Assembly: GCF_015207455.1 (NCBI RefSeq)
Contig: NZ_JADEWV010000001.1
Location: forward strand, 1-64,000
Direction of reading: 5' to 3'
Length of the DNA: 64,000 nt
Source: Microcoleus sp. LEGE 07076
GTDB taxonomy: Bacteria; Cyanobacteriota; Cyanobacteriia; Cyanobacteriales; Microcoleaceae
The translations under genes were made by a program, and so were the position numbers. Positions 1 through 64,000 of the stretch are shown piece by piece (within the stretch, counting starts at the first letter, position 1; each line of letters opens with the position of its first letter). The notes under the pieces were generated by a model. The model was not told the origin of the DNA. It saw nothing but the letters and a program-made list of their open reading frames with translations, and did no database searches.

Positions 1-3000
1 AGTCGATCGTACCTGAAATTCCATCTGCAACGACTGAGAATTTAGAGGAAAAGTCGATCGTACCTGAAATTCCATCTGCAACGACTGAGAATTTAGAGGA
101 AAAGTCGATCGTACCGGAAATTCCATCTGCAACGACTGAGAATTTAGAGGAAAAGTCGATCGTACCTGAAACAAAGCCGGAAGCTAATGTTGTTGAAAAG
201 GAAGTTTTAGAGAAAACAACCGCAGAGAGCGCAGAGAGCGCAGAGGGAGGAGAAAGAGAGAAAATAATTAATCAAGAAGTTGTTGGTGTTGCGGGCGATG
301 GGGAGACGGAAAAAGGTGTTGAATTAGATGTTATGCCTGTCGAAACTCCGACACCTGAACTGTGGGATCTTACTTTTAATACGGGTGTTTTTGAGGTCAC
401 AAGCTTTGATGGTTCAGTCAAATTTGACTATTTATTTGATGGCGGCGACTATCAAGGAGAATTGGCGATTTTTAATATTAAAGGCATGGATGTTTTCGAC
501 AGTCAAGAGAGTTTCATTAAAGAAGCAGCACGCCGCGCTGCCAGCAATTCTGCCGAAGGTTATGTCGTCATTAATGACTTAAATGAAGGTGCAAGATTTA
601 GCGGAAAAGTTAGCTACGAGGACAATTACAACCAGGGAAATTATCAAGGAATTAAAACCTTTGCGATGCAAAAAGGGGACGAATTTGCTGTGATGTTAGT
701 TCCCAACGGAACTGTGCAGCAGGTATGGCAAAATCCCAGTATTGGCGGTAACTTGCGGCCTTTATTTTCCTTGGGGACGGCGAATCCCAACGATGAATTT
801 TCGCTGAGGCAAATTGCCGATGTTACGGGTGATGGCAACACCTTTGCGATGGAAGATTTGCGGGCGGATTTTGGGACGGACAGGGATTATAATGATATTG
901 CGTTTAAAGTCAGCGGTGCTATTGGAAAAGCTCCCTCGCTTGCAGGGGCGATCGACCCCAGTCGCGATTGGACTAAAACTACTTTTGGTGAAGACTTAAT
1001 TAAGTACGCTAAATCGGAAGTTGATTTCAAAGGAACTAACGATACTATTGCGAAAAGTTTGTCCGATCGCGTAAATTACAGCGTGCAAAGAGCCGAAATT
1101 CTCGACAACTACCAACCCGAAGCCTTGGCGGAAACAAAACAGTGGGTTGTTGGCGTTACTCCGGGCAAATCTGCGACAGATTTTGCCAACTTATTTGAAG
1201 CGAAAAACCTCGGTGCGACGGGACATATCCCTAACACTTATATTTGGGAATTGCCTGCCGATGTCACGCCAGCACAAGTACAAACTCGATTGGACAATCT
1301 CAACGGTGTTGAGTTTGCTTATCCGCTAGTTGCGATCGAACTCAAGCCGCAATCGATACCCAACGATACTCTATTCAAGCAGCAGTGGAACTTGCAAAAT
1401 ACCGGACAAACCGGCGGCACTCCCGGCGCGGATGCTAATGTTACTAAAGCTTGGGATACTACCAAAGGGAAAGGAGTTGTAATTGGCATTGTCGATGACG
1501 GTTTGCAACACACTCACCCGGATTTGCAAGACAGGTATCGGGCTGATTTGAGCCGCGATTTTAATGAGATCAGTAACGGCGTTTATGACAGCGATCCGAT
1601 GCCAAATGCCAACAATCCGCACGGGACTGCGATGGCAGGAATTGCGGCAGCTACGGGCAACAATAACCTGGGAATTAGCGGCGTTGCACCGGAAGCATCG
1701 CTAGCGGGTTTGCGATTGATTGCGGAAAAAGTGAATGACACAGTTATTGCCGATGCTTTGTCTTATCTCAACAATGACATCGACATTTACAACAACAGTT
1801 GGAAAGCAAACCAACCATTTTTGGCGTTACCGATGGCAGAATATGAATTAGAAATGGGGGCTACCAAAGGTCGAGATGGATTTGGCAGCAACTTTGTATT
1901 TGGGGCGGGGAACGACAAGCAAGTTGGCAGCAATGTTAACTATAACAGTTTTGCCAATTCCCGTCACGCGATCGCCGTTGCTGCGATCGACCACAACGCC
2001 AAGTCAACTACTTACAGCGAACCGGGCGCTTCCGTGTTAGTATCAGCTTATTCTAAGGGCGATCGAGAGTATCCATTCCAAAAAACTGCAAATCTAACTA
2101 TTCCCGACAATCAGACAGTTACATCTAACCTCACAGTTAGCGATTTAACAGGAGTTTTAACTGATTTAGCCGTCAATTTCGATATCAATCACCTTCGCAA
2201 CAGCGATTTAGATATGTTTCTCATCAGTCCATCCGGTAAAAGAGTAGAACTCTTAACCGATGTTGGCGGGAACGGTCGCAACTTCACAAAGACTTGGCTA
2301 TCTGACGATGGAGAAAAATCGATTACTGAGGGAGTTGCACCATTTTCACAAACTGTTTTCCGCCCAGAAGGACGGCTATCGGATTTTGTCGGTGAAGACC
2401 CCAACGGCATTTGGAAATTAGAAATTACTGATGACGAAGTAGGACAAACTGGCACACTTAATTATTGGAGATTAAATATCGGTACAAACGGCGTTGTTAC
2501 CACTGATTTAATCGGTGCAGACGGCAAAAGTCCGGGGAATTACACTTACAATGCTGGTGGCACTTCCTCCGCAGCACCGTTAGTTTCCGGGGAGATTGCG
2601 TTGATGTTAGAAGCAAATCCGACGCTGACAAGACGTGATATTCAGCACATTTTAGTCGATACTGCAACTCACAATGACCCAAATAATACTGATATCTGGG
2701 GAACTGCAACTTGGATGCAAAATGGGGCGGGAAAATGGGTGAACCATCAATACGGATTTGGGGCAATTGAGGTAGCAGCCGCCGTTGAAAAAGCTAAAAC
2801 ATGGACACCAGTTGGTACTGAAATAGCCCTTCGTTCTCCAGAGATATCTGTGAATGCAGCGATTCCTGACGCTACCGAGACGGGACTGGAAATGACCGCT
2901 ACAGTCGAGGAAAATATCACTGTAGAATGGGCCGAAGTAATGTTTGATGCGACTCATTCGCGGCGGGGAGATTTGAATGTAACGCTGATTTCTCCTGACG

Positions 3001-5543
3001 GTACAGAATCGAATTTAGCTCAACAGCATGACGAACCGGGGAATAATTACAGCAAATGGGTGTTTACTTCTGCCCGCAATTGGGGAGAGTCTTCGGTAGG
3101 AGATTGGAAGCTGAGAGTTTCGGATGAGGTGACACAAGAAACAGGTACTTGGAATTCTTGGCAATTGAATCTTTTCGGAACTAAACCGACGGTTTCACTG
3201 GTTGCGACTGACCCCGATGCTACGGAAGGGGAAGATCCGGGGGAGTTTACTGTTACTCGCACTGGGAATACAAAATTGCCCCTGACGGTGAATTACGTCA
3301 TGCAAGCAGCTAATAATTGGTCGTCCCCAGAAGCAATTAATGGCACTGATTACAACTCTTTAAGTGGCATTGTTACTATTCCAGCGGGTCAATCTTCTGT
3401 CAAAATCCCAATCGAAACTATTGAAGACACGATTGCTGAATGGCCGGAACAAGTCGGAATGCACTTAAAGACAGATAATTCTTACCAAATTGGAGTGGCT
3501 AATAGTGATACGGTGAAACTTTGGGACAATGAAACACCTGAAGTTCAAGTTTTTGCAGAATGGTATTCTGGGAAAATTGGCAATTACCAACGGGAAAATT
3601 ACGTTTCTGAATCGGGGAATCTTGGTTTTGTCACATTCCGGCGCATCGGTAGTTTAGCCCAAGATTTAACGGTAAATTACTCGCTGACAGGAACTGCTAT
3701 TGAGGGTACAGATTACACTTACGATCCTCAGTCTGGCAGCAATATCATTGTCCAAAATAAGTATGGAAGCACAGTCATTCGTGCTGGTCAGCATGACGCT
3801 TCTTTGACATTGAAAGCGATCGACGATACGTTAGTGGAAGAGCAAGAAACAGCTATACTGACACTAACTCCCGATGCTAATTACAAAGTGTGGAATAGTG
3901 GAGTATTAAATACCGTAATTTCGGATAACGATGATCAACCAACTGTTTCGATCGTAGCTACAGATAACACAGCTTCTGAATACGGCGATCCGGGTCGATT
4001 TACCATTACTCGCACGGGCAGTACAGCTAACCCTCTAACAGTAGATTACTGGGTAGAGCCTGTGTGGGAACCGCGCGCTAAAAATGGTATAGATTACAAT
4101 TTTTTAGATGATAAAATCGTGATTCCTGCTGGTGCTTCGTCAGTCACAATTGACGTATTTCCTATTGATGACAGCGAATCGGAATCAAAAGAGTTGGTGC
4201 GTTTATTGATTAAAGAGAGTTCTCAATATTCGATATCCAAGGATGAAGGTGCTGAGGTGACGATTATTGACAACGACAATCCTACAGTTGAGTGGAAGCG
4301 ACAATCTGGGATATCAACCGCAAGTTACGATTCGTCGAATGGTATCGCAGTCGATCGCACTAACAACATTTACACCGTCGGCCGCACTTCTGGCAACTTA
4401 GAGGGCACCAATCAGGGACTGTATGATGCGTGGGTATCCAAGTATGACAGCGCGGGACAGCAAATTTGGAAGCGACAAATCGGAACTACTGCTTATGATG
4501 CTGCTAGCGGTGTTGCTGTGGATAATAATAGCAATGTATATGCGATCGGCTCCACTGACGGCGGTTTGGGAAATACGAGCGATCGCACTTCCTGGATGAC
4601 AAAGTACGGTACTGACGGCAATCTACTTTGGAAGCGCGATTTACTAACACCAGATTATTACGTTGCCCAGGGTGGAATTTCTATTAGCAATGGCAGCATA
4701 CATATCGTCGGCCGCACGATAGGCAATGCACCGGGAAGCGGTGAAATTACTACCGATGCTTTTGTGGCAAAATACGACAGCAACGGCAACCAAATTTGGG
4801 TGAAACAACTTGGAACTGCTGCTTGGGATGAAGCTAAAAGCGTCGCTTCTGACAGTGCGGGCAATATCTACATTGCTGGCTCGACTAAGGGCAATTTGCA
4901 AGGAACCAATGCTGGTGATGCTGATGCTTGGTTGGCAAAATATGACAGCACAGGCAATGAAATGTGGAGGAAACAAATAGGGACGACTGCGGAAGATCAA
5001 GCTTTTGGAGTTGCAGTTAGTAACAACGGTCATGTATACCTGTCGGGACACACCCAGAATAAATTGGGAGAGAGCTTTGTCGGGAATGTCAATGAATGGA
5101 TTGGCGATTTCGAGGCTATGCGGAATGCCTTTTATCAAAATGATAACTCTCAATTAGGTGGCATTTATTACGGAGGTACAGATGCTTGGGTTGCCCAATT
5201 TAAGGCAGCAGATGGTGCATTGAATTGGAAGCGGCAGTTAGGAACTTCCGCCTACGATTCTTCCACTGGAGTTGCCACCGATATTTACGGTAACGCCTAC
5301 ATTACCGGGCGCACCCGCGGCAAATTGGGGGAAAACTACAGCGGTGGCGATGATGCTTGGGTTGCCAAGTACAACGTCAACGGTGCATTGCAGTGGAAAC
5401 AGCAGTTAGGAACAGTTGGTGACGATGTTTCTAACGGTATTGCTGTTAGCAGTGCCGGGGTTTATATCGGCGGCGTTACCTCCGGGAATGTCGAGGGAAA
5501 TAATTTGGGAGGTGATGATGCTTGGATAGCTAAATTATCTTAG
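1..5543 (+). CDS. Secreted subtilisin-like (S8) protease with DUF4114, P-domains, Calx-beta and SBBP repeats; 5' end outside window
   Basis: The frame is open from base 3 to the stop at 5541-5543 (at least 1,846 residues), so the start and any signal peptide lie upstream. Order: a 17-residue tandem repeat (about nt 3-173); a linker; a DUF4114-like domain (nt 675-925, ending in a DRDYNDIAF motif); the S8 catalytic domain with Asp in IVDDG (nt 1494), His in NPHGTAMAG (nt 1620) and Ser in GGTSSAAP (nt 2565). One proprotein-convertase P-domain lies inside the catalytic domain (about nt 2080-2480) and a second follows it (2835-3180). Then come three Calx-beta repeats (3185-4290) and about six SBBP beta-propeller repeats rich in W-K-x-Q-x-G-T and DAWVAKY (4290-5540). 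Such proteins are usually exported and Ca-dependent (family knowledge). Substrate unknown. The catalytic triad looks intact. Confidence 0.93.
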   Translation, partial: SIVPEIPSATTENLEEKSIVPEIPSATTENLEEKSIVPEIPSATTENLEEKSIVPETKPEANVVEKEVLEKTTAESAESAEGGEREKIINQEVVGVAGDGETEKGVELDVMPVETPTPELWDLTFNTGVFEVTSFDGSVKFDYLFDGGDYQGELAIFNIKGMDVFDSQESFIKEAARRAASNSAEGYVVINDLNEGARFSGKVSYEDNYNQGNYQGIKTFAMQKGDEFAVMLVPNGTVQQVWQNPSIGGNLRPLFSLGTANPNDEFSLRQIADVTGDGNTFAMEDLRADFGTDRDYNDIAFKVSGAIGKAPSLAGAIDPSRDWTKTTFGEDLIKYAKSEVDFKGTNDTIAKSLSDRVNYSVQRAEILDNYQPEALAETKQWVVGVTPGKSATDFANLFEAKNLGATGHIPNTYIWELPADVTPAQVQTRLDNLNGVEFAYPLVAIELKPQSIPNDTLFKQQWNLQNTGQTGGTPGADANVTKAWDTTKGKGVVIGIVDDGLQHTHPDLQDRYRADLSRDFNEISNGVYDSDPMPNANNPHGTAMAGIAAATGNNNLGISGVAPEASLAGLRLIAEKVNDTVIADALSYLNNDIDIYNNSWKANQPFLALPMAEYELEMGATKGRDGFGSNFVFGAGNDKQVGSNVNYNSFANSRHAIAVAAIDHNAKSTTYSEPGASVLVSAYSKGDREYPFQKTANLTIPDNQTVTSNLTVSDLTGVLTDLAVNFDINHLRNSDLDMFLISPSGKRVELLTDVGGNGRNFTKTWLSDDGEKSITEGVAPFSQTVFRPEGRLSDFVGEDPNGIWKLEITDDEVGQTGTLNYWRLNIGTNGVVTTDLIGADGKSPGNYTYNAGGTSSAAPLVSGEIALMLEANPTLTRRDIQHILVDTATHNDPNNTDIWGTATWMQNGAGKWVNHQYGFGAIEVAAAVEKAKTWTPVGTEIALRSPEISVNAAIPDATETGLEMTATVEENITVEWAEVMFDATHSRRGDLNVTLISPDGTESNLAQQHDEPGNNYSKWVFTSARNWGESSVGDWKLRVSDEVTQETGTWNSWQLNLFGTKPTVSLVATDPDATEGEDPGEFTVTRTGNTKLPLTVNYVMQAANNWSSPEAINGTDYNSLSGIVTIPAGQSSVKIPIETIEDTIAEWPEQVGMHLKTDNSYQIGVANSDTVKLWDNETPEVQVFAEWYSGKIGNYQRENYVSESGNLGFVTFRRIGSLAQDLTVNYSLTGTAIEGTDYTYDPQSGSNIIVQNKYGSTVIRAGQHDASLTLKAIDDTLVEEQETAILTLTPDANYKVWNSGVLNTVISDNDDQPTVSIVATDNTASEYGDPGRFTITRTGSTANPLTVDYWVEPVWEPRAKNGIDYNFLDDKIVIPAGASSVTIDVFPIDDSESESKELVRLLIKESSQYSISKDEGAEVTIIDNDNPTVEWKRQSGISTASYDSSNGIAVDRTNNIYTVGRTSGNLEGTNQGLYDAWVSKYDSAGQQIWKRQIGTTAYDAASGVAVDNNSNVYAIGSTDGGLGNTSDRTSWMTKYGTDGNLLWKRDLLTPDYYVAQGGISISNGSIHIVGRTIGNAPGSGEITTDAFVAKYDSNGNQIWVKQLGTAAWDEAKSVASDSAGNIYIAGSTKGNLQGTNAGDADAWLAKYDSTGNEMWRKQIGTTAEDQAFGVAVSNNGHVYLSGHTQNKLGESFVGNVNEWIGDFEAMRNAFYQNDNSQLGGIYYGGTDAWVAQFKAADGALNWKRQLGTSAYDSSTGVATDIYGNAYITGRTRGKLGENYSGGDDAWVAKYNVNGALQWKQQLGTVGDDVSNGIAVSSAGVYIGGVTSGNVEGNNLGGDDAWIAKLS
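3..173 (+). repeat. 51-bp tandem repeat inside the S8 protease gene
   Basis: Units begin at 3, 54, 105 and 156 (the last is partial) with an exact 51-bp period. Each encodes the 17-residue unit SIVPEIPSATTENLEEK. Copies differ by one silent base (cct/ccg at the proline). The array may continue left of the window. Confidence 0.95.
218..270 (+). repeat. Copy of the interspersed ACCGCAGAG/CGCAGAG repeat, lying in coding sequence
   Basis: This stretch matches the intergenic repeat at 14311-14359 (inverted), 38864-38914, 58342-58396 (inverted) and 58841-58893: an accgcagag start, repeated cgcagag units and an agaaagagagaaa-type tail. Here it is read in frame as TAESAESAEGGEREK inside the protease linker. 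Confidence 0.8.
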
Positions 5544-5550
5544 TTTGATT

Positions 5551-5670
5551 CGATCCCCCCTAGCCCCCCTTAAGAAAGGGGGGGACTGGAGTATTCAGAG
5601 TCTGTCGGAAAAAAAAGGGCGATCGGACTCTTCAAAGTCCCCCTTCTTAAGGGGAATGCGAGGGGGATCG
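5551..5670. repeat. MITE-like inverted-repeat element (CGATCCCCC ... GGGGGATCG)
   Basis: The ends are inverted (cgatccccccta... / ...gagggggatcg) and each arm contains a smaller CCCCCTTAAG-type hairpin. A related element lies at 33881-33977. It has no coding capacity of its own and lies between the protease stop and the PEP-CTERM gene. An apparent upstream extension of the next reading frame is only a translation of this element. Confidence 0.75.
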
Positions 5671-5727
5671 AAACTGGATTGTATTTGCAGAGAACTTTCA
5701 CTCATTAATTACAGGGAGATAACAACA

Positions 5728-6384
5728 ATGGCTGATGAACAAACAAACTTAGATTGGCAAATTCAGCGGACTACCTATCTAGGTTTGTACGGTCAAGAAA
5801 TTCAGACAGTTCGAGGCGGTGCTATTTCCATAACCTCGAACAGCCTGCAAGAGATATCTCTGGATTTCTTGTGGGGAAGGAGAAGCAGGTTCAGTTCGGG
5901 AATGAAACCGATCGACCCTCCAGATATTGACATTCCTGCTGGATTGTTTCAGCAACCTCCCAGTCAGTTAAATTGGTGGCAAGTTCGCTCTCAATCGGGT
6001 CCGGGAAGTCCGCCATCCGATGGAGGAATTGGCTTGATACCTACTGATGGAAATACTGTTTCTAGTAGCGATGTTTTCTATCTAGCTTTGGGGGGAAATG
6101 TCGAGCCGAATGTTGTGTTTCTAGATAGGATAACTAGAAGGTTCACTAGCAGCAATCCGAGTCTCGATGATGCTGTATTTGATGTGATAGTCAAACAACC
6201 TTATACGGTTTCTCAGGTGAAGACAGTACCGGGGATAGGCGTTCCTCCGGGGGACGGGCCGGGGTTTCCTAATCCACCTGAACCTGTGCCGGAACCGAGT
6301 TTGGTTTTCAGCAGTTTGGCTTTTGGTGCTGTCAGTATTTGGATGCGGAAACAGCGGGGTAAATTGAAAGCTGGGCGCAAATAA
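5728..6384 (+). CDS. PEP-CTERM-like protein, function unknown
   Basis: 218 residues from the ATG at 5728, which follows an AGGGAGAT ribosome-binding site. The frame is open further upstream (to 5545), but that part translates the inverted-repeat element, so 5728 is preferred. The C-terminus has a PEP-CTERM sorting layout: VPEPS, a hydrophobic stretch (LVFSSLAFGAVSIW), then basic residues (MRKQRGK). In this family the tail is recognised by an exosortase after export (family knowledge). No N-terminal signal peptide is visible (MADEQTNLDWQIQ), which is odd for an exosortase substrate. The middle is rich in Pro, Gly and Ser and has no recognised domain. It lies 184 bp after the surface protease; co-transcription is possible but unproven. 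Confidence 0.75.
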   Translation: MADEQTNLDWQIQRTTYLGLYGQEIQTVRGGAISITSNSLQEISLDFLWGRRSRFSSGMKPIDPPDIDIPAGLFQQPPSQLNWWQVRSQSGPGSPPSDGGIGLIPTDGNTVSSSDVFYLALGGNVEPNVVFLDRITRRFTSSNPSLDDAVFDVIVKQPYTVSQVKTVPGIGVPPGDGPGFPNPPEPVPEPSLVFSSLAFGAVSIWMRKQRGKLKAGRK

Positions 6385-6678
6385 ATTGCCGCAAATTTCA
6401 CATACCTGTAGGGGCGGGTTCACCAACAATATTTGATACCCACCAACAATATTGATAAACCCGCCCCCACCACACCAATAACCTACATGAACCTTAAATT
6501 ATGACCCATAGGAAAAATGTGCTTGGTGATTTTTCATTGGGTGGGGGCGGGTTTTTGGAGATTGTTGGTTATTGTCAGGGATGGTTGGTGAAAGAGCCCC
6601 TACAGATATTTGGGTAATTGATGTTGCGATCGATCGCAGTATGATAAAATATTTTGGTCTTCCATGCATTAACCCGCG
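6385..6678. other. Intergenic stretch with GTAGGGGCGGGTT-type repeats
   Basis: Two decayed copies of a repeat with GTAGGGGCGGGTT/AACCCGCCCCC arms occur at about 6410-6475 and 6540-6605. A related copy lies at about 14152-14210. No gene is seen. The promoter for the haemagglutinin gene should lie at the right end, but no convincing boxes stand out. Confidence 0.5.
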
Positions 6679-9510
6679 ATGCACAAATCGCCCTTCCTCT
6701 TCCAACTTGTCACCGCCCTCGCTTGCTCCTACCTAACCGCTCCCCCAACATTAGCTCAAATCGTCCCCGATACAACTCTCCCAAATAATTCTACAGTTAC
6801 AATCGACGGCAATACCGATATTATCAACGGCGGTACTAACGCTGGCAATAACTTATTTCACAGTTTTAGAGAATTCTCTGTCCCCACCGGCGGTACAGCT
6901 TTTTTTAACAACTCTCTAGATGTTCAAAATATTATTACTCGCGTCACTGGCAGCTCAATTTCTAACATTGACGGCATTCTCAAAGCTAACGGCGCTAATT
7001 TATTCCTGCTAAATCCTAACGGGATTATTTTTGGTGAAAACGCTCGACTTATGCTCGGCGGTTCCTTTCTGGCAAGCACTGCTGACAGTTTGATATTTGC
7101 TGACGGCACGCAATTTAGTGCCAAAAATCCCCAAACAACTCCTCTATTAACCATCAGCGTGCCAATCGGTTTGCAATTGGGAACAGCGAACCCAATTGTC
7201 GTTCAGGGGCCAGGTCAAGATTTAGTACCAGATGAAGAAACAGGCGCAATTGTCCGGGGCGATGAGACTGTAGGACTTGCTGTAGAAACTGGCAGAAGTT
7301 TGGTATTAGTCGGCGGCGATATCCAGCTTCAAGGTGGCAATTTGACAGCACCGGCGGGACGCATTTCGCTGTTAGCGGTGCGAAACTCAGAAGTGAGAGT
7401 TCCTAACAGTGAATCTCTTTTCACTTCTGACATTGTGCCTCTGGCTGCTTCCTCCTTTGGCAATATCGAAATGTCCCAAAAAGCAACGGTTGACGCTAGT
7501 GGGACGCGGGGGGGAGACATTCAGCTTGCGGGCGGCAACATCAGACTGACGGAAGGTTCGGCAGTTTTGAGCTTGACGAGAGAAGCGGAAGCGGGAGGAA
7601 ATCTGACTGTTACGGCCTCCGAAGCTGTGGAAGCCATAGGCAGTCCAGAGGGGCAGCCCAGCGGTTTTTTGCTGGAAACTATCGGTGAAGGTGGCGGCGG
7701 GAATGTGCAGGTTGCGGCGCGCAGCTTGCTGCTGCGGGATGGCGGACAGGCAACTACTTCTACATTCGGTAACGGTAGAGGAGGTAATGTGAGAGTAGAT
7801 GTATCTGAATTGATAGCAGCCATTGGTGCAACCCCCACTGGGGAACCTAGTGGCTTATTTGCTCAAACGGAAAGTGCTGGTGCAGCAGGAAATTTGACAA
7901 TAAATACAGGCAGTTTGCTTGTCTCTGAGGGGGCAGAGGTATCAACAACTGCCTTCGACAGCGGCAATGGCGGGAATCTTACCGTCAATGCTTCTGAATC
8001 GATTGAAGTCATCGGAATTGACATTCCCGGTAATCCGCTGCGTTCGGGTTTGTCTTCTGCGACTGAAGGGGAGGGTGCAGGAGGTGACTTGAGAATTGAT
8101 ACCAAAAGATTGATTGTTCGAGATGGCGCACAGGTGTTTACTTCTACATCTGGCGCTGGGAAAGCTGGAGATTTGCAGGCGAATGCTTCCGAGTCAATCG
8201 TAATTAGTGGTGGCAACGAACGACGAAGTGGCATATTTACACAAGTAGAGTCTATAGCCACGGGAGACGGTGGCAATTTAACTGTTGCAACCCGACAATT
8301 AATAGTTCGAGATGGCGCACAAATAATAGCGGGTACATTCAGTTCAGGTCAAGGCGGGAATGTTATTGTAACTGCCAGGAATTCTATTGAGCTAAGAGGA
8401 AGTTCATCTAATGGTTTTTCTAGCAGCATATTAACTCAAGTTGATGAGGAAACTGCAACAGGAAACGGTGGCAATGTGACTGTGGCAACTAGACAGTTAC
8501 GAGTGCTAGACGGCGCGCAAATCTCGGCAGGAACTCGTGGTATTGGCAGCGGCGGCAATGTTACTATCAATGCTAGAGAAAGTGTGGAATTAAGCGGCGT
8601 TTCCGATACGATCGACCCTGAGACCGATCGCCCTTTTACCAGCGGCTTGTTTGCCCGCACTCGCGGTTCGGGAAATGCCGGGGGCGTCAACATTTTTACC
8701 GATCGCCTGACGGTTCGCAACGGCGCAGAAGCAGCGGTTGACGCGCGTCTGGGGGGCGGTGACGCGGGAAATTTGGAAATTCGATCGCGCGAAATTCGAT
8801 TGCTCGACAGGGGCGTTCTGACGGCGGAAACTAATGTGGGCGAAGGCGGCAACATCCGCATCAATGCGAGCAATATCCAGATGCGAGGAAACAGTCGCAT
8901 TTCCACAAGCGCAGGCACTGCTAAGGAACCGGGAAATGGCGGTAATATTAACATCAACACGGATACACTTGCCGGGGTGAGAAATAGCGACATTTCTGCT
9001 AACGCTTTTGAGGGCGCGGGTGGTAGAATCCAGATAAACGCCCAAGCTGTTTTAGGATTTCAAACACCAACCAGGCAAGATTTGGCAACTCAATTAGGCA
9101 CGGACAATTTAACAGAATTTGACTCGCAAAATTTGTCCAGCAGCGACATTACCGCGATTTCTCTCACCAACCCCAATCTCAGCGGTACAGTCGAAATCAC
9201 AACGCCCGATATTGACCCGAGTTCCGGCTTAATTGCCGTCCCGCAGCCGGGAGTTACCGCGATTATTCAAAGCCCTTGCAGTCGGGGAAACCGCAGCAGT
9301 TTTGTGAATGTCGGCCGCGGCGGGGTGCCGCCAAATCCGAGAGAAATTGTCAGTAATTCGGGAGCCAATTCGGGGGATAATTTAGAAACGGAATTAGTGG
9401 AGGCTCAAGGATGGGAACGAGATGCTGACGGTACAATTAGATTGGTGGCTCGATCGCGCACTGTTACACCTTACAGCAACGGGCAAACTCCGGCGAAGTG
9501 CGATCGGTAA
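6679..9510 (+). CDS. Filamentous haemagglutinin-like two-partner-secretion exoprotein (TpsA-like)
   Basis: 943 residues. A signal peptide is visible (MHKSPFLFQLVTALACSYLTAPPTLAQ). It is followed by the TPS/haemagglutination activity domain with the signatures NLFHSFREFSV, NIITRVTG, and ANLFLLNPNGIIFG followed by LGGSFLAST (roughly residues 30-160). The rest is a degenerate beta-helix repeat with recurring NLTVxAxE, LxVRDGAQxxxxT and GxGGNV units. Such proteins are exported through a TpsB outer-membrane pore (family knowledge); no TpsB gene is in the window. It sits just upstream of a CHAT protease gene, a recurrent cyanobacterial arrangement. The C-terminus is low complexity without a recognisable anchor. 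Probable role is in surface adhesion; ligand unknown. Confidence 0.9.
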   Translation: MHKSPFLFQLVTALACSYLTAPPTLAQIVPDTTLPNNSTVTIDGNTDIINGGTNAGNNLFHSFREFSVPTGGTAFFNNSLDVQNIITRVTGSSISNIDGILKANGANLFLLNPNGIIFGENARLMLGGSFLASTADSLIFADGTQFSAKNPQTTPLLTISVPIGLQLGTANPIVVQGPGQDLVPDEETGAIVRGDETVGLAVETGRSLVLVGGDIQLQGGNLTAPAGRISLLAVRNSEVRVPNSESLFTSDIVPLAASSFGNIEMSQKATVDASGTRGGDIQLAGGNIRLTEGSAVLSLTREAEAGGNLTVTASEAVEAIGSPEGQPSGFLLETIGEGGGGNVQVAARSLLLRDGGQATTSTFGNGRGGNVRVDVSELIAAIGATPTGEPSGLFAQTESAGAAGNLTINTGSLLVSEGAEVSTTAFDSGNGGNLTVNASESIEVIGIDIPGNPLRSGLSSATEGEGAGGDLRIDTKRLIVRDGAQVFTSTSGAGKAGDLQANASESIVISGGNERRSGIFTQVESIATGDGGNLTVATRQLIVRDGAQIIAGTFSSGQGGNVIVTARNSIELRGSSSNGFSSSILTQVDEETATGNGGNVTVATRQLRVLDGAQISAGTRGIGSGGNVTINARESVELSGVSDTIDPETDRPFTSGLFARTRGSGNAGGVNIFTDRLTVRNGAEAAVDARLGGGDAGNLEIRSREIRLLDRGVLTAETNVGEGGNIRINASNIQMRGNSRISTSAGTAKEPGNGGNININTDTLAGVRNSDISANAFEGAGGRIQINAQAVLGFQTPTRQDLATQLGTDNLTEFDSQNLSSSDITAISLTNPNLSGTVEITTPDIDPSSGLIAVPQPGVTAIIQSPCSRGNRSSFVNVGRGGVPPNPREIVSNSGANSGDNLETELVEAQGWERDADGTIRLVARSRTVTPYSNGQTPAKCDR

Positions 9511-9534
9511 ATTTGGAAGTTTTAACTACTGGGC

Positions 9535-9631
9535 TCAACGGGCTCTCCGGCCCGTTCCACCATCACTCAATTTTCTTGTGGGTTCAACGGGCTCTCCGGC
9601 CCGTTCCACCATCACTCAATTTTCTTGTGGG
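9535..9631 (+). repeat. Two tandem 49-bp copies carrying a CGGGC/GCCCG hairpin
   Basis: Near-identical units start at 9535 and 9584. Each contains CGGGCTCTCCGGCCCG, a 5-bp stem hairpin. A second hairpin (GGGTGGGCTTCTAGCCCGCCC) follows at 9630-9650. They separate the haemagglutinin stop from the CHAT start and may attenuate or process the transcript (inference). Confidence 0.85.
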
Positions 9632-9659
9632 GTGGGCTTCTAGCCCGCCCAAAAAGCAG

Positions 9660-12029
9660 ATGAATATGAAAAAGTGGAAAATCTGGTTAATAGCAGTAAC
9701 AACAGCATTTTTATGCTGCTTGCAAATACCTATTTCAGCTCGAATAGCACGGTCGATCGCCCCTCAAACCAACACCCAACTAATCGCCGCCCAAAATCAG
9801 CAATCGGCGGGACAATACCGCCAAGCTTGCGAGAGTTTGCTTTCTGTTTTAGGATTTACCAACTTCAACTGCCAAACCTTAATCGACAATCAATTATCCC
9901 CAGCCGAAAAAGCAACTATTGAAAAATTACCGCACACCGAAATAGCAGCATCGGGATTGAGAACTTTAGGCGATGTGCTGCGTTTGACAGGTGCTTTGAA
10001 AAATTCGGAAATCATGTTAAACCGCAGTTTGATAATAGCACAAAATTTGCGGAACGATCGCACTCTCAGCGCAGTTTATCTCAGTTTAGGAAATACCCAG
10101 CGGGCAAGGGGTAAGCGGCAAGAAGATATTAGGAAAAATGGTGAGAATAATTATCTCAAAGCTTTGAATTTTTACGAAAGGGCGATCGCCCTATCTGCCC
10201 CAACCGAACAGTTACAAGCTAAATTAAATAAACTCAGCCTGCTTGTCGAAACTCAACCCGACTCAGATATCGGCAATTTGTGGCCAGAAATCAAGTCAAA
10301 AGTTGACAATTTGCCCGTCACTACTGAATCTATTTACGCCCGCATCGACTTTGCTGAAAGTCTGACTTGTTTGAAAGTGCAAACAATGGGGCGATCGCAC
10401 ATCGAGAAAATCTTACTACCTTTGCCGCCCGCAGTCCAACACTGTGCTGTCGCAGCCAAGACTCAAACCGCAGCAAACCCAGAATTAATTTATGTTGCAA
10501 AACTGTTGGCATCCGCAGCAAAAGATGCTAGACAATTAGGCAATTTGCGAGCAGAATCCTATGCCAAAGGCAGTCTCGGCGAATTGTACGAAATCACCGG
10601 ACAATTATCCGATGCCAAACAATTAACCGGTGAAGCTTTAGGCATTGCACAGTCAATCCAGGCGGCGGATATTGCCTATCGGTGGCAGTGGCAATTAGGA
10701 AGATTGACGGTGAAAAGTAAGGGAGAGAAAACAAGGGCGATCGCAGCTTATCAAGCATCAGTTCAAACCCTCCAATCTCTGCGAAAAGATTTAATTGCCG
10801 TCAATCCAGACGTGCAGTTTTCCTTCCGAGACAACGCCGAACCAGTTTACCGCGAATTCGTAGATTTATTGCTAACAACAGATGGCAAATCTCAGCCAAA
10901 TCAAAATAATCTCCAACAAGCAATTCAAGAAATAGATGCCCTGCAACTAGCAGAAATAGAAAACTTTTTGCGGTGCAGTTTGTCGGCTACCGTAGCAATC
11001 GATCGCATAGCAGACAATCGAGCCGCGCTGATTTATCCAATTATCTTAGAAGATAGAATAGCAGTTATTTTGCAAGTTTACGGACAGCCGCTGACATATT
11101 ACGAAACTTCTGTACCGCGCCAAACAGTAGAAACTACTCTGCAAAAACTGCGATCGAACTTGGCTGAACCAGGGAAAAATCCTCAAGCCATAGCTGAATC
11201 GGAGAAGGTTTACAAATGGTTGATTGAGCCTTTAGAAGCGGAACTAGCACAAAACACTCAAATTGAAACATTAGTATTTGTGTTAGATGGAAGCTTGCGA
11301 AACATTCCAATGGCAGTGCTTCACGATCGGAAAACACAGAAGTATTTAGTACAAAATAAATATGCGATCGCCATTTCCCCGCGACTCACACTTTTTGCAC
11401 CTCAACCGTTACAAAAAAGATTAAAAGTCTTTACAGGCGGGATAGGTGAAGCGCAAAATATTGACGGTAAAAACTTTCAAATCATTCAGAAGTTAAAAGA
11501 AGAATTAGAAGGAATAGCCACAAAAGTTCCCGCCAGTAAACCCCTGCTAGAAACAAACTTTACGAAAGCCAACATTCAAAATCAACTCCAAATAGGCAGC
11601 TTTTCCGCAGTACACCTAAAGACTCACGGCGAATTTAGTTCCGATCCCGACGAAACATATATTGTCGCTTACAAACAGTTGCTAAAAGGTGAAGATATCG
11701 CCAACTTAATTGAAGTAGAAACTCCGCAGCAGTCAATCAATATTGAACTGCTAGTTTTGAGTGCTTGTCAGACAGCATCAGGAGACAACCGAGCAGTTTT
11801 AGGACTTGCGGGAATTGCCGTGCGTGCGGGAGCCCGCAGCACTTTATCAACTTTGTGGGAAGCCGAAGATACACCCAATACCGAACTGATGTTAAAGTTT
11901 TACGAAGAACTTGCAAAACCCGGAACAACTAGGGCAAAAGCGCTGCATCTTGCACAGCAATCGCTGTTTGAAAGATATCAGGCGGTTAAGACTTGGGGGA
12001 CATATATTCTAGTCGGCAATTGGCTGTAG
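9660..12029 (+). CDS. Exported TPR-CHAT caspase-like protease
   Basis: 789 residues from the ATG at 9660; a second ATG at 9666 is possible. The frame extends left only through repeat DNA. The N-terminus is a signal-peptide-like segment (KKWKIWLIAVTTAFLCCLQIPISARIA). Residues about 50-400 are helical, TPR-like. The C-terminal CHAT domain (about 490-789) carries the His in LKTHGEF and the Cys in LVLSACQTASGD, the expected dyad, then GLAGIAVRAGARSTLSTLW. CHAT proteases are clan CD peptidases related to caspases, separase and HetF (family knowledge). It lies 149 bp after the haemagglutinin gene on the same strand and probably acts on it or on its secretion (inference). Full length, with both catalytic residues present. 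Confidence 0.9.
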   Translation: MNMKKWKIWLIAVTTAFLCCLQIPISARIARSIAPQTNTQLIAAQNQQSAGQYRQACESLLSVLGFTNFNCQTLIDNQLSPAEKATIEKLPHTEIAASGLRTLGDVLRLTGALKNSEIMLNRSLIIAQNLRNDRTLSAVYLSLGNTQRARGKRQEDIRKNGENNYLKALNFYERAIALSAPTEQLQAKLNKLSLLVETQPDSDIGNLWPEIKSKVDNLPVTTESIYARIDFAESLTCLKVQTMGRSHIEKILLPLPPAVQHCAVAAKTQTAANPELIYVAKLLASAAKDARQLGNLRAESYAKGSLGELYEITGQLSDAKQLTGEALGIAQSIQAADIAYRWQWQLGRLTVKSKGEKTRAIAAYQASVQTLQSLRKDLIAVNPDVQFSFRDNAEPVYREFVDLLLTTDGKSQPNQNNLQQAIQEIDALQLAEIENFLRCSLSATVAIDRIADNRAALIYPIILEDRIAVILQVYGQPLTYYETSVPRQTVETTLQKLRSNLAEPGKNPQAIAESEKVYKWLIEPLEAELAQNTQIETLVFVLDGSLRNIPMAVLHDRKTQKYLVQNKYAIAISPRLTLFAPQPLQKRLKVFTGGIGEAQNIDGKNFQIIQKLKEELEGIATKVPASKPLLETNFTKANIQNQLQIGSFSAVHLKTHGEFSSDPDETYIVAYKQLLKGEDIANLIEVETPQQSINIELLVLSACQTASGDNRAVLGLAGIAVRAGARSTLSTLWEAEDTPNTELMLKFYEELAKPGTTRAKALHLAQQSLFERYQAVKTWGTYILVGNWL

Positions 12030-12346
12030 ATAATGATTTACAGCATTTCTCAGAAAGATGAGGTACGCTCAAATAGCGGTAATAGGTAATATCAATTTCC
12101 GTTGCACTCCCATTTGTGACAAGTTAAGAAAAACTGAAGGGTTGACTGTTAACTGTTGACTCGATTTTATTATTCCGATGCAACCGGAAACGATGTAATG
12201 GTTAATTGCAGGATTGGGAATACAAAATCCGGGTTTTGGATACCCTTTATAAACCAGCGATAAAAAAGATAACAAACCCAGATTTGGTATAATTTGAGAT
12301 CGGGTTAACTACCAGCTATGATTTATGACGCATTACCGATTACAGA
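12030..12346. repeat. Intergenic region with an STRR-like heptamer repeat and a conserved GGAGTGCAAC element
   Basis: The convergent gap between the CHAT gene and the phosphoesterase. Bases 12098-12185 are the inverted form of the element at 26215-26290: heptamers of the GTCAACA/GTTAACA type next to ggagtgcaac, then a ttgatat-type end. No gene or clear terminator was found. Confidence 0.6.
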
Positions 12347-14131
12347 TTAGGGAATTTGCAACTTAAACTCATCAAACTTCACCACTTTCGACTTTGGTTT
12401 CCGCGTATCAAAATAATAGCTGCTAACCGTACCGTTCTCCGTCTCAAAAATACTAAAAGCCGTAATATCGTTGCTTTCAATATACGGCAGCGGCAGCCCA
12501 TCTTTTCCCAGCAGTGGCGCCACAGTCGGCACCACAGGTTCCAATCCGTTGGGATCTCCAGTAGCGCTGTAATCTTCCCGATATCCTGGCGGCACAAACC
12601 GGCGTTTTTCCCCCGTGAAAGCCCCGTAACTGTTGCCCACATTAGAAGTTTCCAAAAAGTGCATTCCGCTGGAACTGACAAACCGATTCCACAAATGGGA
12701 ATGTCCGTAAAAAACTAACTGCACCCCGGCTGTTTCTAGCAGCGGCACTACATCCCGAATCAGATAATCTTGTTGTTTGGGATACTCGTAACGCACCATT
12801 TTTATCTCGCCATCGGAAGTGCGATCGACTATTTGGACGGGGTCAGTATAAGCAGGTACAATATTGTCGCCCAGAGAATGAGGGGGGTGGTGAAACATCA
12901 CAACTTTATATTTTGCCTGCTGGAATTCCGCACTTTTTAACTCTTGTTCCAGCCAATTATATTGAGCGCTACCCTTAAAAATTGGCTCGAAAATATGCTG
13001 TCCGTATCCCCATTTTTCAGGGCGATCCAAGTCTTCGTCCCGTTCCCGATACCTGCCTCTGGCATCCGGATCTAAATTCGGAGTCCGCCAGATATTGGTA
13101 ACATACAAAGTCACTAACCGCACGTCTCCAAAAGTCAAAGCATAATAATTTTTGTCAGCGGGAAAGCTAAAAATTTCGTTGTATGTATCGCTGTTAAAAG
13201 TATTGTTTTTTAACAAAATATCTCGCTCTTTGACTGCATATGTTTGAGTGAGGTATGGATATATTTTCTCTGCAGCAGCGCGGGGGAAAGAATCGTTAAA
13301 CTGGTCGTTGAGGGTACTGGTAGTTGAAAACCTCCCCATAATTTCATGGTTCCCAATCGCCGGAAATAAAGGCGCGTGTTGGATCAGTTCGCCGCCGCTG
13401 TACAATGTTTTGATGCCGTTTTTGTCGAGTTCCGAGAAGGCGCGGCCTTGCAAAGCGGGGAAAAAGGCGCGGCCTCGGTAATCGTCGAACCATTCGGAAG
13501 CGCGATCGGCTATATTAATTAAATCCCCAGCCATGAAAACCGCATCAATTTTGTCAATTGTTTCTGCAACTTTCTGGAGATTTGCCGCTGTCATCGGCAT
13601 CAATTGATGGTCAGAAGTGAGGAGAATTTTCAGCCCAATTCCTGCTGCTGGTATCGGAGAAAGTGTAAAAACTTTGCTACTAACAGATGTGCCGTCTTTT
13701 CTTTGGCTAGTGACTGAATAAGGAATCCGAACACCGGGCCTTAAATTGGGGACTTCTGCTTCGTGCCGCCAGATGTCGCGGAGCAGGGGATTGGTGCGAG
13801 TAATGCGCTGTTTGATGCTATCGGATATCTGCGAGTCTTTGTCTTCGCGAGTGCGGCTTAACTTGGTAGTATTTGCAGCGGCTATTTGATTTAATTTTTC
13901 GCCATAAGCCACAGTATTGCAAGTACCGGGAAACTCGGTAAACCAGACAACTCGCACAGAGTTTGCTGTTGGGAGTTGTAGAAACGGATCGGTTAAAAGT
14001 TGAGGTTTGTTGAGGTAAAATTGCATAATCAAACCGAGTAATAGGAGAATCAGAAAGAGTACGGCAAAAAACCAAGGATTGCGGTACTCACTTTTGGGAA
14101 TTTCTACTTTGTCGGGCAATGGTGTTAACAT
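12347..14131 (-). CDS. Membrane-anchored calcineurin-like metallophosphoesterase
   Basis: 594 residues. One N-terminal transmembrane helix (about residues 20-40, WFFAVLFLILLLLGLIMQFY) probably anchors the enzyme with the catalytic part outside the cytoplasm. Next comes a purple-acid-phosphatase-like beta region, then the phosphoesterase core: LLTSDHQ, MAGDLIN, IGNHE, VMFHHPPHS and YGHSHLWNR. The first metal motif reads D-x-Q rather than the usual D-x-H, so metal preference may differ. Substrate unknown; purple acid phosphatase-like or phosphodiesterase activity is plausible. It is isolated and convergent with the CHAT gene. All other metal ligands appear present. Confidence 0.88.
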   Translation of the reverse strand: MLTPLPDKVEIPKSEYRNPWFFAVLFLILLLLGLIMQFYLNKPQLLTDPFLQLPTANSVRVVWFTEFPGTCNTVAYGEKLNQIAAANTTKLSRTREDKDSQISDSIKQRITRTNPLLRDIWRHEAEVPNLRPGVRIPYSVTSQRKDGTSVSSKVFTLSPIPAAGIGLKILLTSDHQLMPMTAANLQKVAETIDKIDAVFMAGDLINIADRASEWFDDYRGRAFFPALQGRAFSELDKNGIKTLYSGGELIQHAPLFPAIGNHEIMGRFSTTSTLNDQFNDSFPRAAAEKIYPYLTQTYAVKERDILLKNNTFNSDTYNEIFSFPADKNYYALTFGDVRLVTLYVTNIWRTPNLDPDARGRYRERDEDLDRPEKWGYGQHIFEPIFKGSAQYNWLEQELKSAEFQQAKYKVVMFHHPPHSLGDNIVPAYTDPVQIVDRTSDGEIKMVRYEYPKQQDYLIRDVVPLLETAGVQLVFYGHSHLWNRFVSSSGMHFLETSNVGNSYGAFTGEKRRFVPPGYREDYSATGDPNGLEPVVPTVAPLLGKDGLPLPYIESNDITAFSIFETENGTVSSYYFDTRKPKSKVVKFDEFKLQIP

Positions 14132-14440
14132 AGGTTATTAGTTATTAGTTTGTAGGGGAGAGTTTCACCAGCCAAACAGAAATCCCAATCCAAATACAGA
14201 TAAACCCGCCCCGCCTTTGAAAAAATCAACTGCCAACGTTATCAAAAAGTTAAGAAATCAGTAAAATATCTCACAATTAACAAACTTAAACCATTTTTTT
14301 TACCTCTTGTGATCTCTGCATTCTCTTTCTCTGCGCCCTCTGCGTTCTCTGCGGTTCATAAAAAAATCTTTTGCAAAAATGATTTAGACTTGCTACATAC
14401 AAATGTTACCACCATCTGACACCTAAAATCTCAAATAGAT
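14132..14440. repeat. Divergent intergenic region with interspersed repeats
   Basis: It contains a GTTATTAGTTATTAG heptamer tract, a GTAGGGG...AACCCGCCCC repeat (about 14152-14210) and, at 14311-14359, an inverted copy of the CCGCAGAG/CGCAGAG repeat. Promoters for the divergent phosphoesterase and amidase genes must lie here, but no clear boxes were identified. Confidence 0.6.
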
Positions 14441-15418
14441 ATGACCCGCCACCTTCTCAAAGCTAACTGCAAAACCGTACACCTAGGCGGTTTCTCTCCC
14501 AACCTCGAACCTGCTTTAACTGTGGATTCGGGCGATCGCATCGACATCGAAACCTATTCAGGATATTATGTTGCTGACAAGGCCCCGCCGGAATTTCTTA
14601 CCCCCGAATTTTTAGATATTTGTCAGAATTTGCCTACCAACCGCAAAATCGGCCCTGGCCCGCACTTGCTAACAGGCCCGATTTATGTTAACAATGCCGA
14701 ACCGGGAAACGTTTTAGAAATACAGATAGAGGAGGTTTACCCCAGTTTATCAGTAGGATTCAATGCAATTCGCGCCGGATGGGGAGTTTTACCTGAGTAT
14801 TTTCCCGAATCTAAGTTGCGGTTTATTTCCCTAGATTTAGAGCAAAGAACTGCGGAATTTCCCGTAGGTAGCGGCGCGAAGATTCCCCTGCATCCATTCT
14901 TCGGAATTATCGGGGTTGCCAATCCAGAAATTAACCGTTCTTCTATTCCTCCAGAACGCTATGGTGGCAATATGGACAATCAGGAACTGCAACCGGGAAC
15001 GCGGTTATTTTTACCTGTTTCTGTGCGCGGCGGTTTACTGTCCGTAGGCGACGGACATTCGGCACAAGGAGATGGGGAAGTTAACGGTACTGCGATTGAG
15101 ACTTCGATGAAGGGGACTGTGAAAATCATTTTGCGTCAGGATTTATTTCTGATATTTCCGTTTGCTGAAACGCCTACTCATGTTGTGATTATGGGATTCG
15201 GTAGAACATTAGATGATGCCTTAGAAATGGCGGTAAAACAGACGGTTTATTGGTTGCAAACTTTTGCAGGTTTGAAAGAGGAAGATGCTTATGTTTTGTG
15301 TTCTATCGCGGTAAATTTTCGGATGACGCAGGCTGTCAACAATCCCCAAAAAGGAGTTCACGGAATGGTGCCGAAGTCTATTTTGCCGGAGGTGAAAATT
15401 CTTGATCGCCTAATGTGA
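14441..15418 (+). CDS. Acetamidase/formamidase (FmdA/AmdA family)
   Basis: 325 residues, close to the usual family length. It shows the signature GNMDNQELQPGTRLFLPV followed by GDGHSAQGDGEVNGTAIE, and an N-terminal beta domain with GPGPHLLTGPIYV. The family hydrolyses short aliphatic amides (formamide, acetamide) to carboxylate and ammonia in the cytoplasm, so it could supply nitrogen (family knowledge). It is monocistronic, with no urea/amide ABC transporter adjacent. The ATG at 14441 lacks a strong ribosome-binding site, as is common here. Exact substrate uncertain. Confidence 0.9.
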   Translation: MTRHLLKANCKTVHLGGFSPNLEPALTVDSGDRIDIETYSGYYVADKAPPEFLTPEFLDICQNLPTNRKIGPGPHLLTGPIYVNNAEPGNVLEIQIEEVYPSLSVGFNAIRAGWGVLPEYFPESKLRFISLDLEQRTAEFPVGSGAKIPLHPFFGIIGVANPEINRSSIPPERYGGNMDNQELQPGTRLFLPVSVRGGLLSVGDGHSAQGDGEVNGTAIETSMKGTVKIILRQDLFLIFPFAETPTHVVIMGFGRTLDDALEMAVKQTVYWLQTFAGLKEEDAYVLCSIAVNFRMTQAVNNPQKGVHGMVPKSILPEVKILDRLM

Positions 15419-15449
15419 GGTAGTATGATAGCACGCGACGGACAAAACA

Positions 15450-15514
15450 ACCTCGATCGCGATCGCACAAATTACACAAATTTGTCACTGCGGTGCACCG
15501 ATCGCGATCGCACA
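15450..15514 (+). repeat. Direct repeat of an overlapping HIP1-type octamer
   Basis: GATCGCGATCGCACAA occurs at about 15455 and again at about 15499, each embedding the GCGATCGC palindrome. HIP1 octamers are a known cyanobacterial genome-wide repeat; two extended copies this close are unusual. Confidence 0.7.
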
Positions 15515-15576
15515 ATAATTCAAAATTCAGCTTAGAATGCGAGTAATTTGCAAATTATATCTCAATAGACCTCAGC

Positions 15577-15861
15577 ATGAAAAACCATACTGACGATTTT
15601 GCCAAAGAGGATTTAGTGGATGAGGCTTTTGGGAACCCAGCAATTCCCGATCCGACGGCGTGGGTAGACGAACATTATTTTCTAGCTAATTTCGCCAATA
15701 CAGTAGCCAACCTCCAAGAACATTTATCTGATCAGAGTTGGGAAATTGGCGAGAGTGGCGAGTCGGGCGAGGCGAAATTGTCGATCGACAGTAAAATTAG
15801 AGATATTTTGAAAGCTACTTTTAGCGATGACGGCTGGCAGTATGTCGAAGCTTTATTGTGA
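15577..15861 (+). CDS. Small acidic protein, function unknown
   Basis: 94 residues from the ATG at 15577, acidic, with no recognised domain. A low-complexity stretch (GESGESGEAK) precedes a C-terminal part (SIDSKIRDILKATFSDDGWQYVEALL) that looks like a compact helix pair. No signal peptide or membrane segment. It sits alone downstream of the amidase and convergent with galT. The amino-acid composition is protein-like, so it is probably a real gene, but I do not recognise it. Confidence 0.5.
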   Translation: MKNHTDDFAKEDLVDEAFGNPAIPDPTAWVDEHYFLANFANTVANLQEHLSDQSWEIGESGESGEAKLSIDSKIRDILKATFSDDGWQYVEALL

Positions 15862-16014
15862 GTTTAATAAAATTTATCAATATTTGTAGGTTGATAAATT
15901 TTGAGCGTCAATTAAGCTGTTGCAGATTTAAATTGTCTATTTCAACCGATGATTGAAAATCATTAAATTGTCTTCCGTCCTCGTCTGGGACATTGTTTGA
16001 TAAGTTGTAACTTT

Positions 16015-17070
16015 TTATACTTTAGGTTTGCCGAAATTGCGATCGCCAGGAATTGCGGTCGATCGCAAAAACTGGGCACTTTCCTCTGGCAAAGCTGTAT
16101 TGATAAACATCCCGCTACCCAGTTCAAACCCAGCCTGCTTCGACACTCTGGGAATAATTGCGATATACCAGTGAAAGTATTTTGTTGCCCGTTCGGCTGT
16201 TGGAACCGAGCGAATATTATAGTTGTAATCAGGATCGTTCAATCCGTAATAAAGCTTAGCAAGTACCGTTTTTAAAGTATCAGCAAGATCCGTAATTTCC
16301 GCATCGTTGATGTCATCAAAGGAAGACGAATGTCGGCGCGGAAAAATCCAAATATGAAACGGCGAAAGTGCAGCAAAAGGGATAAAAGCAACAAAATGTT
16401 CGCTTTCAAAAATCACTCTTTCACCCGCCGCTAACTCATCTTCCAAAGTCCGGCAAAACATACATTCTCCAGTGTCATCAAAATATCTAATAGCTTCGTC
16501 GATGCGAGTGCGAAATTGGTTGGGAACAACAGGCGTAGCTGCTATCTGCGAGTGAGGGTGTTCGAGAGAAGTTCCGGCACTTTCCCCGTGATTTTTGAAG
16601 ATTACAATTGTTTCAACGTAGGGATATTTTCTGATTTCTAAATAGCGGTGACGGTATACAAAAAGTATATCAGTTACTTCTTCAACGGTCAACAAAGCGG
16701 TCGTCAAATCGTGTCGCGGGTGTTCGACAATTACTTCGTGAAAGCCGATTCCCGACATGATGCGGTGAATTCCCGATGATATCCTCATTGGTTCTGCTGT
16801 CGGTGAGAGGGCGGGATATTTGTTGCCAATTGCGCGGACTTTCCATGCGGTGCGTAAAGCGAAACTATCCTGTAGGAAATCGTCTGCCAAACGGCAAGTT
16901 TCTAAGGTTCCGTCTTCCTCATTTCCCACGCAAAACGGGCAATCGGCACGGTGCGGCGGCACTGCTGCGAGCGACTTTTTCTTATTAGCAAATTCGTCTG
17001 GTCTTTTCGCCCGTTCGGTCGCGATGATTACCCAATCTCTGGTAATTATATTTTGTCTAATTTCAGACAT
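16015..17070 (-). CDS. galT: Galactose-1-phosphate uridylyltransferase-type nucleotidyltransferase (HIT superfamily)
   Basis: 351 residues from the ATG at 17070 (MSEIRQNIITRDWVIIATERAKRPDEF, the usual start of the family) behind an AGGTAAG ribosome-binding site. The open frame continues upstream without a better start. Zinc-ligand motifs CPFCVGNE and CMFCRTLEDE and the catalytic HPHSQ are present. GalT transfers UMP between UDP-glucose and galactose-1-phosphate in the Leloir pathway. The HPHSQ form also occurs in GalT-like ADP-glucose phosphorylases, so an ADP-glucose role is a real alternative (family knowledge). No galK or galE is adjacent. The leader may fold over the ribosome-binding site (see separate entry). 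Confidence 0.87.
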   Translation of the reverse strand: MSEIRQNIITRDWVIIATERAKRPDEFANKKKSLAAVPPHRADCPFCVGNEEDGTLETCRLADDFLQDSFALRTAWKVRAIGNKYPALSPTAEPMRISSGIHRIMSGIGFHEVIVEHPRHDLTTALLTVEEVTDILFVYRHRYLEIRKYPYVETIVIFKNHGESAGTSLEHPHSQIAATPVVPNQFRTRIDEAIRYFDDTGECMFCRTLEDELAAGERVIFESEHFVAFIPFAALSPFHIWIFPRRHSSSFDDINDAEITDLADTLKTVLAKLYYGLNDPDYNYNIRSVPTAERATKYFHWYIAIIPRVSKQAGFELGSGMFINTALPEESAQFLRSTAIPGDRNFGKPKV

Positions 17071-17072
17071 TT

Positions 17073-17115
17073 TCTTACCTTTTGTTTCAGATTTGAGCCG
17101 TTTCTTATGGTAAGA
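17073..17115 (-). promoter_or_regulatory. Possible RBS-sequestering hairpin in the galT leader
   Basis: On the minus strand the leader reads TCTTACC, about 29 nt of loop, then GGTAAGA immediately before the ATG at 17070. The right arm includes the AGGTAAG ribosome-binding site, so pairing would mask it. The complementarity is visible; any regulatory role is inferred. Confidence 0.35.
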
Positions 17116-17213
17116 TAATAGTTTGCCTGATGTCACGGCCAATTGTAGTTTTTTAACAAATCTTGACTTGAATGTGTGTGAAAATCTGCGTGGGTGCGAT
17201 CGCTTTATCCGAT

Positions 17214-17300
17214 CGTAGGTTGGGTTTAGCAAACGCGAAACCCAACTCTATGGGGTTCATTTCGTTGGGTTTCGCGTAGGGTTCGTTCCTCAACAAAATC
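17214..17300. repeat. GGTTGGGTTT...AAACCCAAC interspersed repeat
   Basis: A palindromic stretch (gttgggtttagcaaacgcg / gcgaaacccaac) followed by a second gttgggtttcgcg arm and gtagggttcgttcc. No coding potential. It resembles short repeats common between cyanobacterial genes. Confidence 0.55.
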
Positions 17301-17485
17301 ATTTGTATAACTTATTGTAGGGTTCTTCCCCCCCCTGAAGAACCCGATCCGTGGTGGTAGGCATTCTTGGAACTACCCCTACAAATTTTGCGAATCATCT
17401 AGGGGCGCTACAGCCACTAAAATCCGCCAGTAAATTTCTCTGCAAGTCCCACAATTTGGCTGTGCTGTCAGAATCGATCGCGAAT

Positions 17486-17689
17486 TTATGTCTCTAATTC
17501 TAACAGTCTCTTAACCTCTGCTAGCGGCATATAAGGCTGATTTGCCTCTTCTGCCTTCGCTGCTCTCAAATCCATCAAATCTTCTAGATCAGCAATTAAT
17601 TCTTGCAGTGCTTCAAATTCTTCATAAGGTATCACCGCAAATTCCTTTTTGCCATTTTTGGTAATAAACTCAGGATGTAACTCAATCAT
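17486..17689 (-). CDS. Phd/YefM-like antitoxin
   Basis: 67 residues. The N-terminal FITKNGKKEFAVIPYEEFEALQELIADLEDL matches the Phd/YefM layout (DNA-binding beta/helix followed by a helix that binds the toxin). The C-terminal tail is acidic and Pro-rich (EEANQPYMPLAEVKRLLELE). It neutralises the RelE-type toxin encoded immediately upstream on the same strand and represses the operon (family knowledge). The toxin-first order with a 19-bp gap is the reverse of the usual order. If the toxin gene is dead, this is an orphan antitoxin. Confidence 0.7.
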   Translation of the reverse strand: MIELHPEFITKNGKKEFAVIPYEEFEALQELIADLEDLMDLRAAKAEEANQPYMPLAEVKRLLELET

Positions 17690-17708
17690 AGGTATTTCCT
17701 TCTATCGT

Positions 17709-17960
17709 TTAAGAATAAGCATTTTTTCTGTGTTTGACGCGGTAGATTACCAAAATATCTCCCTCAATTTCAAACAAAACTCGGTAATCTCCTACCCGCA
17801 ACCGATATTCGGGCGTATAATTAGTTAAGCGTTTCACATCTCCTGCTAGGTTATTTTGGATTAACTCAATTTTGGTCAAAACTCGGTTTTGTACCTCTGC
17901 TGGCAAAGATTCTAAATTTTTGACTGCTTTCGGCTTAAACTCAACTTAGTAATTCGTCAA
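17709..17960 (-). pseudogene. RelE/ParE-type toxin gene with an in-frame stop near its start
   Basis: From the likely TTG start at 17960 the frame reads MTNY, stop (TAA, 17948-17946), then VEFKPKAVKNLESLP and a full RelE-like body ending at 17709 (RLRVGDYRVLFEIEGDILVIYRVKHRKNAY). An AGGTGA ribosome-binding site lies 4 nt before that TTG. MTNYxVEFKPKA is what the family start should look like, so codon 5 has probably mutated to TAA. A shorter product could begin at a TTG at 17906, but it would lose the first beta strand. It pairs with the antitoxin gene downstream. Confidence 0.7.
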
Positions 17961-18003
17961 AACGTCACCTATTCACAAGATAACTGATCGGCCACCAATT
18001 GTA

Positions 18004-18669
18004 TCATTTTACGCCAATTGTAACTGCACGTTCTGCAACTGGCCAAATCGCTTTCAAGACTTGCGCTAATAAGAGCGATCGCTCTTTATCAATCAAATTC
18101 AATTCCGGTAAAATCTGATAAGTACAAGGATTCCCCCGCGTCACCCGCACAAACCGATAACTTTCCCCATTCGTAGTCAATCCCCAAACAGACGATTGCT
18201 GCTGCAAACTTTTATAAGTATAAGTCAGGAGTGGCGGCAAACCGACCAAAGGGGCGATCGTACTATTTTTCGCCTCCACCACCAAAATCCAGAAATGCGC
18301 CGCCCCTATCTCCGCATCCGGCTGGTTTACCGCTAAAATATCCAACCGCCCTTTAATTAAAGTATCCCCATCCTCCACCTCAATGGGTATGCTATCCTCC
18401 ATTGTCAATACAACAGGAACCTTAAAAAATCCCGTCAATCTCATCAACGGCGAAAGTGATAAAAACTTAACGAGTTCTTCTGAAACTTTTCCGGCGGATA
18501 GGTATCGTCGAAAGTCATTTCTAAGTTTCAATAGTTCCTGCTGTTCGGATTGTGTCAGCGGTTCCAGAGAGAAAAAATCACTGAAGCCCTCTCCTTCTAA
18601 CTCTTCGAGTTTGAAAAGGCGGCGAACGTCATTTAGCGAAAGTTGGCTTGCTTCTAAATTTTGATTCAT
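18004..18669 (-). CDS. PD-(D/E)XK nuclease-like protein (restriction endonuclease R-subunit-like fold)
   Basis: 221 residues from the ATG at 18669 (MNQNLEASQLSLNDVRRLF); an ATG at 18711 would add 14 residues. The core GRLDILAV followed by HFWILVVEAKNS fits the PD-(D/E)XK nuclease pattern (D, then E-x-K). Next is a helix-rich LLTYTYKSLQQQSSVWGLTTNGESYRF segment seen in stand-alone cyanobacterial proteins of this fold. Target unknown; it may be a nuclease of restriction, repair or mobile-element origin. No methyltransferase or helicase partner is adjacent. It lies upstream of the RelE/Phd pair on the same strand. Confidence 0.7.
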   Translation of the reverse strand: MNQNLEASQLSLNDVRRLFKLEELEGEGFSDFFSLEPLTQSEQQELLKLRNDFRRYLSAGKVSEELVKFLSLSPLMRLTGFFKVPVVLTMEDSIPIEVEDGDTLIKGRLDILAVNQPDAEIGAAHFWILVVEAKNSTIAPLVGLPPLLTYTYKSLQQQSSVWGLTTNGESYRFVRVTRGNPCTYQILPELNLIDKERSLLLAQVLKAIWPVAERAVTIGVK

Positions 18670-18727
18670 GGCTTTAGTGTGGCTTATCCATTCAACTATA
18701 TTATAAAACAATTCTCATAAAATAGGA

Positions 18728-18825
18728 CTTATGCGCGAGTGTTTAGAAACCGGGTTTTCACGAAAAGACGCATTGGAGGCAGCAGATTCGGCGAAAAACC
18801 CGGTTTCTGGCTCCCATGCGTAAGT
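18728..18825. repeat. Palindromic intergenic element with AGAAACCGGGTTTT arms
   Basis: Ends CTTATGCG and CATGCGTAAG are inverted; inner arms AGAAACCGGGTTTT and AAAACCCGGTTTCT are also inverted. It is about 98 bp and non-coding, MITE-like. It lies in the divergent gap between the nuclease-like gene and the DUF433 gene. Confidence 0.75.
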
Positions 18826-18905
18826 TTTGTTTATTAACATCCTAAAACTCAAACCATCTTCTATTCATGTGATACAATGATACCAGATATCACCCCGAAC
18901 CAGCT

Positions 18906-19256
18906 ATGCAACTTGAAGACTATTTCAACTTCCTAAGACCTGACGATATTCGGCTCAAAGGTTCCCGCATTGGCATCGAAACCATTCTTTATGAATACCT
19001 GTTTCGCGCTCGAACTGCTGAAGAAATTGCTAACATTTATACATCTCTCACCCTCGAACAAGTTTATGCGACAATTTTGTATTACCTGCACAACAAAGAA
19101 GCAGTCGGTAAGTACATAACCGAGTGGCTGGAATGGGGCGATCAAATGCGAGAAGAACAACGTCGCAATCCTCCTCCAGTGACAGAAAAACTCCGCAAAT
19201 TTAAAGCAGAAAGAGATGCAAGGAGCAAAGCTGATGCCAATCCAGTATCTCTTTGA
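18906..19256 (+). CDS. DUF433 protein (VapB-like putative antitoxin)
   Basis: 116 residues. It shows the DUF433 core DIRLKGSRIGIETILYEYLFRARTAEEIANIYTSLTLEQVYATILYYL. Members are small winged-helix-like proteins usually paired with DUF5615 PIN-like proteins and treated as putative antitoxins (family knowledge). Its 3' end overlaps the following DUF5615 gene by 23 bp, which supports translational coupling. It belongs to the MQLEDYF subtype, like the orphan at 39427-39768, and differs from the array at 41499-43225. Confidence 0.8.
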   Translation: MQLEDYFNFLRPDDIRLKGSRIGIETILYEYLFRARTAEEIANIYTSLTLEQVYATILYYLHNKEAVGKYITEWLEWGDQMREEQRRNPPPVTEKLRKFKAERDARSKADANPVSL

Positions 19257-19596
19257 TGAAAATGTCGATCCTGCGTATGTCAACCAAATTCGCAGGCGCA
19301 ATCCCGATATAGTTGTTCTAGCAGTGGGAGAACTAACAGCACCTTTTAAAGGGACTCTCGACCCCGAAATTCTTATTTGGTGTGAAATCCACAATTTCAT
19401 TCTTGTTACCAACAACCGCCGCTCTATGCCAGTTCATTTAACAGAGCATTTAGAGCAAAATAGCCATATCCCAGGAATATTTATCCTGAATGCCAAGTTA
19501 AGTATCGGTCAAAATATTGAGGTACTGCTTCTGATTTATGAAGCGTCATTTGATAATGAGTACCAAGATAGAATTTACAATTTCCCAGTGCTATAA
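19234..19596 (+). CDS. DUF5615 PIN-like protein (putative toxin)
   Basis: 120 residues from the ATG at 19234, preceded by AAGGAG at good spacing; it overlaps the DUF433 gene by 23 bp. The start MPIQYLFDENVDPAYVNQI carries the DEN motif of DUF5615 PIN-like proteins. LVTNNRRSMPVHL is the second conserved motif (usually TxDxDF or TxNxxxF). The family is a putative RNase toxin of VapC type (inference from fold). The first acidic residues are present. Together with the upstream gene it forms one putative toxin-antitoxin operon. Confidence 0.75.
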   Translation: MPIQYLFDENVDPAYVNQIRRRNPDIVVLAVGELTAPFKGTLDPEILIWCEIHNFILVTNNRRSMPVHLTEHLEQNSHIPGIFILNAKLSIGQNIEVLLLIYEASFDNEYQDRIYNFPVL

Positions 19597-19716
19597 TTTA
19601 TCGCGCCGTTCCAAGATTGACAAAATCCCCCCAGTCTTAAGGAAAATAAACATTCTTTTGCCCCAACTTATGCAAACAATAGTTACAAAGACTAACCGAA
19701 ATTAAAATTAACAACC

Positions 19717-21687
<1,971 letters not shown>

Positions 21688-21699
21688 GGGTCTTTTTGC

Positions 21700-21767
21700 A
21701 ACCGCAGATATAGGCAGATTAACGCAGATGAACGCAGATAAAATTACATCAGCGTTGATCTGCGGTT
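21700..21767. repeat. AACCGCAGAT ... ATCTGCGGTT inverted repeat with internal ACGCAGAT units
   Basis: Terminal arms accgcagat/atctgcggtt flank repeated aacgcagat units just after the acs stop. A half-copy lies at about 21938-21960 and a trace at about 23895. It could act as a transcript end (inference). Non-coding. Confidence 0.65.
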
Positions 21768-21782
21768 TAATTGTTAATTCCG

Positions 21783-21930
21783 TTATTTACCTCGCCACAG
21801 ATGAACCGCATCGCTGTTGATTTGCGACCTTAATTGCAGCCAATCTTCTAGCAAGTAGTCATCCTCGACTGCTTCAGAATGCTGTTCGTCTTTGAGAATT
21901 GCTAAACGGTACACTTGAGGTGAGGGCGAT
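21783..21930 (-). pseudogene. C-terminal remnant of an unidentified small gene
   Basis: On the minus strand an open stretch reads YRLAILKDEQHSEAVEDD, continues through a tryptophan-containing helix-like segment and ends INSDAVHLWRGK-stop at 21783. It has protein-like composition but no start; its 5' end runs into the ACCGCAGAT repeat at about 21938. The last 12 codons recur at 23773-23815. I do not recognise the family. It is most likely the tail of a gene broken by repeat insertion. Confidence 0.45.
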
Positions 21931-22039
21931 TGTTTAACCGCAGATCAACGCAGGCTAACGTGGATAATAGTCTGGTTTATATGCGGTTTTGTTAGAATAT
22001 TATACATAGAAATTACCTCAACATCCCTTGAGACACGCC

Positions 22040-22453
22040 ATGCTCCCAGAAACCGTACAGTTGCAAATTCCTTTTCAAATCCTAGTAGATGCGATCGCCT
22101 CCCTCAAACTCGAAGAAAAACGCCGACTTTGGCAACTCTTAAATGAAGAAATTACTCAAGCAGAAACCAACCAACCCTCTCAAGTCCCGATCCAAAATAA
22201 CAACGGATCGGATTACCAACCCACAGGGGAAATCTTGACTGCCGCAGAAATACGCGATCGCTATCCCCGCGAGTGGGTTCTAATTGCTGACACTGAATCC
22301 GACGATTTATGGAATGTGATTAGCGGTGAAGTCTTAGCTCATTCACCGGAGCGAGAGGAAATAGACCAAGCTTTGACAAAGTTTAAAGATGTCCGGTCAA
22401 TTTCTATAGAATACACTGGCCCTATTCCTGATGACTATTCAGTGATCTCGTGA
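22040..22453 (+). CDS. Hypothetical protein coupled to an aspartyl protease-like gene
   Basis: 137 residues from the ATG at 22040; a TTG 12 bp upstream is less likely. It begins MLPETVQLQIPFQILVDAIASLKLEEKRRLWQLLNEEI, a helical N-terminus common in small cyanobacterial TA/mobile-type proteins, and ends YTGPIPDDYSVIS. The second half contains TAAEIRDRYPREWVLIADTESDD, a segment seen in other cyanobacterial proteins next to retropepsin-like genes. The stop overlaps the next gene's GTG by 4 bp (GTGA), so the two are translationally coupled. Function unknown. Confidence 0.7.
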   Translation: MLPETVQLQIPFQILVDAIASLKLEEKRRLWQLLNEEITQAETNQPSQVPIQNNNGSDYQPTGEILTAAEIRDRYPREWVLIADTESDDLWNVISGEVLAHSPEREEIDQALTKFKDVRSISIEYTGPIPDDYSVIS

Positions 22454-22851
22454 CTTCACAAAGACTTTATCGGTGCTCGCGTTACGGAAATTTACTCGTC
22501 TTAAAAGCTGCTGCCTCTAGCACAAGTAATACTGTCAGACAATTCAGATTATTAGTTGATACAGGCTCAACTTATACCGTCTTGCGGGTAAATATATTAG
22601 AAGCTCTTGGTTGCGATATCCAAAATCCTCTACGCAGAATTAGGAGATCAGCAGGTGGCGGTATTGTCGAAGCACCAGTAGTAGCTGTGCCTTGGTTTAA
22701 TTGTTTGGGCGAGCGTTTAGAAAACTTTCCTATAGTTGCCTACACGTTACCTGCGACTACTTTTGTAGACGGTTTGTTAGGGATGGATTTTCTGACTCCT
22801 ATGCAAGCTGTTATCTATGCTAAAGAGGGAGATATTCGCATTCGTTTATGA
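22450..22851 (+). CDS. Retropepsin-like aspartyl protease
   Basis: 133 residues with a GTG start at 22450 overlapping the previous stop by 4 bp. LLVDTGSTYTVLR is the D-T-G-S active-site motif of clan AA (retropepsin-like) proteases, and GLLGMDFL is the second conserved G-x-D motif of single-domain members. These work as homodimers (family knowledge). No membrane segment. Substrate unknown; the coupled upstream protein is the obvious partner or target (inference). The catalytic Asp is intact. Confidence 0.8.
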   Translation: MTSQRLYRCSRYGNLLVLKAAASSTSNTVRQFRLLVDTGSTYTVLRVNILEALGCDIQNPLRRIRRSAGGGIVEAPVVAVPWFNCLGERLENFPIVAYTLPATTFVDGLLGMDFLTPMQAVIYAKEGDIRIRL

Positions 22852-22955
22852 CTTATCCAGAACTTTTATCGTGTTGGAAGAACGGACGGTTATTGGTTGA
22901 ACGTTAAAAATATAAGCTACAATCAACATAACTTCTGGAATGGGATCTGAGCGCG

Positions 22956-23534
22956 ATGCCTCCACTACTTAGCAAAACCACAGATCAGCAAATTGTTCAT
23001 CATGGAATGTGGGAACGGTTTAAATTTATCCAAAAAGGCTTTGAAGGCTCCCCTAGAGTGCGACTATTTTACTATGATGGGACGATCGAGATTCTGATGC
23101 CTGGAGAAGACCACGAAACTTTTGCTCATATTATCGGTTACTTAGTGACTACTTTTCTCGTCGAACAGGGAATTTTCTTCAAGCCTACAGGGGCAATGAC
23201 GCAGGAAAGATCGGGAGTTGTCTCTGTGCAAGCAGACGAATCATACTGCATTGAGAGTGTAAAACCGATGCCGGATTTGTCGATCGAAGTTGTCTTTACC
23301 AGTGGAGGAATCAGTAAGTTAGAGCGCTATAAAGCTTTGGGTGTTTCAGAGGTTTGGTTTTGGGAAGATGGATTACTGAAGATATATCATCTCCATGACG
23401 GTAGCTATGAAAAGAGCGATCGCAGTCAGCTACCCGGACTTAGCAATCTCGATCTAGATTTGCTGAAACGCTGCATTTTGATGGCGGAAACTGATACTGG
23501 GGAAGCTATTAGAGCGTTCCGTCGAGAGATGTAG
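22956..23534 (+). CDS. Uma2 family (DUF820) putative endonuclease
   Basis: 192 residues, typical length. Motifs: RLFYYDGTIEILMPGEDHE, a hydrophobic HIIGYLVTTFLVE, MPDLSIEVVFTSGG and KLERYKALGVSEVWFWEDGLLKIYHL. This is the restriction-endonuclease-like fold of the Uma2 family, hugely expanded in cyanobacteria with no settled function. The acidic/basic active-site pattern (D...E-V) is visible. It is single, with no partner gene. The ATG at 22956 is the first good start. Confidence 0.88.
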   Translation: MPPLLSKTTDQQIVHHGMWERFKFIQKGFEGSPRVRLFYYDGTIEILMPGEDHETFAHIIGYLVTTFLVEQGIFFKPTGAMTQERSGVVSVQADESYCIESVKPMPDLSIEVVFTSGGISKLERYKALGVSEVWFWEDGLLKIYHLHDGSYEKSDRSQLPGLSNLDLDLLKRCILMAETDTGEAIRAFRREM

Positions 23535-23983
23535 CCGATCGCAAGCAATATTTGATATCATGTCCGATCGATTACCCGCGATGTACAATGTTCTCCGCAT
23601 CGGAATGCACGTCCTTGACAGAAGAAGGACTGAAGTCCTCACTACAAACCATTTTTATGATGGTTATATGACCGGACATGATGTGAGCGTGGGTGATGCG
23701 ATCGCCTGCATACTACAGTTAGACGATCGCTCTTGTGCTATCCAAGATTCACGGTTATAGCAAAAACAGCTTATTTACCTCGCCACAGATGAACGGCATC
23801 GCTGTTAATTTCCGAATTAAACTACTTTTTTGTTGCACGTTCAACTTTGGGGAAGTCGTCTTGGCATGGTGCTGTAACATTCTGCCAAGGCGCGTTTATC
23901 TGCGGCTTAATTTTCGGTATAATGGAATTGAATTTTCAAGCTTTTTTCCCTGAATTGATAAATTCTGCAATAAAATTCAAGCG
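23535..23983. other. Gene-free stretch with repeat fragments and a gene remnant
   Basis: At about 23608-23640 lies an interspersed AGGACTGAAGTCCT hairpin (related to 56453-56511). At 23773-23815, minus strand, is a second copy of the INSDAVHLWRGK-stop tail found at 21783. The rest is featureless. An open frame at 23560-23760 is only a translation of these repeats. Confidence 0.5.
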
Positions 23984-24754
23984 TTAATACCCTATAAAAA
24001 ACAGACCATAGCCGTCGGCGAACTGAATAGCATATTGTCTTTCTCCATAGAGGTGGTTATTAATGTCAAAAGATATTTTTAGCGGGCGATCGCAGACAAT
24101 TGCAATCTCTTCAAAAGCGAAAATCCAGCCACATTCCTGAATCAATGATCTAATGACTTGCCATTTTGTGCGATCGTACAAATTCAAAACATCAACACAA
24201 TAATCAATCGATCCAGACCATAACTCTACTTTTCCACTTATATAATTCCCCGCACAATTTATTGGAATTATATTTGAGTTTTTACGATATTTATCTAAGT
24301 AAAAGTTGAGGTCATATTCAGGTATTGTTTTGAGTTTCTTCTTCATTTTCAATCTATATAAAAGTTGTATTTTTGATAAAAGTTTATAGTGCCATTCCAT
24401 TAATGACCAGATATCCCTATCATTTTTTCTGTTTAATTTGTCCATTTCTCCACGTACTCTAAACATTGCTTGGAAGTATGGATCGAAGTATATATCTGTC
24501 AATGCTTGTAAGCGATGACCAAACTGAATTGATAGTTGAATTTCGATAATTCGCGACAAAGCAGTAAAAGGGCTAGTACAAAAAATAATTATAGGTTTTT
24601 TTCTCCCCACCATGCTGTAAGCAAGTTTGATAGCTTCTGTAGCTTTCTGATAGTCAATAGATTTTGTAGAAAGAACGATCCGTTCCCACTTTTTCATATA
24701 AATTGGAATGAGAGCTTTTTGTTCTGGATCTAGTTCGGAAATTATGTCAGTCAT
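23984..24754 (-). CDS. DUF6745-like protein, shortened at the C-terminus
   Basis: 256 residues. It opens LDPEQKALIPIYMKKWERIVLSTKSIDYQKATEAIKLAYSMVG and later has ECGWIFAFEEIAIVCDRPLKISFD and AIQFADGYGLFFIGY, the pattern I associate with the cyanobacterial DUF6745 family. Relatives continue past the ADGY segment; here a stop follows almost at once, so the C-terminus is probably truncated. Codons are AT-rich compared with the flanking housekeeping genes. Function unknown; the family is often found near repeats and leucine-rich-repeat proteins. Confidence 0.6.
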   Translation of the reverse strand: MTDIISELDPEQKALIPIYMKKWERIVLSTKSIDYQKATEAIKLAYSMVGRKKPIIIFCTSPFTALSRIIEIQLSIQFGHRLQALTDIYFDPYFQAMFRVRGEMDKLNRKNDRDIWSLMEWHYKLLSKIQLLYRLKMKKKLKTIPEYDLNFYLDKYRKNSNIIPINCAGNYISGKVELWSGSIDYCVDVLNLYDRTKWQVIRSLIQECGWIFAFEEIAIVCDRPLKISFDINNHLYGERQYAIQFADGYGLFFIGY

Positions 24755-24997
24755 AAACTGAGCGATAGTTTAGTTAATTATTGAATAAATTTATCATAAC
24801 TAAAATAATAGTTGTATGGCACTAATATTCTCTACTATTTAAAGCAAAAAGATTTGATAGACGTATTTTACTATCGATCGTGCAACAATTTGCAAAAATT
24901 AATATAAAAATACATATATCAGTGTCAACAGACAGCTAACTCATGTAGAATATAGCCAATAGGTGCATTAAATGTCAAGTGTAACAGGGTTGAAAAT

Positions 24998-25888
24998 ATG
25001 GCAACCAGAATTCAGAACCTGCAAGTAACTAAAGTAGTTGATGGCGACAGCATCAAAATTTCTCTCCACGGCAAAACCGAGTCTCTGCGCCTGATTTGCG
25101 TCGATACTGAAGAAAGTCATTCGGGAGGAACCAAACCTGTAACTGTGGCGGGGAAAGCAGCTTCGGAAATGGCTAAACAATATTTTGCGACAGCAGATGG
25201 TGGACTTGCTAAAGTTGACATTGAATTTGATACAGATGACCCCATAGAAATTGCTGTAGAAAAACACCGCGATAACTACGGTCGCCTGCTGTGTTACGTA
25301 CATAAAGATGGAGAAAATTACAATCTTAAACTGATTGTAGAAGGCTGGAGTCCCTACTTTTTGAAATACGGGCGTTCCCGATTGTATCACCGACAAATGA
25401 CTGAGGCAGAATCGGTGGCAAAAGCTTATAACCTGATGATTTGGAATCCGATTACCAATGCCAAAATTCCCTGTCGCAACTATGCTAATTTACTGCCTTG
25501 GTGGTCGATGCGCGGCTCTATTGTTGAAGATTTTCGCTTGGCGGAAGCAACAGCAGGAGCGCTTTCTGTGAGGTTGGATTACCCGAAAATATTAGCGGCT
25601 GCTGAAACGGCTAAACCTATTACTATTTTTTGCGATTTGCAGGCGGGAATTAATAAATGGATAGGCAGCCATGCTGTGATTTATGCGGGTTCATCGTATC
25701 ATAAATTAGATTTGTGGATACCTAATGCTGAAACTGATGAAATGGCTCCCTTGAAGCGACTAATCGAGAAGCGTTATGCGGGTAGGGGACGGGGATATGT
25801 GTATGTCAGCGGCAAGGTAGAACAATACAAAGGAAAGCCTCAAATAGTTTTAAACAACCTCAAACAATTTTCTGATTTCCCCCCATAA
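24998..25888 (+). CDS. Staphylococcal nuclease-like (TNase) protein with an extra C-terminal domain
   Basis: 296 residues. The N-terminal half (about 1-150) is an SNase OB-fold: VTKVVDGDSIKI, LRLICVDTEES with the first catalytic Arg/Asp/Glu set, KHRDNYGRLLCYVHKDGENYN with the second Arg, and LIVEGWSPYFLKYGRS. Ca-dependent DNA/RNA hydrolysis is expected. Residues about 160-296 form a second domain (KPITIFCDLQAGINKWIGSHAVIYAG ... GYVYVSGKVEQYKGKPQIVLNN) that looks like another OB-fold, possibly nucleic-acid binding. No signal peptide, so it is likely intracellular. The ATG at 24998 is the only reasonable start. Confidence 0.82.
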   Translation: MATRIQNLQVTKVVDGDSIKISLHGKTESLRLICVDTEESHSGGTKPVTVAGKAASEMAKQYFATADGGLAKVDIEFDTDDPIEIAVEKHRDNYGRLLCYVHKDGENYNLKLIVEGWSPYFLKYGRSRLYHRQMTEAESVAKAYNLMIWNPITNAKIPCRNYANLLPWWSMRGSIVEDFRLAEATAGALSVRLDYPKILAAAETAKPITIFCDLQAGINKWIGSHAVIYAGSSYHKLDLWIPNAETDEMAPLKRLIEKRYAGRGRGYVYVSGKVEQYKGKPQIVLNNLKQFSDFPP

Positions 25889-26311
25889 AATTTAATATTA
25901 CAGGAAGTTAATAAAAAAATTGCCTGACAAATGGAACGATGAAGACTTTTTTCCGGGGAAGGCGATCGAATTTTGGGCGATTCCTTACCCAGCCCTTCAC
26001 CGAACCGGAAGGGTTCGATTCACGCATTTTTTAAGTTCAGTAGCATTGCGGTAAAAATTCCAATTTATTCTTTTTTTTAGGATGCTAAATCAATTTATAC
26101 TATAATACTATCATAGCCAATCTGTAGCTACCAGTAGCTGCGGCATTTTATCGTTTTCGCTGGCATCGAAATCATAAAGTCGAGTCAACATTTAACACTC
26201 AACTATTCATTTTTTCGATCCGCGAGTCAACAGTAAACAGTAAACAGTAAACAATTCCGGAGGAGTGCAACCGGACTTGATATCAATCCAAACTTCAGAA
26301 ATGTAAAACCT
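25889..26311. other. Gene-free stretch: AT-rich DNA, a small hairpin and a heptamer repeat element
   Basis: A GAACCGGAAGGGTTC hairpin lies at about 26002-26016. At 26215-26290 is an STRR-like element (GTCAACAGTAAACAGTAAACA) joined to ggaggagtgcaac...ttgatatcaa, matching 12098-12185 in inverted form. No gene is seen. Confidence 0.6.
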
Positions 26312-27079
26312 ATGTGCCAATTACTAGGAATGAACTGCAATGTTCCAACAGATATTTGCTTCTCTTTTGAGGGTTTTTCTGCAAGAGGTGGCAGAACGGA
26401 TGTTCACCAAGACGGTTGGGGAATTGCTTTTTTTGAAGGTTTGGGATGTCGCGTTTTTATAGATTCCAAACCTGCTATTGCTTCTCCGGTTGCTGAATTA
26501 GTTCGCCGCTATCCCATTCATTCAACTAATGTGATTGCTCATATTCGCAAAGCTACTCAAGGCGAAATTGCTCTGGAAAACTGCCATCCTTTTATTCGGG
26601 AACTTTGGGGACGCTATTGGGTGTTTGCTCACAACGGAAATTTGGAGAATTTTCATCCTGAAAGCACTGGATTTTATCAAGCGGTTGGCAAAACGGATAG
26701 TGAAAAAGCATTTTGTTTGATATTAGAAAAATTGCGATCGAGCTTTCCTCTAAACAAGCCTGCTTTGACGGAAATTTACGCGGTACTGAATGAAATTACT
26801 AAAAGTTTGGCAGCCCACGGAATTTTTAATTATTTACTTTCGGATGGAGAACACTTATTTGCACATTGTTCTACTAATCTGCATTATATTGTGCGACAAG
26901 CACCTTTTGCTAGCGCTCATTCGATCGATGAAGATGTGACTGTCGATTTCCGGGAACTGACACAGGAGGGCGATCGGGTGGCGGTTATTGCTACTTTGCC
27001 ACTTACAGATAACGAAATTTGGACGCAAATTCAACCAGGACAATTGCTGGTATTTCAGGATGGTTTGCCAATCTTCTAA
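26312..27079 (+). CDS. Class II glutamine amidotransferase (YafJ-like)
   Basis: 255 residues. Met-Cys at the N-terminus (MCQLLGMNCN) leaves Cys1 as the N-terminal nucleophile after Met removal. GWGIAFF, AHIRKATQGEI, NCHPF and FAHNGNLENF are the Ntn glutaminase motifs. It corresponds to the YafJ/DUF type of small stand-alone class II amidotransferases, which lack a synthase domain. Acceptor substrate unknown. The start is fixed by the catalytic Cys. Monocistronic. Confidence 0.9.
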   Translation: MCQLLGMNCNVPTDICFSFEGFSARGGRTDVHQDGWGIAFFEGLGCRVFIDSKPAIASPVAELVRRYPIHSTNVIAHIRKATQGEIALENCHPFIRELWGRYWVFAHNGNLENFHPESTGFYQAVGKTDSEKAFCLILEKLRSSFPLNKPALTEIYAVLNEITKSLAAHGIFNYLLSDGEHLFAHCSTNLHYIVRQAPFASAHSIDEDVTVDFRELTQEGDRVAVIATLPLTDNEIWTQIQPGQLLVFQDGLPIF

Positions 27080-27223
27080 GGAAGAATGAGTTAAAATAAG
27101 CAGATTATGTTTAGCAAACCACTTTAACAGCAAATAATTAACAATTGATAATTGTCCGCAGTATTAAATTCCAACTACCAACTACTAACTACCAACTGTG
27201 AACTGTCTACTGTTTAAATCGCC

Positions 27224-28231
27224 GTGAAAAACAAATCGCTTCCTCCATCACTAACAGTCAAGCTGGGCAAATTTGTCTGGACATCAATGTGGCAGTTGAT
27301 GATGTCAAAACTAGCACCGCCCGATCGCACCGGAGCATACATTCGCCCCAGCAGCAGTTTCCGCAATTTTGTCGGCACAGAAGCAGACAACCCTTACGGG
27401 CCCGCCACGGGACGATATCGCCTGTTTGTGGGTAAAGGGTGTCCTTGGGCGCACCGCACTTTGGTGACGAGGGCGCTTAAAGGACTGGAAGATGCGATAT
27501 CGGTTTCGGTTGTCTATCCTTCGGAAGGGGGAATGTGGGTGCTGGAGTCGGAGACTTTTGGCTGCAATACGATGCCGCAAATTTACCAGTTGGCATCACC
27601 GGGCTATCAGGGGCGATGTACGGTACCGGTACTGTGGGATGACTCAAAAAAGACGATCGTCAATAACGAAAGTTCGGAAATTATTGTGATGCTAAACTCG
27701 GAGTTTAACGAGTTTGCTAGCAATCCTGAAATGGATCTTTATCCTGTGGATTTGCGATCGCAAATTGACGAGTGGAATGACAAGATTTACCAATCGGTGA
27801 ATAACGGTGTGTATCGCTGCGGTTTCGCCCAATCTCAGGCTGCTTATGACTCGGCTTGTAGTGAATTGTTTGCTGTTTTGGACGAGATCGATCGATCGCT
27901 GTTGATGAGTCGTTACCTTTGTGGCGATCGGGTGACATTAGCAGACGTGCGGCTGTTTACTACTCTATTTCGTTTTGATGCAGTTTACTACAGCTTGTTC
28001 AAATGCAATGTGCGCCGCATTGAGGATTACGAGCATTTGGGGGCTTATTTGCGCGATTTGTATCAATTACCAAGAGTTGCAGATACTTGCGATTTGGAGG
28101 CTGTAAAACGCGATTATTATGGCAATTTGTTTCCGTTGAATCCCGGCTGCATTATCCCCGCTGGGCCCGATGCGGGGAGTTTGCTCAAATCGCACGATCG
28201 CGCAGGGCTCAGAAACCCGATTTCTTCGTAA
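27224..28231 (+). CDS. Glutathionyl-hydroquinone reductase / GST family (YqjG-like)
   Basis: 335 residues with a GTG start at 27224. RYRLFVGKGCPWAHRTLV carries the catalytic Cys of xi-class GSTs (C-P-W-A-H), followed by a C-terminal helical GST domain (ADVRLFTTLFRFDAVYYSLFKCNVRRIEDYEHLGAYLRDLYQ). These enzymes reduce glutathionyl-hydroquinones and related thioethers with GSH (family knowledge). Length matches YqjG-type proteins. Cytoplasmic. The upstream gap holds an ACTACCAACT-type repeat. Physiological substrate unknown. Confidence 0.9.
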   Translation: MKNKSLPPSLTVKLGKFVWTSMWQLMMSKLAPPDRTGAYIRPSSSFRNFVGTEADNPYGPATGRYRLFVGKGCPWAHRTLVTRALKGLEDAISVSVVYPSEGGMWVLESETFGCNTMPQIYQLASPGYQGRCTVPVLWDDSKKTIVNNESSEIIVMLNSEFNEFASNPEMDLYPVDLRSQIDEWNDKIYQSVNNGVYRCGFAQSQAAYDSACSELFAVLDEIDRSLLMSRYLCGDRVTLADVRLFTTLFRFDAVYYSLFKCNVRRIEDYEHLGAYLRDLYQLPRVADTCDLEAVKRDYYGNLFPLNPGCIIPAGPDAGSLLKSHDRAGLRNPISS

Positions 28232-28256
28232 AATCTCCTTGAGTTTTGTAAATATT

Positions 28257-28502
28257 TTAGGGGTCATCGCCTTCGGATAATATCGTGGCTGTAGGTATGC
28301 CTGCACTTGTGGGCGATCGCAAATAACTTCCAGGTAGCGTCGCAACAGCTACAGTGTTTCCCAACAAATCGAAAAACTCAACGCTATAACCTGTTTCTAG
28401 TCCTTTAACGTGATGCTGTTCTACAACCGTACCGATATCGGCGGCATAAAGTCCTTCTTCTGGAAAGTTGCATAGCAAAATGACATCAGAATAAAGTTTC
28501 AT
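28257..28502 (-). CDS. DUF4926 protein
   Basis: 81 residues. The N-terminal MKLYSDVILLCNFPEEGLYAADIGTVVEQHH and the later SVEFFDLLGNTVAVATLP match the small SH3-barrel-like DUF4926 family. The tail after the domain (YLRSPTSAGIPTATILSEGDDP) is atypical. It ends a run of minus-strand small genes (XisI, ParE, antitoxin upstream). A decayed copy of its 5' end lies at 30630-30693. DUF4926 genes often sit beside other small genes of toxin-antitoxin type; function unknown. Confidence 0.75.
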   Translation of the reverse strand: MKLYSDVILLCNFPEEGLYAADIGTVVEQHHVKGLETGYSVEFFDLLGNTVAVATLPGSYLRSPTSAGIPTATILSEGDDP

Positions 28503-28532
28503 AAAATACTACGAAGCTACTGCAAAATCTGT

Positions 28533-28853
28533 CTATTGTCGCATCCCAGGTTCGTGAAATGCCAACACAATATCTTCCTTGGGAACCCCAGCGCGCACCA
28601 AATCCGTTGCAATTCCATCTTCTGTCCAGTCTTCCTCAATCCAGAATTTGCGATCGCGAATCCGAACATATACAGTCATCCCGGTAATACGTTCGCCCTT
28701 TTGCCAACCCAGATTCATCCACATATAATGACCGTTTTGTTCATCGGTAATTAAGAATGTTTCGATGTCTGGTTGAGGACGGCGATTAGACAATTCTACA
28801 TACTCGGTTAAAATCCGTTTGATTAGCTTGGGATACTCAGTTAGTTTGTCCAT
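28533..28853 (-). CDS. xisI: XisI-like fdxN element excision controlling factor
   Basis: 106 residues. The order of conserved segments ([72 protein letters not shown]) is that of XisI. XisI and XisH are linked with excision of the fdxN element in heterocystous strains, but most copies lie in organisms without that element and their role is unclear. No xisH is adjacent. Its ATG directly abuts the stop of the ParE gene, implying co-transcription. A second, frameshifted copy lies at 29521-29841. Confidence 0.88.
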   Translation of the reverse strand: MDKLTEYPKLIKRILTEYVELSNRRPQPDIETFLITDEQNGHYMWMNLGWQKGERITGMTVYVRIRDRKFWIEEDWTEDGIATDLVRAGVPKEDIVLAFHEPGMRQ

Positions 28854-29153
28854 TCACTCAGAGAATAAATGTTCTAAATCTCGGTAGCCGCTAACAACCC
28901 GCAGAACTTCAATTCCTGCTTCTATCGGACTGTAGAAAATGAGGTAATCGTCGATCGGAAAACTCCGTACATTTTCCATTAACTCATCCCGATTGCGTCC
29001 CATACTCGGAAACTTTGAGAGAGTTTGACACTTATTGTTAATTCTTTCCAGAAAGCTTTCTGCTGCATCAAAACCGCTGCGATCGGCAATATAGTCCATA
29101 ATGCTTTCTATATCCCGACTTGCCGGAACTGTAAATCTACAAATCTGATTCAT
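28854..29153 (-). CDS. ParE/RelE-type toxin
   Basis: 99 residues. FTVPASRDIESIMDYIADRSGFDAAESFLERINNKCQTLSKFPSMGRNRDEL and VRSFPIDDYLIFYSPIEAGIEVLRVVSGYRDLEHLF are the hallmark helix-beta layout of ParE toxins, which poison gyrase (family knowledge). It overlaps the upstream antitoxin gene by 4 bp and abuts xisI. No disruption is visible, so it is potentially active. Confidence 0.85.
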   Translation of the reverse strand: MNQICRFTVPASRDIESIMDYIADRSGFDAAESFLERINNKCQTLSKFPSMGRNRDELMENVRSFPIDDYLIFYSPIEAGIEVLRVVSGYRDLEHLFSE

Positions 29154-29404
29154 TGATCTGCTTGCGTTCGACGTTGTTGTAGCTTTAAGCGCAAATTCCG
29201 AAACATATCTTCAGCATCGATTACTTCACCCCTCCCGGCCGCATCCATTCCCAGACGAATTTCTTGCTGGAGTTCTTTGAAGCGTCCTTTATAGATATCT
29301 TCCCATTTATCGGACTGCAAGAATTTGATGAAAGCTAAGACTTCTTGTTGCTGATCTGGCGATAAGACCTTCACATTTTCCAAAATGGCTTGTTCGACAG
29401 TCAT
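29150..29404 (-). CDS. Antitoxin partner of the ParE-type toxin
   Basis: 84 residues. The N-terminal TVEQAILENVKVLSPDQQQEVLAFIKFLQS is the DUF2281-like helical start common in cyanobacterial antitoxins. The C-terminus has a charged segment (RGEVIDAEDMFRNLRLKLQQRR), typical of CopG/ParD-type toxin-binding tails. The last bases overlap the toxin ATG (4 bp), giving the classic antitoxin-toxin order. It heads the antitoxin-parE-xisI transcript, so it probably represses it (inference). Confidence 0.75.
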   Translation of the reverse strand: MTVEQAILENVKVLSPDQQQEVLAFIKFLQSDKWEDIYKGRFKELQQEIRLGMDAAGRGEVIDAEDMFRNLRLKLQQRRTQADQ

Positions 29405-29520
29405 AATTATCCTTTTTTTTGATTGCTATTCTACAATCTAGTAACAACATTATATCGCACGGGTAGCTTGATAGCAATTCAAAGTTTCATAAACTGCTAG
29501 GAAGCTACTGCAAAATCTGT

Positions 29521-29841
29521 GTATTGCCGCATTCCAGGCTCGTGAAATGCCAAGACAATATCTTCCTTGGGAACTCCTGCACGCACCAAATCCGTTGCAA
29601 TCCCATCTTCTGTCCAGTCTTCCTCAATCCAGAATTTGCGATCGCGAATCCGAATATATACAGTCATACCAGTAATACGTTTTCCCCTTTTTTCAGCCCA
29701 GATTCATCCACATATAATGACCGTTTTGTTCATCGGTAATTAAGAATGTTTCGATGTCTGCTTGAGGACGGCGATTAGACAATTCTACATACTCGGTTAA
29801 AATCCGTTTGATTAGCTTGGGATACTCAGTTAATTTATCCA
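29521..29841 (-). pseudogene. Second copy of xisI, frameshifted and without its stop
   Basis: Highly similar base by base to 28533-28853 and its 3' flank. One extra base in the tract around 29680-29696 (cgttttcccctttttt versus cgttcgcccttttg) shifts the frame in mid-protein. The TAG stop has also become TAC, so the tail runs on to about 29497. The start (MDKLTEYPKLIK) is intact. A recent duplicate of xisI placed on the other side of the antitoxin/ParE pair. Confidence 0.85.
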
Positions 29842-29883
29842 TTGTACTATTTCCTCTCAGCTACAAGTTTCTGTCCCGGCAGT

Positions 29884-30072
29884 TCAGCAGCAATGGGTTG
29901 TTCCGCTGTCATCAATGCCATCCCACAGTTGAGACAAAGGGAGAGTTTGTCCGGTAATTGCCTCATGGAAGCCTTGCTGAATCCCTTCAAGGACTGTTTC
30001 AGTGGGGTCATCATCGCGATCGATGTCAGTATGTTCCGGTACTATAACAATAATCCTAACGTGGCTGCTCAT
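29884..30072 (-). CDS. Small protein, function unknown
   Basis: 62 residues. MSSHVRIIVIVPEHTDIDRDDDPTETVLEGIQQGFHEAITGQTLPLSQLWDGIDD reads like a real folded beta-helix protein. The last residues (SGTTHCC) look unlike the rest and may come from a rearranged end. Its ATG overlaps the stop of the S1-domain gene by 4 bp. It lies just upstream of the xisI pseudogene on the same strand. Family not recognised. Confidence 0.55.
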   Translation of the reverse strand: MSSHVRIIVIVPEHTDIDRDDDPTETVLEGIQQGFHEAITGQTLPLSQLWDGIDDSGTTHCC

Positions 30073-30389
30073 AATTGATTTGCCACAGGAATTTTTAACT
30101 TGACAAGGGCTTTTTGTAAAACACTGGGTTTAACGCTCAACCAAACTTGTTGGCGATCGTCTTTAGTGTAGCCAATGACAACAGCACCAACAGGCGAATC
30201 AATATCGGGATACATTTCTGGTGTCATCGATCCCGTATCAAGAAAGTCGGAAATTTGAATAAGTCCTTTTACTTCTGCATCGCCAAGATTGACAAATACT
30301 CCAAAAGGTGCATGAAATTCAATCTTGCCGTATATGAGTTTTCCAAGTGGATACTTGGATTCGATCGAGTTCCAAACTTCTTGATTCAT
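30069..30389 (-). CDS. S1 RNA-binding domain protein
   Basis: 106 residues from the ATG at 30389; a TTG 6 bp upstream is possible. YPLGKLIYGKIEFHAPFGVFVNLGDAEVKGLIQISDFLDTG is a clear S1 OB-fold (G-x-V/I followed by FGVFV). The domain is followed by VGAVVIGYTKDDRQQVWLSVKPS. A stand-alone S1 protein in a run of small accessory genes may bind RNA, for example as part of a toxin-immunity or regulatory unit (inference). Overlaps the next gene by 4 bp. Confidence 0.82.
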   Translation of the reverse strand: MNQEVWNSIESKYPLGKLIYGKIEFHAPFGVFVNLGDAEVKGLIQISDFLDTGSMTPEMYPDIDSPVGAVVIGYTKDDRQQVWLSVKPSVLQKALVKLKIPVANQL

Positions 30390-30395
30390 AGTCAA

Positions 30396-30641
30396 CTATT
30401 GCTGTTTTAGGATTCTCGGAAACTGATTCAAAATGGGAAAAAGATTCTGCGGGATTGCTAGTTCAATACTTGGGCCGCCCTGATATAATTTTTCCAGTGG
30501 CTTAAATGTTATCTCGTAGGTTTGCTTGTCTATTATTACCTCCAATATTCCTTGCTGGTAATGATTGTTATATTCTTCAGCCAGACTTCTCGAATCGGGG
30601 GCTGCGAAGTAGCATTTGCCATTTTCGTATATCACCGGCAT
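30396..30641 (-). CDS. Small protein, function unknown
   Basis: 81 residues from the ATG at 30641 (MPVIYENGKCYFAAPDSRSLAEEYNNHYQQGILEVIIDKQTYEI). The frame is open to 30719, but that extra part overlaps a decayed DUF4926 fragment in another frame, so the shorter start is preferred. It lies 6 bp upstream of the S1 gene. Not recognised; the beta-rich pattern suggests a small globular domain. Confidence 0.5.
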   Translation of the reverse strand: MPVIYENGKCYFAAPDSRSLAEEYNNHYQQGILEVIIDKQTYEITFKPLEKLYQGGPSIELAIPQNLFPILNQFPRILKQQ

Positions 30642-30693
30642 AAAGTTCTTCTTCAGGAAGGTTGCACAACAAAATGACATCTGAATAAAGTTC
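30630..30693 (-). pseudogene. Fragment of a DUF4926 gene (5' end)
   Basis: On the minus strand, read in a frame different from the host gene, it gives LYSDVILLCNLPEEELYAGDI, a close match to the start of the DUF4926 gene at 28257-28502 (about 22 codons, start codon lost). Similarity stops abruptly at the GATAT junction. It is a scar of duplication or recombination overlapping the start of the gene at 30396-30641. Confidence 0.75.
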
Positions 30694-30715
30694 GATCGTT
30701 CATCATAGATCGCGT

Positions 30716-31081
30716 TCAATAGCGTTGTAGATATTTGTACTGCTCGTTTTCTATTTGCTTCCGCAACTGTTGCAGCAGGAACAATCTGTGGGTAACGTCT
30801 TGATATTCCTCCTTGGATAGAGAGCTACTTAATTGCTCCAACATGGCATCACTCTCCTCCACAATTGCATTGCGAAAGAAGTCGCTAAGCTGACGGCGAT
30901 TGATTCCTTCTAATGCGATGACAGGAACTTCTACGGGTTCTCCATCAACTTTCATCTCCTTTACTTCGGATTTGCCAATTCTAGCAAATTCGGAACGAGC
31001 TAGCCATTCGTAAAAATCGTTTGAAACCTCAATAGCTTCGGCTTCTTCTTTATCCTGCGAGTAAAATGCAATATCTAACAT
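30716..31081 (-). CDS. Hypothetical protein
   Basis: 121 residues. MLDIAFYSQDKEEAEAIEVSNDFYEWLARSEFARIGKSEVKEMK is followed by a helical, charged second half with LFLLQQLRKQIENEQYKYLQRY. It is soluble, acidic and well-formed. Its ATG shares one base with the stop of the preceding gene (TAATG), so translation is coupled. I do not recognise a family. It belongs to a chain of small minus-strand genes at 30069-31533. Confidence 0.65.
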   Translation of the reverse strand: MLDIAFYSQDKEEAEAIEVSNDFYEWLARSEFARIGKSEVKEMKVDGEPVEVPVIALEGINRRQLSDFFRNAIVEESDAMLEQLSSSLSKEEYQDVTHRLFLLQQLRKQIENEQYKYLQRY

Positions 31082-31284
31082 TAGTCCTCCTCAGCTTCAC
31101 AGCTCATAAATTCGGTATCTGGAATATTTTCGGCATAGGCGATGTCATTTTCATTAAACATTTTTTTGGCTCTGTCTGTAATTTCTCCAGTAGTCAAAAC
31201 GGCAGATACATTGCCTTTATTTACTATTTTTCTCGCTAAAGTCAGACCGATCTTTTTACGAGTTTTGACTTCAATGTATGGCAT
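31081..31284 (-). CDS. Small protein, possibly a trimmed Mrr/restriction-endonuclease-like fold
   Basis: 67 residues. IEVKTRKKIGLTLARKIVNKGNVSAVLTTGEITDRAKKMFNENDIAYAENIP resembles the last part of Mrr-like endonucleases, where a G-x-T-x-x-A-K-x-x-A-x-x segment follows the E-x-K active site. With E-V-K at the start only part of that site could be present. The assignment is weak. It overlaps the next gene by one base and follows 31306-31533 after a 21-bp gap. Confidence 0.45.
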   Translation of the reverse strand: MPYIEVKTRKKIGLTLARKIVNKGNVSAVLTTGEITDRAKKMFNENDIAYAENIPDTEFMSCEAEED

Positions 31285-31305
31285 CCCTATATTTTTGTCT
31301 GGTAT

Positions 31306-31533
31306 TTACAATTGATTGTAGTTGGCATTGATTTCGCGAACTATTTCCTTGACTTGTGCTTCATCTTCTGCTCTATAGTAAAGAATATCTCCATGCGGGT
31401 TACGTCCTCTGGTTCTTTCGCAGGGAATTCCTGCTGCTTGCAATTTATCCATAACCCATCCAATCAAATTTTTGTGAGCTTCCAAATGATAAATTAGTTC
31501 ATCTTCATCAGTTTCCCATTCTTTGTCTACCAT
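31306..31533 (-). CDS. Small protein, function unknown
   Basis: 75 residues. MVDKEWETDEDELIYHLEAHKNLIGWVMDKLQAAGIPCERTRGRNPHGDILYYRAEDEAQVKEIVREINANYNQL is a compact alpha/beta sequence, very acidic at the start. It heads the chain of small overlapping genes running down to 30069. No recognised family and no membrane segment. Reading-frame integrity and coupling suggest a real gene. Confidence 0.55.
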   Translation of the reverse strand: MVDKEWETDEDELIYHLEAHKNLIGWVMDKLQAAGIPCERTRGRNPHGDILYYRAEDEAQVKEIVREINANYNQL

Positions 31534-31559
31534 TCAATAATCCTCTTTCTCTGTCACCT

Positions 31560-31584
31560 AGCAAGGGGCTTTAAGCCCCTTGCT
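31560..31584. terminator. Perfect AGCAAGGGGC/GCCCCTTGCT hairpin
   Basis: An 11-bp stem (AGCAAGGGGCT / AGCCCCTTGCT) around a TTT loop, 150 bp after the GUN4 gene on the minus strand and upstream of the gene starting at 31533. It could end GUN4 transcription, but it also resembles a small REP-like repeat and has no clear U tract. Confidence 0.45.
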
Positions 31585-31591
31585 ACTTGAG

Positions 31592-31656
31592 TACAATTAT
31601 AACGCAGAACCCTCCCAATTTGCCAAAACCTTCGATGCGATCGCACTTACAGTCAA
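31592..31656 (-). pseudogene. Remnant of the glsF 3' end with an internal deletion
   Basis: Bases here join two stretches that in the glsF region are 158 bp apart: the downstream flank gagtagaattctaacgcagaaccct-type sequence (34005-34032) and the coding stretch around 34190-34236. Apart from a few substitutions the two halves are identical. It is a deleted copy of the end of the glutamate synthase gene, 2.4 kb from the real one and in the same orientation. Confidence 0.85.
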
Positions 31657-31737
31657 ATATCTGCATCAAAAGTAATCGTCATTTTCCCAGTTTTACTTAT
31701 TGTACTCGGCGTGAGTTAACAGTAGTATATGAGTCTT

Positions 31738-32235
31738 CTATATATGACAAGCAGATAGTTTTGAATCAAGCCATTTTAATCCCAATCCCCAGCTATTTCC
31801 ACCAGGAACCATGACTGTTTTATATCCCAACCAATATACAAAAGTATGGGGGAGATGACCGAGGGGAGCGCGGAGTTCATAGGTCATTCTAATATTACTA
31901 ATAGAATCCCATTTAACGTATTCGCAGAATTTGTTATAATCTTTGCCTGTTTGTTGCCAAATAGACCTTTGTACTGAAAATCCGAAACGCCCATTTGAGT
32001 ATTGCACCCAAAGGTGGTTAATAGTTTGGAGGTCGGTACAAGGAAAGTTTCTCCAATCTGAATACTCTAAATAACCTAATTTTTCACAGCACGCTACCCA
32101 AAGTATAATTTTCTTGGTTTCGCGATCGGCTTCTTTAAACTTTCCCTCTGCTAAAAAATTGCGTAATATAGTGTAATCGGCACCATTGTCTGAGAGTAGA
32201 GAATCTACAGATTGACAATCACTCATAATTAGCAT
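31738..32235 (-). CDS. GUN4 domain protein
   Basis: 165 residues from the ATG at 32235; an ATG at 32226 is also possible. DYTILRNFLAEGKFKEADRETKKIIL, then FPCTDLQTINHLWVQYSNGRFGFSVQRSIWQQTGKDYNKFCEYVKW, are the GUN4 signatures. True Gun4 binds protoporphyrin and activates Mg-chelatase; stand-alone or fused GUN4 domains in accessory regions can have other roles (family knowledge). Here the neighbours are a damaged GTPase and small unknown genes, so this is probably a paralogue rather than the chlorophyll regulator (inference). Confidence 0.85.
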   Translation of the reverse strand: MLIMSDCQSVDSLLSDNGADYTILRNFLAEGKFKEADRETKKIILWVACCEKLGYLEYSDWRNFPCTDLQTINHLWVQYSNGRFGFSVQRSIWQQTGKDYNKFCEYVKWDSISNIRMTYELRAPLGHLPHTFVYWLGYKTVMVPGGNSWGLGLKWLDSKLSACHI

Positions 32236-32287
32236 CCAAGATATTTTTAATCTGAGTTAGTTAGACTTGAACCTGTGAATTTTACTC

Positions 32288-32402
32288 GTTCCCAGGCTCT
32301 GCCTGGTAACGCAGATCCGGAGGCTCTGCCTCCAATTTTCCTGCTTGCCAGCGAGGCAGAGCCTCTGGACATCGGTTCCCAGGCAGAGCCTGTGAACCAG
32401 TT
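32288..32402. repeat. GGCTCTGCCT palindromic repeat cluster
   Basis: Multiple copies of GTTCCCAGGCTCTGCCTGG and GGAGGCTCTGCCTCC-type palindromes, direct and inverted, between the GUN4 and GTPase genes. They are likely to fold strongly in RNA. Non-coding. Confidence 0.8.
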
Positions 32403-32430
32403 AAAGCTGCTGTAGTCATAGCTTGCTCAA

Positions 32431-33809
32431 TTACTCAATTTCGTTTTCAAGCTGGTCAAGAATTTTCTCACAATGTTTTATGATAGTGTTTTTATCAGCC
32501 CTAGCTAAGTTTATTTGAGGACATAAATTTTGTATTTGAGAAACTTGCTTTTCAATTTGCTCAGCCTCATTAGCTGTAAGATTTTTACCTCGTCCATAAC
32601 CATTATTTGACGAGCCCCATATAAGAGCAACTCCTTTAACTAAAAGAATTTTCATTTGCTCTACTTGAATGTTGATATTCACAGTATCCTCAGCCTCATA
32701 AAAAATAGCAAAGCTACCTATAACTGCCCCCACAGATGCTCCTATCTGCGCCCCTGTCATTGCTCCAGCTACAATACCTGTACCGCCAGTCAATACACCC
32801 ACAACTCCTGCTCCAACAATAGCCATCAAAAAAGAACCAAAACCTGCTCCAACTGCTGCCATTGCAGAACCAAGGCTTACCCGATTCATCAACTTATTAT
32901 CTGTCTTGAAATCTAAACATAACTGATCTTTAGGAGTAGTGGGATTGTCTGCTGCTACCTTGTATAGATAAGTGATATTATGAAGGAATGTAGCAAAAGA
33001 TTTGTCGATCTTGTCTGCGATTTTTTGCCTTGCTATTTCCAGTTTATACTCATTATTCCAATCTGCCTTTGGAATAGTCAAAATTTGGTTTTCTTGATAG
33101 GGTTCAATAATAAAAACCGATAACAAATTACAAGCTTCTTTCCTGATTTCTAACTCTCTCTCCTTAAATCGTTTTAAGCCCTCCGTAAAACGCAATTTTT
33201 GCTCGGAATCAAGTATATTGAGAATACTGTCATAAATCCCCTTTACTTTGACAGGACTATCCCAATGGGCATCAAAAACAATCACATCAATTGAGTGGTC
33301 TTGAAAGAGATTTTTCCATTGAGTTAGTCTGTCGTTAACAGATTTTTTATCGCTTGCTGTTAGTTCCTTTTTGTATTGATTAATAACCGCTACAACTTTT
33401 GAACATTTTTTTAGAATAAGTGAAATCTCCTCCTTATAATTATCATCAGGTACAATCGTTAGACTGGCTACATATAAAACTACATCGGTGGATTCTATGG
33501 AAGCTATTGCGTCTAAATCGTAGACCATTTTTTCTTGCCAACTCTGTGACGTCTTGAAGTCGGGATTTTCCTTCAATAAGTCAAGGTGCATCATTAAATT
33601 AGAGGCATACTGAAATCCTGGAGTATCTATAAATGTTGCTTGGAGACCTTCAAAAAAGTAAGATTGACCTTTTTTGTAACATTAGCTGAATCTCCAACTT
33701 CTCCAATAGAAGTTTTCATCAAAGTTCTAATCAGAGTAGTTTTTCCGGTGTTTGTATGGCCAACAACAGCAATACTGATATTTTGTGAGAGTGGTAACTT
33801 TTGTGACAT
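32431..33809 (-). pseudogene. Membrane-associated GTPase (DUF3482-like), split by a frameshift in a T run
   Basis: The first frame (from the ATG at 33809) gives ISIAVVGHTNTGKTTLIRTL (G1/P-loop) and ends at 33627; the second frame resumes at FIDTPGFQYASNLMMHLD (G3, DTPG) and runs to 32431. The break is at a run of six T on the sense strand (revcomp of 33648-33653); one more T restores VNLTFFEGLQATFIDTPG. The C-terminal part has a long Gly/Ala membrane-like region (GSAMAAVGAGFGSFLMAIVGAGVVG), as in GTPase/DUF3482 proteins. Either a real pseudogene, a sequencing error, or slippage-dependent expression. Confidence 0.8.
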
Positions 33810-33880
33810 GGTAATTTGTAGTTGATAGTGAACGGTGAAAATTTAAGACTGAAACCCACAATAAATGTCGCTTTTATGCA

Positions 33881-33977
33881 AAGTCTAGATCCCCCTAAAT
33901 CCCCCTTAAGAAGGGGGACTTTGAGAGAATGCTCTTGTCCCCCCCTTATTAAGGGGGGTTAGGGGGGATCTAGACTT
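33881..33977. repeat. MITE-like inverted-repeat element (AAGTCTAGATCCCCC ... GGGGGGATCTAGACTT)
   Basis: Nearly perfect outer inverted ends with nested CCCCCTTAAGAAGGGGG arms. Same family as 5551-5670. It lies between the GTPase start and the glsF 3' flank. Non-coding. Confidence 0.8.
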
Positions 33978-34030
33978 CGCTACAAACAAGAGAGACCCTT
34001 GTTACATGAGTAGAATTCTAACGCAGAACC

Positions 34031-37000
34031 CTAACTACCCCCAATTCGAGCGACATCGCGAGCATTTTCTTCAAACGCCGCCGTCAGCGCATCATCACCG
34101 CTCAAACCCGATGCGATCGCCCTTTCAATGGCCTGCAATACCCGCTTATAATCCCGCGGCATCACTTTCACAAACACCGGCAGCATCGACTCCCAATTTG
34201 CCAAAACCTTCGATGCTTTCGCACTTCCAGTCAAATCGAAATGAGTCTGAATTAACTCCCGCAAATCGCTAATCTCCTCAGCATCCTCCAGTTTTTCCAA
34301 ATCCACCATCGACATATTGCAGCGAGTTGCAAAATCCCCCGCTTCATCCAAAATGTAAGCAACGCCGCCACTCATTCCCGCTGCAAAATTGCGCCCGGTC
34401 GCGCCCAAAACTACAACTTTGCCGCCAGTCATGTACTCGCAACCGTGATCGCCCACACCTTCGACTACTGCGTTGACGCCGGAATTCCGCACCGCAAAAC
34501 GTTCGCCCGCCATCCCTCGGATGAAAACGTCGCCAGCGGTGGCTCCGTAAAGCACTACGTTGCCGACAATTACGTTTTCTTCTGCGACAAAGGTAGAAGC
34601 TGCCGACGGGTACAGCACGATTTTGCCACCGCTGAGGCCTTTGCCCAGATAGTCGTTGGCTTCGCCTTCGAGCTCTAGGGTGACTCCCTTGGGTACGAAT
34701 GCGCCAAAGCTTTGCCCCGCGCTGCCTTGGAAGTGCAGGTGCACGGTGTCGTCGGGCAAACCTTCCCAGTGGCGTTTGGTGATTTCGTTGCCGAGAATTG
34801 TGCCGACAACGCGGTTGATGTTGGTAATTGGCAGAGTTGCTTTGACTGGTTCGCGGTTTTCGATCGCACTTTTGCACAAATCCAGCAGTACACTGAGATC
34901 GATCGACTTGGACAAACCGTGATCCTGCGCCATCTGACAATAGCGCCCGACATCCGCCCCAACTTCCGGCTGATACAGGATGTTCGAGAAGTCCAAACCC
35001 TTAGCCTTCCAGTGTTCCACCGCTTGTTGCGCTTCCAAAACATCGGTGCGCCCCACCATTTCATTCAGCGTGCGGAAGCCCAATTGCGCCATGATTTCGC
35101 GGACTTCTTGGGCGACGAAAGTCATAAAGTTTACCGTGTGTTGCGGATCTCCCGTAAAGTTTTTCCGCAACAGGGGATCTTGTGTCGCAACGCCCACAGG
35201 ACAAGTATTTTGATGGCAAACCCGCATCATAATGCAGCCCAAAGTTACCAGCGGTGCAGTCGCAAAACCGAATTCCTCAGCACCAAGCAATGCAGCAATT
35301 GCTACATCGCGGCCGGTTTTCAGTTGTCCGTCGGTTTCCACCGCAATCCGGCTGCGGAGATTGTTGAGTACCAGGGTTTGGTGAGTTTCCGCCAATCCCA
35401 ACTCCCAAGGTAAACCGGCGTGTTTGATCGAAGTCTGCGGCGACGCGCCGGTACCGCCGTCGTAGCCGGAGATCAGTACGACATCGGCGTGGGCTTTCGC
35501 AACCCCAGCCGCGATCGTCCCAACTCCCACTTCCGACACGAGTTTGACGCTAATCCGCGCTTCCCGGTTGGCATTTTTCAAGTCGTGGATCAATTCGGCC
35601 AAATCTTCGATCGAATAAATGTCGTGGTGAGGCGGAGGCGAAATCAAACCCACACCCGGAGTCGAGTTGCGTACCTTGGCAATCCACGGGTATACTTTTT
35701 TACCAGGCAATTGTCCGCCTTCTCCGGGTTTTGCCCCTTGCGCCATCTTGATTTGGAGTTCCCGCGCTTGGGATAAATACAAGCTGGTAACGCCGAAACG
35801 CCCGGAAGCAACTTGTTTGATCGCACTGTTTTTTGAGTCACCGCGATCGTTTGTCCAAGTATAGCGATCGGGATCTTCGCCACCTTCACCAGTGTTCGAT
35901 TTACCACCGATGCGGTTCATCGCCACGGCTAAAGATTCGTGGGCTTCTTGGGAAATTGAACCGTAACTCATCGCCCCGGTTTTGAAGCGTTTGACAATAG
36001 CTTCAACTGGTTCGACTTCTTCAATCGGAATCGATTCTCGCTGCTTGAATTGCAACAAACCGCGAAGGGTGAAATGCTGTTGATTTTGTTCGTTAACCAG
36101 CCCGGAATACTTTTGAAAAAGCGGGTAACTTCCTTCGCGCACGGCTTGTTGCAGGGCGTGAATTGTTTGCGGACTGAACAAGTGGGCTTCGCCTTCCTTG
36201 CGCCATTGATATTCGCCGCCGACATCGAGGGTGTGTCCGCTGGATGGGCGATCGGGGAAGGCGTGGGTATGGCGTAAAATCGCTTCTTGGGCGATGACTT
36301 CGAGGCCAACTCCGGCAATTCGCGATGCTGTCCAAGTGAAGTATTTATCGACTACGGATTTGTTTAAGCCGATCGCCTCAAAAATCTGCGCGCCGCGGTA
36401 ACTTTGAATTGTGGAAATCCCAATTTTCGACGCAACTTTGGTCACACCTTTGGTTGCGGCTTTCACGTAATTTTTGCAAGCTGTTTTGGTATCAACGTTT
36501 ACCAGCAAACCTTCGCGAATCGAATCTGCGATCGTCTCAAAAGCCAAATACGGATTGATCGCACCGCAACCGTAGCCGATTAAAGTTGCAAAATGGTGAA
36601 CTTCGCGCGGTTCGCCGGATTCGAGCACCAGTCCCGCCCGCGTCCGCGTACCTTGGCGGATCAAGTGGTGGTGCAAGCCTGCAACTGCTAGCAGCGCCGG
36701 AATCGGGGCATTTTCGGCATTGATTCCCCGATCGCACAAAATGATGATATTCACCCCAGAGGCGATCGCACTGTCTGCGGCTGCGAAAACATCTTCTAAC
36801 GCCTGTTCCAAACCTTTTACACCAGTTTTGGGATCGAACAAAATCGGTATAGTAATAGACTTGAAATTACCCTGATTTACCTGTTTTAGTTTCGCCAGTT
36901 CTTCGTTGCTGAGAATTGGTGTTTTCAACTCAATTAAATGACAGTTTTCTGGTTCAGGCTTGAGCAAATTGCGTTCAGATCCGATCGTCGTTTCCGCAGA

Positions 37001-38617
37001 AGTGACAATCTCTTCGCGGATCGAATCTATCGGCGGATTCGTAACTTGAGCAAAAAGTTGCTGGAAATATTCGTAAAGCAACTTTTGCCTGTTCGATAAA
37101 ACAGCAAGCGGCGTATCCGCACCCATCGCACCGACAGCTTCCACCCCATTGTTTGCCATCGGCGCTAACAGCATCCGCAGTTCTTCAAAGGTGTAGCCAA
37201 AAGCCATTTGCCGCTGCAATAAAGTTTCGGGTTGAGATTCTGCCACTACTTCCGCATCTGGTAGTTTGGCAATTTCTACCATGTGTTTATCAATCCACTC
37301 GCGGTACGGATGTTCCGAAGCGATTTGATGTTTAATTTCCTCGTCAGAAATGATGCGGCCTTCTGCTGTATTAACTAAGAACATCCGGCCCGGTTGCAAG
37401 CGACCTTTTGAGAGAATTTGTTCTGGGGCGATCGGCAAAACTCCCGCTTCCGATGCCATAATTACTAAGTCATCTTTGGTGATGCAGTAACGGGAAGGAC
37501 GCAAACCGTTGCGATCGAGTACAGCGCCGATCGATGTTCCGTCGGTAAATGCGATCGAAGCCGGCCCATCCCAAGGTTCCATCAAGCAAGAATGGTATTC
37601 GTAGAAAGCCTTTTTCTCGTCACTCATCGACTCGTGGGCTGTCCAAGGTTCGGGAATCATCATCATCACGGCGTGGGGTAAAGAACGCCCGGCCAAATAC
37701 AGCAATTCCAAAGCATTGTCAAAAATTGTCGAGTCGCTACCTTGGATGTTGATTAAATTCGGGATTTTCTTTAAATCGTCTCCGAAAAGTTCCGACTCGA
37801 ACATCGATTGCCGCGCGTGCATCCAGTTGATGTTGCCGCGCATCGTGTTGATTTCGCCGTTGTGGGCGATGTAGCGGTAAGGGTGCGATCGTTCCCAACT
37901 CGGAAAAGTATTGGTGCTGAAGCGCGAGTGAACCAGGGCTAAGGCGCTTTCCATGTCGGGGTCGTGCAGTTCGGGATAGTAATCTCCCACTTGCACCGGC
38001 ATCAACATTCCTTTGTAGACGATCGTCCGGCAGGAGAGTGTGGAATTATACCAGTAGGGGTCTACTTCCGTCCTGCGGATGGCGTTGTGGGCGCGTTTGC
38101 GGATCACGTAAAGTTTCCGCTCGAAAGCCGCCTCGTCCATAGCTGCGGGGCGGCTGACGAACACTTGCTGCATGAAGGGTTCGCTGGCTTTGGCGGTATC
38201 GCCCAGGGATGAATTATCCGTGGGGACATCGCGCCAACCTAGCAGGGGACAGCCTTCTTCGGCTGCGATTTCGGCAAAAATGCGTTTGCCGTTTTCCCGT
38301 TCCGTCTGATTTCGCGATGAGTAAATTGCACCAACGCCGTACTCGCCGACTTCTGGAAGTTCGATGTTTTCGGCTGCGGCTGCTTTCTTGAGAAACTTGT
38401 GGGGCACTTGCATCAAAATGCCCGCGCCATCTCCGGTATTGGGCTCGCAGCCACACGCACCTCGGTGGTCGAGATTCAGTAGAATTGTCAGTGCCTGTTC
38501 GACTATTTCGTGAGATTTGTTACCCTTGACGTGTACAATGAATCCGACTCCGCAAGCGTCGTGCTCGAACTGGGGATCGTACAGGCCTTGTTTTTGTGGC
38601 AATCCGTTGCTATTCAT
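34031..38617 (-). CDS. glsF: Ferredoxin-dependent glutamate synthase
   Basis: 1,528 residues, typical for the ferredoxin type. It makes two glutamates from glutamine and 2-oxoglutarate with reduced ferredoxin. A short propeptide precedes the Ntn nucleophile Cys ([11 protein letters not shown], about residue 22). The FMN synthase region has [13 protein letters not shown]; the 3Fe-4S ligands are C-x5-C-x4-C in [19 protein letters not shown]; the C-terminal GXGXG beta-helix follows. No gltD (NADPH subunit) is adjacent, which fits the ferredoxin type. The leader contains the GCTCTAGAGC palindrome 34 nt before the ATG, shared with glpX. Downstream lies a decayed copy of its own end (31592-31656). 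Confidence 0.97.
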
Positions 38618-38651
38618 TTGGATAAGTCTCTCAAAGTGATCAAAAAATTGC

Positions 38652-38661
38652 GCTCTAGAGC
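38652..38661 (-). promoter_or_regulatory. GCTCTAGAGC palindrome in the glsF leader
   Basis: A perfect 10-bp palindrome 34 nt upstream of the glsF ATG, inside a longer GCGCTCT...AGAGCGC hairpin (38650-38668). The same 10-mer occurs 35 nt before glpX (51490-51499). Candidate operator or leader element; not a known motif to me. Confidence 0.35.
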
Positions 38662-38669
38662 AGAGCGCG

Positions 38670-38945
38670 GGATGGCGATCGATCTAGTATCATTTATTAT
38701 ATGTGGATCTACTACATTGGGTAGGTGCGCGAAAAAATTAAAGCTAGTGCGATCGATCGTGCAAAAATAGTTACAATCGATGAGTTAAGTGTTAGGAATT
38801 CTGGGCTAAATATTTATGCTGAAAAAATATCTAATTATTAGCGCGTCTAGATTGGAATGATTTAACCGCAGAGAACGCAGAGAACGCAGAGTCAGAGAAG
38901 AGAGAGAAATAATTAGGATTTAAACTGACATCTTGCATCATTTTT
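38670..38945. other. Divergent intergenic region upstream of glsF
   Basis: It holds the glsF promoter region (AT-rich around 38688-38704, revcomp), HIP1-like gatcgatc clusters and, at 38864-38914, a direct copy of the accgcagag/cgcagag interspersed repeat directly before the truncated excisionase gene. No NtcA-type GTA-N8-TAC site was found by eye. Confidence 0.45.
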
Positions 38946-39388
38946 ATGAACGGGAAAACAATACTCCTAGATCCGGTTTTACCGACAGAAGCAGAAACAA
39001 TTGCTATCAAGTTGTTGGATAAAATGTTAAGCATCAAGATAGAAAATGGTGATTCTGAGACATTAAAAGTAAAACTTGTGGAAGTGGGCGGGGAAGAAAT
39101 CGCACTTCCTGAATCTCTCTATCAATTGTTGTGTCAAGCTGCACATTTGATGGCGGCTGATAAAGCAGTATCTTTAGTGCCGATTGAGCAAGATATGACT
39201 GTTGAAGAAACGATGACGGGGAAATTACCTATGGAAAAGTAGGAAACCAGCGGCGGATTAGTTTGGCAAGTGCGATCGCATACAAACAGCAGCGTAGTGT
39301 TAAGCGCCGTGAAATTCTCAAGGAATTAGCTGAGTTTAGCCAAGAAGAGGAATTGCATGAGAGCAGAGTATACAGCTCTTATAACTGA
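38946..39388 (+). pseudogene. Excisionase-type HTH antitoxin gene with the HTH deleted and frame broken
   Basis: The first frame (ATG at 38946) gives LPTEAETIAIKLLDKMLS, then VGGEEIALPESLYQLL and SLVPIEQDMTVEETMTGKLP, and stops at 39242. The next frame resumes VGNQRRISLASAIAYKQQRSVKRREILKELAEFSQEEEL and ends at 39388. Family members have the winged-helix SRPYLVKLLEEG segment between these parts; here it is missing, with a frame change at about 39238. It is a decayed antitoxin of an HTH/PIN pair. Confidence 0.7.
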
Positions 39389-39473
39389 TATATCGATATT
39401 TTCGTCTAACAGATATTTAACACTCATTAATAAACTCGATCCAGTTGTTGAGATTTCTGATTTTGCTCTTTAA
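39357..39473 (+). pseudogene. Remnant of a PIN-domain toxin gene start
   Basis: The open stretch MRAEYTALITD from the ATG at 39357 resembles the first residues of cyanobacterial PIN toxins that follow this HTH gene family (compare YTALxDACVLYP). Similarity is lost after about 11 residues. It overlaps the 3' part of the DUF433 gene on the other strand, marking where the original locus was cut. Confidence 0.4.
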
Positions 39474-39768
39474 GCTGACGCATTTTCAAGACAAAAGGTG
39501 ATGGATTGCGATCGTATTCAGCTTCAGCTTTGAGGCAATATTCTAACCAATCTCCTACATATTTACCTACAGTTTTTGGATTTTCCAGATAGTACAAAAT
39601 CGTAGCATAAACTTGAGCCATCGTCACTGTCCGAAATTTTTGAGCTATGGCTTCTGGAGTTTGGCCGCGGTGGATGTATTCGTAGAGAATGTGTTCGATA
39701 CCGACGCGGGTTCCTTTGATGCGGATATCTTCTGGTGTTGAAAATTTAAAGTAATCTTCTAATTGCAT
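39427..39768 (-). CDS. DUF433 protein without an adjacent DUF5615 partner
   Basis: 113 residues: MQLEDYFKFSTPEDIRIKGTRVGIEHILYEYIHRGQTPEAIAQKFRTVTMAQVYATILYYLENPKTVGKYVGDWLEY. Same subtype as the paired gene at 18906-19256 and distinct from the nearby array at 41499-43225. No PIN-like gene follows it on the minus strand; the downstream side is the PIN/HTH remnant. Probably an orphan antitoxin left after loss of its partner, or a free regulator. Confidence 0.78.
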   Translation of the reverse strand: MQLEDYFKFSTPEDIRIKGTRVGIEHILYEYIHRGQTPEAIAQKFRTVTMAQVYATILYYLENPKTVGKYVGDWLEYCLKAEAEYDRNPSPFVLKMRQLKEQNQKSQQLDRVY

Positions 39769-39902
39769 AATTGTTGATTATTTATATTTTTAATTGACAT
39801 TATATCACATTTTTCGCTGTTCGGTGGAGATGGGCGATGGTGTCCCGCCCCGCAAGCTAAGGGTTTGGTTCAAATAGCCAGTGAAGATGGGTGTATATAA
39901 AT

Positions 39903-40817
39903 CTACCTTAAGGTAAGCTCCCTAGCTCTAAGTTTAGTTGCTATGATTCTGTTTTGGTCTAAGATTTGCACCTGTTCTTTTTTGTACATAGGGAGATTGT
40001 CTATGTTACTAAGTTCTCCCAATTCCCAATGACCATCCTTAATTTTTAACCCAGCAGTCCTCTTGATTATTCCGGTTTTTTCTAAGGTTTGAATCTCACT
40101 ACAAACAGCTTGCGGTTTATCAGAGATTTTAAGTCCTCTCAATATTTGTTGATAATTTAAACTCCCCCATACTTGAAACAAATTTAAAACTAATTTTTGG
40201 GTATCAATATAAAATACATCACGATCTAAAGGTTTCAAGTCTTCAAAATAAGTCACGTTACCTGTATGTGTTAGACTTAACTTTAAATCAATTCTTTTGA
40301 CTTCATGATAATTGGATGTTAATTCGCAAATCAGCTTCATGCAATACTTTTTTAATGCTTCGACAGACGAAAGTGATAACACAGCTTTAGTTTGCTTTTT
40401 ATCTAGCTCATAAAATTCCCAACTCTTAACCCATTGATTTTGTATTAATTGATAAACAGTACAATAAAAACATAAGTTAACTACTGATGGTTCGTACACG
40501 CCATTCTTTTTTTTATCCTCATTACAAAAATTATAATAATAATTTTGGTGTAATCTCTCTAGATACTTAATTACACCGTGAATCTTTTCTTGTTTATAAA
40601 GAGTCCTTAAAAAACCAAGATCGTCAAAAAGTAAGTCACTAAATTCTAAAAAGTTAGATTTATATACAATAGAGTGTTTTAAAAATGGAACGCACCAATC
40701 AATAGGTTTTTCAATCCAAAGTGGTTCCTTAACTACATTTAATGTTGTCTCGTCACGAGTAGCTTGTATTTCTAAATTACCTAAATTTAAGAAATGAGTG
40801 TTTAAGGAAATTTTCAT
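39903..40817 (-). CDS. Unknown protein with a C-terminal winged-helix-like region, operon with a CoiA-like nuclease
   Basis: 304 residues. The long N-terminal part (about 1-200) is lysine/tyrosine-rich with no recognised domain: VYQLIQNQWVKSWEFYELDKK, LKKYCMKLICELTSN. Around residues 210-260 LNLFQVWGSLNYQQILRGLKISDKPQAVCSEIQTLEKTGIIKR has the helix-turn-helix plus wing layout of an MarR/ArsR-like winged helix. The DNA is AT-rich compared with glsF and the DUF433 array. The ATG follows the stop of the CoiA-like gene with no gap, so they form a coupled pair. It could be a regulator or DNA-specificity partner of the nuclease (inference). Confidence 0.7.
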   Translation of the reverse strand: MKISLNTHFLNLGNLEIQATRDETTLNVVKEPLWIEKPIDWCVPFLKHSIVYKSNFLEFSDLLFDDLGFLRTLYKQEKIHGVIKYLERLHQNYYYNFCNEDKKKNGVYEPSVVNLCFYCTVYQLIQNQWVKSWEFYELDKKQTKAVLSLSSVEALKKYCMKLICELTSNYHEVKRIDLKLSLTHTGNVTYFEDLKPLDRDVFYIDTQKLVLNLFQVWGSLNYQQILRGLKISDKPQAVCSEIQTLEKTGIIKRTAGLKIKDGHWELGELSNIDNLPMYKKEQVQILDQNRIIATKLRARELTLR

Positions 40818-41456
40818 TTATGTAATCTCCGAGTCTTGTATGGTTCTTTCAAAATTTAAAATGTAGGGATATTTGCCAAAATAGTTATAATACCAACTAA
40901 TATTATCATTTGTATGGGCACTTTTTCCGAACAACCAGTCAAAAGTAACACCTAAACTGCGGTAATCTTCAGACCGTGACTCTAACGTTTCTGGAGTAAT
41001 TGCAGATAATTGACACTCAAAAACAAAAAGTTCTCCGCCAGGAAAATTAAAAGCTACATCGCAGATTCTATATTTGCCGTTTTCCAGTTTAAGTAACTTT
41101 TCAAACTCCAAAATTTCTTTGGATAAAAAACCTTTCGATAATTCTTCTACCTTTTCAGCTATCCATCGTTTGCCTTCTCGGTGTTCTTCTGATTCCCCTG
41201 GTGAGTATTTTTCGCCTTTTTTAAAATACTCATCAGAAAATTCAATATCTAGAGGAAATTCTCCCGTATAAGTTGAACGAAAGTGCGATCTTACATTTGT
41301 CGTATAGCCATACTGGGTTTTTCTGTCATACCCTGAAACATGAATACAAGGGGTATCTGTAAACTTGTCTAATATTAAACTTTTGTGTTCTTCCTTGTTG
41401 TAATCTTGAGCATCTAATATTTTTTTAGTTTCTTGTATTTTGGCTGTTAAACTCAT
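40818..41456 (-). CDS. CoiA-like nuclease (PD-(D/E)XK)
   Basis: 212 residues. EEHREGKRWIAEKVEELSKG, then KYRICDVAFNFPGGELFVFECQLSAITPETLESRSEDYRSLGVTFDWLFG follow the CoiA pattern: H-x3-K, R-x-x-D-V, E-x-Q-x-S-x-x-S-x-E-x-L-x-x-R-x-x-x-Y-x-x-x-G. CoiA is a competence-linked nuclease in Gram-positives; stand-alone relatives are scattered in bacteria with uncertain function. An N-terminal segment of about 80 residues (HVSGYDRKTQYGYTTN) precedes the nuclease core. Catalytic residues appear intact. First gene of a two-gene, zero-gap operon. Confidence 0.78.
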   Translation of the reverse strand: MSLTAKIQETKKILDAQDYNKEEHKSLILDKFTDTPCIHVSGYDRKTQYGYTTNVRSHFRSTYTGEFPLDIEFSDEYFKKGEKYSPGESEEHREGKRWIAEKVEELSKGFLSKEILEFEKLLKLENGKYRICDVAFNFPGGELFVFECQLSAITPETLESRSEDYRSLGVTFDWLFGKSAHTNDNISWYYNYFGKYPYILNFERTIQDSEIT

Positions 41457-41498
41457 AACTACTTGGAAGAGTTGACTACATATATGAGATTATATCAC

Positions 41499-41714
41499 AA
41501 GTCAAAGACTCCTGGGCTATGTGGAGGCGATGCTTGTATCGGCAATACTCGCATACCAGTTTGGTCGCTGGTGTGAGATCGACGTTTAGGTATTTCCGAT
41601 GCTATAATTCTAGAATCATTTCCCGATCGCACCGCCACTGACTTGATAAATGCTTGGGCTGATGCTGATGCTTACCCAGACGAAATTGAACAAACAATTA
41701 GAAAAAATGATTGA
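41499..41714 (+). pseudogene. Decayed DUF433 gene, 5' truncated and with an internal stop
   Basis: In one frame it reads KTPGLCGGDACIGNTRIPVWSLV, then TGA at 41574-41576 where the paralogue at 42112 has TGC, then DRRLGISDAIILESFPDRTA and ends EQTIRKND. The first roughly 38 codons are missing. It is the left member of the tandem DUF433 array. Confidence 0.9.
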
Positions 41715-41725
41715 GATTGTAAATA

Positions 41726-42052
41726 ATGCTACTGAAAGAATTAGAAAAACAACTCCTTGCCTTAACTCCCGCTGAAAAAATTCAGGCAATACAGCTATTA
41801 GTCCAAAGTTTAAGCAATACTTGGCAAGGAATCGAAAAAACTCCGGGCGTGTGTGGCGGCGATGCTAGAATTGCTAAGACTCGCATACCTGTTTGGTCGA
41901 TGGTAAATTATCGCCTTCTGGGTGCAAATGATGTGCGAATTTTGCAAGACTTTCCTCATTTGAGTGCAGCGGATTTGGCGAATGCTTGGGCTTATGCTGA
42001 GGCACACCCAGAGGAAATTGAAGCTGCGATCGCTAGAAATGAGGCAGCCTAA
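41726..42052 (+). CDS. DUF433 protein, first intact member of the array
   Basis: 108 residues. Helical N-terminus (LLKELEKQLLALTPAEKIQAIQLLVQSLS), then KTPGVCGGDARIAKTRIPVWSMVNYRLLGANDVRILQDFPHLSAADLANAWAYAEAHPEEIE, the DUF433 core with a DUF2281-like front. It starts 11 bp after the decayed copy. No DUF5615 gene follows before the next DUF433 gene, so the partner may have been lost. Members of this type bind DNA and serve as antitoxins (family inference). Confidence 0.82.
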   Translation: MLLKELEKQLLALTPAEKIQAIQLLVQSLSNTWQGIEKTPGVCGGDARIAKTRIPVWSMVNYRLLGANDVRILQDFPHLSAADLANAWAYAEAHPEEIEAAIARNEAA

Positions 42053-42111
42053 AACATGGCGCAAATTTGCTATAATCTAACTAATATATTCAGATCCGAT
42101 CGATCGCACTT

Positions 42112-42459
42112 ATGACTATACAAGAATTAGAAACTCAAGTCTCAACCTTAAATCCCGTTGATAAAGCTAAACTCATCAGCATCCTAACTCAAACTTTAAC
42201 CAACGGTTCTCTAGGCATTAAAAAAACTCCCGGTGTGTGCGGAGGCGATGCTTGTATCGGCAATACTCGCATACCAGTTTGGTCACTGGTGTGCGATCGA
42301 CGTTTAGGTGCTTCCGATGCTATCATCCTAGAATCATTTCCCGATCTAACCGCCGCTGACTTGGTAAATGCTTGGGCTTATGCTGATGCTTATCCAGAGG
42401 AAATTGAACAGGCAATTAAAGAAAATGATGAAGTTATGGAAGAAAGCGAGGTTTATTAA
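42112..42459 (+). CDS. DUF433 protein, paired antitoxin-like
   Basis: 115 residues: TIQELETQVSTLNPVDKAKLISIL..., then KTPGVCGGDACIGNTRIPVWSLVCDRRLGASDAIILESFPDLTAADLVNAWAYADAYPEEIEQAIKEND. It lies 3 bp upstream of a DUF5615 gene. It is nearly identical in its core to the decayed copy at 41499 and closely similar to the gene at 42899. Probable antitoxin and transcriptional autoregulator of the pair. Confidence 0.85.
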   Translation: MTIQELETQVSTLNPVDKAKLISILTQTLTNGSLGIKKTPGVCGGDACIGNTRIPVWSLVCDRRLGASDAIILESFPDLTAADLVNAWAYADAYPEEIEQAIKENDEVMEESEVY

Positions 42460-42462
42460 AAG

Positions 42463-42804
42463 TTGGCACGTTTTTACACAGATGAAAACTTCCCGCTAGC
42501 AGTCGTAGAATTATTGCGGGCTTTGGGTCACGATGTATTAACAGCGAGGGAAGCAGGGAATGCAAATCTTCAAATTCCTGACGAAGATGTGTTAGCTTTT
42601 TCTGCGAGCAATTACCGAACAGTTTTAACGCGAAATCGCCGTCATTTCATGCGATTACACATTCAAAACTCTGACCATAGTGGTATTGTTGTTTGCACGG
42701 AAGACCCGAATTTTGAAAGGCTGGCAACGCGAATTAATGATGCTATTTCTACCCTGGATACTTTGAACGGTAAATTGATTCGAGTTAACCGTCCTTCGAT
42801 GTGA
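42463..42804 (+). CDS. DUF5615 PIN-like protein (TTG start)
   Basis: 113 residues. FYTDENFPLAVVELLRALGHDVLTAREAGNANLQIPDEDVLAFSASNYRTVLTRNRRHFMRLH shows the DEN motif and the T-x-N-x-x-x-F motif of DUF5615, a PIN-like putative RNase. It starts with TTG where its paralogue at 43229 has ATG; the aligned start makes this the likely initiation codon, possibly lowering toxin output. Gap to the antitoxin gene is 3 bp. Confidence 0.85.
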   Translation: MARFYTDENFPLAVVELLRALGHDVLTAREAGNANLQIPDEDVLAFSASNYRTVLTRNRRHFMRLHIQNSDHSGIVVCTEDPNFERLATRINDAISTLDTLNGKLIRVNRPSM

Positions 42805-42898
42805 AAAAAAGCCGTAGCTTGCGGGGCTTGGGCTATCGCCAAATCTAGATTTAAGCTAAAATATTAAACATATATTCCCCAATAAATAGGAATAAACT

Positions 42899-43225
42899 AT
42901 GACACTCACCGAATTAAAAATCGATCTAGCCTCCTTAAATTCAGCCGATAAAGCAGCGGCTATAGAAATTTTACTTCAAACCTTAAGCACTGGTGCTATA
43001 GGCATTAAAAAGACTCCCGGCGTGTGTGGCGGCGATGCCTGTGTTGGCAATACTCGCATACAAGTTTGGGTACTTGTGGGTTATCGCCGTCTCGGATGCA
43101 GCGATGCTGAACTTTTTAAGTGCTATCCCCATTTGACTGCGGCTGATTTAGTCAATGCTTGGGCTTATGCTGATGCTTACCCAGACGAAATTGAACTAGC
43201 AATTAAAGAAAATGAGGAAGCCTAA
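42899..43225 (+). CDS. DUF433 protein, second paired antitoxin-like gene
   Basis: 108 residues: TLTELKIDLASLNSADKAAAIEILLQTLS, then KTPGVCGGDACVGNTRIQVWVLVGYRRLGCSDAELFKCYPHLTAADLVNAWAYADAYPDEIELAIKENEEA. Third intact copy in the array, followed 3 bp later by its DUF5615 partner. Sequence is more divergent than between the copies at 41499 and 42112. Confidence 0.85.
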   Translation: MTLTELKIDLASLNSADKAAAIEILLQTLSTGAIGIKKTPGVCGGDACVGNTRIQVWVLVGYRRLGCSDAELFKCYPHLTAADLVNAWAYADAYPDEIELAIKENEEA

Positions 43226-43228
43226 AAC

Positions 43229-43570
43229 ATGGCACGAATTTATGCAGACGAACAGTATCCGTTGCCAGTAGTTGAGTTTCTGCGACCTTTAGGTCACGAT
43301 GTTTTAACAGTTCAAGAAGCCGGAAACGCAGGATTAGGAATTCCTGATGAGGATGTATTGGCTTTTGCAGCGAGTAATGAGCGAGCAGTTTTGACTCTCA
43401 ATCGAGGGGATTTTATTCGACTGCATCGATCGCAACCCGACCATGCTGGTATTATTATTTGTACTCAAGATAACAACTGGGAAAGACAGGCGACCCGAAT
43501 TAATGATGCTATTTCTACCCTGGATACTTTGAGTGGTAAATTGATTAGAGTTAACCGTCCTTCGATCTAA
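43229..43570 (+). CDS. DUF5615 PIN-like protein (ATG start)
   Basis: 113 residues. IYADEQYPLPVVEFLRPLGHDVLTVQEAGNAGLGIPDEDVLAFAASNERAVLTLNRGDFIRLH is the DUF5615 core; the first motif is D-E-Q here rather than D-E-N. The C-terminus is nearly identical to the copy at 42463 (AISTLDTLxGKLIRVNRPS). It starts with ATG, unlike its paralogue. Likely toxin partner of 42899-43225. Confidence 0.85.
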   Translation: MARIYADEQYPLPVVEFLRPLGHDVLTVQEAGNAGLGIPDEDVLAFAASNERAVLTLNRGDFIRLHRSQPDHAGIIICTQDNNWERQATRINDAISTLDTLSGKLIRVNRPSI

Positions 43571-43927
43571 AAAAAGCCGTAGCTTGCGGGGCCAGGGCGC
43601 GCCCTGGTTAAATCCACAGCAATTGTGAGATTCTGTACGCGGCCTTGACTGCGTGACTAATCACAATTATGTTGAAATGCTTAAGTTCTGTGAAGAGTTG
43701 ATGTAGATTGGTAAGTTCGATCGAATACCGGGTGACAACAGCTAGGGTAATTTTGCTATGGTTATTAAGGCGGGTCGATCGGGCTGACAAGATTTATCGG
43801 TAAAAGTGTAGAGTTCGCTAACTCGTCCGCGCGGGTGGGCTGCGATTTTTACAACAAATTAGCTGGCCTCAAAACCCAACGTCGTTTACCACAGGATTCC
43901 GCAAACAATCCTCAAGGAGTGAAAATC
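43571..43927. other. Intergenic region with a 16-bp palindrome after the TA array
   Basis: AAAAAGCCGTAGCTTGCGGGG follows the 43229 gene, as it follows the 42463 gene (42806-42828), so the duplicated unit extends past the stop. CCAGGGCGCGCCCTGG at 43592-43607 is a perfect palindrome and may end the array transcript. The cupin promoter should lie near the right end; no clear boxes. Confidence 0.5.
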
Positions 43928-44347
43928 ATGGTACAAACTCAAGAAATTTCTCAAATATCTACTCTGCTGGCATCAGCAGCATCCAACGGAATAGCCGCTA
44001 CAGAATTGCGCCCTTGGGGCTCCTTTACCACCCTTGAAGAAGGCCCGGGATATAAAATTAAGCGCATCGAAGTTAAGCCCGGACACCGCCTCAGCCTGCA
44101 AATGCACCACCACCGCAGCGAACACTGGATCGTAGTTTGTGGTACCGCAAAAGTTACTTGCGGTGAAACAGAACAAGTTTTGTTTACAAATCAATCTACC
44201 TACGTTCCCCAGTGCATCAATCACCGTCTGGAAAATCCGGGAGTTATTCCCCTGATTTTAATTGAAGTACAAAACGGCGAATATCTCGGAGAAGATGATA
44301 TTGTCCGCTTTCAAGACGATTACGCCCGCACAGAAAAGGCGAAGTAA
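43928..44347 (+). CDS. Cupin protein, mannose-6-phosphate isomerase type II-like
   Basis: 139 residues from the ATG at 43928 behind AAGGAGTG; the open frame further left has no ribosome-binding site. RPWGSFTTLEEGPGYKIKRIEVKPGHRLSLQMHHHRSEHWIVVCGTAKVTCGE and YVPQCINHRLENPGVIPLILIEVQNGEYLGEDDIVRFQDDYAR are the cupin core of type II phosphomannose isomerase, usually the C-terminal part of bifunctional GDP-mannose enzymes. As a stand-alone protein it may isomerise mannose-6-phosphate (metal-binding His cluster HHH). Role in surface polysaccharide precursor supply is likely. Confidence 0.85.
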   Translation: MVQTQEISQISTLLASAASNGIAATELRPWGSFTTLEEGPGYKIKRIEVKPGHRLSLQMHHHRSEHWIVVCGTAKVTCGETEQVLFTNQSTYVPQCINHRLENPGVIPLILIEVQNGEYLGEDDIVRFQDDYARTEKAK

Positions 44348-44774
44348 CCATCTAAACTGGTAATGAGTTATTAGTTATTGGTTATTGGTTATTAGTTATT
44401 AGTTATTCGCATCGATTAATAACCATAGTCCTGGAGGCATTAGACACCCGTGCAGGACTGAACTAATAACCCCCAACTAATAACAAATAACCAATAACAA
44501 ATAACCAATAACCCAATAAAATTAATGATTCATCTGACTCAAACAGCAGCCACAAAGGCGAAGTAACCATCTAAACTGGTAATGAGTTATTAGTTATTAG
44601 TTATTTGTTATTGGTTATTGGTTATTCGCATCGATTAATAACCATAGTCCTGGAGGCATTAGACACCCGTGCAGGACTGAACTAATAACCCCCAACTAAT
44701 AACAAATAACCAATAACAAATAACCAATAACCAATAACCCAATAAAATTAATGATTCATCTGACTCAAACAGCA
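44335..44774. repeat. Tandem duplication (about 219-226 bp) between the cupin and iscA genes
   Basis: The segment from the end of the cupin gene (aaaggcgaagtaacc) through a heptamer-rich hairpin region to the first 30 bases of iscA is present twice, starting at 44335 and 44554. Each copy contains GTTATTAGTTATTGG/AATAACAAATAACC inverted arms and an AGTCCTG...CAGGACT stem. The second copy is 7 bp longer. Confidence 0.92.
44525..44566 (+). other. 13-codon decoy reading frame made by the tandem duplication
   Basis: ATG at 44525 starts MIHLTQTAATKAK and stops at 44564-44566. The first 10 codons are a copy of the iscA start (44751); the last three are the duplicated cupin end. A by-product of the duplication; translation is possible but not shown. 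Confidence 0.7.
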
Positions 44775-45092
44775 GCCACAGAAGTAAAGCGCCTCAAGTC
44801 AAAGCATTCCAACCCCAATGCTTTCTTTCGTCTGGGCGTGGAGTCGATCGGCTGCTCCGGTTTATCTTATACTATGGGTTTTGAAGATGCACCAGGCCCG
44901 GAAGATGCTGTATGCGAGTCTGAAGGTGTCCGAGTTGCGATCGACCCCCAGCACTTAAAATATCTCGACGAGCTCACCTTGGATTATTCAGAAGACTTGA
45001 TGGGCGGAGGTTTCCGGTTCCACAATCCCAATGCAGCCCAAAGCTGTAGCTGCGGCAACTCCTTTTCGGCCAAGGAACAATCAGTAGGATGA
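44751..45092 (+). CDS. Iron-sulphur cluster assembly A-type carrier (IscA/SufA family)
   Basis: 113 residues. MIHLTQTAATEVKRLKSKHSNP, SIGCSGLSYTMGFED and the C-terminal QSCSCGNSF (C-x-C) give the three conserved cysteines of A-type Fe-S carriers, which deliver clusters to apoproteins (family knowledge). It could be named sufA or iscA-like; no other suf or isc gene is in the window. Start fixed by the conserved N-terminus. The leader was duplicated (44335-44774). The stop overlaps a possible short frame at 45089. Confidence 0.93.
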   Translation: MIHLTQTAATEVKRLKSKHSNPNAFFRLGVESIGCSGLSYTMGFEDAPGPEDAVCESEGVRVAIDPQHLKYLDELTLDYSEDLMGGGFRFHNPNAAQSCSCGNSFSAKEQSVG

Positions 45093-45181
45093 CACTCAAA
45101 GACTTAGAAACTGTTACAGTTTATCGTCAGCAAAGTAAACCAATTGTATTGAAAAATGTAGATGTTTTGACTTTTGCATAA
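45089..45181 (+). CDS. Possible 30-residue peptide or gene fragment overlapping the iscA stop
   Basis: ATG at 45089 overlaps the iscA stop by 4 bp (ATGA) and reads MTLKDLETVTVYRQQSKPIV, then LKNVDVLTFA and stop. No homology is recognised. The overlap and clean composition suggest it was once the start of a downstream gene. Low certainty. Confidence 0.3.
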   Translation: MTLKDLETVTVYRQQSKPIVLKNVDVLTFA

Positions 45182-45792
45182 CTGTTTCCCGGTTGGTAAT
45201 TGCCAATTTATGAACTTTTTTCTCAACGGCCGCCGCCAATTGTTAGTGAAGCAAAAACTCAAGCATAATTTGAGATTTTAATACAAGTATTTATTATTAA
45301 AAATCACAGTCGTCCCGCCTTTATTAACACAAATTTATATAGCGGTTCTCAAGCTTGGTGAGGTATAAGCTGTCGCGCAAATAAACATTGCAGATTCAGG
45401 GCCCGAATAATTTTATTTTTTTGTGACATACAGTTTAAATGCCGCAACAGCTTACCATATACCAGACTTCTTGCAAAAATAGTTAGGACCCGCTCCGAAA
45501 GTGCCCATCCCACAAAAATCTTTTTTTATTGTGGGATGGACTTTGAGCATCGTCCCAAAATTTGATTAAAAGGATTTTTGCAATCTTGTCTACTATATAC
45601 CGTATGCCCGGTTTGGCCTATGCCCACGGATGCCAGCGGCACCTCATATGAGATATCGAAAGGCTATATATAGCGGTTCTCACAAAGGTGAGGTATGCTT
45701 TTAGGCCCGATGCTTTTAGGCCCAATTCCCTATTCCCAATTCCCACTCCTAGCACCTCATCTTTGTGAGAAAGGCTATATACATATCCCCCA
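45182..45792. repeat. Gene-free stretch with two MITE-like inverted-repeat elements
   Basis: Element A, 45471-45583: ends TTGCAAAAAT/ATTTTTGCAA with an inner TCCCACAA...TTGTGGGA hairpin; same family as the repeat at 51747-51870. Element B, 45667-45781: 28-bp inverted ends of the TATATAGC..TTCTCACAAAG..TGAGGT type with about 3 mismatches; a half copy lies at 45339-45366. The stretch is convergent between iscA and the UPF0182 gene, so terminators are expected; these hairpins may serve. Confidence 0.75.
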
Positions 45793-48700
45793 TCAATTCA
45801 CAGCCGGGGCTGTTGATTCTACAGGCCGAATAATTGCCGGTTTATTGATAGACTTTTCTTGAAAAAGTGCCTTGAGTGCCAAGTCCAGATTTTCGGCCAT
45901 GACGATGCGGTTTTCATAGGCAACAATAACTCTAACTAAAGTTGGTAAACTATTGCGCTCTGCTTCTAAATAAAGAGGTTCTACGTACAGCAAAGATTGT
46001 TCAATTGGAATGACTAATAAATTTCCTTGAATTGCTTTCGATCCCTGGCGATTCCAGAGAGATATTTGTTCCGAAATAACCGGGTCTTGATTAATTAAAG
46101 CTTCTATTTGTTCCGGCCCGTAAACTAATCGCTGTTTGGGAAACTGGTATAACAGCAATTTTCCGTAATTTTCGTCGTCCGATCGCCCTGCAATCCAAGC
46201 AATTAAATTGTTGCGACTTACTGGTGTAAATGGGAGCAGCAAAATAAACTCTTCGGAAGTTTCCGTCGGCAGTTTCGTAATCAAATAGTAAGGTGCTACC
46301 GCCTGCTGTTCGCTGCCATAAATTTCATTGGGAACTCGCCACAAATCCTCCCGATTGTAAAATACTTGCGGATCTTCCATGTGATAAGTTAGCAAGCGTT
46401 CCGATTGAAAGCTCAACAAATCTATGGGATATCTAATATGTTTGCGGATAGCTGGAGGCATTTTGTCAAGGGGTTTGAAGACTCCGGGAAAGATCCGAAT
46501 CCAACTGTCGATAATCGGGTCTGAGGGATTGGTAACATAGAATTCAACTGATCCGTTGTAAGCGTCAATGACTACTTTTACGGAGTTGCGGATGTAGTTA
46601 AATTCGTTTTTGCCCGGATCGGAATACGGGTAGCGATCGCTCGCTGTATAGGCATCGATAATCCAGTAAAGATAGTTAGGAGGATTATTAGTTTTTGACG
46701 AAGCCTGCTGATTTTTTTTGCCAATGTTATTATTGTTATTTTTTTCTATATCACCTTTATTAAGATTGGCGTTTGCTACTACCAAATACGGGTCTGAATC
46801 GTAGCGCAAAAAAGGAGCGATCGCCCGGACTCTTTTGTTAATGTTGCGGCGGTACAACAATTTAGTTTCGGGCGTAAAATTGCGAGTCAGCGCCATTTGC
46901 CAATTTTTGAGATACCCAGCAAACAGCCAGCGTCGCCACAGAGAACCGATCGCAATTCCGCCTCTACCGCTGTAATTGTTGTAAACATTTTCTTCGCCGC
47001 TGGGATAGTCAAATTCCTTGACTTGTGTGGGTGTCATCACGTCTGTATCTGTGACTGCGCCGTAGTAAATGCGCGGATTGCCGATCGGGATACTCACCCG
47101 AACTCGATCGCTAGTTACATCTAAAGCAGTTTCTCCTGTCTCGGCTGCAACTCCAATATCTTTAACAAAATAATCGGGTAAACCGCCGACACCGACTGTG
47201 TTTACCGGAGAAAGAGTAAAGCCGTAACCGTGAGTGTACACCAGATGTTCGTTCACCCAAGTTTGAGCTTCCGGCGCAACTGCTGTATAGTCTAGTTCCC
47301 GCGCCGCCAGAATTACTTGCTGGCTTTCAGTATCTCCCTTTTTTGCTGTTTTGTTTTTGATCGTGTAGCGATCGATATCCGCATCAGGAAATGTATAATA
47401 AGGTCTGATTTGCTGTAACTGTCGGTTAGTTTGCAGCAGCGGTCGCTTGTCCCACAGCCGGATGTTGCTAACAGTCAGTTGATTTTTTTCTAAATCTTTA
47501 TATGTCAGTTTCCCGGCTGGATCGAAAGTTTTGATTTCGAGTTTTTTGAGGTCAAAAGCTTCTTGAGTAAAGGCAATGCTGCGCTGGATGTACGGCTGTT
47601 CTCGCGCTAATTCGTTGGGCTTGACTATCAGTTGCTGCACAATTTTTGGCAGCAGCCAACCTCCCAAAAAACTCAAACTCAGCCACGTTAAAATAATCTG
47701 TTTTATCAGTTTATTTTTAATTTTGAATTGCCCAACCTGGTACAGCATCAAAAGTGCGATCGCCAGCGCCAAAATACTCAACAATCCGTAGACGGGCAAC
47801 CGCACTGTCACGTCAGTATAATTCGCCCCGTAGGTAACGTCTCCGCGCGAGTACATCAACGCGTAGCGCCCCAGCCAGTACCGGAGTGCGGTGGCTAGCA
47901 TGAAAGCTCCACCTAAGCCGTACAAGTGCCGCTGCTGCGATCGCGAAAACCCCAAGAATATGCCTTTACTCAGGCTATTTCCCGACAGCAAATATGTTAA
48001 AGCGCCAGATACTAAACCGTACAAAAATACAACTGTCAGCCCTAAGTTTAGCAACTCCAAAATTGGGAAAACAAATACATAAAAACTAATATTGTGGTTA
48101 AAAATAGGGTCAGTCGTGTTAAAATCAGCATGGCGGAAATATTGCAAGACTTTTGTCCAGCTACTGACGGCAATTAGCCCGATCGCCAAACTGAGAAAAA
48201 GAGCGATCGCCCGCAGCCAAAAATCCGGCTTAACTGCTACAGCCAAGATTGTCCCCAGCAGCAAGCCCAACTGCCACCACTCAGAAAATAGCTGCACCGC
48301 CCCAGGCTGGATTGACTCAATGCCTAACTGTACGGGTATTGGAGGCAAATTGCCCCCTATACCGAGATAGGTGAGGCTGTTTGCAGCTAACAGCCCGCAG
48401 TGAATTACCGTCAAAGTGGCGATCGCACTCAATCCGAATACCGCCAACAGCAGCCACGAAAAACTAATTGGAGATTTAGCAACAGGTGATTCGTAATTCT
48501 TTCCCGTTTTGTTCCCCATCAGTGAAGCGAATAGCGCCGTCGCCACCGGCGATTTTGTTTCCTGTGCCGGATGTTCCAGGCGGCGAGCTAAAGCCAAATT
48601 TCCGAACAAAAAGGCAGAAGAAACAATAATTGCGATCGTCCCCAGCAACCCTTGAGTTTTCAGCTTTAACAGCAAAACCTGAAGATATCCAACTTCCTCA

Positions 48701-48798
48701 AACCAGAGAATTTCTGCCGCAATGCGGGAGCAAAACTCAAAAAATAACCACAGCCCTACCAGCCCTAAAATTAATTGATAAATTCGCTTAATAGTCAT
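45793..48798 (-). CDS. UPF0182 family membrane protein
   Basis: 1,001 residues. The N-terminal about 370 residues hold roughly seven hydrophobic segments (e.g. IYQLILGLVGLWLFFEFC, LLGTIAIIVSSAFLFGNLAL, FYVFVFPILELLNLGLTVVFLYGL, LLSILALAIALLMLY). The large C-terminal soluble part has typical UPF0182 motifs: NIRLWDKRPLLQTNRQLQQIRPYYTFPDADIDRY, FEYPSGEENVYNNYSGRGG-type and WIIDAYTASDRYPYSDPG. Conserved in cyanobacteria and actinobacteria; function unknown. The start ATG at 48798 is well placed. The GTCATTAGTCATTAG heptamer tract upstream (48805-48960) separates it from hemA. Confidence 0.95.
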   Translation of the reverse strand: MTIKRIYQLILGLVGLWLFFEFCSRIAAEILWFEEVGYLQVLLLKLKTQGLLGTIAIIVSSAFLFGNLALARRLEHPAQETKSPVATALFASLMGNKTGKNYESPVAKSPISFSWLLLAVFGLSAIATLTVIHCGLLAANSLTYLGIGGNLPPIPVQLGIESIQPGAVQLFSEWWQLGLLLGTILAVAVKPDFWLRAIALFLSLAIGLIAVSSWTKVLQYFRHADFNTTDPIFNHNISFYVFVFPILELLNLGLTVVFLYGLVSGALTYLLSGNSLSKGIFLGFSRSQQRHLYGLGGAFMLATALRYWLGRYALMYSRGDVTYGANYTDVTVRLPVYGLLSILALAIALLMLYQVGQFKIKNKLIKQIILTWLSLSFLGGWLLPKIVQQLIVKPNELAREQPYIQRSIAFTQEAFDLKKLEIKTFDPAGKLTYKDLEKNQLTVSNIRLWDKRPLLQTNRQLQQIRPYYTFPDADIDRYTIKNKTAKKGDTESQQVILAARELDYTAVAPEAQTWVNEHLVYTHGYGFTLSPVNTVGVGGLPDYFVKDIGVAAETGETALDVTSDRVRVSIPIGNPRIYYGAVTDTDVMTPTQVKEFDYPSGEENVYNNYSGRGGIAIGSLWRRWLFAGYLKNWQMALTRNFTPETKLLYRRNINKRVRAIAPFLRYDSDPYLVVANANLNKGDIEKNNNNNIGKKNQQASSKTNNPPNYLYWIIDAYTASDRYPYSDPGKNEFNYIRNSVKVVIDAYNGSVEFYVTNPSDPIIDSWIRIFPGVFKPLDKMPPAIRKHIRYPIDLLSFQSERLLTYHMEDPQVFYNREDLWRVPNEIYGSEQQAVAPYYLITKLPTETSEEFILLLPFTPVSRNNLIAWIAGRSDDENYGKLLLYQFPKQRLVYGPEQIEALINQDPVISEQISLWNRQGSKAIQGNLLVIPIEQSLLYVEPLYLEAERNSLPTLVRVIVAYENRIVMAENLDLALKALFQEKSINKPAIIRPVESTAPAVN

Positions 48799-48800
48799 TA

Positions 48801-48971
48801 GTCATTAGTTTATAAGAGTCATTAGTCATTAGTTTATAAGAGTCATTAGTCAGCAGTCATTAGTCATTAGTTGGGAATCATTAATAATCTTCAACAATAA
48901 CAAGCGACCAATGACTAATAAAGTTCGCCAGTGGGGACAGCAAAACATGACGTTGGACTAATGACTAATGA
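48801..48971. repeat. TCATTAG heptamer tract with inverted CTAATGA partners
   Basis: GTCATTAGTCATTAGTT units (48801-48870) face CTAATGACTAATGACC-type units (48913-48971) across a short centre, giving an inverted-repeat heptamer element between UPF0182 and hemA. Similar elements occur at 44348-44750 and 54418-54872. Confidence 0.75.
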
Positions 48972-48975
48972 CCAA

Positions 48976-50268
48976 CTAGCTGTACTGCTGATTGACATCC
49001 ACATCCAAATTAAACAGCGTTTGCAAAGTCTGCATCGCTTGCCTGCGCGCCTCAATATCCTGCTGAGCGCGCAACTGTACCATCGGATCGTGCAAAATCT
49101 TATTCACAATCCCCCTGGTTAAAGATTCAATCACATCTTGATGTTTCTCTGAAAACTCAGAGCCCAGACGCGACAAAGCTTTTTCTAACTCTTGTTCCCG
49201 AATCAATTCTATCTTATCCCGCAAACAGCTAATAGTAGGAACAGTTTCCAGACTTCGCCACCAGACATCAAAAGCCCCCACTTCCTGTTCCAGCAGGCCC
49301 TGAGCTTCCATTGCCATTTTGCGGCGGCTTTCGTGATTTTGAGCTACCACGGCCTTCAAGTCGTCTACATTAAACGACTTCACATTAGCGAGTTCCTTCG
49401 CATCCGAATCAACGTTGCGCGGTACAGAAATGTCCACCAACATCAAAGGGCGGCTCAAGTCTAAAACAGCTTCTAACTTAGCTTTATTTAACAGCGGATC
49501 TGTAGCAGCCGTACAGGTAAAAACCAAATCAGAATCTGCAATTACCTGCATCATTTCCGAGAGCAGATACAGGTGCAATTGTGCCTCTTTAAACTGGTCT
49601 GCTAGCTCCTGACCCCCCCGCACAGAGCGGTTGACGATCGCAATATGGCTAGCGCCTTTCGAGAGCAAATGCTGCACCAAAAGCCGCGACATTTTACCGG
49701 CACCGATAATCGCAATGCGGCTGCTTGCTAAATGCTGACCTTTCAATTGAGCCAATTCTGCCGCCGCCGAACTGATCGAAACCGCACCCGTACCGATGCT
49801 AGTTTCGGTGCGAACTCGCTTCCCTGCTGTGAGAGCTTGCTTGAACAAACGCTCTAAAATTCTGCCGACACCTTTGTACTGCTGGGCTAGTTTGTGAGTT
49901 TGTTTCACCTGAGCCAAAATTTGTCCTTCTCCGAGCACCAAACTATCGAGGCCCGAAGCAACTCGCATCAAGTGCATCACCGCATCTTCGTGCAGCAAAA
50001 TAAACAGGTGAGGGCGCAAAGACTGCACATAAACTTTACTGCATTCGGAAAGGAACTGAATCACCTCTCGCACACCAGGTTCCGACTCGCTGGTAACAAT
50101 ATAAATTTCTAAGCGGTTGCAAGTGCTGAGGATGGCAACTTCAAGAATGTGGGGGTAGCCGCGCAATTGGGCGATCGCCGCTTCAATCTTCGGTTCTGGA
50201 ATGCTCAGCTTTTCGCGAACTTCAACCGGCGCTGTTTTGTGGCTGAGACCTACGACTGCAATATTCAT
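48976..50268 (-). CDS. hemA: Glutamyl-tRNA reductase
   Basis: 430 residues, standard length. It reduces glutamyl-tRNA to glutamate-1-semialdehyde with NADPH, the first committed step of haem and chlorophyll synthesis. [21 protein letters not shown], the catalytic Cys in [31 protein letters not shown], and the NADPH-binding [17 protein letters not shown] are all present; the C-terminal dimerisation helix ends the protein. It lies on the same strand as glpX upstream, 148 bp apart, with a GTCAACA-type heptamer repeat between. Confidence 0.97.
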
Positions 50269-50339
50269 ATCTGTGATTTGTCACTATTTATTTCTTACTT
50301 GTTAACAGTCACCTGTTATTAGTTCTTAGTTTATCGCTA

Positions 50340-50400
50340 ATTACCAATCACGGGTGACTGTTAACAGTCAACAGTCAACAGTCAACACTCATCAACAGCT
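50340..50400. repeat. GTCAACA/GTTAACA heptamer tandem repeat
   Basis: Tandem seven-base units (cagtcaacagtcaacagtcaac) between hemA and glpX, of the short tandemly repeated repetitive (STRR) type known from filamentous cyanobacteria. Confidence 0.75.
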
Positions 50401-50416
50401 AACCGCTAACTAATGA

Positions 50417-51454
50417 CTAATTCAATTGCAGAGATTTCGGCTGGTCAAACATATGGATTGTATCCACAAACCGAGCCGTCTTCGACTGAGAAGAAATTAC
50501 CAAACTTTCAGTACGAGCGCCGCCGCCAAAAAACCGAACTCCATCCATCAGCGTTCCGGGAGTAATTCCGCAAGCTGCAAACAGCACAGTTTCGCCAGAT
50601 GCCAACTCTTCAGCATTATAAATCTTGTCTGGATCTGTGATGCCCATTTCTTTAAGACGGGCGAGATTGCTCTCTTTGCTTTCACCGATCAAACCAGTTT
50701 TGACAACAGCCGGATCGTAAATTAACTGACCTTGGAAGTGACCGCCCAAACAGCGCATTGCCGCTGCCGAAATCACACCTTCTGGTGCAGCGCCAATACC
50801 CATAAGTGCGTGGATGTTGGAACCAGAAAACGCGCAAGAAATTGCTGCCGAAACGTCGCCGTCGCTGATCAGCCGAACTCTTGCACCCGCTTCCCTAATT
50901 TCCTTAATTAAACCTTTGTGCCGATCGCGATCCATCACCACCACCACCAAATCTTCAATACTGCGACCTAGGCAATCTGAGATGATTTTGAGGTTTTGGG
51001 TTGGCGTCTTGCGAATATCTACATGATTTTTAGCAGCCGCAGGAGCCGCCAATTTGTTCATGTAGAAATCCGGAGCCGCAAACAAACCGCCTTTTTCCGA
51101 GATTGCCAAAACTGCCATCGAACCGTTTTGACCGTAAGCAACTAAGTTAGTACCTTCGCAGGGGTCAACAGCGATGTCAATTTCGATCAATTCATCTAGA
51201 TTGCAGACATCTTTGGCATCTTCGCGAGTACAAATACCTACTTGTTCCCCGATGTAAAGCATGGGTGCGTCATCGCGTTCGCCTTCGCCGATCACGATGC
51301 GGCCGCGCATATGAATTTTGTTCATACGCTCGCGCATGGCTTCTACGGCTACGCGATCGGCTTCATCTTTTTCGCCTTTGCCCATCAAGCGAGCGGAGGC
51401 GATGGCTGCCTGCTCGACTACTTCGATAATCTCTAAACCGATTACATTGTCCAC
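50417..51454 (-). CDS. glpX: Class II fructose-1,6-/sedoheptulose-1,7-bisphosphatase
   Basis: 345 residues, usual length. It hydrolyses fructose-1,6- and sedoheptulose-1,7-bisphosphate in the Calvin cycle and gluconeogenesis. [43 protein letters not shown] (metal-binding Glu/Asp), [16 protein letters not shown] and [39 protein letters not shown] are the conserved stretches. It is the main Calvin-cycle phosphatase in cyanobacteria. The leader has the GCTCTAGAGC palindrome at 51490-51499, shared with glsF. Confidence 0.97.
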
Positions 51455-51489
51455 GAACTATATCCTCCCAAATGCTGATGCTTGCCTGT

Positions 51490-51499
51490 GCTCTAGAGC
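51490..51499 (-). promoter_or_regulatory. GCTCTAGAGC palindrome in the glpX leader
   Basis: Part of the perfect 14-bp palindrome GTGCTCTAGAGCAC. It lies 35 nt before the glpX ATG (51454), one base off the spacing seen for glsF. Both genes serve photosynthetic metabolism driven by ferredoxin/thioredoxin. Regulatory role is inferred. Confidence 0.35.
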
Positions 51500-52233
51500 A
51501 CTCCCAGCCATCAAGTTTATCAGAGGCGGGGATCTCGCGAGCGCAAGCAGTTGCTTTGTTTGTGTTAACTTTTGCTTCTTTCTGGCGCGTCGGGCCGGAG
51601 GGGGTGTGGGGTGCGGTATGTGGGGGAGATGTGATGTTCCCGCACCCCACTGTATTTTTACTGTATAGAACTCTTGCAAAAATACAGTGCACCTCACGCC
51701 AACCCTCCCCGCGAGTTCGGGGAGGGGACAAGATTATTAGACGTAATTGCAAAAATAGTTAGGACGATGCTCGGAGCAACGTCCCACAAGAGTTATTTTT
51801 CTTGTGGGACGTTGCTCCGAGCATCGTCCGCTCAATTGATGAAAAGGACTGAGGCAAGAGGTCTCTTCTTGTTTCTCCCCGCGTCCGGGGGGACTTGCGG
51901 GGGGTGAATTTGACTTTTGCAAGAGGTCTTATTTTTGTATACGCAGTGCCGAGAAATCAGCGCGTCCTTAGTTGAAACTGCTGATTTTATAGCAACCGCC
52001 ACAACGCGAGCGGGCATTTTCGAGTGTTCAAATCATGGCTATTATTGCCTCTTCCTCAAGCCGAACTGCCTCCTGCTATAGTTAGGGGTTTTCCACAGGC
52101 AAGCCCCGGGTTCGATCGGGTTTTGTATGTCTTGGCCCGCGAATTCGATCGCCCGCTGCGGAGCCGCTACGGCAATACTGCTGCAATACTAAATTGTACA
52201 GATACCACCGAGCCTCCCCAAGACTCCCGAACC
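51500..52233. other. Divergent region between glpX and ppk with a long hairpin repeat
   Basis: It holds both promoters. A perfect 29-bp inverted repeat (51762-51790 / 51801-51829, 10-nt loop) lies within a repeat family that also occurs at 45471-45583. CCCTCCCCGCGAGTTCGGGGAGGG at about 51706-51729 is another hairpin. The open frame from a GTG at 52024 merges into ppk but lacks family similarity before 52234. Confidence 0.6.
51747..51870. repeat. TTGCAAAAATAGTTAGGAC repeat with a 29-bp perfect stem
   Basis: It starts ttgcaaaaatagttaggac as at 45471. The stem arms 51762-51790 and 51801-51829 are exact reverse complements and the 10-nt loop is T-rich. It would form an exceptionally stable RNA or cruciform. 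Non-coding. Confidence 0.9.
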
Positions 52234-54417
52234 ATGTCCAAGCCAAAAAAGACCCCCGCCAAAAACCAGCCCCAAATCAACCTCAGCGACCCCGAATACT
52301 ACTTCAACCGAGAACAAAGCTGGCTGGAGTTCAACAACCGCGTGCTCCACGAAGCCCTCGACCCCCGCACGCCGCTCCTAGAAAGACTCAAATTCCTGGC
52401 TATTTTTAGCTCAAACCTAGACGAATACTTTATGGTGCGAGTAGCGGCGCTCAAACAGCAAGTAGAAGCAAAAGTCAGCAAATTGACCTCCGACGGCAAG
52501 AGGCCCCAAGAACAGCTAGATGCAATCAACAAGCGACTTTTGCCGATGGTGACTCAGCAACACGCCTATTTTGACCAAACCCTGCGGCCGAAATTAGCAG
52601 CAAACGGCATCCACATTTTCGACTACATCGACCTCAATCAAGAACAGCGGAATTACTTGCACCGCTACTTCAAAGAACAAGTATTTCCCGTACTCACACC
52701 CCTAGCCGTTGACCCCAGCCATCCGTTCCCGTTCCTTTCCAACCTCAGCCTCAATCTAGCAGTAGTTGTCAGAGACCCCAACACCCGAGAGGAATTGTTT
52801 GCCCGCGTCAAAGTACCGCAGGTGCTGCCCCGATTTTTGCCACTACCGGAGGATTTGCAGTGGCAGCAAAAAGGCAAGTCTTCTGTGTGGACGGGAGTAC
52901 CTCTGGAACAGGTAATCGCTCACAATTTAGAGGCTTTGTTTCCGGGGATGGACATTCAGGAATATCACCCGTTCCGCATTACTCGCAATGCGGATTTGAC
53001 CGTGGAGGAAGATGAGGCGGAGGATTTGTTGCTAGCTATAGAACAGGAACTCCGCAAGCGCCGGTTTACAGGTTCTGCGGTGCGCCTGGAAATTCAAGCG
53101 GTTATGCCGCCTGCTGTGCGAGATATGCTCAGAGATGAGTTGGATCTCGGCGAGCAGGATGTTTACGTGGTAGAGGGGCTGCTAGGCCTCAAGGATTTGA
53201 TGTCTTTGGTCGGGCTGCCAGTGCCGGAACTGAAAGACACCCCCTGGACTCCGGTGGTGCCGCCACGCTTGCGGAACTCGCAATCGTCAATAGTTTTAGG
53301 CAAATCGATGTTGGATATCGAGGATGGTGAGGATATTTTCACGACGATCCGCCAGGGAGATGTGATGCTGCACCATCCTTATCATTCGTTTACCGCGACG
53401 GTGCAGCGGTTTATTACTGAGGCGGCGCGCGATCGCTCCGTGTTAGCGATTAAGATGACTTTGTACCGCACTTCTGGAGATTCGCCGATCGTCAGTTCTT
53501 TGATTGAAGCAGCGGAAAACGGCAAGCAAGTAGCCGTTTTAGTAGAGCTCAAAGCCCGGTTCGACGAAGAAAATAACATTAATTGGGCTCGCAAGTTAGA
53601 ACAAGCTGGAGTCCACGTTGTTTACGGTTTGGTCGGACTCAAAACCCACACAAAAATTGTGATGGTAGTGCGCCGCGAGGACGGATTTATTCGTCGCTAC
53701 GTCCACATCGGCACGGGAAATTATAACCCGAAAACGGCTGGACTGTATACGGATGTGGGTTTGTTGAGTTGTCGCGAAGATTTGGGTGCGGATTTGACGG
53801 ACTTGTTTAATTATTTAACCGGTTATTCGCGACAGGTATCTTATCGAAAATTGTTGGTTGCGCCGGTCAATATGCGCGATCGATTTTTAGCTTTAATCCG
53901 TCGCGAGGTAGAATTCTGCCGCTTGAATGCCGAAAATGGCACGGATAGCTGCGGCCGGATTGTCGCTAAAATGAATGCTTTAGTTGACCCTCAAATTATT
54001 GTTGCTTTGTACGAAGCTTCGCAAGCGGGAGTGAAAATTGATTTGATTGTGCGGGGGATTTGCTGTTTGCGTCCTGGCGTTGAAGGTGTCAGCGAAAATA
54101 TCCGAGTTATCAGTATTATCGGCCGTTTTTTAGAGCACTCGCGGATATTTTATTTTTTCAACGGTGGCGACGAAGAGGTGTATATTGGTTCTGCTGACTG
54201 GATGCAGCGCAATCTCACAAGACGGGTTGAGGCGATCGTCCAAGTGGAAGATCCGACTATAGTGATGGAGTTACAAGAAATTTTGGGCGTGATGCTGGCG
54301 GACAACCGCCAAGCTTGGGATTTGCAATCTGGAGGACACTATTCTCAGCGGCGGCCGCCTGCGAATAACCCGGAGGTGAGTTCCCAACAAATTTTGATGG
54401 ATATGGCTTTGAGTTAG
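52234..54417 (+). CDS. ppk1: Polyphosphate kinase 1
   Basis: 727 residues from the ATG at 52234 (MSKPKKTPAKNQ). A GTG 210 bp upstream is in frame but adds sequence unlike the family. It polymerises the gamma-phosphate of ATP into polyphosphate, reversibly. YYFNREQSWLEFNNRVLHEA, LAIFSSNLDEYFMVRVAALK, RFDEENNINWARKLEQAGVHVVYGLVGLKTHTKIVMVVRRE (active-site His), HIGTGNYNPKTAGLYTDVGLLSC and DWMQRNLTRRVEA are the PPK1 signatures. Probably monocistronic. Followed by heptamer repeats rather than a clear terminator. Confidence 0.95.
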   Translation: MSKPKKTPAKNQPQINLSDPEYYFNREQSWLEFNNRVLHEALDPRTPLLERLKFLAIFSSNLDEYFMVRVAALKQQVEAKVSKLTSDGKRPQEQLDAINKRLLPMVTQQHAYFDQTLRPKLAANGIHIFDYIDLNQEQRNYLHRYFKEQVFPVLTPLAVDPSHPFPFLSNLSLNLAVVVRDPNTREELFARVKVPQVLPRFLPLPEDLQWQQKGKSSVWTGVPLEQVIAHNLEALFPGMDIQEYHPFRITRNADLTVEEDEAEDLLLAIEQELRKRRFTGSAVRLEIQAVMPPAVRDMLRDELDLGEQDVYVVEGLLGLKDLMSLVGLPVPELKDTPWTPVVPPRLRNSQSSIVLGKSMLDIEDGEDIFTTIRQGDVMLHHPYHSFTATVQRFITEAARDRSVLAIKMTLYRTSGDSPIVSSLIEAAENGKQVAVLVELKARFDEENNINWARKLEQAGVHVVYGLVGLKTHTKIVMVVRREDGFIRRYVHIGTGNYNPKTAGLYTDVGLLSCREDLGADLTDLFNYLTGYSRQVSYRKLLVAPVNMRDRFLALIRREVEFCRLNAENGTDSCGRIVAKMNALVDPQIIVALYEASQAGVKIDLIVRGICCLRPGVEGVSENIRVISIIGRFLEHSRIFYFFNGGDEEVYIGSADWMQRNLTRRVEAIVQVEDPTIVMELQEILGVMLADNRQAWDLQSGGHYSQRRPPANNPEVSSQQILMDMALS

Positions 54418-54872
54418 TTGTTAGTTGTTAGTTGTTAGTTGTTAGTTGTTGGTTGTTAGTTGTTAGTTGTTAGTTGTTAGTCAGTAGGGGCGGTGGATGG
54501 TGCGTGCGGGCCCTCAAGCGTCATTAGTCATTAGTCATCAGTCATTGGTCATTGGTCATTGGTCATTAGTCATTGGTCATTGGTCATTAGTCATTAGTTA
54601 AGCTGTCGCGCATCTAATTTTCACAGTTGTGTTTATTTAAACTTGTGTGGGTGGGCATCTGATACTTAGTGCCCACTTAACAACCCGCTTTCCCACAATC
54701 CGCTAGGGGTTGAAACCCCTGGCGGGTTCCGGGTTAAATAAGCTTGTTGATACCGACGCATCCTGTCAGCCCCAACGATACAAATTAAATGCAAAACAGA
54801 TTACGATCTAATGACTAATGACTAATGACTAATGACTGATGACTAATGACTAATGACCAATGACTAATGACG
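54418..54872. repeat. Large heptamer inverted-repeat element downstream of ppk
   Basis: GTTAGTT units (54418-54480) and TCATTAG units (about 54521-54598) face CTAATGA units (54809-54871) around a centre of about 210 bp that contains AGGGGTTGAAACCCCT and gcgggttccggg. Seven-base STRR units arranged as inverted arms. No gene inside. Confidence 0.85.
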
Positions 54873-54874
54873 AC

Positions 54875-55045
54875 TTAACTGTTAAAAGTACGCTTAAATT
54901 CTTCTAACAAATCGTCAATTTCCTCGATCGCCTGACTGACATCGATTCTCAGAGCTCCCAAGTCCGAGCGGTCCAACAGCAGCAGGAGAGATTCCCGCTT
55001 GATCTCGATCTCTGCTACGCGTTCTTTGATTGTCTGTGCATCCAT
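54875..55045 (-). CDS. Small conserved-looking protein, function unknown
   Basis: 56 residues from the ATG at 55045 to the stop at 54875: MDAQTIKERVAEIEIKRESL, then LLLLDRSDLGALRIDVSQAI and EEIDDLLEEFKRTFNS. Almost entirely helical with heptad leucines, suggesting a small coiled-coil dimer. A clean frame with a plausible start; too short for most automated calls. It lies after the heptamer element and convergent with ppk. Not recognised beyond a likely cyanobacterial orphan family. Confidence 0.6.
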   Translation of the reverse strand: MDAQTIKERVAEIEIKRESLLLLLDRSDLGALRIDVSQAIEEIDDLLEEFKRTFNS

Positions 55046-55239
55046 TGTTTTCTGCCTTTGCTACTATTTACAAAAATATTTGACATTCCCCCCCCCTGCG
55101 AACAGACGAGGATTCTTAATTCACCTACATACCTTTCTGGGCAGAGCCCTCACTGTTTTCATATTGTAAGTGATGAACTTGCTCAGAGTTTTTGAGTCGG
55201 TGCTATAGTTCGATCTTACATCAAAACTTCAGCCAATCT

Positions 55240-55500
55240 TCAGCGCAGAAAAGGCGGACGTTTACTATCTGCAGATTTATTTTTCATCACTTCGGTTAAA
55301 AATCGCTTCAGAGCCTTCTCACGGTTTTTCATAAAAGCCGACCAAAATCCCGGTTGATATTCATCCATCGTCTTGGCTAGGGCCCAGACATCGATCGCTA
55401 AGATATTATAAAGCCTTTCATCTTCGCGTTTGAGCGAGTTAATCTGCTCTAGAACCGACTTGTTTGTGACCGCAGTTTTTCTGTCTTCGTCTTCGATCAT
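55240..55500 (-). CDS. Small protein, function unknown
   Basis: 86 residues: MIEDEDRKTAVTNKSVLEQINSLKREDERLYNILAIDVWALAKTMDEYQPGFWSAFMKNREKALKRFLTEV, then a basic tail KSADSKRPPFLR. Helical and charged, soluble. It has the look of a conserved cyanobacterial hypothetical protein. It lies divergent from the DUF2854 gene, separated by 320 bp that carry no other gene. Function unknown. Confidence 0.65.
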   Translation of the reverse strand: MIEDEDRKTAVTNKSVLEQINSLKREDERLYNILAIDVWALAKTMDEYQPGFWSAFMKNREKALKRFLTEVMKNKSADSKRPPFLR

Positions 55501-55820
55501 GTCCGAAAATTGGTTGAAAGGGCAAGATGGTCGATCGCGGGTTCAACTCTCTATAATTTAATCATACTGCCGATCTCGATTGCCTTCTGGAACAGGCGCC
55601 GCACAATTTACACAGATATTTGCCAGTGGCCTGCGGGGCGTCTCGCCGGCGGGATAAGTTTTTGCAGCCAGAAGCAAAATTGTGCGAGTACAGGGCTCCC
55701 GCCCTCATTGACGCTAGCAGTTTTTACAAGTATTTTGGCAAAAAACTAAATTTATTCAAGACTTATTGGCCGATAATAATTAAAGTATCTTGTTTCTGTC
55801 CGACTACTTACCTCACGAAT
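55501..55820. other. Divergent intergenic region, nothing recognised
   Basis: Region between the starts of the 55240 and 55821 genes. It must contain both promoters; no repeat family or operator was identified. An open frame from 55620 is continuous with the DUF2854 gene but lacks family similarity before 55821. Confidence 0.4.
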
Positions 55821-56372
55821 ATGTTACGTAAAACTTCTTTAGCAAGCCTAGCCTTAGTTGTGGGCGGTATCCTAGCAGTAGTCGGGTTCTATGCCTACTT
55901 CACCGACAAACCAACCCTAAACCTAGCCGGGTTTTTTTATGGAATTCCGCTGTTGTTGGGAGGATTGGCCCTGAAAGCCGCCGAACTAGAACCAGCGGAG
56001 TTTACCCAACCAACTCCTCCCGAAGTTCTCCTGCTGCGAGAAAGTCAGGCCACAGATACTCAAAACCAAGTCCGCAAAGATATCACCCGATTTCGCTACG
56101 GCCAACCCGCGCACTTAGATGATGCTCTCGAGCGCTTGGGGCTGGCCCCGACAGACGAGGAACGGCCTGTCCTCCAAGGGTTGCGGGAAGTAGATGTGGA
56201 TGGTGCTTACGGGTTAATTCTAGAGTTTTATTCGCCGCTGATAGCGATCGAAGTCTGGAAAGAAAAGCAAGAAAAAATAGCCACTTTTTTTGGACCCGGT
56301 TTGCACGCACAAGTGAGTCAAAAGCCTGATGAAAAAATTGAATTGGCTTTAATTAAAAATACTGAAGCTTAA
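55821..56372 (+). CDS. DUF2854 family membrane protein
   Basis: 183 residues from the ATG at 55821. Two N-terminal membrane helices (SLASLALVVGGILAVVGFYAYF and LAGFFYGIPLLLGGLALKAAEL) are followed by a soluble part with ITRFRYGQPAHLDDALERLGLAPTDEERPVLQGLREVDVDGAYGLILEFYSPLIAIEVWKEKQEKIATFFGPGL. This is the DUF2854 family, conserved in cyanobacteria and plastids (plant homologues are thylakoid- or envelope-associated). Function unknown. Monocistronic. Confidence 0.88.
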   Translation: MLRKTSLASLALVVGGILAVVGFYAYFTDKPTLNLAGFFYGIPLLLGGLALKAAELEPAEFTQPTPPEVLLLRESQATDTQNQVRKDITRFRYGQPAHLDDALERLGLAPTDEERPVLQGLREVDVDGAYGLILEFYSPLIAIEVWKEKQEKIATFFGPGLHAQVSQKPDEKIELALIKNTEA

Positions 56373-56737
56373 AGTATGCTTAATTTTTGAAGGCGAAAAT
56401 TTTCAACTCACCCATTATATTATGTCCGGTCAATTGACCACAATCTGTAACGGTTCGATCGTTCGGACTTCAGTCCTCTCTTTGATGCGGACTAAAGTCC
56501 GAACGAGCGAACAAATTTTATTATTGTCGTTAGAGCTGACATGATATTAATTATTAATTTTGGCTCGCCAACGATACTGATTTGAGCGGCAGCTTGAAAC
56601 CTGTCGCTATCAGCAAAAGCTCGTTAGCGAAGCTTGCAGAAGACGATCGCCCATCCAGACCTAGCCCAAATCTTATTTTATGTAATTATAATATTGGTTG
56701 AAGAGCGATCGCAATCTTAAAATCAGGAGCAGCACAA
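56373..56737. repeat. Intergenic stretch with a TTCGGACTTCAGTCC ... GGACTAAAGTCCGAA repeat
   Basis: An inverted-repeat element at 56453-56511 (gttcg...ggactt / aagtcc...cgaac) of a type common in filamentous cyanobacteria; a relative is at 23608-23640. The remainder shows HIP1-like gcgatcgc near 56706 and nothing else. Confidence 0.6.
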
Positions 56738-57808
56738 ATGGTTCCGTCCCAAAGCAGGATAGGTATTATCGGCGCCGGAACATCAGGAGCTTATCTAGCA
56801 GTGTTGCTAATTCAACAAGGGTTTCAAGTTGACTTGTTTGAAAAAGCACCCCATCCCCGCACCGACGGCTGCGGTATCCTGATCGTGCAAGCAGGTATGC
56901 AAGCACTGCATCAAGGAAACCCGAAAATTACCCAAAAAATTATCGACTCAGGCGATGCTGTCAAAGTATTCGAGTTTCGCAACCTCCGCGGCGGTGTCAT
57001 CAATTCCGAACCCGTCACCTACGAAGAAAATGAACTCCCCGGAATGCTGGTACACCGCAAAGCTATTTTAGAAGCAATCCTCGACGAGTTACCGGCTGAC
57101 TGCATTCATTTTAATGGGGAATTAGCATCGATCGCCCAAACCGATCGCAGTGCGATCGCCCACTTTAAAGATGGCACTAAATGGGAAGGCGATCTGTTAA
57201 TAGGTGCCGATGGAATCCTCTCAAAAGTTCGTCAATCTATAGTTCCAGATGTAGAACTATTTTATTTAGGCGATGTCGTCTGGCGAGGAATAGTCGAAGA
57301 TAATAGCTTCTGTCCCGAAGGAAACTTTTTTGTTTATGTACGCGGTAGAGGAATTTATGCCAACTTCTTTCACATAGGTAGAGGTCGAACCCATTGGGGT
57401 TTCTTTATAGAAAAAGAGCGCAGCAGCTCCGAACTCGGGAAACTGCAACCTACCAATACTACCATGCCTCCCCAAGAACTAGCAAAACTCCCAGAAGATG
57501 CCAGAAAACTGATAGAATCAACCCCTTTAGAAAACATTGTTTGTCGTTTTTCCTACGACATTGACCCCCTACCAAAAATCTATGACGGGCGCGTTATCTT
57601 AATTGGAGATGCAGCCCACGCCAAAAGTTCCACACGCGCCAGAGGAATGACTTCCGGTTGGGAAGACGGTTTGTATTTAGCCAAACATCTCGAACAGAGC
57701 ACTAATATTGCCGAAGCGCTGGAAAAATTCCAAGCCGAAAGATTACCGATTGTCCACGAATATCAACGCACTAGCCGTGAAATGAGCCTGAAAATAGGTC
57801 GCCGTTAG
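56738..57808 (+). CDS. FAD-dependent monooxygenase (PHBH-fold)
   Basis: 356 residues. The N-terminal IGIIGAGTSGAYLAVLLIQQGFQVDLFEKAP is the FAD-binding Rossmann motif; LLIGADGILSKVRQSIVP matches the second (DG) motif, and GRVILIGDAAHAKSSTRARGMTSGWEDGLYLAKHLE is the GD motif. Class A flavin monooxygenases hydroxylate aromatic or isoprenoid substrates with NAD(P)H and O2 (family knowledge). Substrate unknown. It is followed 23 bp later by a DUF3598 gene, so the two probably form an operon. The start ATG is preceded by CAGGAGCAG, a good ribosome-binding site. Confidence 0.9.
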   Translation: MVPSQSRIGIIGAGTSGAYLAVLLIQQGFQVDLFEKAPHPRTDGCGILIVQAGMQALHQGNPKITQKIIDSGDAVKVFEFRNLRGGVINSEPVTYEENELPGMLVHRKAILEAILDELPADCIHFNGELASIAQTDRSAIAHFKDGTKWEGDLLIGADGILSKVRQSIVPDVELFYLGDVVWRGIVEDNSFCPEGNFFVYVRGRGIYANFFHIGRGRTHWGFFIEKERSSSELGKLQPTNTTMPPQELAKLPEDARKLIESTPLENIVCRFSYDIDPLPKIYDGRVILIGDAAHAKSSTRARGMTSGWEDGLYLAKHLEQSTNIAEALEKFQAERLPIVHEYQRTSREMSLKIGRR

Positions 57809-57831
57809 CAATAAAGAATAGGATCAATCCC

Positions 57832-58299
57832 ATGTCAGAAAATATATCTTACCCTCCTGATTTAGAGAAAGTTCCAGAAATATTCACACGTCACATTGGC
57901 ACTTGGAAAGGCGAGTATATTAAAACCGATACTCGCGGACATTTTGCTCGCAGCTTTTTGGGTAGTTTTAGCATCTCGATTGAGGGAAGTCACTACCGAC
58001 AAGTTAATAATTACGAATACTCAGACGGTTCTCGCCTCCAGCTAAATTTTCAAGGAGAGTTTGAAAATCAGATTCTGAAACTGTTTTCTAGCAGCTATTC
58101 CGATTTTTCGGCAATTGCGTGGGATGCAGGCCAGGAAGTTATTTGCTTTCGGGCTAATAAAACACAAGATAACGCCCTGATTACCTTCGTAGAAACAATG
58201 ACATTACTCAGCGAAAATCACCGAATTCGCAGCACTCAAGCCTTTAAAGATGGTGTTTTTGATGGCATCTCATTTATTGAAGAAATACGTTTGCCCTAA
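57832..58299 (+). CDS. DUF3598-like lipocalin-type protein
   Basis: 155 residues. EIFTRHIGTWKGEYIKTDTRGHFARSFLGSFSISIEGSHYRQVNNYEYSDGSRLQLNFQGEF, then ETMTLLSENHRIRSTQAFKDGVFDGISFIEEIR has the alternating beta pattern and W-x-G start of DUF3598/calycin-like proteins, some of which bind tetrapyrroles or other lipophilic ligands. It lies 23 bp after the FAD monooxygenase and may bind its substrate or product (inference). No signal peptide. Confidence 0.75.
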   Translation: MSENISYPPDLEKVPEIFTRHIGTWKGEYIKTDTRGHFARSFLGSFSISIEGSHYRQVNNYEYSDGSRLQLNFQGEFENQILKLFSSSYSDFSAIAWDAGQEVICFRANKTQDNALITFVETMTLLSENHRIRSTQAFKDGVFDGISFIEEIRLP

Positions 58300-58341
58300 A
58301 CAAAGTAAACACAGCAAAAAACGCCCAACTTCTCAATAGAA

Positions 58342-58396
58342 ATATTATTTCTCTCTTTCCTCTTTCTCTGCGCTCTCTGCGCCCTCTGCGGTTCAT
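58342..58396 (-). repeat. CCGCAGAG/CGCAGAG interspersed repeat (inverted)
   Basis: The reverse complement reads gaaccgcagagggcgcagagagcgcagagaaagag, the same family as 218-270, 14311-14359, 38864-38914 and 58841-58893. It faces the copy at 58841-58893 on the other side of the DUF779 gene, in opposite orientation. Confidence 0.8.
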
Positions 58397-58439
58397 TGCA
58401 AATAAAATTGCTATAGTGCAAAAATCAAACTAAACAAAG

Positions 58440-58787
58440 TCAATCAGCATTGACAAACAAACGAGAACGAGTAATAAAACGCTCTCCCTCCGGCCCTTCT
58501 AGGGAAAAATCGCTGCCTCCGGGCCCGGATGCTACGTCAATAATTAACTGCGTTTTCTTCCAATGTTCGTATTGCTGCGCTGCGATATAAAAAGGACAAC
58601 CGCCGATTTTTCCTAGCAATACATCGCCATCGCCGATTATCAATTCGCCATCGGGAAAGCACATGGGAGAACTACCGTCGCAGCAGCCCCCGGATTGGTG
58701 AAACATCAATTGTCCGTGTTTGCTTTTGAGATGGTTGATTAATTTTAAAGCGGCTTCTGTGGCGGTGACTTTTTGGATATTTTCCAT
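58440..58787 (-). CDS. DUF779 protein associated with aldehyde dehydrogenase
   Basis: 115 residues from the ATG at 58787. KHGQLMFHQSGGCCDGSSPMCFPDGELIIGDGDVLLGKIGGCPFYI has the Cys-rich CCDGSSPMC centre of DUF779, a family almost always encoded beside acetaldehyde/ethanol-oxidising aldehyde dehydrogenases (established association). It lies 167 bp downstream of the ALDH gene on the same strand, with one repeat between. Likely an accessory protein, maybe metal- or redox-binding. Length is typical. Confidence 0.92.
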   Translation of the reverse strand: MENIQKVTATEAALKLINHLKSKHGQLMFHQSGGCCDGSSPMCFPDGELIIGDGDVLLGKIGGCPFYIAAQQYEHWKKTQLIIDVASGPGGSDFSLEGPEGERFITRSRLFVNAD

Positions 58788-58840
58788 TTTATCCTGTTTT
58801 TGTAGCAATTTTATTTCGTTTTTGAATGATATTTTTTTTA

Positions 58841-58893
58841 TGAACCGCAGAGAGCGCAGAGGGCGCAGAGAAGGAGAGGAAAGAGAGTAAGAA
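58841..58893 (+). repeat. CCGCAGAG/CGCAGAG interspersed repeat
   Basis: gaaccgcagagagcgcagag, then ggcgcagagaaggagaggaaagagagtaag. Direct-orientation copy between ALDH and DUF779. Same family as the copy inside the S8 protease coding sequence at 218-270. Confidence 0.85.
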
Positions 58894-58953
58894 GGAGTTC
58901 ACGAATCATTGAAGTTTGTCCTTCTTCCTTTTTCCTTCCCAATGACTAAAACT

Positions 58954-60474
58954 TTAGAAGAAGCCTAAAGCTTTGGGGCTGTAGCTTACTAGCAAGTTCT
59001 TGGTTTGTTGGTAGTGATCGAGCATCATTTTGTGGTTTTCTCGCCCGATTCCCGATGATTTGTAGCCGCCGAAGGCTGCGTGGGCGGGATACAAATGATA
59101 GCAGTTTGTCCAGACGCGGCCTGCTTGAACGGCGCGGCCCATGCGGTAGGCGGTGTTGATGTCGCGCGTCCAAACTCCGGCACCTAAACCGTAGAGGGTA
59201 TCGTTGGCAATTTCTAATGCTTCGGTTTCGTTTTTGAAGGTGGTGACTGCTAATACTGGGCCGAAGATTTCTTCTTGGAAAATTCGCATTTTGTTGTTTC
59301 CTTTGAAGACTGTGGGCTGGAAGTAATAGCCTTCTTGCAAGTCGCCAGGTAGGATGTTTCTTTCGCCGCCGATCAGGCATTCTGCGCCTTCGGCTTGTCC
59401 GATTTTGACGTATTCGGCGATTTTTTCCATCTGGTTGACGGAGACTTGCGCGCCGAGGGCGGTTGTCGGATCTAGGGGGTTGTTTTGTTTGATTTGGCGG
59501 ATGCGATCGATCGCCCTTTCCATAAATCGATCGTAAATCGATTCCTGAATTAAGGCGCGGGAGGGACAGGTGCAAACTTCGCCTTGGTTGAAGGCAAACA
59601 TCACCAATCCTTCGACTGCTTTGTCGAGAAATTCGTCGTCTTGGGCGCAGACATCCTCAAAGAAAATGTTGGGGGATTTCCCGCCTAATTCTAGGGTGAC
59701 GGGGATGACGTTTTGGGAGGCGTATTGCATGATTAGCCGGCCCGTGGTTGTTTCACCGGTGAAGGCTACTTTGGCAATCCGGGGGCTGGTAGCTAGGGTT
59801 TTGCCGATTTCGGCGCCGGGCCCGTTGACGACGTTGATGACGCCATCCGGTACTAAGTCGCCGATGATTTCCATCAGTACCAAGATTGAGGCGGGGGTTG
59901 GCCCGGCTGGTTTGAGGACGACGCAGTTGCCCGCGGCGAGGGCGGGGGCGAGTTTCCAGGCGGCCATGAGGATTGGGAAGTTCCAGGGGATGATTTGTCC
60001 AATCACGCCTAGGGGTTCGTGGAAGTGGTAGGCGACGGTGTTTTCGTCGAGTTCGCCGATCGACCCTTCTTGGGCTCGGATGCAGCTTGCGAAGTAGCGG
60101 AAATGGTCGATCGCCAGCGGGATGTCTGCGAGCCTGGTTTCGCGAATTGGTTTACCGTTGTCCCAGGTTTCGGCGGTGGCGAGGCGATCGAGATTTTCTT
60201 CCATGCGATCGGCTATTTTGTGTAACACCCGCGCCCTGTCTGCTGGGCTCGTCTTACCCCACTTGTCTTTGGCGCTGTGGGCGGCATCCAGTGCCAATTC
60301 TACATCCTCTGCGCTCGATCGGGGGATTTGACAAATTGATTTTCCTGTAATTGGAGAAAGGTTTTCTGAATATTTCCCTTTCACCGGCGCCACCCACTTG
60401 CCGCCGATAAAGTTGTCGTAACGAGCTTGAAAAATTGATTGATTGTGGGATTGAACTGGTGCTGCTACTACCAT
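58954..60474 (-). CDS. Aldehyde dehydrogenase (AldB/AcoD/ExaC type)
   Basis: 506 residues, standard length. It oxidises acetaldehyde and other aldehydes to acids with NAD(P). [42 protein letters not shown], the catalytic Glu in [15 protein letters not shown] and the Cys in [15 protein letters not shown] are present, as is the C-terminal [17 protein letters not shown]. The adjacent DUF779 gene supports an acetaldehyde/ethanol role. Acetate produced can be activated by Acs at 19717-21687. Gene starts at 60474 with a clear N-terminus ([14 protein letters not shown]). Confidence 0.94.
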
Positions 60475-60737
60475 TTTATTACCTGCTTTAAATTTGTTTT
60501 TGCGGACTCTTGAAATCTCTTAAATGTCAACTATCGTCTATTTTTTGAAATTTGGTCATTTCCTATACAAAACTTTACAGTTTCCGCTCCAACAGCAGTG
60601 CGAGTAGAAAATTAGCAGCGAAATCAACGATCGGCTAATTTCCCAACTCGATTCACAAATATTCAACCGCATTTGTAGAGGCTCGTTTCAACAACAATTT
60701 TCAAAACCAGCCCTCAGCCCGCAGTAAATGCTATTAA

Positions 60738-62042
60738 TCAACTGTGCCTGAGCGGAATTTCTATCCGAAACTTAGTACCTTTACCGGGTTCCGAAAAACA
60801 CTTTAACTCTCCTTTGTGCTGCTCTACAATTATCCGATAGCTGGCAGCAAGTCCCAAAATGCTGCTGTGTTCCCCAGCTTTTGCCATCAAAAATGAATCG
60901 GAAATTTGTGCTGTGATATCTTGGCTGATTGCCATGCCGTTATCAGCAATCTCAATAGCAATCCGCTGAGCATCGATCACCTGAGTGCTAATCAAAATCA
61001 CAGGCTTAAATTTGATTGATTCCGACTCGTCCAGCTCTTGACTTGACTCTTCCAAAGCATCGATCGCATGATTGATAATATTCAGAAAAGCTTGATTGAG
61101 CTGACCTGCGTAACACTCGATTTGCGGCAGATTTCCGTATTCCTTCATCACCTTGATGTCCCGCCTGCCCTCGCGGGCGGGCAAGCGGTGCTGCAACAAC
61201 AACAAAGTATTTTCCAAACCGTCGGAAATATCGAATAACTGCCAGCCCGATCGATCGCTGCGGGAAAAGTCCTGTACCGACAAGATGATTTGGCGGATGC
61301 GATCGCTCCCAGTTCGCATGGAACTCACAATTTTCAATAAATCCTCGAACACGAATTCCACATCCATATCTTGCTGTTTTTGCAGAATCTCCGAGTCAGG
61401 ATTGACTAGGTGTTTTTGATACAATCGCAGCAGTTCTATTAAATCAGTAGCGTAAGTTTGGACGTGAGTTAGATTGCTGTAAATAAAAGTAATCGGATTG
61501 TTAATATTGTGGGCGATACCAGATACCAATTCCCCCAAACTAGACATCTTTTCATTTTGCAACACTCGATCGCCCGACATTTGCAATTCTTTCTGAGTTC
61601 GCTCCAGCTCCCGCCTCAAACGCTGCGATCGTTTCGCGGCGCGCACCCGCCCCAACAATTCCTGCTTAACTATCGGTTTCAACAAAAAATCGTCAACGGG
61701 CTCCTCCAATTCTTGAATTTCTTCAAATTGTTCGGCTGTTGTCAGCAGCACAAAATACGCTGCCCTCAATTGTCGTGAAGCGAAGCTATCCCGTTCTCCG
61801 AAGGAGTTCCCGTTCCCCGTAGGGTAGGGTAGGGAATCGGCTTTCACCAGCCGACACACCTCCAGCCAATTGATTTCAGCCGAAGTCCCATCGCAAATTA
61901 TCGCATCCGGCGAGAATTCCCGCGCTAACTCTAAACCCTCCTTACCGTCAGGAGCGACTTTCACCTGATGTCCCTCCCCTGAGAGCAACTCTTGCACGAC
62001 TTCAAAAGTCGCAGCATCCGCGATCGTCAAAATCTTTGCCAT
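60738..62042 (-). CDS. Hybrid response regulator / histidine kinase with an insertion in its REC domain
   Basis: 434 residues. Order: REC domain (about 1-145) with phospho-acceptor Asp in AIICDGTSA, Thr in LLTTAE and Lys in FLLKPI; coiled-coil linker (QRLRRELERTQKELQ); HisKA with the phospho-His in LVSGIAHNINNPITFIYSN; HATPase with the N box FLNIINHAIDALEE, the G1 box IADNGMAI and GKGTKFRIEIPL. About 25 residues (SLPYPTGNGNSFGERDSFASR) interrupt REC before beta-4, where typical relatives go straight to VILLTT. Such REC-HK proteins receive phosphate from an upstream kinase. No partner kinase or regulator is adjacent. Confidence 0.93.
   Translation of the reverse strand: MAKILTIADAATFEVVQELLSGEGHQVKVAPDGKEGLELAREFSPDAIICDGTSAEINWLEVCRLVKADSLPYPTGNGNSFGERDSFASRQLRAAYFVLLTTAEQFEEIQELEEPVDDFLLKPIVKQELLGRVRAAKRSQRLRRELERTQKELQMSGDRVLQNEKMSSLGELVSGIAHNINNPITFIYSNLTHVQTYATDLIELLRLYQKHLVNPDSEILQKQQDMDVEFVFEDLLKIVSSMRTGSDRIRQIILSVQDFSRSDRSGWQLFDISDGLENTLLLLQHRLPAREGRRDIKVMKEYGNLPQIECYAGQLNQAFLNIINHAIDALEESSQELDESESIKFKPVILISTQVIDAQRIAIEIADNGMAISQDITAQISDSFLMAKAGEHSSILGLAASYRIIVEQHKGELKCFSEPGKGTKFRIEIPLRHS
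61770..61845. repeat. Likely repeat element inserted in frame in the REC domain
   Basis: The DNA here contains CTCCGAAGGAG and a doubled GTAGGGTAGGG next to GAACGGGAACTCC-type sequence. It encodes the extra 25 residues of the kinase REC domain. No second copy in this window, so the repeat nature is inferred from its palindromic, low-complexity character. Confidence 0.5.
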
Positions 62043-62252
62043 AACACCGGCTCCACAACTTACTCTTTAGGATACAGCCGCCAGAATTGCACGGACATAT
62101 TTAAAATTACATAATATTCCTCCCTATGCAGACAGGCCTGACTTTTTGTGGGTGCGCCGCAGCGCACCTGACACCACCAGCACAGTATCGCAAAACAACC
62201 GTTCAGGAACCCTTGAAAATTGCTGCGGCAATTAGCTATCAGCAATTAGATA

Positions 62253-62864
62253 TTACTTCGACAATTCGACGTTGAGTTCGTTCACGACACGGCGTTTCAG
62301 CGGTAGAGATTTTTCTCTCGGCAACAAGTCAAATACTTTCCTAAAAGCATCATCTACCTGTTCAAAAGGTATTTGTCCTTTTTCGTTAAAAACTACTTTT
62401 CCCGATTGGTCGAGGATGACGGTTTGAGGTACAAAACCTTCGTAATAATGACCGGGTTCGGTGAGTTCCGGTGACGGTTCCGGAGGCAAAGAGTCAATAA
62501 GTACCGGGATAAAATCGGCTTCGCGTCCGTAAAATTCCTGGAGTTGAGAGACGACGATCGCGTATTGCTTGCTGTCGCTGCTGTCGTCTGTGTAAAACAC
62601 TAACAATGCGGGCTTTTTGCGTTTGAAAGAATCTGTGAGTTTGACTTTAGGAGGAACTAGGGAACCGTTGCCGGCGTAGAGAGCGAAAATTGTACCGTCG
62701 AAGCGATCGTCTGTGAGAGTTGCGAAGGCTGGGGTTGTGCCGGCAAGCAGTATCAAGCTAAGTGCGATCGCCACTGTTAAAAGACTGCCGGACAAGATTC
62801 GCCGCAGCAAGCGGATTCCAGAAGCCGCAGTAATAGTTGATTTTTTGAAGGCGGAAAATATCAT
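62253..62864 (-). CDS. Thioredoxin-fold thylakoid protein (photosystem I accumulation factor-like)
   Basis: 203 residues from the ATG at 62864; ATG 62897 and TTG 62906 are upstream alternatives. A hydrophobic export/anchor segment (LLTVAIALSLILLAGTTPAFA) precedes a thioredoxin-like domain: KKPALLVFYTDDSSDSKQYAIVVSQLQEFYGREADFIPVLIDSLP, then YYEGFVPQTVILDQSGKVVFNEKGQIPFEQVDDAFRKVFDLL. The CxxC redox pair is absent (YTDDSSDS instead), so it is not a redox thioredoxin. It resembles cyanobacterial thylakoid proteins named for PSI accumulation (from memory). Isolated gene. Confidence 0.7.
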   Translation of the reverse strand: MIFSAFKKSTITAASGIRLLRRILSGSLLTVAIALSLILLAGTTPAFATLTDDRFDGTIFALYAGNGSLVPPKVKLTDSFKRKKPALLVFYTDDSSDSKQYAIVVSQLQEFYGREADFIPVLIDSLPPEPSPELTEPGHYYEGFVPQTVILDQSGKVVFNEKGQIPFEQVDDAFRKVFDLLPREKSLPLKRRVVNELNVELSK

Positions 62865-63418
62865 AGGTTGTTGGCAGTTGCTGTAAGCTGGCTTCATTAA
62901 ACACAAAAACTATTTTAAGTTTATCAGCAAATGTATGCAAATATTCCTAAATAGGTTAAAGTGGTTTGCAAGCACCCACAATTGGGAGCATCGACAACTT
63001 GGTAAAAGTATTTTTTGGTTGAGCGCGATTGTCCTCGAACGCTGGTTTGTACAACCCGTGCGATCGTCCCCGAATATCTCTACAAAAGCTATAGCACTGA
63101 TCCTCCCCCGCAATTTGCTGAGAGTGGCGATCGACAAGGCAATTCAACTTACCAAAAATCCCTATTTGCATCGGCTTTTCTGGAGCAGGCCCCAAGGGTT
63201 CGCGCCACAATAACATTTATTTGTTATGAACTTGGCTTCTAGCTTGTGAAAATAGTGCAAAATGTTAAATTAAACTCATAAGCTATGGTGGGATTTAAAC
63301 TGTCTGTCAAAAAACAATAAAACAATGAGTGGGGTGGGCTCTGCTGCCCGCCCAGAACATACAATGTTTATTTGTCCGACAGCTTATCTAGAAACTGATA
63401 ATTGGGAACTGACAACGC
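62865..63418. other. Long gene-free stretch before uppP
   Basis: No credible gene on either strand. A GGGTGGGC/GCCCGCCC hairpin at 63331-63353 resembles the one at 9630-9650. The thylakoid-gene promoter (left) and uppP promoter (right) must lie here. Otherwise featureless. Confidence 0.45.
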
Positions 63419-64000
63419 ATGATAATTTTGCTTGACCCATTCCTCGCCCAAACGCCCGCTGCTGATGTTGGCGGGCCCGCTCCACTCAATCTGGTACAGA
63501 CAATTGTTTTAGGAATTGTACAGGGATTAACAGAGTTTTTGCCCATCAGTAGCAGCGCTCATTTGAAGGTAGTGCCGATCGCCCTGGGATGGGGCGATCC
63601 CGGTGTAGCATACACTGCTGTGATTCAGTTGGGCAGCATTGTGGCGGTGCTTTGGTATTTCTGGAAAGACTTGACAACTATCACTTTGGGTGCTGTCGAT
63701 GCTGTGGTGCGGCGCGACTACAAATCCCAGGAGTTTAAAATGGCTTTGGGGATTGGTTTGGGAACAATACCTATAGTCTTTTTTGGGCTGCTAATCAAGA
63801 TATTGGTTCCAGATTTTGACAAGTCGTTTCTCAGGAGTTTGGCCAGCATCGCCATTGCTTCGATCGTGATGTCGCTGCTGTTAGCAACAGCCGAAAAAAT
63901 TGGCAAGCGCGATCGCACTTATGAAAAGTTAACTGTCCAAGATGGTATTTTCATGGGATTAGGTCAAGCAATGTCGTTGATTCCGGGGTGTTCGCGATCG
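63419..64000 (+). CDS. uppP: Undecaprenyl-diphosphatase (BacA/UppP family), 3' end outside window
   Basis: ATG at 63419 (MIILLDPFLAQTPAADVGG); the frame is open to the window end (194 residues seen). It dephosphorylates undecaprenyl diphosphate on the outer face of the cytoplasmic membrane for cell-wall precursor recycling. GIVQGLTEFLPISSSAHL is the first family motif and SLIPGCSRS, at the very edge, the second. Hydrophobic helices follow the usual BacA topology. The start fits relatives; the first roughly 25 residues are variable. Confidence 0.95.
   Translation, partial: MIILLDPFLAQTPAADVGGPAPLNLVQTIVLGIVQGLTEFLPISSSAHLKVVPIALGWGDPGVAYTAVIQLGSIVAVLWYFWKDLTTITLGAVDAVVRRDYKSQEFKMALGIGLGTIPIVFFGLLIKILVPDFDKSFLRSLASIAIASIVMSLLLATAEKIGKRDRTYEKLTVQDGIFMGLGQAMSLIPGCSRS

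What the first reader, a model, noticed from the sequence alone, without database searches (positions are those of the whole stretch)
39903..41456. AT-rich two-gene operon: CoiA-like nuclease plus unknown winged-helix protein
Seen: two minus-strand genes with zero spacing (TAA directly followed by ATG), visibly more AT-rich than neighbours, between a decayed HTH/PIN locus and a DUF433/DUF5615 array. The first has the CoiA nuclease pattern (H-x3-K, R-x-x-D-V, E-x-Q-x-S). The second has a novel roughly 200-residue N-terminal part and a winged-helix-like C-terminal part. Inference: a transferred nuclease/specificity or nuclease/regulator pair, possibly anti-mobile-element. Best candidate here for an undescribed system.
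Basis: partly seen in the sequence, partly recalled or inferred. Interest (0 to 1): 0.75.

Follow-up and report, generated by a model that had tools for sequence, protein, structure and literature searches.

The report
Mobile CoiA-like nuclease and winged-helix partner
Two touching genes in a Microcoleus-type cyanobacterium encode a DNA-cutting enzyme of the CoiA family and a fast-changing DNA-binding-type partner; the same pair recurs, and moves between species as exactly these two genes, in scattered cyanobacteria and on small Vibrio plasmids, so it is a real, apparently undescribed module whose job (probably attacking foreign DNA) is still unproven.

Summary
Window 39903-41456(-) carries two abutting genes (TAAATG) with the lowest GC3 of the 26 ORFs of 200 aa or more. 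The first (212 aa) is a CoiA-type PD-(D/E)XK nuclease (PF06054, E=3e-7) with all active-site residues. The second (304 aa) matches no Pfam, NCBIfam, PADLOC or PHROGs family; AlphaFold gives a confident winged helix at 204-270, while the first ~200 residues stay unresolved.

Distant homologues of the partner sit directly behind, or overlap, CoiA genes in 12 of 19 CoiA-positive genomes of the order, and on Vibrio plasmids. Two genomes of different families share an 89%-identical 1272-bp stretch ending 5 bp before coiA and 22 bp after the partner: the pair is the transfer unit. The partner evolves about four times faster than the nuclease.

Function is inferred: most likely a two-subunit nuclease whose partner gives DNA targeting, used against foreign DNA. 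Known defence genes are not enriched nearby, and no known defence model matches. Toxin-antitoxin and DNA-processing roles remain possible. It is not a canonical competence CoiA: zinc-ribbon and CoiA_C domains are absent.

The parts
40818..41456 (-). coiA-like gene, 212 aa, PD-(D/E)XK (PD-EXQ) nuclease, first gene of the cassette
   Evidence: ORF; PF06054 E=3e-7; catalytic residues invariant in 10 homologues; AF2 core H-E-E-E-H-E; purifying selection
40929..41195 (-). nuclease core, residues 88-176 (E88, H92, K96, E119, R130, D133, E147, Q149)
39903..40817 (-). partner gene, 304 aa, no known family
   Evidence: ORF; no Pfam/NCBIfam/PADLOC/PHROGs hit; distant homologues behind other CoiA genes
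40008..40208 (-). winged-helix domain of the partner, residues 204-270
   Evidence: AF2 pLDDT 70-91 by blocks in 211-270; VIA Z 8-9.6
39909..39956 (-). conserved C-terminal helix of the partner (A293, R297, A298 invariant), residues 288-303
   Evidence: alignments; also present in the Vibrio homologue
41448..41492 (.). weak inverted repeat TAAACTCATA/TATGAGATTA around the coiA start, same in L038; possible operator or start-codon hairpin, unproven
41503..41711 (+). truncated DUF433 remnant that travels with the cassette in Microcoleus
   Evidence: 94% identical joined segment at a different chromosomal site in L003/L038; partial in L002

Best explanation
A horizontally transferred two-gene nuclease cassette. 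Gene 1 is a CoiA-family PD-EXQ endonuclease subunit. Gene 2 is its dedicated partner: an unresolved ~200-residue N-terminal part, a winged helix and a short conserved basic C-terminal helix. The most likely mechanism is that the two proteins act together, the partner binding or recognising DNA and bringing or licensing the nuclease to cut it, as a small methylation-free barrier to incoming DNA. Shown: gene structure, nuclease fold and intact active site, winged helix (predicted), conserved adjacency, co-transfer as exactly two genes, faster evolution of the partner. Inferred: complex formation, DNA recognition by the partner, foreign DNA as the target.
For: CoiA homologues are followed by, or overlap, a homologue of gene 2 in G000, G001, G290, G629, G126, G014, G016, G074, G127, G168, G194 and G066, that is 12 of the 19 genomes with CoiA at E<=1e-20, and on two Vibrio plasmids. 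A profile built without the Microcoleus trio finds the window partner at E=3e-7, and none of 1048 decoys was listed. The partner profile hit 4 of 386 phylum genomes, always next to CoiA. L026 and L073, from different families, share 89% identity over 1272 bp that begins 5 bp before coiA and ends 22 bp after the partner. Nuclease omega 0.10 vs partner 0.41 in that pair, Fisher p=0.001. Distance matrices of the two proteins correlate, r=0.94. CoiA models to the PD-(D/E)XK core and aligns to Can2, TT1808, SfsA and NucS/EndoMS. One CoiA-domain system is a proven phage defence in E. coli (PMC9519451).
Against: No enrichment of defence-model hits within 6 kb. No interface could be predicted: the pseudo-fusion model has pTM 0.37. 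The N-terminal part of the partner stays mostly below pLDDT 50, so 'recognition' has no structural support beyond the winged helix. A fast-evolving partner also fits a toxin-antitoxin pair or plain relaxed constraint. The r of 0.94 is partly set by the close relatives in the set.
Confidence: 0.4

Rival explanations
1. Toxin-antitoxin-like module: the CoiA nuclease is a DNA-damaging toxin, and the winged-helix partner neutralises it and represses the operon.
For: Tight or overlapping two-gene operon, sporadic horizontal spread, plasmid carriage, location beside DUF433/DUF5615 genes in the window, weak inverted repeat at the start of coiA, faster evolution of the partner.
Against: Intact CoiA genes occur with a broken partner (L029, two stops before the winged helix; L028, no winged helix found) or with another neighbour (L030, L031, L034-L036). 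Toxin first is the less usual order.
Confidence: 0.2
2. DNA-processing pair for competence or recombination: nuclease and DNA-binding partner act on imported or recombining DNA, as CoiA does in streptococci.
For: CoiA domain; in S. [quoted passage not shown]
Against: Any CoiA-type gene is in only 8 of 30 Microcoleus genomes and the window genome has only this one; CoiA_N and CoiA_C are missing; locus unlike the mecA-coiA-pepF locus of E. faecalis and S. aureus.
Confidence: 0.13
3. Selfish or plasmid-derived cassette: a nuclease/DNA-binding pair that promotes its own transfer or plasmid maintenance and is decaying in chromosomes.
For: Exact two-gene transfer unit without flanking homology; Vibrio plasmid copies; several copies decayed (L029, L033, L037, L078).
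Against: No integrase or transposase in the unit; purifying selection on both genes.
Confidence: 0.15

Closest known systems
Canonical CoiA (PF25164-PF06054-PF25166), competence nuclease-like protein of Firmicutes
   Same: Nuclease domain with the PD-EXQ active site (PMC1189080)
   Different: Window protein has no zinc ribbon and no CoiA_C; encoded with a separate partner; not in the mecA-coiA-pepF locus
CoiA-domain phage-defence system of Vassallo et al. 2022 (PMC9519451)
   Same: A CoiA domain in an accessory system found by selection for phage resistance
   Different: Sequence of that system could not be compared here; no PADLOC model matches either window gene
Two-gene nuclease plus DNA-binding partner modules in general (type II toxin-antitoxin, nuclease/specificity pairs)
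   Same: Overlapping or abutting genes, sporadic transfer, fast-evolving partner
   Different: Neither a CoiA nuclease in this role nor the partner family is described in the libraries and papers searched
Can2/Card1 and other PD-(D/E)XK nucleases (7bdv, 1xmx, 1wdj, SfsA, NucS)
   Same: Core fold, Z up to 8.3
   Different: No CARF or other sensor domain in the CoiA-like protein itself

Membership tests
CoiA nuclease domain family (PF06054) | Match above the curated cut-off | tested here: met
   31.1 bits vs 20.3, E=3e-7
CoiA nuclease domain family (PF06054) | PD-EXQ active-site residues conserved | tested here: met
   D133, E147, Q149 and R130 invariant in 10 homologues
Canonical competence CoiA | N-terminal zinc ribbon (CoiA_N, PF25164) | tested here: not met
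   No hit, and the CxxC is lost in the window protein; a Cys pair is kept in several relatives such as L025-L027
Canonical competence CoiA | C-terminal domain CoiA_C (PF25166), in the same or a split protein | tested here: not met
   No hit in CoiA or partner; the Listeria CoiA_C does not rise above its shuffled copies with the partner profile; hhalign finds nothing
Canonical competence CoiA | Role in processing donor DNA during transformation | not testable with these tools
   Needs genetics
PD-(D/E)XK nuclease fold | alpha-beta-beta-beta-alpha-beta core | tested here: met
   H90-107, E115-123, E129-137, E143-149, H155-167, E171-176; Z about 8 to nucleases
Winged-helix DNA-binding domain (partner) | Three helices plus beta wing | tested here: met
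   H206-217, H222-229, H235-248, E251-255, E263-266; Z 8-9.6
Winged-helix DNA-binding domain (partner) | Binds DNA | not testable with these tools
   Needs a gel shift or similar
Known anti-phage defence systems (PADLOC 2.0.0) | Match to a defence model | tested here: not met
   No hit at E<=1 for the window genes; none at E<=0.1 for relatives except a chance-level Specificity_I hit, E=0.03
Restriction-modification | Cognate methyltransferase in the unit | tested here: not met
   The 1272-bp transfer unit holds only the two genes
Type II toxin-antitoxin | Tight two-gene operon | tested here: met
   TAAATG, ATGA or overlapping junctions
Type II toxin-antitoxin | Partner indispensable when the nuclease is intact | tested here: inconclusive
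   L028 and L029 keep an intact CoiA with a damaged partner, but the winged-helix part of L029 could still be made
Type II toxin-antitoxin | Nuclease toxic alone, neutralised by the partner | not testable with these tools
   Needs expression assay

The most novel reading that the evidence does not exclude
A new class of minimal two-subunit DNA interference: a conserved CoiA nuclease used with interchangeable, fast-evolving recognition partners (winged-helix type here, a different unmatched partner type in L030-L032), working without a methyltransferase and spreading as a bare two-gene cassette.
Probability: 0.25. Interest if true: 0.75.

Novelty: new variant of a known kind. Interest (0 to 1): 0.5.

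Why it matters
CoiA has long been called a competence protein of unclear biochemistry. A stripped-down CoiA that travels with one dedicated partner gives a two-protein system in which the role of the nuclease domain can be tested outside competence. If it restricts foreign DNA, it would be an undescribed compact defence type that the defence catalogue searched here misses (no PADLOC model), and whose partner gene overlaps coiA and is not listed as a gene in the Vibrio plasmid tables.

Tried and rejected
Chance adjacency or degraded ORF: rejected by homologous pairs elsewhere, the held-out profile test and purifying selection. 'Split CoiA' (partner equals CoiA_C): not supported. Defence-island context: 138 neighbours vs 133 control ORFs, 201 vs 229 PADLOC families hit, no enrichment; crude, since family counts are not gene counts. 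Phage origin: no hit for the partner in phages or plasmids with the window protein, none in viral contigs for CoiA, no meaningful PHROGs match. Solved structures by sequence: none for either profile. Partner fold: alignment of 10 gives only the winged helix and tail; no N-terminal fold could be claimed. Complex: the in-frame TAA between the genes was read as a residue only as a modelling device; low pTM, no interface claimed. A Vibrio family search was not possible.

Full report
Observation. Two minus-strand genes lie at 40818-41456 and 39903-40817, TAA directly followed by ATG. They have the lowest third-position GC (0.27, 0.26) of 26 ORFs of 200 aa or more in the window; the median is 0.44. 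The window belongs to a genome whose closest named matches are Microcoleus sp. FACHB-DQ6 and an Oscillatoriales MAG.

Gene 1. PF06054 (CoiA_nuc) is matched above its cut-off. In ten homologues H58, E88, H92, K96, E119, R130, D133, E147 and Q149 are invariant, the PD-EXQ site described for CoiA in PMC1189080. AlphaFold gives the H-E-E-E-H-E core of PD-(D/E)XK enzymes, and VIA-align puts it next to VC1899, Can2, TT1808, SfsA, NucS/EndoMS and restriction enzymes at Z 5-8; Foldseek alone gives no E below 0.001. The zinc-ribbon and C-terminal domains of canonical CoiA are absent.

Gene 2. No hit in Pfam, NCBIfam, PADLOC or PHROGs. AlphaFold (10 sequences, pTM 0.38) resolves only a winged helix at about 204-270 and a C-terminal helix; the winged helix aligns to H1 histones, MarR and other winged-helix proteins at Z 8-9.6. 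The first ~200 residues remain unresolved.

Conservation of the pair. The partner protein itself finds only two close relatives (91%) in the order sample. The CoiA protein finds 17 of 342 genomes, and a profile 19 of 391 at E<=1e-20. Behind these CoiA genes lies a homologue of gene 2 in 12 of the 19. Homology is shown by a held-out profile: trained without the Microcoleus trio it finds the window partner at E=3e-7, the Vibrio one at 3e-4, and lists none of 1048 decoys. G629 and G066 were not in the training set of the first profile and score 4e-78 and 1e-30. In 386 phylum genomes the partner profile hits four genomes, all beside CoiA. Two Vibrio plasmids carry a 45%-identical CoiA (to L026) followed by an overlapping partner frame that is absent from the gene table.

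Transfer. In G000 the cassette sits between gltB and a mannose-6-phosphate isomerase-type gene; in G001 and G290 it sits next to pntAB, 94-95% identical over 1.8 kb and joined to the same truncated DUF433 end. Other Microcoleus genomes have gltB and the isomerase-type gene with other content between them. L026 (G074) and L073 (G629), from different families, are 89% identical over 1272 bp, starting 5 bp before coiA and ending 22 bp after the partner stop, with no similarity outside. The two-gene pair is therefore the unit.

Evolution. Nuclease omega is 0.10 and partner omega 0.41 in L026/L073, Fisher p=0.001; the Microcoleus set shows the same direction. Distances correlate (r=0.94), the partner always being the more diverged. 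In the L025-L031, L073 and L054 type the partner frame is open 131-212 nt into coiA, more than synonymous shuffles usually give in several loci (p 0.014-0.29), and start codons after the coiA stop are rare, so the partner probably starts inside coiA. In the Microcoleus type the junction is TAAATG or ATGA.

Function. A CoiA-domain protein is among phage-defence systems proven in E. coli (PMC9519451), so a defence role is plausible. But neighbours within 6 kb are not enriched in defence-model hits relative to control regions, and no PADLOC model matches. Loci with an intact CoiA and a damaged partner (L029, L028) speak mildly against an obligate antitoxin. The restricted spread (8 of 30 Microcoleus genomes have any CoiA; the window genome has this one) speaks against a core competence role. 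I commit to a two-subunit nuclease with a DNA-binding partner aimed at foreign DNA, at 0.4.

Novelty. The nuclease family is known and the partner family appears undescribed in the libraries searched; paper searches showed no description of such a pair. I file it as a new variant of a known kind (two-gene nuclease module), not as a member of canonical CoiA.

Noticed in passing
L054 5389-6078 (NZ_CP016311.1) and L055 960-1646 (NZ_CP150861.1): Open frame overlapping coiA in +1, absent from the plasmid gene table, homologous to the partner's C-terminus; it carries the conserved AVKNRAR motif near its end.
   Followed up: partly
L025, L026, L027, L029, L030, L031, L073, L054: Partner frame stays open 131-212 nt inside coiA with few start codons after the coiA stop, suggesting a real long gene overlap or a frameshift product.
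   Followed up: partly
L030 6286-7146, L031 6171-6824, L032: A different, unmatched partner-like protein follows coiA in genus g56; coiA is conserved at DNA level while the partner is not.
   Followed up: partly
L035 5470-6688: CoiA-like nuclease overlapped by a second gene that itself matches CoiA_nuc weakly (E=3e-5): a possible active/degenerate nuclease pair.
   Followed up: no
L029 8474-10214 and L037 2378-4118: ATPase-like plus small PIN-like gene near the cassette, possibly the source of the two PADLOC PDC-M07A/B hits; same locus in two related genomes.
   Followed up: no
window 38617-43835: gltB to mannose-6-phosphate isomerase-type gene interval is hypervariable in Microcoleus and filled with DUF433/DUF5615 genes and remnants.
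   Followed up: partly
window 23984-25888: Another AT-rich patch (GC 0.32 in 24-25 kb) with a DUF6745 gene and a staphylococcal-nuclease homologue.
   Followed up: no
L057 4001-6340 (Synechocystis plasmid CP101711.1): CoiA gene followed by a small ORF and a gene annotated as Abi family protein.
   Followed up: no
L058 6001-6150 (NZ_CP135178.1): Partner C-terminal fragment about 90 bp after an IS4-family transposase on a Vibrio cyclitrophicus plasmid; no CoiA in the gene table there.
   Followed up: partly
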